Shown piece by piece: positions 1 through 25,040 of a stretch of 25,040 nucleotides of DNA. Each line of letters opens with the position of its first letter. Within the stretch, counting starts at the first letter, position 1. The notes under the pieces are model-generated. The model was not told the DNA's origin and did not search any database. It worked only from the letters and a program-made list of their open reading frames with translations. A program made the position numbers and the translations under genes. Origin of the DNA: a virus; the IMG/VR virus record IMGVR_UViG_3300043775_000908, positions 1-25,040 of that record; one strand, written 5' to 3'.

Positions 1-1
1 C

Positions 2-886
2 GGTAGAACTGAATATCTAATTGAGGCAAAACGTATGGGCATTTCAATTAAACTACCTCATATTAATGATTCAGATACAGATTTTAAGATTGAAGGTAAG
101 GGTATTCGTTTTGGGTTGAGTGCTATTAAGTACATATCTGACACAATTGCAGAAAGGTACATTGCAGCAAGACCATTTAAATCTTATAAAGAACTTGAGG
201 AATTTACTTTTACTAAAGGAAATGGAGTAAACTCTCGTGCACTACAAGCATTAAGGTCAATTGGTGCTGCTACATTTCCAGATAATCCAAGGAATGATGA
301 TGAGATTAAGGAAAATCTATATGACTATCTAAATCTTCCAGAGTTTAATATTACAATTCCATCCCACTATTATGCATTTATTAATGACGTAGAGGACTTT
401 GAAGAAAAAGGTTCTTTTATATTAATGGGAATGGTTAAAGCAATTAAAAGAGGAACTGGATGGTCACGAGTTGAAGTTCTTGACAAGACAGGATCTGTTG
501 GTATATTTGATGAAGAATCAACTACTATTGAAACAGGTCGCACCTACTTAATTCTTGCTAGCGATAATAGGATTGTTTCTGCAATTCCTGTAGATGAAAT
601 AAAAGAATCTTCAAATGCGTTAATTAAATTTTTAAGTTATAAGCAACTTCCTTACAAAGAAGACGAAATGTTTGTTGTTTCTTTTAAACCAAGAATTACA
701 AAGGCTGGAAAAAAAATGGCTTCACTTACATTAGCAGATACTGCACGAGACTTACACTCTGTTACAGTATTTCCAACAGCATTTCCAAAAGCCTACATGC
801 ATGTTCAAGAAGGCAATGCGTATAAATTTAGTTTTGGTAAAACCAAAGATGGAACCGTTATAATGGAGGATGTAAATGTCGGTTAG
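2..886 (+). CDS. dnaE: DNA polymerase III alpha subunit (DnaE-type), C-terminal part
   Basis: This is the 3' end of a replicative C-family DNA polymerase gene; the frame is open to the left edge, so the first ATG at 35 is internal and the catalytic PHP and palm domains lie outside the window. The visible part begins with the family's conserved stretch just after the palm/fingers region (EYLIEAKRMGI, then IRFGLSAIKYI), followed by a helix-hairpin-helix-like segment (NSRALQALRSIGA). The final ~150 residues are beta-rich and fit the OB-fold found in bacterial DnaE. The gene ends overlapping the recA-like start by 11 nt, which implies co-transcription. In the cell it would copy the phage genome. 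Family assignment is by remembered motif similarity; a phage-encoded DnaE is known from several actinophages. Confidence 0.88.
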   Translation, partial: GRTEYLIEAKRMGISIKLPHINDSDTDFKIEGKGIRFGLSAIKYISDTIAERYIAARPFKSYKELEEFTFTKGNGVNSRALQALRSIGAATFPDNPRNDDEIKENLYDYLNLPEFNITIPSHYYAFINDVEDFEEKGSFILMGMVKAIKRGTGWSRVEVLDKTGSVGIFDEESTTIETGRTYLILASDNRIVSAIPVDEIKESSNALIKFLSYKQLPYKEDEMFVVSFKPRITKAGKKMASLTLADTARDLHSVTVFPTAFPKAYMHVQEGNAYKFSFGKTKDGTVIMEDVNVG

Positions 887-1889
887 TGTAGAAGATGTAT
901 TGTCTCAGTTAGACCCAAGAATTAGAAAGCGACTTGGAACTGGAGAAGGAGTTAATTTTGAATATCAACCAACTCCAAGTTTTGGATTAAATCGTGCACT
1001 AGGCGGAGGACTACCCTATGGCAGACAAGTATTGATCTGGGGAAGCAAGTCTTCAGCAAAGTCGTCAATGTGTTTGCAGATGATTTCTTTAGCACAAAAA
1101 GAAGGCAAGGTTTGTGCATGGATTGATTCTGAGATGTCTTATTCTGAGGATTGGGCACGGCAATTAGGAGTAGATCCTACTAAGTTAATTTACTCACAAG
1201 CACGTACCATTAGTGATATGGTAGACGTTGGTGTGGGATTAATAAATGCTGGAGTTGATCTTATTGTGATTGATTCAATTACTTCAATGCTTCCTGCCAT
1301 ATATTTTGAAAAAGATTCAGATGAAATGAAAGCACTTGAAAATACAAAGCAGATTGGCGCTGAGTCTAGAGATTTTAGTAATGCCTGGAAGATGCTTAAT
1401 TATGCAAACAATAAAATAAAGCCTACACTTCTTGTTCTTATTTCTCAATCTAGAAATAATATTAATGCAATGTACACAAGTCAGCAACCATCTGGTGGCC
1501 AGGCAACAAAGTTTTATTCTTCTTGCGTAATTAAATTATTTTCTTCGGAATCTGACAACCAAGCACTTAAAGGAAAAATTAAAGTTGGTGATAAATTAAT
1601 TGAAGAAAAGATTGGTAGAAAGATTCGCTGGGAACTTCAATTCTCTAAAACTTCTCCAGGGTTTCAATCTGGCGAATATGATTTTTATTTTAGAGGTGAC
1701 AACATTGGTATTGATGCAATTGGAGATTTGGTTGATACTGCAGAATCAATGGGCTTGGTAAACAGAACTGGGGCGTGGTATCAGTTAGATGACGGAACTA
1801 AGGTGCAAGGTCGTGACGGATTTATTAATCGTGTTAAAGAAGATTTAAATTTACAAGAAGAACTTAAGGCTAAAATAGTTAATGCCTGA
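876..1889 (+). CDS. recA: RecA-like recombinase (UvsX/RecA family)
   Basis: A strand-exchange ATPase of 337 aa, near the usual RecA length. Walker A is GSKSSAKS at residues 56-63, where Ala61 replaces the usual second Gly while Lys62-Ser63 are kept. The catalytic Glu is E86 (IDSEMSY), Walker B is VDLIVID with D133, and the L2-region signature GGQATKFYSS is present. It would coat single-stranded DNA and drive recombination-dependent replication and repair. The start at 876 has GGAGGA at 865-870, and the gene overlaps the polymerase upstream and the zinc protein downstream, so the three are probably translated from one message. The altered Walker A is the only odd point; otherwise the call is firm. 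Confidence 0.92.
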   Translation: MSVSVEDVLSQLDPRIRKRLGTGEGVNFEYQPTPSFGLNRALGGGLPYGRQVLIWGSKSSAKSSMCLQMISLAQKEGKVCAWIDSEMSYSEDWARQLGVDPTKLIYSQARTISDMVDVGVGLINAGVDLIVIDSITSMLPAIYFEKDSDEMKALENTKQIGAESRDFSNAWKMLNYANNKIKPTLLVLISQSRNNINAMYTSQQPSGGQATKFYSSCVIKLFSSESDNQALKGKIKVGDKLIEEKIGRKIRWELQFSKTSPGFQSGEYDFYFRGDNIGIDAIGDLVDTAESMGLVNRTGAWYQLDDGTKVQGRDGFINRVKEDLNLQEELKAKIVNA

Positions 1890-2070
1890 ATATAAATTTT
1901 CAACCTATCCTGGCAAATGGCCTTGTAAAACATGTCAAGAAATTGTAACAACTTTAAGATATTGGCAAGAAACTGGAGATGCTACCTGGATGTGTTCGCA
2001 AAAACATATTTCAAAAGTTAATTTAATTCCCCCTAAAAAAAAGAAAAAGGATTATGTAAATGATAAATAA
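1882..2070 (+). CDS. small zinc-ribbon-like protein (unknown function)
   Basis: A 62-aa protein with a CxxC pair (residues 15 and 18, CKTC) and a second Cys/His group (WMCSQKH), spaced like a treble-clef or zinc-ribbon knuckle, then a lysine run (PPKKKKKD) that could contact nucleic acid. It overlaps recA by 8 nt and the methyltransferase by 11 nt, so it belongs to the same transcript and is probably translationally coupled. The A-rich stretch at about 2035-2048 encodes the lysines and also supplies a weak ribosome-binding site for the next gene. Function is not recognised; a role in DNA metabolism is inferred from context only. Confidence 0.7.
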   Translation: MPEYKFSTYPGKWPCKTCQEIVTTLRYWQETGDATWMCSQKHISKVNLIPPKKKKKDYVNDK

Positions 2071-2629
2071 TATTGATACTAAATTTTATAATTTTGATAG
2101 TCCAGAGATTTTTGGACAAAGTTTAATTCATTTAATTAATCTATATTTGCCAAAAGATTCCGTTATAGTAGAAATTGGAACTGGACAAGCACAAACTTCC
2201 TGTCTGATTGCTCAAAAATGTTCAAATATTAAAACAATATACACAATAGATCAATATATTCCTTATGAAAATATTAATGGCCCTGCTCCAATAGGAGAGA
2301 AAGAAATTGATTATATGAAAATTGTTGCAAAACATAACATTGAGTTTAGTGGAATTAAAGAAAAAATCAAACTATTAGAAATGGATTGTATGGCTTCATT
2401 GCAAACATTTGATGATAATTCTTTAGATTTAATTTTTTATGATATTAATTTAGATTATGAAACAACAATAAAACATTTATCTGGATGGTATAAAAAATTA
2501 AAACCAAATGGAATATTTTCGGGACATTGTTGGGATGTTTTGGAAAGTCCTGTTTTAAATTTTAAAAATAGTATAAATAATAATAATTTACTAAGTGTTT
2601 ATAACAATGTTTGGGCATGGTTAAAATAA
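2060..2629 (+). CDS. class I SAM-dependent methyltransferase
   Basis: A 189-aa Rossmann-fold methyltransferase. Motif I is VEIGTGQAQTSCLIA, which follows a hydrophobic strand, and the acidic post-I strand is TIYTIDQYI. A motif-IV-like segment reads SLDLIFYDINLDYE, followed by HLSGWYKKLKPNGIFSG, typical of small-molecule or polysaccharide methyltransferases. No DPPY/NPPY motif of DNA amino-methyltransferases is visible, so DNA methylation is not supported; the substrate is unknown. It is more AT-rich than its neighbours (10 G/C in the 60 bases 2401-2460) although it sits inside the replication operon, which suggests a recent insertion of cargo. It overlaps the next gene by one base (TAATG). 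Confidence 0.82.
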   Translation: MINNIDTKFYNFDSPEIFGQSLIHLINLYLPKDSVIVEIGTGQAQTSCLIAQKCSNIKTIYTIDQYIPYENINGPAPIGEKEIDYMKIVAKHNIEFSGIKEKIKLLEMDCMASLQTFDDNSLDLIFYDINLDYETTIKHLSGWYKKLKPNGIFSGHCWDVLESPVLNFKNSINNNNLLSVYNNVWAWLK

Positions 2630-2925
2630 TGACAGAAAAAAATGAATCAAAAAGAATAGGAGCCAAACAACATAAAAATTCAGGTCGCAATACTCAAAAA
2701 GGTGATGCAACTTGGAAAAATTTTGTTGTTGATTTTAAAGAAGCCACAAAATCATTTACTTTAAACAAAGATGTATGGGCAAAAATTGTTACTGATTCTA
2801 TTCAGGCTGGTAGAGACAAGTCTCCAGCAATTGTGGTAATACTTGGAGAAGGTAATTCAAAGGTAAGGCTTGCTATAATTGAAATGGATATGCTGGAACA
2901 ATTAACAGAGGAGAAAAATAAATGA
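2629..2925 (+). CDS. small PD-(D/E)xK-like protein, possible Holliday-junction resolvase
   Basis: A 98-aa protein starting at the ATG at 2629, which overlaps the preceding stop as TAATG; an earlier in-frame ATG at 2611 lies inside the upstream gene and is less likely. The N-terminal half reads RIGAKQHKNSGR, then KGDA, then VVDFKEA, giving Asp26 and Asp35-x-Lys37. This is the arrangement of the PD-(D/E)xK core of Hjc-type resolvases and related small nucleases (an acidic residue, GD, then DxK after a beta-strand). Context among recombination genes agrees. The length is short for Hjc (about 120-140 aa), so the fold call is an inference; a RecB-like or MutH-like small nuclease is the alternative. 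Confidence 0.55.
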   Translation: MTEKNESKRIGAKQHKNSGRNTQKGDATWKNFVVDFKEATKSFTLNKDVWAKIVTDSIQAGRDKSPAIVVILGEGNSKVRLAIIEMDMLEQLTEEKNK

Positions 2926-3236
2926 GTGAAATAGGATCGCAGAAAACAACGCTTGATATGGTAAATGGTTTGACAGAGATTGCAGACTATATGCAAGACG
3001 AAGAGTTAACTGTTGCTCTAACTATGATTGCAAAAATTATCATAAAGCCAGATATTCCGCTTCAGGCTGCTAGTCTTGAAATTGTCAGGCTTCAAGCCAT
3101 TGCTGCAAAAATGTCATTTAAAGCAACTTGGATGGCTAATGTTGATAAATCAGATAGGGCAAAGAAAAATATATATTTTACAGCAGCACAAGCAATTAAC
3201 GATTTGGTATCAGCGCTTAAATACATAATGCGCTAA
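2922..3236 (+). CDS. conserved hypothetical helical protein
   Basis: A 104-aa, apparently all-helical protein with no motif I can name. It begins with an ATGA overlap on the previous gene and closes the first operon before the promoter at 3239-3247. The sequence alternates hydrophobic and charged residues (for example IAAKMSFKATWMANV and AAQAINDLVSALKYIM), consistent with a small helical bundle. No cysteines, signal peptide or membrane segment are seen. Its position as the last gene of the polymerase/RecA cluster suggests a replication accessory role, which is inference only. Confidence 0.7.
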   Translation: MSEIGSQKTTLDMVNGLTEIADYMQDEELTVALTMIAKIIIKPDIPLQAASLEIVRLQAIAAKMSFKATWMANVDKSDRAKKNIYFTAAQAINDLVSALKYIMR

Positions 3237-3238
3237 CC

Positions 3239-3247
3239 TGCTATACT
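3239..3247 (+). promoter_or_regulatory. extended -10 promoter (TGC-TATACT)
   Basis: TGC followed by TATACT lies in the 34-nt gap between the gene ending at 3236 and the Cas4-like gene at 3271. The extended -10 TGn compensates for the lack of a good -35; a weak TTAAAT at 3217-3222 is 19 nt away. Transcription would start near 3254, leaving a short leader that contains an AAGGGA ribosome-binding site. It is one of a family of similar motifs in the window. Confidence 0.6.
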
Positions 3248-3270
3248 TAATATAAACAAGGGATAAAAAA

Positions 3271-4131
3271 ATGGCTAAAAATTTATTAAAACAGATTATG
3301 ATTAAAGATACCAAAAGTAAGGTTCAAAATACTGAAGAGGACGAAAATTTTGTTGAAGGCTTAGTAGATGCAATTAACTCTGGATATCTTGCTAAAACAA
3401 AACCAAAATTTACAAAGAAAAGTAATTTTTCTGCATCCAATTTAACCTACGGTTCTGGAGAGTGCCCAAGATATTGGCATTTAGCATTTGAAGGTCAAAT
3501 ATTTTATGACAATGCAGATGCTTTCGGTGTAGCAAATAGAACACAGGGAAGTCTTGGGCACGAAAGAATTCAAGAGGCAATAGCGTCATCTGGATTGCTT
3601 GTAGAAGACATGGAGTTTGATCCACTTCCAAGAAAATATAATAAACAAACTCATCCAGCAATGGAGTTTAGAGTTAAAACTGATGATCCACCATTTGATG
3701 GATATGGCGATGTAATGCTTAATTATAAAGGTGAAAAACTTGTTGGTGAAATAAAAACAATGCCCAATGATGGATTTCAATACAAAAAAATAAGTAGACG
3801 ACCTAAGATGGGTCACCTAATGCAATTGTTAATGTATATGAAAGTTTTAAAGATTCGTAAAGGCGTTATGATTTATGAAAATAAAAATAACCACGAGTTA
3901 CTTACATTGCCTGTAGTAGTAAATGAGCATTATCGCAACTGGGTAGAACAGGCTTTTGAATGGATGAGAGTGGTTTATAAGAATTGGCAAGATCAAAATT
4001 TGCCAGAAATACCATATCGCTCAAATTCAAAAATTTGTAAAGTATGTCCAATTCAAAAAGCCTGCGCTGAAGCAGGGCCAGGGACAATAAAAATTAAACC
4101 TTTGGTATTATTAAAGGATGAAGAAGGTTAA
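3271..4131 (+). CDS. Cas4/AddB-like iron-sulfur PD-(D/E)xK exonuclease
   Basis: A 286-aa RecB-family nuclease with a complete set of motifs. C65 in GECPR is the N-terminal cluster ligand. H97 lies in LGHERI, D147 in GYGDV, E160-x-K162 in VGEIKT, and a downstream QLLMYM motif carries Gln185 and Tyr189. C256, C259 and C265 follow in a C-x2-C-x5-C pattern. This is the one-Cys-plus-three-Cys layout of the 4Fe-4S cluster in Cas4 and AddB. Expected activity is 5' or bidirectional single-strand exonuclease processing of ends for recombination. No CRISPR genes are nearby, so a CRISPR role is unlikely; phage Cas4-like nucleases usually serve recombination. It has its own promoter and a good ribosome-binding site. 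Confidence 0.87.
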   Translation: MAKNLLKQIMIKDTKSKVQNTEEDENFVEGLVDAINSGYLAKTKPKFTKKSNFSASNLTYGSGECPRYWHLAFEGQIFYDNADAFGVANRTQGSLGHERIQEAIASSGLLVEDMEFDPLPRKYNKQTHPAMEFRVKTDDPPFDGYGDVMLNYKGEKLVGEIKTMPNDGFQYKKISRRPKMGHLMQLLMYMKVLKIRKGVMIYENKNNHELLTLPVVVNEHYRNWVEQAFEWMRVVYKNWQDQNLPEIPYRSNSKICKVCPIQKACAEAGPGTIKIKPLVLLKDEEG

Positions 4132-4136
4132 TTAAT

Positions 4137-4430
4137 GTGAGATTATGTGAAAGATGCGAGACCCCATTTAAGCCTAAAGTAAGTTATCAAATTTATTGCG
4201 GAAACTCTTGTAGAGAGGAAGCAACAAAAGCAAAGATAGCCGAAAGGTATCAAATAACTCGTAGACAAAAAAGAAAAGGAAAGAAAAGACTTTGCCTTGG
4301 TGGTTGTGGAGAACAGTTGTCTATATACAATGATTCTGGATTTTGCTCTAACTGCAATGTAAATAAAAAAGAAGTGGACAAAATGTTAAAACAAATAAAA
4401 GGATTTATTGATTATGAACAACAATGGTAG
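4137..4430 (+). CDS. double zinc-finger protein
   Basis: A 97-aa protein with two Cys clusters. The first is CERC near the N-terminus paired with YCGNSC, a form seen in small MYM/FCS-type fingers. The second is LCLGGCG paired with FCSNC. A basic helix (TRRQKRKGKKR) lies between them and suggests nucleic-acid contact. Initiation appears to be at GTG 4137, because the ATG at 4135 runs straight into TGA; AGAAGG at 4122-4127 is well spaced for the GTG. It sits between two nucleases and overlaps the RuvC-like gene by 17 nt. No specific function is recognised. Confidence 0.72.
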   Translation: MRLCERCETPFKPKVSYQIYCGNSCREEATKAKIAERYQITRRQKRKGKKRLCLGGCGEQLSIYNDSGFCSNCNVNKKEVDKMLKQIKGFIDYEQQW

Positions 4431-4989
4431 CCCAAAAACAATTTGTGCTATTGATGCAAGCACAAACAGTCTTGCTTTTGCTATTTTTAATAACAATGTT
4501 TTAGGCAATATTGGTAAAATTAATTTTGAAGGAAAAACAAATTACGAAAAAGTTATGGATGCTTGTGCTAAAACAAAAGCCTTTTTTGAATATTGTGGAG
4601 GATTTGAAGCAATTGTAATTGAGCACACAGTATTTATGAATAGCCCTAAGACTGCTGCAGATCTAGCATTAGTTCAGGGAGCACTTCTAGGGGCAGCAGG
4701 ACTTACTGGAACAAAGAATATAGGAACTGTAGCCCCTATTACTTGGCAAAATTATCTGGGAAATAAAAAATTAACAAAAGAAGAGCAGGTTGCGATTAGG
4801 CTAAAAACCCCTGGAAAATCAGAGTCTTGGTATAAAACATATGAAAGGCAAATTAGAAAAGAAAGGACTATAAAATTAATTGAGATCAACTATGATAAAA
4901 TTATTAACGATAATGACGTTGCTGACGCTTGTGGCATCGGCCATTGGGCTATTAATAATTGGAGCAAAGCAATGAGAATTGAGGAATAA
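4414..4989 (+). CDS. ruvC: RuvC-like Holliday-junction resolvase
   Basis: A 191-aa RNase H-fold nuclease. The catalytic residues fit RuvC: D14 in CAIDAST, E70 in AIVIEHT, and the C-terminal pair D168/D171 in NDVADACGIGHW, with H177. It would cut four-way junctions before packaging or during recombination-dependent replication. The ATG at 4414 is chosen because AAAAGGA at 4397-4403 is spaced correctly; a TTG two codons upstream is less attractive. The length is close to that of bacterial RuvC, with an insertion around residues 118-150 (lysine-rich, KTPGKSESWYKTYERQIRKE). No RuvA/RuvB partner is visible. Confidence 0.85.
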   Translation: MNNNGSPKTICAIDASTNSLAFAIFNNNVLGNIGKINFEGKTNYEKVMDACAKTKAFFEYCGGFEAIVIEHTVFMNSPKTAADLALVQGALLGAAGLTGTKNIGTVAPITWQNYLGNKKLTKEEQVAIRLKTPGKSESWYKTYERQIRKERTIKLIEINYDKIINDNDVADACGIGHWAINNWSKAMRIEE

Positions 4990-5630
4990 TGCCTGAGTTA
5001 AATGCAAACATACCACCAATAAATTGTTATGTAAGAGGTAACTATTTAAGAAATCATCAAGATAGTCATGATAAATATTTTGAATGTGTTATATTCGGTG
5101 TTTCAAGCATCAAATCAAGAAGTCCGCTATTCCATATTATGATGGAGGATGGGGGTTTATGGTGGAGACTTCCTATATCTGCATTCTGTACAAAACCAGG
5201 TGTTCCAGAAATTGATTTACATAATCTAGTATTATGGAATTCATTTAGTCATCACATTTCTGTGACTAAATTTGAAAATCTGACTAACCTTAGAATGTCT
5301 TATATTGATAGAACCAAAACTTTTATTAAGGGAACATACCTTTTTACTCTTGATTGGCATAACCCTGATACCAATGTATTAGATGATGGTTATTCAGAAA
5401 GCCCAGCAGATCATAAATGTGGGCACGTTATACAACGGGATGATGGAAATTTTGCTATACAGCCTAACAACAGAGTAAGAGTTTATGAGCCATCTTTTAC
5501 GCTTAAAAAAGATTACGTTATTGATAGAATAATTAATGAAAAAAAATATGATGTAGAAAATCAAGATAAGTGGATATTAGAGGATTCTGATAGGTTTAAT
5601 TATGATATTAATGAAAGGTTTGACAAATAA
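4989..5630 (+). CDS. conserved hypothetical phage protein
   Basis: A 213-aa protein without a motif I can assign. It begins at a TAATG overlap with the RuvC-like gene. The N-terminal half is rich in aromatic residues and beta-strand character (CYVRGNYLRN, FECVIFGVSSI, GLWWRLPISAFC), with DYVIDRI near the C-terminus. It contains several His and Cys residues (for example DHKCGHV at about 140) that could bind metal. No signal peptide or membrane segment is seen. It lies between the recombination block and the packaging genes, so it could serve either. I have an impression that this type of protein recurs in aquatic phages, but cannot name a family. Confidence 0.72.
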   Translation: MPELNANIPPINCYVRGNYLRNHQDSHDKYFECVIFGVSSIKSRSPLFHIMMEDGGLWWRLPISAFCTKPGVPEIDLHNLVLWNSFSHHISVTKFENLTNLRMSYIDRTKTFIKGTYLFTLDWHNPDTNVLDDGYSESPADHKCGHVIQRDDGNFAIQPNNRVRVYEPSFTLKKDYVIDRIINEKKYDVENQDKWILEDSDRFNYDINERFDK

Positions 5631-5634
5631 TCTT

Positions 5635-5790
5635 ATGGCTGGTAAACTATATACAAGTGAGGCTTGGCTCCGTAAAAGGTTTGTTATGGACAAAAAGTCC
5701 CCGCAAGATATTGCCAAGGAATGTGGAACCAGTGTTGAAACTATTTACGTATACCTTGCAAAATTTGGATTAAGGAAATCTAGACGATGA
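5635..5790 (+). CDS. small helix-turn-helix protein
   Basis: A 51-aa protein reading MAGKLYTSEAWLRKRFVMDK at the start, followed by SPQDIAKECGTSVETIYVYL, a clear helix-turn-helix of the sigma-70 region 4 / recombinase type: helix, turn at CGTS, recognition helix VETIYVYLAKFG. It ends in basic residues. In-frame starts at 5602 or 5611 would add residues overlapping the preceding gene, but the conserved-looking part begins at 5635; no strong ribosome-binding site settles this. It overlaps the next gene by ATGA. It is probably a small DNA-binding regulator or a recombination/packaging accessory; its target is unknown. Confidence 0.68.
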   Translation: MAGKLYTSEAWLRKRFVMDKKSPQDIAKECGTSVETIYVYLAKFGLRKSRR

Positions 5791-6122
5791 ATTTGCAGCC
5801 AGTATTTAAAGATGTAAAAAATTTTAGTTGTGAAGATTTATATCTTCATTCTATAGGAGCACCTTCGGGCAAAGATATTTGGCTAACATGTCATGGAATT
5901 GCAAAAATGCTTATTGATAAAAACATTGCATATGGAGATTCTGCTTTAGATCCTGTTAGAATTTTTAGTAAATCAGATCCAGTAGAACAACTTAGAGTTA
6001 GAATTGATGATAAGTTAAGTAGACTTATGAAGGGTACGGACTATATTGGAGATAATGATATAGATGATCTTATTGGATATTTGGTTTTGCTTAAAATAGC
6101 AAAGGAAAAAAATGTCAACTGA
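5787..6122 (+). CDS. DUF1599/MazG-like nucleotide-metabolism protein
   Basis: A 111-aa protein with the signature of the nucleotide-modification-associated DUF1599 family, which is related to MazG-type all-alpha NTP pyrophosphatases. It has IAYGDSALDPVRIFSK, then RVRIDDKLSRLMKG, then DNDIDDLIGYLVLLKIA. The acidic residues in the DDKLSRL and DIDDLIGYL helices would bind Mg2+ in this fold. The expected role is hydrolysis or handling of a (d)NTP during phage DNA synthesis. It begins with ATGA on the HTH gene and overlaps TerS by 11 nt. Family recognition is from memory of the conserved pattern, and the substrate is not known. Confidence 0.68.
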   Translation: MNLQPVFKDVKNFSCEDLYLHSIGAPSGKDIWLTCHGIAKMLIDKNIAYGDSALDPVRIFSKSDPVEQLRVRIDDKLSRLMKGTDYIGDNDIDDLIGYLVLLKIAKEKNVN

Positions 6123-6648
6123 GACAGAATTAATTCAACACCTTGATGAAGTAAACAAAGTTGTTGCAGAGTATCTTAAGGGCCAAGATCCAACAAAAAT
6201 TTCTAAAGACTTGGACATGCCAAGAACTCGTGTTGTTGCATTAATTAATGAGTGGAAAGTCATGGCTTCCGCTAATGAAGCAATTCGTGCTCGTGCAAAA
6301 GAAGCACTTGCTGGAGCAGATGCACATTATAGTAAATTAATTACAAAATCTTATGAAGTTATTGATGAGGCATCAATGACAAATAATCTTAGTGCAAAAA
6401 CACAAGCAATTAAATTAGTTGTAGACATTGAAAAGTCTAGAATTGAAATGCTACAAAAGGCTGGACTTCTTGAGAATAAAGAACTTGCAGAAGAGATGGT
6501 TGAGATTGAGCGTCGTCAAGAAGTTCTTGTTGGTATTCTTAGAGACATTGCATCAGAACATCCAGAGGTTCGTGATTTAATTATGCATAGGCTTTCATCT
6601 ATTGCAAAAGAAGGCGAAGTGATTACAATTGTCCACGATGTTCAATGA
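6112..6648 (+). CDS. terS: terminase small subunit (TerS)
   Basis: A 178-aa helical protein directly upstream of, and overlapping, the large terminase. The N-terminus has an HTH-like segment (EYLKGQDPTKISKDLDMPRT), followed by long helices (residues about 55-150) with an amphipathic pattern suitable for the oligomerising ring of TerS, and a short C-terminal beta-tail (GEVITIVHDVQ) of the kind that contacts TerL. It would recognise the phage DNA for packaging. The call rests on gene order, size and domain order rather than on a strong signature motif. Confidence 0.8.
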   Translation: MSTETELIQHLDEVNKVVAEYLKGQDPTKISKDLDMPRTRVVALINEWKVMASANEAIRARAKEALAGADAHYSKLITKSYEVIDEASMTNNLSAKTQAIKLVVDIEKSRIEMLQKAGLLENKELAEEMVEIERRQEVLVGILRDIASEHPEVRDLIMHRLSSIAKEGEVITIVHDVQ

Positions 6649-8413
6649 CTTCCTTGAAGTATTAAAAGAAAATCATTTTATTGAAAAACCAGTTGACGTA
6701 AAAACATTTGTGCAATCACCAGACTATCTTGGTCAGCCACTACTTTCCGACATTCAATATGAAATAGTAGAGGCTATGAGCCAAATCTATCGTAAAGAAG
6801 ATCTTATAGAATTGATGGGGCAGGCTGAAGGACTAAACCATTTTAATAAATATACAAAGAATGAACTTATTCTGCAACTTGGCAAGGGATCTGGAAAAGA
6901 CTTTATATCTACAGTAGCATGTGCATATGTAGTATATAAACTTTTATGCCTTAAGGATCCAGCAACCTATTTTGGCAAACCTGCAGGAGATGCCATTGAT
7001 ATTATTAACGTTGCGGTTAACGCTCAACAGGCTAAAAATGTTTTCTTTAAAGGTTTTAAAACTAAGATTGAAAAATCACCATGGTTTGCTGGAAAATATA
7101 ATGCTAAAGCAGATTCTGTAGAGTTTGATAAAGCAATTACTGTTTATTCTGGTCACTCAGAAAGAGAATCGCATGAGGGATTAAACCTTCTTATGGCAGT
7201 ACTTGATGAGATTTCTGGTTTTGCAACAGAGGTTAATACTGGTAATGAACAGGGTAAGACTGCTGACAATATATATAAAGCATTTCGTGGTACTGTAGAT
7301 TCTCGTTTTCCTGATCTTGGTAAAGTTGTTTTGCTTTCATTTCCAAGATATCAGGGTGACTTTATTTCTCAAAGATATGAATCAGTAATAGCAGAAAAAG
7401 AAACTATTGAACGTACACATACATTTATTATGAATGAAGACCTACCACATGATGATCCAGGCAATCAATTTGAAATTTCATGGGAAGAAGACACAATATT
7501 GTCATACAAAATTCCGAGGGTATATGCATTTAAAAGACCAACGTGGGAAGTAAATCCAACACGTAAGATAGAAGATTTTAAACTAGCATTTTATACAGAC
7601 CTTGGTGATGCCATGATGCGCTTTGCGTGTATGCCAACCTATGCATCAGATGCATTTTTTAAACAAAAAGATAAATTAGAAAAATGTATGAATACTAGAA
7701 ATCCATTGGATCAATTTAGAAGGTTTGATGCAACGTTTAAACCAGATCCAGAAAAAGTATATTATATTCATGCTGACCTTGCACAAAAACATGATAAGTG
7801 TGCTGTTGCTATTGCACATGTTGATAAATGGGTTAACATTCAGGTTATTAAAGATTATGAACAGGTAGCCCCAATTGTTGTTGTTGATGCCGTTGCCTGG
7901 TGGGAGCCAAGAGCAGAGGGACCAGTCAATTTATCTGAAGTAAAGCAGTGGATTATTAATTTACGTAGAGAAGGTTTTAATATCGGCATGGTTTCTTTTG
8001 ACCGTTGGCAATCTTTTGATATTCAAAATGAGTTGCAGGCTGTTGGAATTAAAACAGAGACTGTTTCAGTTGCTAAAAAACACTATGAAGATTTGGCTAT
8101 GATGATTTATGAAGAGCGTGTTGCCATCCCAATGATTCCAATTTTACTAGAAGAAATGTCAGAGTTAAAAATAATGAAGGGAAATAGGGTAGACCACCCT
8201 CGTAAAAAATCAAAAGACTTGGCTGATGCGGTTTGTGGAGCGGTATTTGGAGCAATATCCCATACACAAAAGACTAATAATACAGAGATAGAAATTCACA
8301 CATGGAGTTCTTCTACAAGACTTGCAGAAAAACAGCAACGTATGGTAGAATTGGATAATCGGGAAATGCCTAACGATGTTAAGGACTTTCTAGATAAACT
8401 TAACTTAATATAA
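6638..8413 (+). CDS. terL: terminase large subunit (TerL)
   Basis: The packaging motor ATPase and headful nuclease. Counting from TTG 6629, Walker A is GKGSGKD at residues 85-91 (Asp after the Lys, as in some phage terminases) and Walker B is LMAVLDE with D193-E194. The RNase H-like nuclease acidic residues are D383 in IHADLAQ, D458 in VSFDRW and D533 in DLADAV. At about 590 aa it is full length. The start is either TTG 6629, with GAAGTGA at 6616-6622, or ATG 6638, which I list; both overlap terS. The following gene is a secreted protein, not the portal gene usually found here. Confidence 0.95.
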   Translation: MFNDFLEVLKENHFIEKPVDVKTFVQSPDYLGQPLLSDIQYEIVEAMSQIYRKEDLIELMGQAEGLNHFNKYTKNELILQLGKGSGKDFISTVACAYVVYKLLCLKDPATYFGKPAGDAIDIINVAVNAQQAKNVFFKGFKTKIEKSPWFAGKYNAKADSVEFDKAITVYSGHSERESHEGLNLLMAVLDEISGFATEVNTGNEQGKTADNIYKAFRGTVDSRFPDLGKVVLLSFPRYQGDFISQRYESVIAEKETIERTHTFIMNEDLPHDDPGNQFEISWEEDTILSYKIPRVYAFKRPTWEVNPTRKIEDFKLAFYTDLGDAMMRFACMPTYASDAFFKQKDKLEKCMNTRNPLDQFRRFDATFKPDPEKVYYIHADLAQKHDKCAVAIAHVDKWVNIQVIKDYEQVAPIVVVDAVAWWEPRAEGPVNLSEVKQWIINLRREGFNIGMVSFDRWQSFDIQNELQAVGIKTETVSVAKKHYEDLAMMIYEERVAIPMIPILLEEMSELKIMKGNRVDHPRKKSKDLADAVCGAVFGAISHTQKTNNTEIEIHTWSSSTRLAEKQQRMVELDNREMPNDVKDFLDKLNLI

Positions 8414-8430
8414 AAATAACAAGGAGAATA

Positions 8431-10113
8431 ATGAATTCATTTAAGAAAATTGCCCTAGGACTCGCTGCAGCCATGTCCTTTGGCGTCATGTCAGCACTTC
8501 CGACAAATGCTGCTGTCATTGCACCAACCTTGACAATTGATTCTGCTACAGATTCAATTATCGTAGGTGAGACTGCAACAGCAGTAGTTTCATTGTCATA
8601 TATTTCAGAAACATCAGCAGATACAGCAACAGTTTTATCCGCTATGTTTACACAGCCATCTACGGCTAATAAGTCTGCAACACTCACACTGCTTGAAACA
8701 AATACAGCAACAGTAGTAATTGCAGGAGATAGTTTGACTGCAAATGTTAACTCAACAATTAACACAGCAGGTTATGTAACAGCAAAGTTTACAGTTACTT
8801 TGGCTGCTCCAACAGTTGCTGGAACATATGTTGCAACAATTCTTACAACACGCCCATCAAGTGGTCCCTCTGTAACTTGGACAGTAACAGTTGGTGCAGG
8901 AGATACAACTCCTTCAGCATCAACAACAACTTCAATCCTTAATAGAGGCGAAGTAATTACTGCTACAGCAGATGATTCAGTGTTTGCTCCAAAGGTAGCA
9001 TCGTCAGATGCAGCAGCGGTAATTGTTCTTTCACAGAAAAATGCAGCAGGTAGAGGAACATCAGAATCACTTCTTGCTACAGTAACTGGTTCAGGTCTTG
9101 TTGGTTATGGCACAAATGCTACAACAATTGGATCAGCAGGTCGTTCTCTTGTAATACCATCAGGCAACTACATTGGTGTTTTTGCTGACGGTACAGCAGG
9201 AGTTGGAACAATCACTATTACAACACTTACAGGCACAGTTCTTGCAACAGAGACTGTAACATTCTACGGAGACATCGCTACAATCGTGGCAACTCCAGTT
9301 AAGTCTGTTATTTCAGTTGGTTCAAACGCAACCACTGTAAAGGCAGTTGCTAAGGATGCATCAGGCGTGACCGTTGGTGCTGGAACACTTTATGCTAATT
9401 CATCAGACTTGTCTGTAGTATCTGATTCAGGTACAGCAGTAGCAATTTCAAATGGTGAAGCACTATTTACAATTACTGGCGTTAAGGCTGGTGGTGCTGC
9501 AATTACAATTAGAAATGCAACAGGAACAATTATTTCTGCTCCAGTATCTACTCGTGTAGAAGCAGCAGCAGCAACTGTTAAGTTGACATTTGATAAGGAA
9601 ACATATCTTCCAGGTGAAGCAGCAACTATCAAGGTACAAGTTCTTGATGCAGCAGGTCTTCCAGTATCTGGAAAGACACACTCAGCACTATTTGCTACAG
9701 GTGGAATTTCTTCTACTTATGCATTTGGTTCAGGTTCAGATGCTCTTACAGCAACATCAGTTACAACTGATACAGAAACAGTAAAGTCATACAAGGTATT
9801 TATGCCATTGACAGAAAACACTGTAACAATTTCTGCAACAGGTGGAACATCATTGCCACTTGCTGGTCAGGTAGCAGTATCTGCAACAGCAAAGGTATCA
9901 AATTCTTCATCTAGCACAAATGCTACTCTTGCAACATTGGTTGCACAGATTACCGCAATGCAGGGAATCTTTGATAGTCTTAAAGCAGAACTTGCTGCTG
10001 AAAAGGCTAAAGCAATTGCTGATCGTGCTGCTTTTGTAAAACAGTACAACACACTTGCTACAAAGTGGAACAAGAAGAATCCAAAGGCAAAGGTTGCACT
10101 TCTAAAGAAGTAA
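8431..10113 (+). CDS. secreted Thr/Ala-rich surface (S-layer-like) protein
   Basis: A 560-aa protein with a textbook Sec signal peptide: basic n-region (SFKK), hydrophobic core (ALGLAAAMSFGVM), and a signal-peptidase site near residues 27-28 (PTNAA). The mature part is a chain of beta-rich, Thr/Ser/Ala-rich Ig-like modules (for example VGETATAVVSLSY, VTWTVTVG, and KLTFDKETYLPGEAATIKVQ), with almost no Cys. The last ~64 residues form a coiled-coil (LVAQITAMQGIFDSLKAELAAEK) and end in a basic tail. The layout resembles actinobacterial S-layer or surface proteins. G+C is higher than in neighbours (25 of 60 at 8881-8940), with strong preference for ACA, GCA and GTT, as expected for high expression. 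The ribosome-binding site AAGGAG is ideal. It lies between TerL and a terminator. It could be a virion surface protein or a host-surface mimic. Confidence 0.8.
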   Translation: MNSFKKIALGLAAAMSFGVMSALPTNAAVIAPTLTIDSATDSIIVGETATAVVSLSYISETSADTATVLSAMFTQPSTANKSATLTLLETNTATVVIAGDSLTANVNSTINTAGYVTAKFTVTLAAPTVAGTYVATILTTRPSSGPSVTWTVTVGAGDTTPSASTTTSILNRGEVITATADDSVFAPKVASSDAAAVIVLSQKNAAGRGTSESLLATVTGSGLVGYGTNATTIGSAGRSLVIPSGNYIGVFADGTAGVGTITITTLTGTVLATETVTFYGDIATIVATPVKSVISVGSNATTVKAVAKDASGVTVGAGTLYANSSDLSVVSDSGTAVAISNGEALFTITGVKAGGAAITIRNATGTIISAPVSTRVEAAAATVKLTFDKETYLPGEAATIKVQVLDAAGLPVSGKTHSALFATGGISSTYAFGSGSDALTATSVTTDTETVKSYKVFMPLTENTVTISATGGTSLPLAGQVAVSATAKVSNSSSSTNATLATLVAQITAMQGIFDSLKAELAAEKAKAIADRAAFVKQYNTLATKWNKKNPKAKVALLKK

Positions 10114-10128
10114 ACTAATCCAACAACT

Positions 10129-10158
10129 AAGGGAGTCATTAATTTGGCTCCCTTTTTT
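10129..10158 (+). terminator. rho-independent terminator
   Basis: AAGGGAG at 10129-10135 pairs perfectly with CTCCCTT at 10148-10154, extendable by a G-U and a C-G pair into the loop, and the stem runs into six T residues at 10153-10158. It lies 15 nt after the stop of the secreted-protein gene and would end transcription from the terminase operon. Confidence 0.9.
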
Positions 10159-10170
10159 GTTTGCATAAAA

Positions 10171-10179
10171 TGGTATAAT
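10171..10179 (+). promoter_or_regulatory. extended -10 promoter (TGG-TATAAT)
   Basis: A perfect TATAAT at 10174-10179 preceded by TGG lies directly after the terminator and 36 nt before the TTG start of the 885-aa gene. No good -35 is visible at 16-18 nt (that position is inside the T-tract), so it would depend on the extended -10. A +1 near 10186 leaves a leader of about 30 nt with AGGAG at 10199-10203. Confidence 0.7.
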
Positions 10180-10215
10180 TACTTATATAATTACACATAG
10201 GAGACCACCACTCAA

Positions 10216-12873
10216 TTGACAAATCTCAAACGAAGACTAATATTAGCCTTTGGGGTGGGATTATGCCTAACAATTTTTGGTGTTATGGCTCCTAACGAGG
10301 CTTATGCTAATGATAACCAAGAACAGGTAGTGGTTAGTCCTGCCCAGGAAGCAGTCAATACAGCCCTTGCAACGGCTACTACAGAGGTTCAACAGGCAAT
10401 TGCAGCCACAGACACAGCCACCGCTACCATAGCAGTAGCAGTTGCTGAAAGGCTAGAGGCTCAAGCAGCGGTAGATACAGTAACAGCCACAGTAGTAGTA
10501 GCACAATCAAGCGTAGCCTTAGTAGACACAGCCACAGCCACAATTAGTGCTATAGACTTATCTGTTACACAAGTAGATCAAAGTTCGCAGGTAGTTCAAG
10601 ATGCTAAAGATACTATTGTTACAGCCCAAACTTCTATAAATAACATTGACACATCAACAGCACAGGTTCAAATATCTGAGGCTATTGCAGCAAAAACTGA
10701 AGCAGTAACAGCACGAACAACTGCTCAAACAGAGTTAACTCAAGCAAACATTGCTATTGATAATGCCCAAACAGCAGTTAATAATCTTCAAGCAACTATT
10801 GGAACAACCACAAATGTTTTGGCTGGCGTAGATGATGCTGGAGTAAGAATGAATCTTCCTTTTGGAATGCAGATGGGTGGAATTTTATATAATGATGTTT
10901 ATGTTGGATCAAATGCAACAATAACATTTGGTGTAGATCAAGGATGGGTCTACTACCAAACTCCAGATGCCCCCTCAGTATCTATTGCTGGATGGGACTG
11001 GACTACTTGGAGTACAGGAACAGGAATTACATATTCAACTACTGGAACAAGTTTAGATATTGCTTGGGACTTAAGACCATATCCTCAACAAGATGCCTCT
11101 ACACAAATGGTACAAATTAGATTTAATGCTGATGTTAATCCAAACGATGGAGCATGGATAGCAAATGTAACCGCTGTAGGTCCAATACCAAATCAAGCAA
11201 GATTTAATTATAGAGAAACAACTAATGGAGCCATCACTCTTATTGAGGATACAAATGTAGGTTCAGGATTTGCTGGGCAGGTAAGTCAAGGTGCAGAATT
11301 TACCCCGTATGTAGATCCAAATACATCAACAGTACAGGCAGCAGTAGATGCAGCAAATGCAACTATTGTCCAATTAAATTCAAGCCTTACACCAGTAGTT
11401 GCTCAAAATACCACAAACACATCAGCAATAAATGCTATTGATACTACTTCATTAACTAATACATTAAATGCAGCGGTATCTACTAAAACAAATTTACAAA
11501 CACAATTAAATACAAATGCTCAAGAACTAACTACAGCAATTAGCACTCACATTCCTACTCCTGCTCCAGTAATTTCAGAAACAGTTGTTCAGGGTACTAC
11601 CGTTACTATAGCGCCAGAACTTCCAACTGGGTATGCAGCAAATACTTGGTTTTATCAAGTAGTAACTGAAGATCCAAATGCAGCAAACCCATATGAAGGT
11701 GGCACCTATAATACAGATGGCGCTCCAGAATCTATTGAGTTGACTGGTTTAACAGAAGGTGCTACATATTCTATTAGAGTTGCTAACTGGTCTGGACCTG
11801 TAAGTGAATACGCAGAAGTTATTGTTTCTATACCCGCACCAGAACCAGTTGTTGTTGCTCCATCACAACCAGTTTTTATTTCTGTGCCTGATATTCCTCA
11901 ACAAACTGTACCAGACGAGACCATTCCAACTGAAGAGGATAATACAGTGATAGAAGATGTTCCTGTTGAAGAGATTCCTGTTGAGGAAATTCCAGTTGAA
12001 GAAGTTCCTGTTGAGGATGTTCCTGTTGAGGATATTCCTGTTGAAGAAGTGCCTTCCGAAGAGCCTGAATCTCCCGAAACGGATACACCTGAATCTGATG
12101 AGCCTTCATCCAACGATGAACTAGAAAATATTCTTGAAGAAAATCAGGATTTTTTTGAAGAAATAACACAAGATAATGATACCTTATCTGCAGAAGAAGT
12201 AAAAGATATCGTTAGTGATTTAGTTTCAGATAGTGGTTTAGATGCATCTGAAGTTGCAGAAGTTTTAGAAACAATTGCTGAAGGTGGAGAAATATCTAAA
12301 GAAGTTGCTGCAGAAGTTTCATCTACATTATCTGAGGGTGGATTAACCGAATCAGAGGCAGAATTTATTACAGAAATGTTATCTTCAGATGGAGAAATAA
12401 CAACAGCAGAAGTTATTAATCTATCGGAAACATTGTCTGAAGATGGAAAATTTACTTTGGCAGAAAAAGATTTGGTTGCAGATGTATTGGTGACTTCAGC
12501 AGAAGGTGCACCAGTTGAAGCAGCAGCCATACAGGCAGCGGGACTTGAATATCGTGATCTTCCACCAACAATACCAGTAGAGGTAAGAGAAGACGCTAAT
12601 GGTAATCCCGTAGTTATTGAGGCAGAGGTAGCATCAGCCCTATTAGTTTTAGAAAATCCAGCAGCATTGTTGGGTGCAGTTGCTACTTGTTTTAATCCAG
12701 ATGAAGCAATTGAAGGTTTGACAGAAGAGCAAAAATGTGAGTTGGGTAAAGCCCTACTTAATATAGGTGCTGATATGTCTATACCAGAACGTGAAAAAGC
12801 AGAAGATATTGTGGTAGTAACAATTATTGCTGGTCAGGTAATTATTGCTACTGCACCTAGAAGAAGGAGATAA
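10216..12873 (+). CDS. large multidomain secreted, possibly membrane-anchored surface protein
   Basis: An 885-aa mosaic. Residues 1-31 are a signal peptide (NLKRR, hydrophobic core, site at NEAYA). About 35-195 is a low-complexity Ala/Thr/Val helical or coiled segment (repeated TATATI and TAQT types). About 200-372 is a beta-sandwich-like domain rich in Trp/Tyr/Gly (SIAGWDWTTWSTGTG). A second helical linker follows, then an FnIII-like module at about 455-545. PVEE(I/V) tandem repeats occupy 582-616. An acidic helical array at about 640-790 has DG(E/K)IT-type turns recalling EF-hand or dockerin spacing. The end is a hydrophobic stretch (IVVVTIIAGQVIIATA) and PRRRR, which looks like a stop-transfer anchor. 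TTG is the only reasonable start. The family is not recognised; it may be a fibre, adhesin-like or host-surface protein. Confidence 0.78.
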   Translation: MTNLKRRLILAFGVGLCLTIFGVMAPNEAYANDNQEQVVVSPAQEAVNTALATATTEVQQAIAATDTATATIAVAVAERLEAQAAVDTVTATVVVAQSSVALVDTATATISAIDLSVTQVDQSSQVVQDAKDTIVTAQTSINNIDTSTAQVQISEAIAAKTEAVTARTTAQTELTQANIAIDNAQTAVNNLQATIGTTTNVLAGVDDAGVRMNLPFGMQMGGILYNDVYVGSNATITFGVDQGWVYYQTPDAPSVSIAGWDWTTWSTGTGITYSTTGTSLDIAWDLRPYPQQDASTQMVQIRFNADVNPNDGAWIANVTAVGPIPNQARFNYRETTNGAITLIEDTNVGSGFAGQVSQGAEFTPYVDPNTSTVQAAVDAANATIVQLNSSLTPVVAQNTTNTSAINAIDTTSLTNTLNAAVSTKTNLQTQLNTNAQELTTAISTHIPTPAPVISETVVQGTTVTIAPELPTGYAANTWFYQVVTEDPNAANPYEGGTYNTDGAPESIELTGLTEGATYSIRVANWSGPVSEYAEVIVSIPAPEPVVVAPSQPVFISVPDIPQQTVPDETIPTEEDNTVIEDVPVEEIPVEEIPVEEVPVEDVPVEDIPVEEVPSEEPESPETDTPESDEPSSNDELENILEENQDFFEEITQDNDTLSAEEVKDIVSDLVSDSGLDASEVAEVLETIAEGGEISKEVAAEVSSTLSEGGLTESEAEFITEMLSSDGEITTAEVINLSETLSEDGKFTLAEKDLVADVLVTSAEGAPVEAAAIQAAGLEYRDLPPTIPVEVREDANGNPVVIEAEVASALLVLENPAALLGAVATCFNPDEAIEGLTEEQKCELGKALLNIGADMSIPEREKAEDIVVVTIIAGQVIIATAPRRRR
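11959..12063 (+). repeat. 15-bp tandem coding repeat (PVEE[I/V])
   Basis: Seven consecutive 15-nt units of the form (G/A)TTCCTGTTGA(A/G)GA(A/G/T) encode PVEE or PVED with Ile/Val; the last unit has diverged to PSEE. The repeats form an extended, proline-spaced acidic stalk in the secreted protein. Copy number in such repeats typically varies by slippage between strains. Confidence 0.9.
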
Positions 12874-12875
12874 AA

Positions 12876-13049
12876 ATGAAAAAGTTAAAAGAATGGGGTA
12901 TGGCAATCCTCAATGAAAACTTTACATTTCTTGGCTTCTTTGTAGCATGGGTGGTTTTAGAGGGTAGCGCAAAGACGGTGGTAGGGTACGTAACCCTGGC
13001 ATCAGTAGCCATATGGTTTGCAACCATTGGTATTCGTAAAGAAGACTAA
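12876..13049 (+). CDS. small two-helix membrane protein, holin candidate
   Basis: A 57-aa protein two nt after the preceding stop, with AGAAGGAGA directly upstream as ribosome-binding site. It has a basic N-terminus (KKLKEWG) and two predicted transmembrane segments: residues about 15-32 (FTFLGFFVAWVVLEG) and 37-52 (VVGYVTLASVAIWFATI), then a charged tail (RKED). This is the size and layout of a class II holin. Support comes from context: the endolysin lies three genes downstream, with only a lipoprotein and another membrane protein in between. No sequence motif proves the role, and another small membrane protein is possible. Confidence 0.65.
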   Translation: MKKLKEWGMAILNENFTFLGFFVAWVVLEGSAKTVVGYVTLASVAIWFATIGIRKED

Positions 13050-13055
13050 TAAGTT

Positions 13056-13064
13056 TGCTATAAT
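13056..13064 (+). promoter_or_regulatory. extended -10 promoter (TGC-TATAAT), start codon at predicted +1
   Basis: TGC-TATAAT ends at 13064, and the ATG of the lipoprotein gene begins at 13071, six nt later, where transcription should begin. An AGGAG sits in that short gap but would not be on the mRNA if +1 is at the ATG. It therefore predicts a leaderless transcript, with upstream read-through mRNA able to use the AGGAG. Confidence 0.6.
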
Positions 13065-13070
13065 AGGAGT

Positions 13071-13295
13071 ATGTCAAAACTACGCATATTCCTATTATCA
13101 ACTACTTTAGCCCTAGGACTAACATCCTGTGGCTATCAGGGTTTTTATAGATATCCATGCCAAAATCCAGAAAATTGGGAAAAGGCAGAATGTAATCCTC
13201 CAATTTGTGAGGCATCTGGAACATGCACAAAAGATATGATTAAAATAGATAGAGATTCAAACTTAAATACAACAGGGGGAACAACAAATGAGTAA
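13071..13295 (+). CDS. small lipoprotein
   Basis: A 74-aa protein with a type II signal peptide: MSKLRIFLL, hydrophobic core, and a lipobox LTSC with the lipidated Cys at residue 21. The mature part is only ~54 aa and holds four more Cys (PCQ, ECN, ICE, TCT), probably in disulfides outside the membrane. It reads GYQGFYRYPCQNPENWEKAE and on to a polar tail. It lies between the holin candidate and a second membrane protein in the lysis group. Roles such as a spanin-like factor or superinfection exclusion are possible; in a Gram-positive-type host an outer-membrane spanin is unlikely. No family is assigned. Confidence 0.75.
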   Translation: MSKLRIFLLSTTLALGLTSCGYQGFYRYPCQNPENWEKAECNPPICEASGTCTKDMIKIDRDSNLNTTGGTTNE

Positions 13296-13698
13296 ACAAA
13301 AATTAACTCCACAAGATTTAGATGCAAGATTAAAATTTATTTTAGGTATTACATTAGGATCAATCCTATTTCTTACATCAGTAGGAATTCTGTATGGTCT
13401 TCTTTTTGTAAGTCAACCAATTGGTGCACAATCAGAAAATGATAAAATGTTTTTTAATGTACTTGGTTCAGTTGCAACATTTATTACAGGAACACTTGCA
13501 GGTTTATTAATTGGTCAATCTGGTGCAAAAGATGTAATGTCAGCACAATTAGCCAATAAAGAAATGGATGCTAAGAATACACAAGCAGATAAAAAACTAG
13601 AAGCAGAGATTGATGCAACTGCAGCACGTTTGGCAGCAAAACCAGATGGAGCAATGCCAGAAGCACAACCAGTTGATACAGATTGGGATAAAGAATAA
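13288..13698 (+). CDS. membrane protein with cytoplasmic coiled tail, holin-like
   Basis: A 136-aa protein with two transmembrane segments, at residues about 17-40 (FILGITLGSILFLTSVGILYGLLF) and 52-70 (VLGSVATFITGTLAGLLIG). A long charged, Ala-rich helical tail (residues 75-125) ends in acidic residues. It starts 8 nt inside the lipoprotein gene with CAGGGGGA as ribosome-binding site and overlaps the endolysin by TAATG. Direct coupling to the endolysin makes it a strong candidate for holin or antiholin, alternative to the 57-aa protein upstream. The long hydrophilic tail is longer than usual for holins. Confidence 0.75.
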   Translation: MSKQKLTPQDLDARLKFILGITLGSILFLTSVGILYGLLFVSQPIGAQSENDKMFFNVLGSVATFITGTLAGLLIGQSGAKDVMSAQLANKEMDAKNTQADKKLEAEIDATAARLAAKPDGAMPEAQPVDTDWDKE

Positions 13699-14273
13699 TG
13701 GCAGAACAAGGTACAGCAGAACGTTTAATTGAAGTTGCTACAGCAGAGGTAGGAACCATTGAAGGTCCTAAAGATAATGAAACTAAGTACGGGGCTTACA
13801 CAAAGGCTAACTTTCAACCATGGTGCGGATCTTTTGTAAACTGGTGCGCTAATGAGGCTGGTGTAAAGGTTCCTAATACTGTTTATACTCCAGGTGGAGC
13901 ACAAGCATTTAAAAAAGCGGGGTCATGGATTGATGGAGATTTAGCAGACCCAGAGCCAGGGGATATAGCCTATTTTGATTTCCCTTCAGATGGTGTTGAT
14001 AGAATTTCTCATGTTGGAATTGTTGTAAAAGACAATGAAGATGGAACAGTCTGGTGCATTGAAGGAAATACTAGCCCAGATAAAAAAGGAAGCCAAAGAA
14101 ATGGCGGACAGGTTTCAAAGAAACTTCGTGCATTTAAGAAAAATAAACAAGGCGAAATGATATCAATAGTAGGATTTGGTAGACCTAAATTTGGCTCTAC
14201 CCCTGCGGGTACTGCTAAAAAGACTGCTAGTAAGCCTAAAACATGCTCAGCGTGTGGCCAAAGCATTAAATAA
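13698..14273 (+). CDS. CHAP-domain endolysin
   Basis: A 191-aa peptidoglycan amidase or endopeptidase. The CHAP catalytic Cys is C43 in PWCGSFVNWC, the His is H105 in ISHVGIVV, and the third polar residue lies in IEGNTS (E122/N124); PGDIAYFDF is the usual strand before the His. After residue 155 a Lys/Ser/Ala linker leads to a minimal zinc-ribbon half (CSAC, 183-186), an unusual C-terminus where a cell-wall binding domain would be expected. No signal peptide, so release through a holin is expected. It would cut the host wall at the end of infection. Confidence 0.88.
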   Translation: MAEQGTAERLIEVATAEVGTIEGPKDNETKYGAYTKANFQPWCGSFVNWCANEAGVKVPNTVYTPGGAQAFKKAGSWIDGDLADPEPGDIAYFDFPSDGVDRISHVGIVVKDNEDGTVWCIEGNTSPDKKGSQRNGGQVSKKLRAFKKNKQGEMISIVGFGRPKFGSTPAGTAKKTASKPKTCSACGQSIK

Positions 14274-14279
14274 AGGTAT

Positions 14280-14308
14280 TTGACTAAGTAAAAAGGGTTT
14301 GGTATACT
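14280..14308 (+). promoter_or_regulatory. sigma70-type promoter TTGACT-N17-TATACT
   Basis: TTGACT at 14280-14285 and TATACT at 14303-14308 are separated by exactly 17 nt, with a TGG before the -10. This is the best full promoter in the window. Transcription would start near 14315, leaving a 22-nt leader with AGGGGGA before the ATG at 14337. Confidence 0.85.
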
Positions 14309-14336
14309 TAAATAGTATATTCTAGGGGGATTTTTT

Positions 14337-14867
14337 ATGACTGTTCTGGCCGTTGTTCGTGATTCAGCAACTAATAAAATCTATATGGCTGGTGAACGTG
14401 GTGCCTCAGATGATAACACTATACTTTCTTTGACCGCTCCAAAAGTTTGGAAACTTGGACCATATTTAATTGGATATGCTGGATCTTTGGATGGAGAACG
14501 TATTCGTTATAATTTTAATCCTTATGTACCAGATATAAAAGACACAGATAAATTTATGCAAACTAAATTTATTAAACAACTAAAAAATTTTTATAATGAT
14601 TGGTGGGTTGATACTGGTAAAGAGGCTGATCTTGGTCTAATTGTTTGTATAAAAGGACAAATATATGAACACAATGCAGTTGATATGTCTTTATCTAAAT
14701 ATAATTTAGATTATTTAGCAATGGGTTCTGGGGCTGAATATGCTTATGGTTATTTGCATGCTACAGAAAAATCTAAAGATGCTCGTAAAAGAGTTGTAGG
14801 AGCAGTAAATGCTGCTATTAAATTTAGTCCAACCTGCATGGGTCCAGTTGACGTGGTAAGTATTTAA
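14337..14867 (+). CDS. HslV/20S-proteasome-like Ntn-hydrolase
   Basis: A 176-aa protein with the length and motif order of HslV and proteasome beta subunits. MTVLAVVRD places a Thr directly after the initiator Met, as in HslV, so Met removal would expose the nucleophile. YMAGERGAS matches the AGD-type loop. Lys36 (APKVWKL) fits the catalytic Lys. YLIGYAGSLDGERI matches the G-(F/Y)-AG loop, and YLAMGSGAEYAYGYL is the conserved GSG segment. CMGPVDVVSI closes the fold. It would form a ring protease or a related amidase. No ATPase partner (HslU, Mpa or ClpX type) is seen nearby, so it may borrow the host unfoldase or act alone. It has its own strong promoter. Confidence 0.8.
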   Translation: MTVLAVVRDSATNKIYMAGERGASDDNTILSLTAPKVWKLGPYLIGYAGSLDGERIRYNFNPYVPDIKDTDKFMQTKFIKQLKNFYNDWWVDTGKEADLGLIVCIKGQIYEHNAVDMSLSKYNLDYLAMGSGAEYAYGYLHATEKSKDARKRVVGAVNAAIKFSPTCMGPVDVVSI

Positions 14868-14876
14868 AGGTATACT
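14848..14876 (+). promoter_or_regulatory. sigma70-type promoter TTGACG-N17-TATACT, inside the 3' end of the previous gene
   Basis: TTGACG at 14848-14853 and TATACT at 14871-14876 are exactly 17 nt apart. The -35 lies within the last codons of the Ntn-hydrolase gene. The ATG at 14883 starts six nt after the -10, at the expected +1, so a leaderless mRNA is predicted; no ribosome-binding site precedes the ATG. Confidence 0.75.
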
Positions 14877-14882
14877 TATAAT

Positions 14883-15089
14883 ATGAATCATTCATATAAG
14901 GAAGATTTATCTCCAGAAGAAACAGAGTTTGGTATCTGGCTTGAAAACGGTATTGAAAGAGGTTGGGTAACACCACCTTACTGCAATACCCATGATGGTG
15001 GATACGAATATATGGGAGAAGAAGAACAAGAAGAGTGGGAAGCAGGGGGCGACCCGTGTTGTCATGTCATCAGATTGATGATATCTTAA
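14883..15089 (+). CDS. small acidic Cys/His protein (probable zinc binder)
   Basis: A 68-aa, strongly acidic protein. The core reads WVTPPYCNTHDGG, then an acidic run (GEEEQEEWEAGG), then DPCCHVIRL, so a Cys-x2-His and a Cys-Cys-His group could form one metal site. No membrane or signal sequence is visible. The start codon coincides with the predicted transcription start and has no Shine-Dalgarno sequence. The short hydrophobic end (IRLMIS) probably completes a beta-strand. It is the kind of small conserved protein common in actinophages; function unknown. Confidence 0.72.
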   Translation: MNHSYKEDLSPEETEFGIWLENGIERGWVTPPYCNTHDGGYEYMGEEEQEEWEAGGDPCCHVIRLMIS

Positions 15090-15104
15090 AAAATAAGGGG
15101 TAAA

Positions 15105-15776
15105 ATGAAAATAAAAAGTAAAGTTATTGGTACAATTTTTGGAGTAATTGCTTCATCTTTTGTATTTATTTCAGTTCCAGTTGTAGCAAATGCAGGAGAA
15201 TGTTCAGCATCAGATCCTTGTCAAACTTATGCAGTGTTAGATAACGCAAATAACGTTATTAATGTTATTGTTTGTCAACCATCAGTTTGCGGTAGTGGAA
15301 CTTTTGCAGGTAATCGTGTTATTTTGCAAGTTGCTGCTAACCCACAAACAAATGATCCAAGTGGAACAAGTGGTCAAATGACAAGGCCAGATGAAAATAA
15401 AGTTGTTACATATTCAGATAATGGTATTTTTACTGTAAAAAAAGATGAAACTGTTGTTCAAACTATTGCAGTACCAGAAATTCAAACTCAAAATGTAAAC
15501 AATACAACAACAATAACAATAACATCTATGCAGGCACAGTTTATTGATACTACTACTGGCTCTGTAAAAGTTGATGCAACTCAAACTATTAATTCTAATA
15601 CAGTAGCATCTGGTTCTACTATAAATAATACAAATACTATCAAAGAAACTGTTGTTTTTGAAGAAAGAAAAACAGAGCAAGAAATATCATCTATACTTTT
15701 GCAAAGAAATCTTACTTTACTACAATCAAAAATTAATAGACTTTTACTACTTTTAGATGAGTGGATAAAAAAGTAA
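15105..15776 (+). CDS. secreted protein with disulfide-rich N-terminal domain
   Basis: A 223-aa protein with a Sec signal peptide (MKIKSKVIG, core GVIASSFVFISVPVV, site ANA at about residue 31). The mature start has four Cys (ECSASDPC and VCQPSVCG) around the strand TYAVLDNANNVINVIV, a small beta domain. The rest is Thr/Asn/Ser-rich beta sequence, ending in a helix (SILLQRNLTLLQSKINRLLL) that probably trimerises or anchors by coiled-coil. AAGGGG at 15096-15100 is a good ribosome-binding site. It is the third secreted protein in the window and may act at the cell surface or on the virion. Family not recognised. Confidence 0.74.
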   Translation: MKIKSKVIGTIFGVIASSFVFISVPVVANAGECSASDPCQTYAVLDNANNVINVIVCQPSVCGSGTFAGNRVILQVAANPQTNDPSGTSGQMTRPDENKVVTYSDNGIFTVKKDETVVQTIAVPEIQTQNVNNTTTITITSMQAQFIDTTTGSVKVDATQTINSNTVASGSTINNTNTIKETVVFEERKTEQEISSILLQRNLTLLQSKINRLLLLLDEWIKK

Positions 15777-15788
15777 TAAATTAATGTT

Positions 15789-15859
15789 GCGGATATTGCA
15801 TAGTGGTAGTGCGTAACCTTGCCAAGGTTAATGTGCGGGTCCGATTCCCGCTATCCGCT
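15789..15859 (+). tRNA. tRNA-Gly (anticodon GCC)
   Basis: The acceptor stem GCGGATA/TATCCGC, the D-arm GCAT/GTGC, the anticodon stem TAACC/GGTTA with loop TTGCCAA, and the T-arm GCGGG-TCCGATT-CCCGC all pair. The anticodon is GCC (Gly). The 3' CCA is not encoded, as is common in Actinobacteria. Confidence 0.93.
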
Positions 15860-15863
15860 CTAT

Positions 15864-15935
15864 GCCCTCATCGTCTAGTGGTTAGGACATCACCCTTTCA
15901 CGGTGGTAGCAGGGGTTCAATTCCCCTTGGGGGTA
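15864..15935 (+). tRNA. tRNA-Glu (anticodon TTC)
   Basis: The acceptor stem GCCCTCA/TGGGGGT has wobble pairs, including one at its outer end. The anticodon stem is TCACC/GGTGG with loop CTTTCAC, and the T-arm is AGGGG-TTCAATT-CCCCT. Anticodon TTC reads GAA/GAG. It starts four nt after tRNA-Gly, and CCA is not encoded. Confidence 0.92.
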
Positions 15936-15937
15936 CT

Positions 15938-16009
15938 GCCTCCTTAACTCAGGGGTAGAGTACCCGCCTTGTAAGCGGGTTGTCGTAGGTTCAAATCCTA
16001 CAGGAGGCT
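15938..16009 (+). tRNA. tRNA-Thr (anticodon TGT)
   Basis: The acceptor stem GCCTCCT/AGGAGGC, the anticodon stem CCCGC/GCGGG with loop CTTGTAA, and the T-arm GTAGG-TTCAAAT-CCTAC all pair. Anticodon TGT reads ACA, the threonine codon used heavily in the long secreted proteins of this window. CCA is not encoded. Confidence 0.94.
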
Positions 16010-16016
16010 CAACAAA

Positions 16017-16025
16017 TGGTATAAT
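16017..16025 (+). promoter_or_regulatory. extended -10 promoter (TGG-TATAAT) before hsp20
   Basis: TGG-TATAAT at 16017-16025 lies eight nt after tRNA-Thr. No -35 match is visible because that position falls in the tRNA 3' end. Transcription from about 16032 would give a ~54-nt leader containing the 11-codon ORF before hsp20. Confidence 0.65.
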
Positions 16026-16056
16026 AGAATTGTGCCTGCCAAAAGGGGGTACAAAA

Positions 16057-16092
16057 ATGAAACTCGCTGAAAAGGAGAATATAATATGGTAA
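16057..16092 (+). CDS. putative 11-codon leader ORF overlapping hsp20
   Basis: ATG at 16057 opens a tiny frame reading MKLAEKENIIW and then TAA. A strong AAGGGGG lies just upstream, at about 16043-16049. Its stop at 16090-16092 overlaps the hsp20 start codon at 16086, and the hsp20 ribosome-binding site AAGGAG is embedded in it. Such an arrangement fits translational coupling or a regulatory leader peptide. Expression is not proven, and the frame could be accidental. Confidence 0.4.
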   Translation: MKLAEKENIIW

Positions 16093-16505
16093 GTTCATTT
16101 ACACTGGATCTTTTTAAGGATCCATTTTTTATTGGTTTCAACAGAGAGTTGGACCGCTTAAACGCAGTACACAATCTAGCAACTCGTCAGGCATATCCGC
16201 CATATGACATTTTTAAATTAGATGAAGACACATATAAGTTGTCTTTAGCAGTTGCTGGATTCTCTAAAGATGATATCAATGTGTCCGTAGATAATGGAAC
16301 ATTAATTGTCAAAGGAGAACTTGCGGAGGTATCAGATGCAGAAATTGTTCACAAAGGAATTGCTGGTCGTAAGTTTACCCGCACATTTGCTCTTGGTGAA
16401 TATATGGAAGTAACTGGTGCTGAAATGAAAGATGGTATGTTACACATTGACATTGATCGCATTATTCCAGATGATAAGAAACCAAAAGTTATTAAAATAA
16501 AATAA
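16086..16505 (+). CDS. hsp20: small heat-shock protein (Hsp20/IbpA family)
   Basis: A 139-aa holdase chaperone with the alpha-crystallin domain: PPYDIFKLDEDTYKLSLAVA, GFSKDDINVSVDNGTLIVKG, then GIAGRKFTRTFALGEYMEV and GAEMKDGMLHIDIDRIIP. A short C-terminal tail ends in VIKIK, the I-x-I-type anchor. It would hold unfolding proteins, perhaps during virion assembly; hsp20 is a frequent auxiliary gene in aquatic T4-like phages. The start has AAGGAG at 16072-16077 and overlaps a possible leader ORF. Confidence 0.94.
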   Translation: MVSSFTLDLFKDPFFIGFNRELDRLNAVHNLATRQAYPPYDIFKLDEDTYKLSLAVAGFSKDDINVSVDNGTLIVKGELAEVSDAEIVHKGIAGRKFTRTFALGEYMEVTGAEMKDGMLHIDIDRIIPDDKKPKVIKIK

Positions 16506-16523
16506 TAATAAAACCTGGGTATG

Positions 16524-16552
16524 TTGTAAAACTGCCCAAACTCTGATATACT
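16524..16552 (+). promoter_or_regulatory. promoter TTGTAA-N17-TATACT
   Basis: TTGTAA at 16524-16529 and TATACT at 16547-16552 are exactly 17 nt apart, with TGA before the -10. The ATG at 16561 follows after eight nt, close to the predicted +1. Confidence 0.7.
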
Positions 16553-16560
16553 AATTATGT

Positions 16561-17460
16561 ATGAATGGAGAAACTAATATTGTGACAAATTTAATAAATC
16601 AAATTATAAAAAATAATGAAGATCAGATTTTTTTTACAAAAGATGAAGAAATAGTTATAAATAAATATACTGATTTTTATCATTTAAAAGTAAACGAAAA
16701 AATAAAAAATTTTAATTATTTAGATCCAGACTCTTTAATTTTTATGAATGATGGCTATGCAGAAATTGATGATGATGGCTATCCATTTGATGACATAGAA
16801 GTAAAAAATTTTATATTAAATACAAAATATAAAAATTTTAAATATCAAGTTGCTTTATATAAACAACTGCTAGACTTTGCAAAAATAAAAAATAATAATG
16901 ATATAAAAGTTTTAGTTGATATTGGATGTGGTAAAGGCGGAGGAGTTTCATTTTATAAAAATTTTTATAATTTTGATTATTGCATAGGAATTGACTTAAC
17001 TAGAGTTAACATAGATGTAGCAAAAAAACACGAAAAAAAGGTTAATTTTTTTATTGCTTCAGCAACAAATTTGCCAATAAATGACAACACTGTTGACGTC
17101 ATAACTTCTGTTGAATCTATATTTTATTATGATCCAATGTCAAAGTTTGCACAAGAGGCATTCAGAGTTTTAAAAGATAATGGCAAACTTTTAATATCTG
17201 CAGATTTAACAGAAAAACAAGAAAAGATTATGGAAGATACTTTTTTAAATAATGGTCTTGTTTTATATGATAAAAAAAATATAACAAAAAATGTTAGGAT
17301 GGGTTGTTGTATTTCAAAGTCTAGATTTATGGATATATCTTTTTCAGAATCAATAATAATGAGCAATGATGAAACAAAATATTTTGGAGAAAATAAAACT
17401 TTTAAACAATATAAAAATTTTATATTTATTAAGAAAGAAAACAACTATGCCAAGATATGA
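16561..17460 (+). CDS. class I SAM-dependent methyltransferase (Methyltransf_11-like)
   Basis: A 299-aa protein with an N-terminal ~110-residue extension of its own and then a Rossmann methyltransferase. Motif I is LVDIGCGKGGG, the acidic strand is CIGIDLTRVNI, and ASATNLPINDNTVDVITSVE is the motif II/III region. EAFRVLKDNGKLLISADL is the family's post-motif strand. The pattern resembles methyltransferases acting on lipids, sugars or small molecules. The start may be ATG 16561 at the predicted +1, or GTG 16582 preceded by GGAGA. Extremely AT-rich (11 G/C in 17221-17280), suggesting foreign origin relative to neighbours. It overlaps the FmdB-like gene by 14 nt. Confidence 0.83.
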   Translation: MNGETNIVTNLINQIIKNNEDQIFFTKDEEIVINKYTDFYHLKVNEKIKNFNYLDPDSLIFMNDGYAEIDDDGYPFDDIEVKNFILNTKYKNFKYQVALYKQLLDFAKIKNNNDIKVLVDIGCGKGGGVSFYKNFYNFDYCIGIDLTRVNIDVAKKHEKKVNFFIASATNLPINDNTVDVITSVESIFYYDPMSKFAQEAFRVLKDNGKLLISADLTEKQEKIMEDTFLNNGLVLYDKKNITKNVRMGCCISKSRFMDISFSESIIMSNDETKYFGENKTFKQYKNFIFIKKENNYAKI

Positions 17461-17620
17461 TTACAAATGTTCTGTTTGTAGTGCACAAATTGAATTTGAA
17501 AAATTAATTGGCGATGAGCAATATCCAATATGTTGTAATGAATCCATGCAAAGAGTATGGAGTTCTCCAGGTATAATTTTTAATGGCCGTGGCTTTTATA
17601 GCACCGATAACAGAAAGTAG
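17447..17620 (+). CDS. FmdB-family zinc-ribbon protein
   Basis: A 57-aa protein matching the FmdB/CxxC_CxxC regulatory family from end to end. MPRYDYKCSVC holds C8 and C11, the second Cys pair is C29/C30 in YPICCNE, and the tail is QRVWSSPGIIFNGRGFYSTD. Longer frames beginning upstream inside the methyltransferase are excluded by this family's conserved MP-x-Y start. Members are found in many actinobacteria and phages; the function is a presumed zinc-binding regulator, never clearly defined. Confidence 0.88.
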   Translation: MPRYDYKCSVCSAQIEFEKLIGDEQYPICCNESMQRVWSSPGIIFNGRGFYSTDNRK

Positions 17621-17881
17621 ATGTATAATATGATTATGAATAGTGCAATTAAAGATCATCCAAGTGTTAAACCAAAAGAATGGCTTTTAAGTGCAAATGA
17701 TCGCTGTGATTCATGTGCAGCACAAGCCCTTGTCAAAGTTACTGGCCTAACTGGAGACCTAATGTTTTGTGGTCATCACTACAACAAGATTATGGATAAT
17801 AAAGAAGGCTACGCTAAAATGATGGCTTTTATGCTTACAATCATTGATGAGCGTGAAAAATTGGCTAAAGAAAATGGTTAG
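17621..17881 (+). CDS. DUF7455-like actinobacterial zinc-finger protein
   Basis: An 81-86-aa protein with DRCDSCAAQALVKVTGLTGD followed by LMFCGHH. The Cys-x2-Cys and Cys-x-His-His group is the hallmark of a short actinobacterial family (DUF7455) often annotated as hypothetical. A C-terminal helix follows (KMMAFMLTIIDEREKLAKENG). The start is either ATG 17621, directly after the preceding stop, or ATG 17636, which lies six nt after a TATAAT at 17624-17629 and could be leaderless. The family's actinobacterial distribution supports the host call. Role unknown. Confidence 0.75.
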   Translation: MYNMIMNSAIKDHPSVKPKEWLLSANDRCDSCAAQALVKVTGLTGDLMFCGHHYNKIMDNKEGYAKMMAFMLTIIDEREKLAKENG

Positions 17882-17892
17882 GGAGCAATATA

Positions 17893-18300
17893 ATGTATGA
17901 GTATTTTGTAAAAGAAGTGAAGAACGTAGTTGATGGGGACACCATTGATGTAATTATTGATTTAGGGTTTGATATTTTGTTTTCATCTCGTGTCAGACTT
18001 GCTGGAATTGATACACCAGAATCACGCACAACAGACAAGGCCGAAAAGGCTCTTGGTATTGAGGCTAAAGAATATTTAAAGAAACAACTTAAGGATGCAA
18101 AGTCTGTAGTTATTCGTACAGAAAAAATGGATTCGTCTGAAAAGTATGGTCGTATTCTTGGCTGGGTTTATGTTAATGGTGATTCTGAATCATTAAATAA
18201 TAAAATGATTAATGATGGATATGCTTGGGGCTACCTTGGCGAAACTAAGATTAAAGATTTTGAGGCACTTAAAAAGGCTAGAGCAAAGTCTGGCAAGTAA
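17893..18300 (+). CDS. staphylococcal-nuclease-like thermonuclease
   Basis: A 135-aa SNase-fold nuclease. VVDGDTIDV opens the OB-fold; R35, D40 and E43 in RVRLAGIDTPES are the catalytic arginine, calcium ligand and general base; R87 in EKYGRILGWVYV is the second arginine. These positions coincide with those of the mature Staphylococcus enzyme. NKMINDGYAWGYLG completes the family. There is no signal peptide, so it would act inside the cell, perhaps in degrading host DNA or recycling nucleotides, unlike the secreted homologue. It overlaps the thioredoxin gene by one base (TAATG). Confidence 0.93.
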   Translation: MYEYFVKEVKNVVDGDTIDVIIDLGFDILFSSRVRLAGIDTPESRTTDKAEKALGIEAKEYLKKQLKDAKSVVIRTEKMDSSEKYGRILGWVYVNGDSESLNNKMINDGYAWGYLGETKIKDFEALKKARAKSGK

Positions 18301-18551
18301 TGAAACATATACTTTATTTTACAGCAGAGTGGTGCAATCCATGTAAGCGCACCAGACCCATTGCTGAAGAATTTAATAGAGACAATGTAATTAAAATTCA
18401 ATTTATAGATGCTGATGACAATGGAGAACTTTGTAGGAAGTTTGAAATTAAAGCAATACCTACTTTTATATTAATTGAAGATGGTAAAGAAATCAGACGT
18501 ATGAATGGTGCAAAAACCAAAGAACAAATAGAAAAGTTTATCAATGGATAA
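18300..18551 (+). CDS. trx: thioredoxin
   Basis: An 83-aa minimal thioredoxin fold. The active site is AEWCNPCK with C12 and C15 (CNPC instead of the common CGPC), and the cis-proline is P54 in KAIPTF. Strands ILYFTAEW and KIQFIDADD are present, while the N-terminal helix and strand of full-length thioredoxin (about 105 aa) are missing, as in phage glutaredoxin/thioredoxin hybrids. It may serve ribonucleotide reductase or protein folding, or act as a polymerase processivity factor as in T7; none can be told apart here. It sits between the nuclease and an unknown gene in one overlapping operon. Confidence 0.9.
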   Translation: MKHILYFTAEWCNPCKRTRPIAEEFNRDNVIKIQFIDADDNGELCRKFEIKAIPTFILIEDGKEIRRMNGAKTKEQIEKFING

Positions 18552-18885
18552 AGAAGAAGATAAAATAATTGAAAAACTTATTCTTGAAGGTGGCTTAGAA
18601 GTCGCTGGGATTGACTCTGAAGATGGATCATTGTTATATGCCTTTACTCCAAAAATTAAAGAATTGATGCCAGAATTATATGAAGACCATATAAATTCTG
18701 TAAACTCCGAAATACTTTCTTTATGGGAAAGAGGGTATGTGGACATAGACCTCTTATCTAAAGATCCAATAGTTACGCTAGCCTCAAAATCATTTGATGA
18801 AGCAGAAATATCTAAACTAAATAAACGTGAAAAATGGTCCATTGAAGAACTCAAGAGGTTGTCTGGTAAACATCCCAACAACTAA
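18544..18885 (+). CDS. conserved hypothetical protein
   Basis: A 113-aa soluble protein, acidic at the N-terminus (MDKEEDKIIEKLILEGG), overlapping the thioredoxin gene by 8 nt. It has a small strand (SLLYAFTPKI) followed by helices (PELYEDHINSVNSEILSLWE, YVDIDLLSKDPIV), and a basic C-terminus (RLSGKHPNN). No catalytic motif is visible. It closes the SNase-thioredoxin operon. I have the impression of a widespread phage family but cannot name it. Confidence 0.68.
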   Translation: MDKEEDKIIEKLILEGGLEVAGIDSEDGSLLYAFTPKIKELMPELYEDHINSVNSEILSLWERGYVDIDLLSKDPIVTLASKSFDEAEISKLNKREKWSIEELKRLSGKHPNN

Positions 18886-18889
18886 AATC

Positions 18890-18898
18890 TGATATAAT
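18890..18898 (+). promoter_or_regulatory. extended -10 promoter (TGA-TATAAT)
   Basis: TGA-TATAAT at 18890-18898 sits just after the preceding stop. No clear -35 is present. It would drive the 18925 operon; the leader carries AGGAGG at about 18912-18917, which is ideal for the ATG at 18925. Confidence 0.65.
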
Positions 18899-18924
18899 CA
18901 ATATAGAAACTTAGGAGGTTTGTT

Positions 18925-19722
18925 ATGCCAGTAGGCGGAGGCGGAAAGCCAGCAGGTGGTTATCGTGCAGGTGCAAGAGGTAGTTATGGATGTGATGGAT
19001 TCCCAACCGTAAGTGCTGATGGAACAGTTCACGGTTGTCATCCAACAAAGGCTCGTGCACAAGCACAGGCTCGTGCTATCTGGGCAAGTACTGCTCGTAA
19101 ATCAATTACATCAGTAGAAAAATCAATGGTCACAGAGGGTGACTTTGTTATGTTTTCTGGAGAAGAAGAGATTCAAGTTGGACGTGTTGAGTATGTAATG
19201 ACAAATCCAGGAATGCTTGGACTTGAAGGATCAGAGTATGCATTAGAATATGCTGAAGATGATAAGCCAATTATTGTAAGACTATATGAAGAAGAAGATG
19301 ATGCTTGGGAAGAAACTGAAGAGGTTGTTTATCAAAGAATGTCTGAAGTTGTTAAGATTGAATCATTATCAGTAGCAGTTGATTTAGTTGTTGAAATGGG
19401 ATCAAATGGTTCTGGAATTCCTGAATATGATAGCGAAATCGGTATGGCAATGTATGATGCACAAATGGGCAAAGCAGAAAAGCCAAACTATGGTGAAATG
19501 ATTAAGCCACGCAGTAGCGGAAGTGAGCCATCAAATGCTAGATTATATGCACGTATTATTCAAGAAGCAAAAGATAAGTTTGATGTATATCCATCTGCAG
19601 TTGCTAATTCTTGGGTAGTTCAAGAATACAAGCGTCGTGGTGGAACATATAAATCAGAAAAAACAATAACTAAAACTATCTGGGATGATGGTTTATTAGA
19701 TCCAAAGAATTTTATAAGATAA
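18925..19722 (+). CDS. phage multidomain protein with GCH motif, SH3-like and RRGGxY domains
   Basis: A 265-aa protein in three parts. Residues 1-60 are Gly-rich with GTVHGCHPTKARAQAQARAI, a short segment that recurs in phage head-maturation proteins. Residues 67-146 form an SH3/Tudor-like beta unit (GDFVMFSGEEEIQVGRVEYV, IVRLYEEEDDAW, RMSEVVKIE) of the kind seen fused to prohead proteases or portals. Residues 200-243 hold a helical module ending WVVQEYKRRGGTY, similar to DUF5872. The whole set suggests a virion assembly or DNA-binding role, but no protease catalytic motif is present. A strong ribosome-binding site and higher G+C suggest good expression. Confidence 0.72.
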   Translation: MPVGGGGKPAGGYRAGARGSYGCDGFPTVSADGTVHGCHPTKARAQAQARAIWASTARKSITSVEKSMVTEGDFVMFSGEEEIQVGRVEYVMTNPGMLGLEGSEYALEYAEDDKPIIVRLYEEEDDAWEETEEVVYQRMSEVVKIESLSVAVDLVVEMGSNGSGIPEYDSEIGMAMYDAQMGKAEKPNYGEMIKPRSSGSEPSNARLYARIIQEAKDKFDVYPSAVANSWVVQEYKRRGGTYKSEKTITKTIWDDGLLDPKNFIR

Positions 19723-19862
19723 TGCCAAAAAGAAAAGCAACTGCATTTAATCCAACGCAGATTAAGAATGGAAGAATTGTTCGTCTTAGAAAAGACGGAA
19801 CAGTTAAAGCAGATCTTGGTCCATATCTAAATAAATCACAAAAGAAGGTTAATCATGGCTGA
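19722..19862 (+). CDS. small basic protein
   Basis: A 46-aa, strongly basic protein (MPKRKATAFNPTQIKNGRIV, then RLRKDGTVKADLGPYLNKSQ) that starts at the last base of the previous stop and overlaps the next gene by 8 nt. The single module NGRIVRLRKDGTVKADLG looks like a two-strand hairpin. It could bind DNA or be a small virion component. Its tight packing between two conserved phage genes argues that it is real. Confidence 0.62.
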   Translation: MPKRKATAFNPTQIKNGRIVRLRKDGTVKADLGPYLNKSQKKVNHG

Positions 19863-20223
19863 TACATATATCCCAAATGCAGGAATGAAGGCTGCTGCAA
19901 GACGTGCTTTAAAATGGAAAGAAGATGGCAAGGCTACTGGAGCAGGCACACCTGTAGGCTGGGGTAGAGCAACAGATATAGTTGCTGGCAGAGCAATGTC
20001 TTTAAGTACTGTTAAACGCATGTTTTCTTTTTTCTCACGTCATGAAGTAGATAAAAAAGGAAAAGGTTTTTACGATGGTCCAGAATTTCCATCCAATGGT
20101 CGCATTATGTGGGATGCGTGGGGCGGAGATGCAGGTTTTGACTGGAGTCGTGCTATTGTTGAAAGAGAAAAGAAACAGGTAGAAAAGGTTTGGCAGGGAA
20201 CTGCATTTGATTTAAGAAAGTAG
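19855..20223 (+). CDS. phage-associated conserved domain protein (AARRAL/WGGDxG family)
   Basis: A 122-aa protein made up entirely of a domain widespread in phages, often as one part of larger head-region proteins. It reads GMKAAARRALKWKEDGKATG, then GRATDIVAGRAMSLSTVKRM and FSFFSRHEVDKKGKGF, then PSNGRIMWDAWGGDAGFDW. The arginine/lysine-rich helices suggest nucleic-acid contact. It ends with an amphipathic helix (EREKKQVEKVWQG). Together with the two preceding genes it looks like a split version of a multi-domain protein. Its molecular role is not established; I recognise only the pattern. Confidence 0.7.
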   Translation: MADTYIPNAGMKAAARRALKWKEDGKATGAGTPVGWGRATDIVAGRAMSLSTVKRMFSFFSRHEVDKKGKGFYDGPEFPSNGRIMWDAWGGDAGFDWSRAIVEREKKQVEKVWQGTAFDLRK

Positions 20224-20231
20224 GGGGGTAT

Positions 20232-20393
20232 ATGGATAATTTAGAAAAAAATGAATTAATTCAATTGATCACATTTTATAAACAAAAACTATCTGACACA
20301 GAATTAGAGTCATTAAAGTTACAACTTGAGATTAATAAACTTAACTCAATGATTTTAACTTTAAATAAACAACCAGAGAAAAAAACTAAATAA
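20232..20393 (+). CDS. small coiled-coil protein
   Basis: A 53-aa protein with a GGGGGG ribosome-binding site at 20223-20228. It is almost entirely one helix with heptad leucines (NELIQLITFYKQKLSDTELE and LKLQLEINKLNSMILTL), ending in lysines. The stop is directly followed by the next ATG at 20394. A dimeric coiled-coil scaffold or adaptor is likely; no specific role can be named. Confidence 0.65.
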   Translation: MDNLEKNELIQLITFYKQKLSDTELESLKLQLEINKLNSMILTLNKQPEKKTK

Positions 20394-20822
20394 ATGGAAT
20401 ATTTGTTAGTTATAGGCTTGACATTGATTGCTTCTTGGTCTATAATTAAAATATCAAACAAAAAACGAATGATGTTTTTAGGAAAACATAAGTATAGACA
20501 AAGTTATATTTATGAAATAACCAAAAACATTGTTCCAAAACAAGTGTTTGATAAACCTAAAGTTATAACACAATCTGAAAAACATATTCAAAAAAATATG
20601 CTAAAGGTAGTAATAACAGAAGGAAAAGCATATTGGATATTAAATAATGTTTTTTATACTGCTAATGCCATAAATGGCAGAGTAGATGAAGAAACAATAA
20701 AACCATTAGATATTGAAAATATGTCAACAAAAGAGTTAGATAAGATGTTGTCAATACTTGATGACTTAAAACAAGGGGTAGGTCCAAATGATAGTGGCAG
20801 TACAGGGAACCAAAGAGTTTAA
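20394..20822 (+). CDS. membrane-anchored conserved phage protein
   Basis: A 142-aa protein with an N-terminal transmembrane helix (residues about 3-19, YLLVIGLTLIASWSIIKI) followed by basic residues, so the bulk is cytoplasmic. A soluble domain (LKVVITEGKAYWILNNVFYT, then IKPLDIENMSTKELDKMLSI) ends in a short helix and polar tail. It overlaps the next gene by 35 nt, and starts one base after the previous stop. No enzyme motif is evident. A membrane-associated infection factor is possible. Confidence 0.7.
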   Translation: MEYLLVIGLTLIASWSIIKISNKKRMMFLGKHKYRQSYIYEITKNIVPKQVFDKPKVITQSEKHIQKNMLKVVITEGKAYWILNNVFYTANAINGRVDEETIKPLDIENMSTKELDKMLSILDDLKQGVGPNDSGSTGNQRV

Positions 20823-21138
20823 CGCATATAACGTATTCTTACGTGCTATGGGGGTTGCCCTTTCTGAAATGAAAGATCAGGATGATGAGTTTATTATTTA
20901 TTCTGCTGGGCCATTAAAAATAAATAATTTTGTTTCAGAATTTTCTAATTTGTCAGAACGTGGCATGAAAGCAAGAGGCAAAAAAATTAAATTTTATAAT
21001 GTGGCACCTGCTTGGCTAAATGATAATATGAATCAAGTTAACTACTTTGCTTTTTTAAGTAATCCAAAAGAACCAAAATCAAAATTGGTTTTAACCGCAG
21101 AAGCAAATAATATTGATGTTGGTCTTTTTAGATATTAG
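20788..21138 (+). CDS. possible Rossmann/SLOG-like nucleotide-binding protein
   Basis: A 116-aa protein beginning MIVAVQGTKEFNAYNVFLRA. The first strand and glycine turn (VAVQGTKEF) are followed by a helix, then strand EFIIYSAGP and a helix, EFSNLSERGMKARGKKIKFY. This alternation of strands and helices with a G-x-R-x-F-like opening recalls SLOG/YpsA-type domains that bind nucleotides. AAGGGG lies upstream of the ATG. The call is structural inference; a plain conserved hypothetical is the alternative. Confidence 0.55.
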   Translation: MIVAVQGTKEFNAYNVFLRAMGVALSEMKDQDDEFIIYSAGPLKINNFVSEFSNLSERGMKARGKKIKFYNVAPAWLNDNMNQVNYFAFLSNPKEPKSKLVLTAEANNIDVGLFRY

Positions 21139-21146
21139 GAGAAAAA

Positions 21147-21356
21147 ATGATTATTAAAAGTTTGAATACTATGGAAAAAATTGTAAACAAAAATGAGAAT
21201 TTAATTTGGAGTGGCTGGGATGTTATTGATTTAAAAGAATCAGAAATAGCAAGAACTTCGCCATTAGGAATTAGAGTAAAAAATAAATGGTATTTACATA
21301 GAACTTACAGTCCTTCTCGTATTGGCTGGGATATACCAAATAAGTATAGGGATTAA
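21147..21356 (+). CDS. small conserved hypothetical protein
   Basis: A 69-aa protein with AGGAGA upstream. It contains ENLIWSGWDVIDLKESEIA and RVKNKWYLHRTYSPSRIGWD, a mixed strand/aromatic sequence without Cys or membrane segments. It lies directly before the WhiB-like gene, two nt apart, and so may share its transcript. No function recognised. Confidence 0.65.
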   Translation: MIIKSLNTMEKIVNKNENLIWSGWDVIDLKESEIARTSPLGIRVKNKWYLHRTYSPSRIGWDIPNKYRD

Positions 21357-21358
21357 TC

Positions 21359-21646
21359 TTGAAACAGCACTTATGGAAAGATCAAGCCGTATGTTTAGGG
21401 ATGGATACAGACTTATTTTTTGATAAATATGAAGATAATGTTAACGAAGTATCTAAAAAAATTGATGCGCTTTGTAAGCAGTGCCCAGTAAAAAAAATAT
21501 GTTTTGCCAATGGTGTTTCTGGAAAAGAATGGGGTGTATGGGGTGGTATATACTTAGAGGGTGGAGAAATTTCAAGAGAGTTTAATAAGCATAAAACTAA
21601 AAAAGATTGGTCTGAAACATGGCAATCGTTAACAATGGAAGGGTAA
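21359..21646 (+). CDS. whiB: WhiB-like transcriptional regulator
   Basis: A 95-aa iron-sulfur regulator. The four cluster cysteines are C12 (AVCLG), C39 and C42 (LCKQCPV) and C48 (KKICFA), and the hallmark GVWGG turn follows at 59-63. WhiB-type proteins occur only in Actinobacteria and their phages, so this is the best host marker in the window. They bind the principal sigma factor (region 4) and alter promoter choice, so this copy may redirect or repress host transcription. It starts at TTG 21359, needed to include the first Cys, with AGGGA at 21348-21352 well spaced. A basic C-terminal tail (NKHKTKKDW) could contact DNA. Confidence 0.92.
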   Translation: MKQHLWKDQAVCLGMDTDLFFDKYEDNVNEVSKKIDALCKQCPVKKICFANGVSGKEWGVWGGIYLEGGEISREFNKHKTKKDWSETWQSLTMEG

Positions 21647-21650
21647 TAAA

Positions 21651-22406
21651 ATGATTATACAAATTATAGGTTTACCAGGATCTGGTAAAACAACATTAGC
21701 AAAAGAGTTAGCAAAAAAAATTAATGCAATTCATCTTAATGCTGATGAAGTAAGATCTGACTTAAGCAAAGATTTAGGATTTACAACAGAAGATAGAATT
21801 GAGCAGGCTCGTCGTTTAGGAGCAATTTCTAGACTTCTTTCAAATCAAGGACATCATATTGTTGTAGATTTTGTTAATCCTACAAAAGAAACAAGAAATG
21901 CTTTTGGAAAACCAGATAGGCTGATTTGGATGAATACATTTGAAAAAAGTAAATATCCAGATACAGATAAAATGTTTCAATATCCAGAAACTTTTGATAT
22001 GTGTTTTGATAAAACAATTCCAATGGAAGAAAGAATTAATATTATTACCGAAGGCTTTGGTCTTCATGACTGGAGTAAACCAACTACACTAATGCTTGGT
22101 CGTTATCAACCATGGCATGAAGGACATCATGCACTTTATAAAGAAGCACAAAATCGTACAGAGCAAGTAATGGTTGGTGTTAGAAATACACATGGAACAA
22201 CAGAAAAAGATCCTCTTACCTTTGATGAGGTAAAAGAATATATATCAAAAGATTCATATATGGATAAAGCAATGGTAATTAAAATGCCTAACATTACCAA
22301 CATTGTATATGGTCGTGATGTTGGATATAAGATTGAGCAAGTAGATTTGGGGGCAGACATTCATGCTATTTCGGCTACGCAAAAACGTAAAGAGATGGGT
22401 ATCTAA
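21651..22406 (+). CDS. bifunctional APS-kinase-like P-loop kinase / cytidylyltransferase-fold nucleotidyltransferase
   Basis: A 251-aa fusion. The N-terminal half is a P-loop kinase with Walker A GLPGSGKT (7-14), LNADEVRSDLSKDLGF (the APS-kinase D-x-D-N-x-R region in changed form), DRIEQARRLG and a VDFVNPT strand. The C-terminal half, from about residue 143, has LGRYQPWHEGHHALYKEA with the catalytic HxGH at 156-159 and ISATQKR at 240-246, the signature of nucleotidyltransferases such as NMN adenylyltransferase and cytidylyltransferases. The two domains occur in NadR in the opposite order. The substrate is not deducible: NAD salvage or activated-sugar/sulfate chemistry are options. The adjacent DUF2061 protein favours an APS-kinase-type link. 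Confidence 0.85.
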   Translation: MIIQIIGLPGSGKTTLAKELAKKINAIHLNADEVRSDLSKDLGFTTEDRIEQARRLGAISRLLSNQGHHIVVDFVNPTKETRNAFGKPDRLIWMNTFEKSKYPDTDKMFQYPETFDMCFDKTIPMEERINIITEGFGLHDWSKPTTLMLGRYQPWHEGHHALYKEAQNRTEQVMVGVRNTHGTTEKDPLTFDEVKEYISKDSYMDKAMVIKMPNITNIVYGRDVGYKIEQVDLGADIHAISATQKRKEMGI

Positions 22407-22451
22407 GGTATGGAACTTTATAACTAAGCCAAACAATATTGAGTGGCCGTC

Positions 22452-22658
22452 ATGAATGTAACCAAACAAAGATCAGCACTAAAAGCAATTACATGGCGTG
22501 TCATTGGAACAGCAGATACCTTTGTTATCTCTTGGGCCATAACCAAAGAGCCAGTAACAGCAGGTGCTATTGCAAGTTTTGAGGTATTTACAAAAACAAT
22601 TCTTTATTACTTCCATGAGCGTGGTTGGAACTATATACAATGGGGTAGATATGAGTAA
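22452..22658 (+). CDS. DUF2061 small membrane protein
   Basis: A 68-aa protein with the DUF2061 pattern: QRSALKAITWRVIGTADTFV, then SWAITKEPVTAGAIASFEVF, then LYYFHERGWNYIQWGR. Two hydrophobic helices flank a short loop, so it is an integral membrane protein. DUF2061 is often found beside or fused to adenylylsulfate-kinase-like proteins, and here it follows one by 45 nt, so the two probably work together. ATG 22452 is preferred over GTG 22443. Its C-terminus overlaps the next gene by 8 nt. Confidence 0.88.
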   Translation: MNVTKQRSALKAITWRVIGTADTFVISWAITKEPVTAGAIASFEVFTKTILYYFHERGWNYIQWGRYE

Positions 22659-23358
22659 AAAAATAAAAATAATACCAGCATTAGAGTTAGATGAAAGTTT
22701 TGTGAATATTTCTCCAGCAAGTGATTTTATACCTGAATGGTATAGAAAATCTAATTTAACAATTGAAAATCAAAAAACTTCTTTGTTAAAACATAATCCA
22801 AGTGTAACAACATCAACTTACAAAAAATGTACTCCATTTTATGATGCACTTACTGCAGGATATATTATTTATTTGTCTGCAGATATAGAAGTAATTAATC
22901 AAAACGATTGTCCACATATTTTATGGAGAACTAAAAATACTATAATTACAACACATGATAATAATCAATGGGAAGGTTTACCAGTTCCAGACGGTTATTT
23001 TCCTTTTGTATATAAATGGCATAATGATTTAATTTTAAAATTACCAAAAAATTATTCTTTGTTATTTTTAAATCCTATAAATAGGTTTGATTTACCTTTT
23101 CAAACAATTACTGGTATAGTTGACTGCGATTTATATGATTTAGCAGTTCATTTTCCATTTTTTATTAAAAAAAATTTTTATGGCATTATAGAAAAAGGGA
23201 CCCCAATTACACAAATAATTCCAGTTAAAAGAGACAGTTGGGATAGAGAAATTGATAAATATAATGAAATACAACATAGTGTAGCAGAAAGAAAATATTT
23301 TTCAAAAATAAAAAGATCTTATAAAAATAATTATTGGTTTAAAAAAGAATATAGATAA
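22651..23358 (+). CDS. conserved protein of unknown function (DUF6065-like pattern)
   Basis: A 235-aa protein starting at ATG 22651 after GGGGTAG; a longer frame into the preceding gene is not needed. It carries PASDFIPEWYRKSN, CTPFYDALTAGYIIYLSADI, and later NPINRFDLPFQTITGIVDCD, GIIEKGTPITQIIPVKRDSW. This recurring pattern is known to me from bacterial and phage proteins of unknown function (DUF6065-like), but my naming is uncertain. No membrane segment or signal is visible. The gene is very AT-rich compared with the DUF2061 gene, suggesting different ancestry. Confidence 0.68.
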   Translation: MSKKIKIIPALELDESFVNISPASDFIPEWYRKSNLTIENQKTSLLKHNPSVTTSTYKKCTPFYDALTAGYIIYLSADIEVINQNDCPHILWRTKNTIITTHDNNQWEGLPVPDGYFPFVYKWHNDLILKLPKNYSLLFLNPINRFDLPFQTITGIVDCDLYDLAVHFPFFIKKNFYGIIEKGTPITQIIPVKRDSWDREIDKYNEIQHSVAERKYFSKIKRSYKNNYWFKKEYR

Positions 23359-23588
23359 TGTATACAGATTATATGCGTAAAATAGTTCACTCTATTTCTT
23401 CTCCAAAAGGTTTTGGGGTGCAAATTATTGACAATGACCACTTTCTTACGATAAAATTAGATGAAAAAAAGTTTTTATATATGGGGCATGATGATAAAAT
23501 ATCAGCACTTCAATATGTTATAAAACTTAAAAAAGCACTAGAAGATTGTGGAGCAGTTGTTCTAGTAACTAGGGAGGCAATTAAATGA
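23358..23588 (+). CDS. small hypothetical protein
   Basis: A 76-aa protein starting on the last base of the previous stop (TAATG) and overlapping the next tiny gene by ATGA. Strands GFGVQIIDNDHFLTIKL and KKFLYMGHDD are followed by a helix (KISALQYVIKLKKALEDCGA) and a final strand. This looks like a compact alpha/beta fold with no named motif. Confidence 0.66.
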   Translation: MYTDYMRKIVHSISSPKGFGVQIIDNDHFLTIKLDEKKFLYMGHDDKISALQYVIKLKKALEDCGAVVLVTREAIK

Positions 23589-23716
23589 TAAAGCAATTGT
23601 TTAAAATTATTACCTGTATATTTAAAAATCATGAAATAGTCAGTGCTGGATCGTGCCCTTTTACTGAAAAATCTTATAATGCATGTACAAGATGTGGAGC
23701 AATGATAGCAATATGA
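23585..23716 (+). CDS. tiny zinc-knuckle protein
   Basis: A 43-aa protein overlapping both neighbours by ATGA. It has an N-terminal hydrophobic/basic helix (IKQLFKIITCIFKNH), then SAGSCPFTEKSYNACTRCGA; three Cys (plus one in the helix) and His could bind a metal in a single knuckle, as in DUF1660-like phage proteins. It is short, but both overlaps and the conserved-looking Cys pattern argue for a real gene. Confidence 0.6.
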   Translation: MIKQLFKIITCIFKNHEIVSAGSCPFTEKSYNACTRCGAMIAI

Positions 23717-23838
23717 AAAAGAAAACAAAGGTATTGGTATTAATAATATTATCTTTCTTAACTGCCATATCTCTTTGGGCAGCCTCTAATTTTAAAAAAA
23801 TGTCTAACTTAGATATTTTTAATATAGAAGAAGATTAA
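23713..23838 (+). CDS. single-pass tiny membrane protein
   Basis: A 41-aa protein: basic start (KKKTK), one transmembrane helix (VLVLIILSFLTAISLWAA) and a short acidic end (NIEED). It overlaps the previous gene by ATGA and the glycosylase gene by one base. The orientation is probably N-in. Function unknown; it may be a small membrane effector. Confidence 0.6.
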   Translation: MKKKTKVLVLIILSFLTAISLWAASNFKKMSNLDIFNIEED

Positions 23839-24332
23839 TGCAAACATTTTTACCATTTCAAAATTATGCAGAATCTGCAAAGTCCTTAGACAATAAACGT
23901 TTAAATAAGCAAATACTTGAAGCCTACCAAATACTTAAGGTGTTGTCTGGTCAGTCACCTTCGGGGGCATGGAGAAATCATCCTGCAGTATTAATGTGGA
24001 AAAATGCAGAGTACTCACTGAGAACTTATGCTAAAACCATGATTACAGAGGCTAAATCAAGGGGTATAAAGACAGACAAGAACGAGTCTAACATAGAAGC
24101 CCTAGAAACCCTTTGTGGCCCTATATGGGGCACTAATAAGCCCTTCTGGGCTAACTCTTCTGGTCCACATATAGATAGAATTAACATTACTCATAGGGCT
24201 AACCTATATCGCAAAGATCCAGATTTTTATGCTGAATTTTATATTGATACAAAAAATAAAAATAATAAACCTTGCTGTGATAAGTGTTTATATTATTGGG
24301 CAACCCATGCCATTAGAGATAGAGTACAATAG
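23838..24332 (+). CDS. pyrimidine-dimer DNA glycosylase-like protein (MSMEG_6728/Pyr_excise type)
   Basis: A 164-aa protein with the family's conserved start MQTFLPFQNYAESAKSLDNK and RLNKQILEAYQILKVL, then GAWRNHPAVLMWKNAE and a tail containing CCDKC. The same N-terminal pattern is found in actinobacterial proteins annotated as pyrimidine-dimer glycosylases, related to T4 endonuclease V (DenV). It would start base excision of UV-induced dimers, sensible for a phage exposed to sunlight. The catalytic mechanism (N-terminal amine) fits an initiator Met-Gln start only if the Met is processed, which I cannot verify. Annotation is at family level. Confidence 0.75.
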   Translation: MQTFLPFQNYAESAKSLDNKRLNKQILEAYQILKVLSGQSPSGAWRNHPAVLMWKNAEYSLRTYAKTMITEAKSRGIKTDKNESNIEALETLCGPIWGTNKPFWANSSGPHIDRINITHRANLYRKDPDFYAEFYIDTKNKNNKPCCDKCLYYWATHAIRDRVQ

Positions 24333-24337
24333 TTAGT

Positions 24338-24697
24338 ATGGAAATGATGCTTGTAATATTTTTTGCTACTCTATCCCTTTCTTTTTCTATAGCGTATTGG
24401 GCTACTCTCAATAGACTAAACAAGTCTAATATTTTAATGGCCGAACTTTTTATAAAAAATGCAGCGCTTGAAGAATTAACATCTAAAATAAAAGATGATA
24501 CTGGAATCTCAGATGATTCAATACATAAGGAAAATTTTATTAAATTTCTTTCTGATTCAAGAAATTGGGCTTTTGAGTATATTGAAACGTCACAAAAAAC
24601 TATTAAAGAAGTATCAGAAGAACTTAAAAACAGGGGTCTCAATGATTACTCCGACAAACTTTTATCATTATTGCCACCAACTATGGAAGAAAAATAA
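24338..24697 (+). CDS. membrane-anchored coiled-coil protein
   Basis: A 119-aa protein with one N-terminal transmembrane helix (residues about 3-22, MLVIFFATLSLSFSIAYWA) followed by a cytoplasmic helical region (ILMAELFIKNAALEELTSKI and FEYIETSQKTIKEVSEELKN). The ATG lies seven nt after a TACAAT (24325-24330), possibly a leaderless promoter; there is no ribosome-binding site. No family recognised. Confidence 0.66.
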   Translation: MEMMLVIFFATLSLSFSIAYWATLNRLNKSNILMAELFIKNAALEELTSKIKDDTGISDDSIHKENFIKFLSDSRNWAFEYIETSQKTIKEVSEELKNRGLNDYSDKLLSLLPPTMEEK

Positions 24698-24698
24698 T

Positions 24699-24857
24699 AT
24701 GAAAGATGTTTTACTATCAACACTAACAGGTTTTGGATGCGGTATCGTGTTTGCTGCATTCAAATTGCCAGTACCAGCACCACCAGTTTTTGCGGGAGTC
24801 GCAGGAATTATTGGTTTATGGATTGGTTTTACAACACTAACACGAATTATATCCTAG
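24699..24857 (+). CDS. XapX-domain (DUF1427) small membrane protein
   Basis: A 52-aa protein with the XapX pattern: a first helix (LLSTLTGFGCGIVFAAF), the conserved KLPVPAPPVFAGVAGIIGLW, and a second helix. The true start is ATG 24699, one base after the preceding stop; a longer frame opening at 24495 is a shadow of the upstream gene. XapX proteins are short two-helix membrane proteins of unknown function. Here it lies between two other membrane genes. Confidence 0.85.
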   Translation: MKDVLLSTLTGFGCGIVFAAFKLPVPAPPVFAGVAGIIGLWIGFTTLTRIIS

Positions 24858-24865
24858 GAGGAATA

Positions 24866-25040
24866 ATGAATAACTTACTAAATGATAAGACAAAGGCAAT
24901 GCTAGCATCATATGGACGATCCGTTCTTGGTTCAGTAATTGCACTTTATATGGCTGGCGTAACAGATCCAAAAGATCTATGGGCTGCACTAGTTGCTGCT
25001 CTAGCGCCCGTTGCATTGAGAGCGCTTAATCCCAATGATA
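24866..25040 (+). CDS. holin-like membrane protein, 3' end outside the window
   Basis: A partial gene running off the right edge with a strong AGGAGG just upstream. The 58 visible residues hold two hydrophobic helices (SYGRSVLGSVIALYMAGVTD and LWAALVAALAPVALRAL), separated by TDPKD, and then LNPND. The layout with the AGVTDPKxL turn recurs in actinophage proteins often annotated as holins or membrane proteins. Being far from the endolysin, its lysis role is uncertain. Confidence 0.7.
   Translation, partial: MNNLLNDKTKAMLASYGRSVLGSVIALYMAGVTDPKDLWAALVAALAPVALRALNPND

Follow-up and report, generated by a model that had tools for sequence, protein, structure and literature searches.

The gene directly downstream of terL in a 25-kb viral record of IMG/VR (IMGVR_UViG_3300043775_000908, 25,040 nucleotides, hereafter the window) encodes a protein of 560 amino acids, P560, whose body is exchanged among related phages as a cassette and whose homologues include a variable surface protein located at a fixed chromosomal locus in one order of actinobacteria. 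We consider the chance somewhat better than even that the phage dresses its host in a coat of its own, a phage allele of this S-layer-like protein, and so excludes competitors. About evenly balanced, in our judgement, is the wider proposal that a large group of freshwater actinophages maintain host-derived alleles of S-layer type as a common stock that recombines, carry them in a cassette devoted to their expression, re-dress infected cells, exchange coats in step with the variable host locus, and display a second, membrane-anchored adhesin (the P885 family) from the lysis operon. Infected cells may in this way be given a new coat hiding them from other viruses; the slot, often swapped, is carried by many freshwater viruses of tiny actinobacteria. 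Recoating would clearly exemplify viruses that encode a complete host cell-surface protein as a swappable module. The finding also provides a candidate variable surface locus in small freshwater actinobacteria, alleles of which are carried by phages, and makes receptor identity and phage competition for the receptor directly testable questions.

Export signals and fold of P560

A first-pass annotation of the window had proposed three proteins with Sec signal peptides and a fourth small gene encoding a lipoprotein. The three open reading frames were found as described, P560 at 8431-10113 (560 aa), P885 at 10216-12873 (885 aa) and P223 at 15105-15776 (223 aa), all on the plus strand, as are the features described below from the Shine-Dalgarno sequence of the slot gene to the endolysin gene. 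A rule-based scan (not SignalP) of 44 window ORFs for a basic n-region, a hydrophobic core, an A-x-A-like site and a lipobox classed all three N-termini as signal-peptide-like and ORF 13071-13295 as a lipoprotein with the lipobox LTSC, in agreement with that proposal; the others that it picked up encode small membrane proteins (57, 136 and 51 aa). The predicted signal peptide of P560 (aa 1-27, 8431-8511, MNSFKKIALGLAAAMSFGVMSALPTNA) resembles the N-termini of its host homologues (MSTKTTFKRVALVAVAALGLGVLSVAPSQA) and is kept in P560 relatives, which supports export independently of the scan. Export and anchoring of P560 are thus predictions well supported by homology.

The AlphaFold model of P560 (pLDDT 82) consists of a series of beta-sandwich domains, forming the body (8512-9900), followed by C-terminal helices, the tail (9901-10110). 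Foldseek matched the model to the S-layer proteins EA1, Sap and SbsC and to that of Nitrosopumilus, as well as to complement and invasin, with TM-scores that are low throughout; the predicted fold is compatible with an S-layer, the matches being generic, not diagnostic. Like EA1 and Sap of B. anthracis and like SbsC, P560 appears to be a secreted protein of tandem beta-sandwich (Ig-like) domains; in contrast to them it has C-terminal helices in place of an SLH domain, and TM-scores to them are 0.14-0.27. Some S-layer proteins do without the wall-anchoring domains SLH and CWB2. Neither these nor other known S-layer domains were detected by Pfam or NCBIfam in P560 or its host homologues. Of the traits of S-layer proteins, P560 has a predicted Sec signal peptide and a modelled tandem beta-sandwich architecture. 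It also shows full-length homology to a host surface protein (see below).

Could P560 instead belong to the virion, reaching the particle by export or by assembly and serving there, for example, in Ig-like decoration or in adhesion through host-like surface domains? Virions often bear Ig-like beta domains, and the gene adjoins terL. Against this stand the Sec signal peptide, the host-like tails of the family and the lack of any match to a virion family: searches of Pfam, PHROG, NCBIfam and PDB sequences assigned P560 to no family (P885 and P223 gave weak PHROG matches of unknown function), and no recognised structural genes lie around terL in the window. We regard a virion role as very improbable. 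By tblastn, neither P560 nor P885 had a relative in 50,697 phage records.

The slot gene and its exchange between phages

An IMG/VR scan revealed at least 491 relatives of P560. In the TerL-linked group the gene order is TerL, slot gene, P885 family, 57-aa transmembrane protein, usually followed by genes for the lipoprotein, the 136-aa transmembrane protein, a CHAP endolysin, an HslV-like protein and HSP20; the position of P560 immediately after terL, already pointed out by the first-pass annotation, is thus that of a slot recurring across this phage group. Window TerL is 55% identical over its full length to that of Streptomyces phages of the Stanwilliamsviridae (Yaboi, Karimac), which share a similar order dnaE-uvsX-ruvC-terL; in Yaboi, however, terL is followed by HNH and tRNA genes and there is no P560. 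Two P560 relatives lie on contigs where no related TerL adjoins them, one on a 136-kb contig ahead of two Gly-rich tail-fibre-like genes (L081, 10001-11713), the other on a 32-kb contig behind a thioredoxin gene (L066, 9920-11707).

The 94 distinct complete slot proteins fall into seven groups at about 60% identity and have three main kinds of body: A1 (P560-type, including a 33% branch), A2 (536-568 aa) and A3 (336-337 aa). Whatever the kind of body, nearly all of them open with MNSFKK or a sequence very close to it, and their signal peptides are alike.

Relationships of the slot proteins do not follow those of their phages. Over 79 phages, how similar two slot proteins are can scarcely be foretold from TerL (Spearman 0.07 between the identities). 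Phages with more than 95% identical TerL can carry P560-slot bodies of only 18-25% identity; among such pairs slot identity drops to 18%, and RecA stays at or above 91%, CHAP at or above 82% and the 57-aa protein at or above 93%. The converse, slot proteins 97% identical in phages with 80% identical TerL, was found too. DNA alignments of seven phage pairs locate the borders of the exchanged segment. Identity is 85-96% up to the end of TerL and mostly still high (62-88%) over the Shine-Dalgarno sequence and the first 14 codons, falls to 46-60% in codons 15-30 and 53-65% in body and tail (random sequences give about 52-54%), and climbs back to 73-87% just past the terminator. Homology is thus lost within the signal peptide and regained past the terminator, so the slot body is exchanged as a cassette. 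That such transfers also happen recently follows from the discordant synonymous divergence between the window and one relative (L004), with dS of 0.91 in TerL, 0.16 in the slot body and 0.00 in signal and tail. The dN/dS of slot bodies, approximately 0.14-0.34, indicates that the protein is maintained by purifying selection.

The slot gene also carries expression signals of its own. In the window it is preceded by a consensus Shine-Dalgarno sequence (AAGGAGAA, 8421-8428) and followed by an intrinsic terminator with a 10-pair stem and a T run (10129-10154), and an AGGAG motif before the gene and a strong hairpin with T run behind it were present in 20 of 20 slot genes inspected. Since the overall count of terminators is at shuffle level, the terminator assignment relies on this recurrence behind every slot gene; a promoter scan likewise gave no more sites than shuffled sequences. 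With its strong ribosome-binding site and terminator, P560 is predicted to be expressible strongly and alone. Better codon use of P560 than of its neighbours, claimed earlier, was borne out against TerL (effective codon number 35.2 versus 40.2) but is not peculiar to the gene, as non-secreted window genes also reach 34-36.

Host relatives and proposed recoating of the infected cell

A full-length host relative was found by genome scan on a 165-kb chromosomal contig of an actinobacterium from Lac Pavin (37% identity). In a sample of one genome per species, 57 of 296 genomes of a single GTDB order contain P560 homologues, usually in single copy and mostly of 600-700 aa (E-values from 1e-98 to 1e-5); the other 239 gave no A1 match. 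All 11 matches in a class-wide sample of 178 genomes bear handles of the same order. The small size of the genomes (0.8-2.2 Mb) and their freshwater source point to Nanopelagicales as the likely order, with members that are probably acI-like. An actinobacterial host is likely for the phage as well, as the window includes a WhiB gene; the evidence for assigning it to the host order is homology and WhiB rather than CRISPR-spacer matches or cultivation. The previously suggested resemblance of P560 to S-layer proteins and its mimicry of a host surface protein are thus well supported.

In the hosts, frequently on single contigs of 1.2-1.5 Mb, the surface protein gene has an ECF sigma factor gene on one side and a gene for a Wzy_C O-antigen ligase on the other; after the ligase gene comes that of a UDP-sugar dehydrogenase, in many cases with an epimerase gene as well. 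The locus (L166, 3598-9992; L207-L222) is conserved around the varying surface protein. Perhaps the adjacent ligase O-glycosylates proteins and has the surface protein as its substrate. A2 bodies occur in four of the 296 host genomes, in two of them at the same sigma-ligase locus and in a third beside the sigma gene, indicating that A1 and A2 represent alternative alleles of one locus; A3 has its host relative elsewhere.

Host bodies are strongly variable and host tails (LTNLVIKIQKKVKA, LTALVNKLLKK) constant. In phages, tails are exchanged between bodies; several phage tails are 74-89% identical to host tails, their bodies only about 35-46%. A tree of 48 sequences placed 23 of 25 phage representatives in one clade (SH-aLRT 100) nested among hosts, with the L102/L160 phage type outside it. 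Because this was a quick, midpoint-rooted tree, the direction from host to phage rests on the broader diversity of the hosts and their fixed locus. A recent transfer of P560 from a known host is not supported: the main phage type forms a single clade of its own, L102/L160 apart, and the GC3 of P560 (0.18) is phage-like.

These observations lead us to the following proposal. P560 would be a phage-owned allele of the variable, S-layer-like host surface protein, expressed strongly and independently from its own ribosome-binding site and terminator and exported via Sec. Its C-terminal helical tail would fix it to the wall or to the lattice that holds the host's own protein, and the infected cell would be recoated with a surface unlike the host's. 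The host protein itself presumably forms an S-layer and serves as phage receptor. The most likely benefit would be that rival phages, together with progeny of the phage itself, stop adsorbing to the infected cell or its debris, so recoating would plausibly exclude other phages and block superinfection. By changing the body while signal peptide and terminator stay constant, phages would keep pace with a surface that varies likewise at the host locus. Weighing against the proposal are the 239 genomes of the order that gave no A1 match, the lack of SLH or any other known S-layer domain, the generic nature of the structural matches, and the tail type of the window, which had no counterpart in 181 host genomes (see below).

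The main rival of recoating is upkeep of the existing coat, in the manner of cyanophage psbA: with host expression shut down, the phage would supply the surface protein and keep the coat intact until lysis, no exclusion being involved. Homology to the host protein, strong expression signals and purifying selection fit this equally well. We nevertheless find it unlikely, as upkeep alone would not require unrelated bodies to be swapped between close phages, the phage clade is old, and phage bodies are only about 35-46% identical to those of the best sampled host (one genome per species). Body divergence and swapping both disfavour it relative to recoating.

Alternatively, P560 might be secreted and shed, capturing rival phages in solution by their tail proteins and leaving the cell uncoated. 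Strong expression signals would suit such a decoy, and so would tails of the window and A3 types, which have no close match in sampled hosts; for the window type (YNTLATKWNKKNPKAKVALLKK) none was found in 181 host genomes by a search run without a positive control. The closeness of most other phage tails to the host tail suggests retention on the cell, however, and makes a released decoy highly improbable.

Recoating would have parallels in known systems. Superinfection-exclusion surface proteins and related functions, such as T5 Llp and O-antigen conversion genes, are cases where a phage-encoded surface change blocks adsorption. The proposed role of P560 resembles theirs in that the phage alters the surface of the infected cell; they block or modify the receptor, whereas P560 would replace a whole host surface protein by its own allele. 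The psbA gene of cyanophages came from the host; phages retain it, pass it among themselves and express it while they infect. Host origin and exchange among phages are common to psbA and P560, but psbA is metabolic and highly identical to the host gene, unlike the strongly diverged body of a surface protein. Gene_23 of the marine methylophage Melnitz was described as a putative S-layer-type protein, and its authors postulated an altered host surface and superinfection protection, the same role as for P560 (PMC9004378). We take it as one weak precedent: compared by description only, it is a single annotation from another host group, and the account of this gene describes no host-locus homology, swapping or cassette (PMC9004378).

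Our literature search, with most subscription papers outside its reach, retrieved no report of swappable host-derived coat alleles and nothing relevant on S-layers in this host group (PMC6802176 does not contain the terms sought). Cultured acI phages E7 and F5 have genomes of 39 kb, and neither S-layer nor receptor occurs as a word in the text describing them (PMC10202952). The same source refers to acI-type small freshwater actinobacteria as abundant in lakes and to heavy phage predation as the assumed driver of acI microdiversity (PMC10202952).

P885, P223 and the lysis neighbourhood

The search of host genomes, proposed for all three secreted proteins, supported mimicry for P560 with its conserved surface-polymer locus and failed to do so for the other two. 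P885 as a host mimic was rejected, as it matched 1 of 296 host genomes and only in the fn3 region; so was P223, with partial matches inside longer host reading frames in 3 of 296. The P223 head domain occurs there within open frames of 470-515 aa (L227-L229).

P885 (10216-12873) comprises a signal peptide, a coiled coil, a beta-rich domain, an fn3-like domain (aa 457-527), an acidic linker and a helical C-terminal part; the hydrophobic segment aa 862-880 that precedes RRRR agrees with the possible C-terminal anchor anticipated by the first-pass annotation. Its structure model is of low confidence (pLDDT 55). In P885 relatives the signal peptide and C-terminal domain are kept and the ectodomain is swapped for PA14 (above the Pfam cut-off), fn3 or another beta domain. 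Genes of this family directly precede the gene of the 57-aa protein with two predicted TM segments (12876-13049 in the window) in 103 loci. In 43 loci, including phages devoid of the P560 slot, the run continues without interruption through the 74-aa lipoprotein (13071-13295) and the 136-aa protein, holin-like by position and with two TM segments (13288-13698), to the CHAP endolysin (13698-14273; Pfam CHAP 9e-12, PHROG endolysin). The original idea of one set of proteins rebuilding the host surface thus mixes P560, a swappable coat gene, with a lysis-cassette neighbourhood, to which P885 and the lipoprotein belong, since they accompany holin-like and endolysin genes in P560-less phages too.

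P885 is best seen as a phage-only, membrane-anchored protein, probably displayed, that heads the lysis cassette and would be expressed with the lysis genes. Its strict position at the head of that cassette also fits a factor for lysis or envelope disruption that merely happens to be displayed and remodels no surface, a reading we hold to be possible though the weaker of the two, since an ectodomain that switches among PA14, fn3 and a different beta domain suits a ligand-binding protein better than one that disrupts membranes.

P223 (15105-15776) is predicted to be a phage-specific secreted protein; its relatives conserve a Cys-containing head and a C-terminal helix. Between the endolysin gene and P223, an HslV-family peptidase-like gene (14337-14867) keeps the same position across the phage group, and three adjacent tRNA genes (Gly, Glu, Thr; 15789-16010) lie behind P223. 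Elsewhere in the window, three genes of low GC (0.23-0.25, the rest being much higher) at 2060-2629, 16561-17460 and 22564-23358, two of them methyltransferase-like by eye, were possibly acquired from elsewhere. The window also contains a staphylococcal-nuclease-like gene (17893-18300) and a gene for a pyrimidine-dimer DNA glycosylase (Pyr_excise, 23838-24332).

Follow-up and report, generated by a model that had tools for sequence, protein, structure and literature searches.

A host-derived, secreted surface-type protein in an exchange slot behind the terminase gene of a Stanwilliamsviridae-related phage

Introduction

A phage-encoded protein of the S-layer type has already been published, as an annotation accompanied by a postulate. 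The OM43 methylophage Melnitz carries a putative S-layer protein that, in the passage devoted to it, is postulated to alter the cell surface against superinfection (PMC9004378). The Llp proteins of T5 and BF23 are described as lipoproteins blocking one outer-membrane receptor (PMC4728585). On the host side, acI is described as outnumbering all other groups in most freshwater lakes, IMCC26103 being an acI-A4 strain (PMC5301498), and an article that equates acI with Nanopelagicales ascribes its microdiversity to predation by phages (PMC10202952). In the literature searched, with bioRxiv preprints outside the scope and few subscription papers, we found no account of a slot behind the large terminase gene (terL) or of an acI S-layer; PMC6802176, PMC12143481, and PMC11039613 mention S-layer and Ig-like zero times.

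Here we describe IGP, a secreted, S-layer-like protein encoded behind terL in a 25,040-nucleotide stretch of viral DNA (IMG/VR record IMGVR_UViG_3300043775_000908, hereafter the window; Table 1). New here is a slot whose content is swapped recurrently and has homologs at a host locus linked to a sigma gene; no precedent was found in the literature searched. We give an even chance to the reading that IGP is a captured, phage-adapted surface protein of acI/Nanopelagicales that remodels the coat of the infected cell, most likely excluding phages.

Table 1. Positions of the features discussed, in the window except where a host locus is given
Feature	Positions	Strand	Basis and remarks
ORF directly 5' of terL, likely small terminase	6112..6648	+	Named by position; conserved before terL in syntenic loci
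terL, large terminase subunit, Stanwilliamsviridae type	6629..8413	+	PHROG terminase large subunit
Shine-Dalgarno-like AAGGAG before IGP	8421..8426	+	Sequence
IGP, secreted S-layer-like protein, post-terL exchange slot	8431..10113	+	ATG start, 560 aa
Predicted Sec-type leader of IGP, aa 1-27	8431..8511	+	Simple sequence features; similar across three slot families
Mature IGP core, about four predicted Ig-like beta domains, aa 28-490	8512..9900	+	AlphaFold2, Foldseek; limits approximate
C-terminal helical module of IGP, type A	9901..10110	+	KWNKKNPKAKV tail; pI 10.1; common to slot family 1
Intrinsic terminator behind IGP, stem-loop and T tail	10129..10154	+	Fold stability against shuffles
Second secreted protein, 885 aa	10216..12873	+	Leader, weak fn3 match, C-terminal hydrophobic stretch, then RRRR
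Host homolog of IGP in IMCC26103	L139 6507-8579		Colinear homology, leader, composition, C-terminal helical module

Results

The terL product is 54-55% identical, over its full length, to the best Stanwilliamsviridae homologs, which belong to Streptomyces phages. In one of these phages, Yaboi, genes for DNA polymerase III, a RecA-like protein, a resolvase, a Cas4-like exonuclease, and RuvC precede terL in this order, and the window agrees. Yaboi has its portal and capsid genes at 24.7-29.0 kb, and its terL is located at 69.2 kb; for Stanwilliamsviridae, the portal gene is about 43 kb upstream of terL. Fifteen IGP-bearing contigs were searched for the Yaboi-type portal and capsid, giving matches in eight and nine of them, respectively; most of the others are short, and one (the L081 record) is of another type. 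Seven of the eight portal-bearing contigs, all related freshwater ones, encode the portal on the strand of IGP, from a start 38-44 kb upstream of it. The eighth contig (G300) has its portal gene 69.6 kb downstream of IGP, an arrangement consistent with the others only on a circular map. Since the window starts 6.6 kb before terL, the portal gene is not expected within it. The initial annotation had noted that no portal or capsid gene is recognizable in the 25 kb, and 17 Yaboi structural proteins indeed gave no tblastn match to the window at 1e-2, with terL, the control, matching at 54%. Its suggestion that an S-layer-like gene stands where the portal gene should be is not borne out. We reject this placement, as terL ends a replication/recombination block and the portal/capsid/tail block is positioned approximately 40 kb upstream in Yaboi and the related contigs. 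Nothing is missing after terL, because the structural block is normally that far upstream in this phage family.

The start codon of IGP lies 17 nt past the end of terL, and in all 78 related loci whose start is readable, a Shine-Dalgarno-like motif precedes the gene. Its predicted leader is MNSFKKIALGLAAAMSFGVMSALPTNA/AV, and the mature part has no hydrophobic stretch exceeding that of the leader. The core is free of Cys, rich in Thr, Ser, Ala, and Val (Thr plus Ser, 27%), and has a pI of 4.7. Neither Pfam nor PHROGs gave a family at E ≤ 0.01, so the label "Ig-like" is based on AlphaFold2 and Foldseek. In the AlphaFold2 model (mean pLDDT 72.5, pTM 0.45), about four beta domains are followed by C-terminal helices; the predicted domains are modelled moderately well, but their mutual arrangement is not. 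The Foldseek matches are generic tandem-Ig proteins, mostly other than S-layer proteins. The S-layer proteins Sap and SbsC appear at ranks 11, 18, and 21, but such predicted fold matches prove nothing alone, the fold being generic. The viral matches are also generic, and several are tail proteins. A known S-layer anchoring domain such as SLH is absent from IGP at a Pfam E ≤ 0.01, though some S-layer proteins have no SLH-type domain. The term "S-layer-like" is suggested by secretion, composition, and the generic Ig fold, all as predicted; we know of no lattice for the host homolog. IGP is not a chance ORF, because at least 491 viral stretches encode relatives, while a search of INPHARED phages with IGP gave no match. 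The terminator behind the gene has a fold z of -4.4 (0/200 shuffles equally stable), and a terminator-like element lies 3' of IGP in 66 of 74 related loci. Judging from the leader, the predicted fold, and this hairpin, the secreted Ig-like ORF with a strong terminator, as first annotated, is real.

Among the best 80 of the at least 491 relatives, IGP lies directly behind terL in 73, with gaps of 11-43 nt; three loci start too close to tell, and four have IGP elsewhere (L064, L065, L066, and L081). Taking the best 80 of at least 592 terL relatives, a leader-bearing ORF is found directly behind terL in 75, after 11-46 nt. No slot ORF was seen in the other five (L184, L206, L232, L250, and L256), where only 14 to 179 nt follow terL. 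The 75 ORFs comprise 34 IGP-like ones (family 0), 30 of family 1, which is shorter, and 11 of family 2. The families were assigned by their cores, since leader similarity alone triggers the IGP profile. All 75 leaders have an AxA-like site and at least two K/R residues, and 71 reach a hydrophobicity of 1.6 or more. Leaders are alike across the families (MNSxK...AxA), whereas the cores are unlike: family 1 cores gave no core match to families 0 and 2 at 1e-5, and families 0 and 2 are weakly similar along one stretch, with 35% identity over 162 aa for the best pair. A terL tree built quickly with FastTree (76 rows, the 75 slot loci and the window) requires at least 16 changes of slot family, the least possible number being 2 and the mean of shuffled assignments 32.1. 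Related phages tend to share a slot family, yet switches are frequent. It is thus well supported that the post-terL position is an exchange slot, where contents have been swapped repeatedly between related viruses.

IGP also occurs outside the slot. The L066 record has a terL of this phage family with other genes behind it, and its IGP is located about 15 kb downstream. In the L081 record (136 kb), the terL, portal, major head protein, and tape measure are different ones, and searches for the Yaboi-type portal and capsid gave no match; its IGP is 79% identical to that of the window over the first 491 residues. L081 thus places the same protein in an unrelated phage, and IGP is mobile. This observation bears on the possibility that IGP is a virion component, either an Ig-like decoration or a fibre protein. 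The place directly behind terL and the tail proteins among the viral Foldseek matches are in its favor, and Ig-like domains are common on the virions of tailed phages. We nevertheless consider it improbable, as the same IGP occurs with different structural genes in L081, the slot content is exchangeable and often an unrelated secreted protein, and simple features point to an export leader in 75 slot ORFs. In addition, the best E value of IGP against the 17 Yaboi structural proteins is 0.5, with no PHROG match. Published virion proteomics showing a relative as a capsid or decoration protein, an outcome the initial annotation had considered, were not found. Its alternative of a structural component is thus disfavored by the leader and the mobility, while that of a surface protein captured from the host has stood, as described below.

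The codon usage of IGP differs from that of the 39 other ORFs in the window. AAG is used at 23 of 28 positions in IGP versus 132 of 591 in the other ORFs (p = 1.2e-10), TTA at 1/39 versus 202/500, and ATA at 1/32 versus 175/554; GC3 shows no rise. The host homolog likewise favors AAG (25/30). The biased codons suggest high expression, and the initial annotation was right about the codon pattern and about IGP belonging to the terL transcript. In all eight pairs of the window and a relative, the dS of IGP (0.13-0.49) is lower than that of terL (0.42-1.47), though exchange or codon bias may each give such values. The dN/dS of the whole gene is 0.14-0.33 in these pairs, and amino-acid changes are constrained. 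Slot exchange and low dS could also be explained if IGP were a passenger, an exchangeable moron of no benefit to infection that is kept by easy recombination at the slot. The constraint on the protein speaks against this explanation, as does the filled slot in 75 of the 80 terL loci (the remaining five being short of sequence after terL), and we find it very hard to credit.

The C-terminal tails of 78 full-length IGPs were classified into types B (40), A (29), and N (7), with two left unclassed, of which the L066 tail resembles type B. A single-protein scan of genome contigs with IGP had given 87 pattern matches and no relatives. Using the last 188 aa of type-B relatives as the query, the C-terminal alignment A3 matched four genome loci. 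One of them (L142, Planctomycetota) was set aside, as its match covers 31 residues only. The homolog in IMCC26103 (CP015604) aligns with positions 3-568 of the 568-position model with an E value of 6e-93. IMCC26103 is unclassified at NCBI; we take the order searched as Nanopelagicales on the basis of PMC10202952, where acI and Nanopelagicales are treated as equivalent. Profile A1 matched 78 of 296 genomes of this order at E ≤ 1e-3, some in the tail only. In a class-wide draw, 25 of 394 genomes matched; 24 of them were already in the order search, and the remaining one (G648) matches in the tail only.

Forty host regions were examined, comprising three earlier loci and 37 more. In most of them, the locus consists of a sigma gene, the surface gene, a Wzy-like gene, and often a UDP-sugar dehydrogenase gene, and the order is the same for IGP-type and family-2-type genes. 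Some atypical regions are cut by contig ends. There are also a sigma gene without an adjoining profile match (L304), a partial IGP match within a much longer ORF (L306), a region without any locus gene (L308), and surface genes without a Wzy-like gene behind them (L141, L275, L282, and L305). Tandem sigma/surface-gene pairs are seen in L141. The host gene is chromosomal, since several of its contigs span 1.16-1.51 Mb. The sigma protein (L139 5137-6504 and syntenic loci) is of the ECF type with sigma-70 regions 2 and 4, and its long C-terminal extension, as read from the sequence, looks membrane-spanning with an outer domain. Sigma matches occur in 93 of the 296 genomes, IGP matches in 78, and both in 65 (Fisher p 7e-30). 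No ECF-type sigma gene is found beside IGP in the window, where the neighbors are terL and the second secreted protein, as expected for a captured copy.

Family 2 homologs are present in 4 of the 296 genomes and lie at the sigma locus in L272, L274, and L275; in L273, no sigma gene was seen within its 5.6 kb. Family 1 homologs are present in eight, six of them weak, and two regions (L276 and L277) have the homolog at another chromosomal place with an identical aminotransferase-like neighbor. Family 1 resembles a different, small host protein. All three slot families have chromosomal homologs in Nanopelagicales, and the origin of IGP as a host-derived, secreted surface-type protein is well supported.

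The descent of the cores was analyzed by IQ-TREE with 69 rows, families 1 and 2 being left out. The 39 phage rows are 30 representatives (L002 standing for the window) and nine more of family 0, and the 30 host rows were chosen for a readable start and a profile E ≤ 1e-20; no row was lost on trimming. One clade holds 37 of the 39 phage rows (100/100), and L219 and L220 fall among the host rows (98/84). At least two host/phage changes are forced on this tree, though its detail is unsure given long branches and a midpoint root. Phage IGPs have at least two origins. The direction was probably from host to phage, because host diversity is wider and the host locus is fixed.

The tails of IGPs vary independently. 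Types B and N are up to 91% identical to host tails over 45 aa, a value inflated, like the other C-terminal identities, by Ala-rich helices, whereas identity between phage cores and the sampled host cores does not exceed 45%. The type-A tail of the window is 46-47% identical to slot family 1 over about 70 aa, and its best host identity is 0.22 over 45 aa. No true counterpart was found in the 296 genomes; two weak matches (2/296) were rejected, as the ORFs look like molybdate-binding proteins. Anchoring of the tail to a host-specific component is therefore plausible for most relatives and unsupported for IGP of the window. The host-like tails of many relatives, the membership of IGP in the same family as the host protein, and the high output suggested by the codons would also suit coat maintenance, in which the phage supplies the surface protein once host expression is shut down and keeps the thin envelope intact or ungrazed until lysis, with no exclusion. 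This explanation is unlikely in our judgment, since frequent replacement by unrelated proteins fits competition better than housekeeping, the cores have diverged from the sampled host cores as noted, and family 1 resembles a different host protein.

The 885-aa protein is the downstream neighbor of IGP in relatives, an association only. Its end resembles a membrane stop-transfer anchor. In relatives, the C-terminal part is conserved and the N-terminal part variable, and the L066 copy has PA14 and a weak fn3 match. At 13071-15776 of the window, genes for a small putative lipoprotein, a membrane protein, a CHAP-domain enzyme, a weakly proteasome-like protein, and a secreted protein stand in a row, a possible envelope and lysis block. 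The membrane protein and the CHAP-domain enzyme, encoded in the same direction as IGP, and the host-type tail of many relatives could indicate an aid to lysis or release, in which the host layer is weakened by a foreign coat subunit, letting the CHAP enzyme act or the debris disperse. The terminator between IGP and these downstream genes and the different place of IGP in the L066 record speak against it, and we think it quite improbable.

Other genes near IGP or in the window should be noted. Two glycine-rich fibre-like proteins are encoded directly behind IGP in L081 (11823-15279), and a secreted protein with a metalloprotease-like motif, by sequence reading, is encoded downstream of IGP in L066 (13235-14479). 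In the window, a WhiB-like regulator (21359-21646) scores above the Pfam cut-off, as expected of an actinophage. The ORF at 21651-22406 has a kinase-like N-terminal half fused to a cytidylyltransferase-like part and perhaps encodes a bifunctional nucleotide enzyme.

Discussion

In the reading that we prefer, a captured coat protein that excludes phages, IGP would be made late, together with the packaging genes, and exported by Sec. The C-terminal helical module would hold it on the cell, where it would join or displace the host coat. The altered coat may hide or replace the receptor, so that the infected cell and its debris stop adsorbing phages, and the result would be superinfection exclusion and protection of the progeny. 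The frequent swapping of the slot might then represent competition over which coat excludes whom. Each step from late expression to exclusion is inferred. Three points favor exclusion: an exchangeable gene is in keeping with phage competition, protective surface products of phages exist, as described for Llp of T5 (PMC4728585), and a phage S-layer protein has already been postulated to act in this way in the description of Melnitz (PMC9004378).

We further propose, more tentatively and at somewhat less than even chances, that the position is a coat-switching slot of freshwater actinophages, each of which carries one of several coat genes there. Exchangeable host-derived coats, many with host-matched tails, would stop rivals and the phage's own progeny from adsorbing, as a protein counterpart of serotype conversion, and the slot could feed alleles to the hypervariable locus of the host.

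Often-swapped phage copies of a host surface protein would tie the abundance of acI directly to the microdiversity ascribed to its phages. IGP also names the host sigma locus as a candidate phage receptor or shield, and metagenomic phage contigs numbering in the hundreds gain a marker of their host.

Comparison with known systems places the locus as follows. Stanwilliamsviridae (Yaboi, BillNye, Stigma, and Samisti12) share with the window a terL product of 50-55% identity and, in Yaboi, the replication/recombination block ahead of terL. They differ in what follows terL, namely HNH, peptidase, or small hypothetical genes and tRNAs, with no large secreted protein or other comparable gene annotated there in these four phages. 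Sap and SbsC have a tandem Ig-like fold as in the IGP model; the resemblance is one of predicted fold, and the fold is generic. Llp of T5 and BF23 is likewise a phage surface product that protects the infected cell and presumably the progeny, a job shared by unrelated proteins, but the Llp proteins are lipoproteins directed at one receptor, and the description of them does not mention homology to a host coat protein (PMC4728585). Melnitz, likened here by its description, also encodes an S-layer-type protein, but it is a gammaproteobacterial phage with a single such gene, and neither an exchange slot nor a host locus features in that description (PMC9004378). The acI sigma-locus protein differs from phage IGPs in being chromosomal, located beside an ECF-type sigma gene, more diverse, and, in the 296 genomes, without a type-A tail. 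It resembles them in colinear homology, leader, and composition, and in the helical module types B and N found in many relatives.
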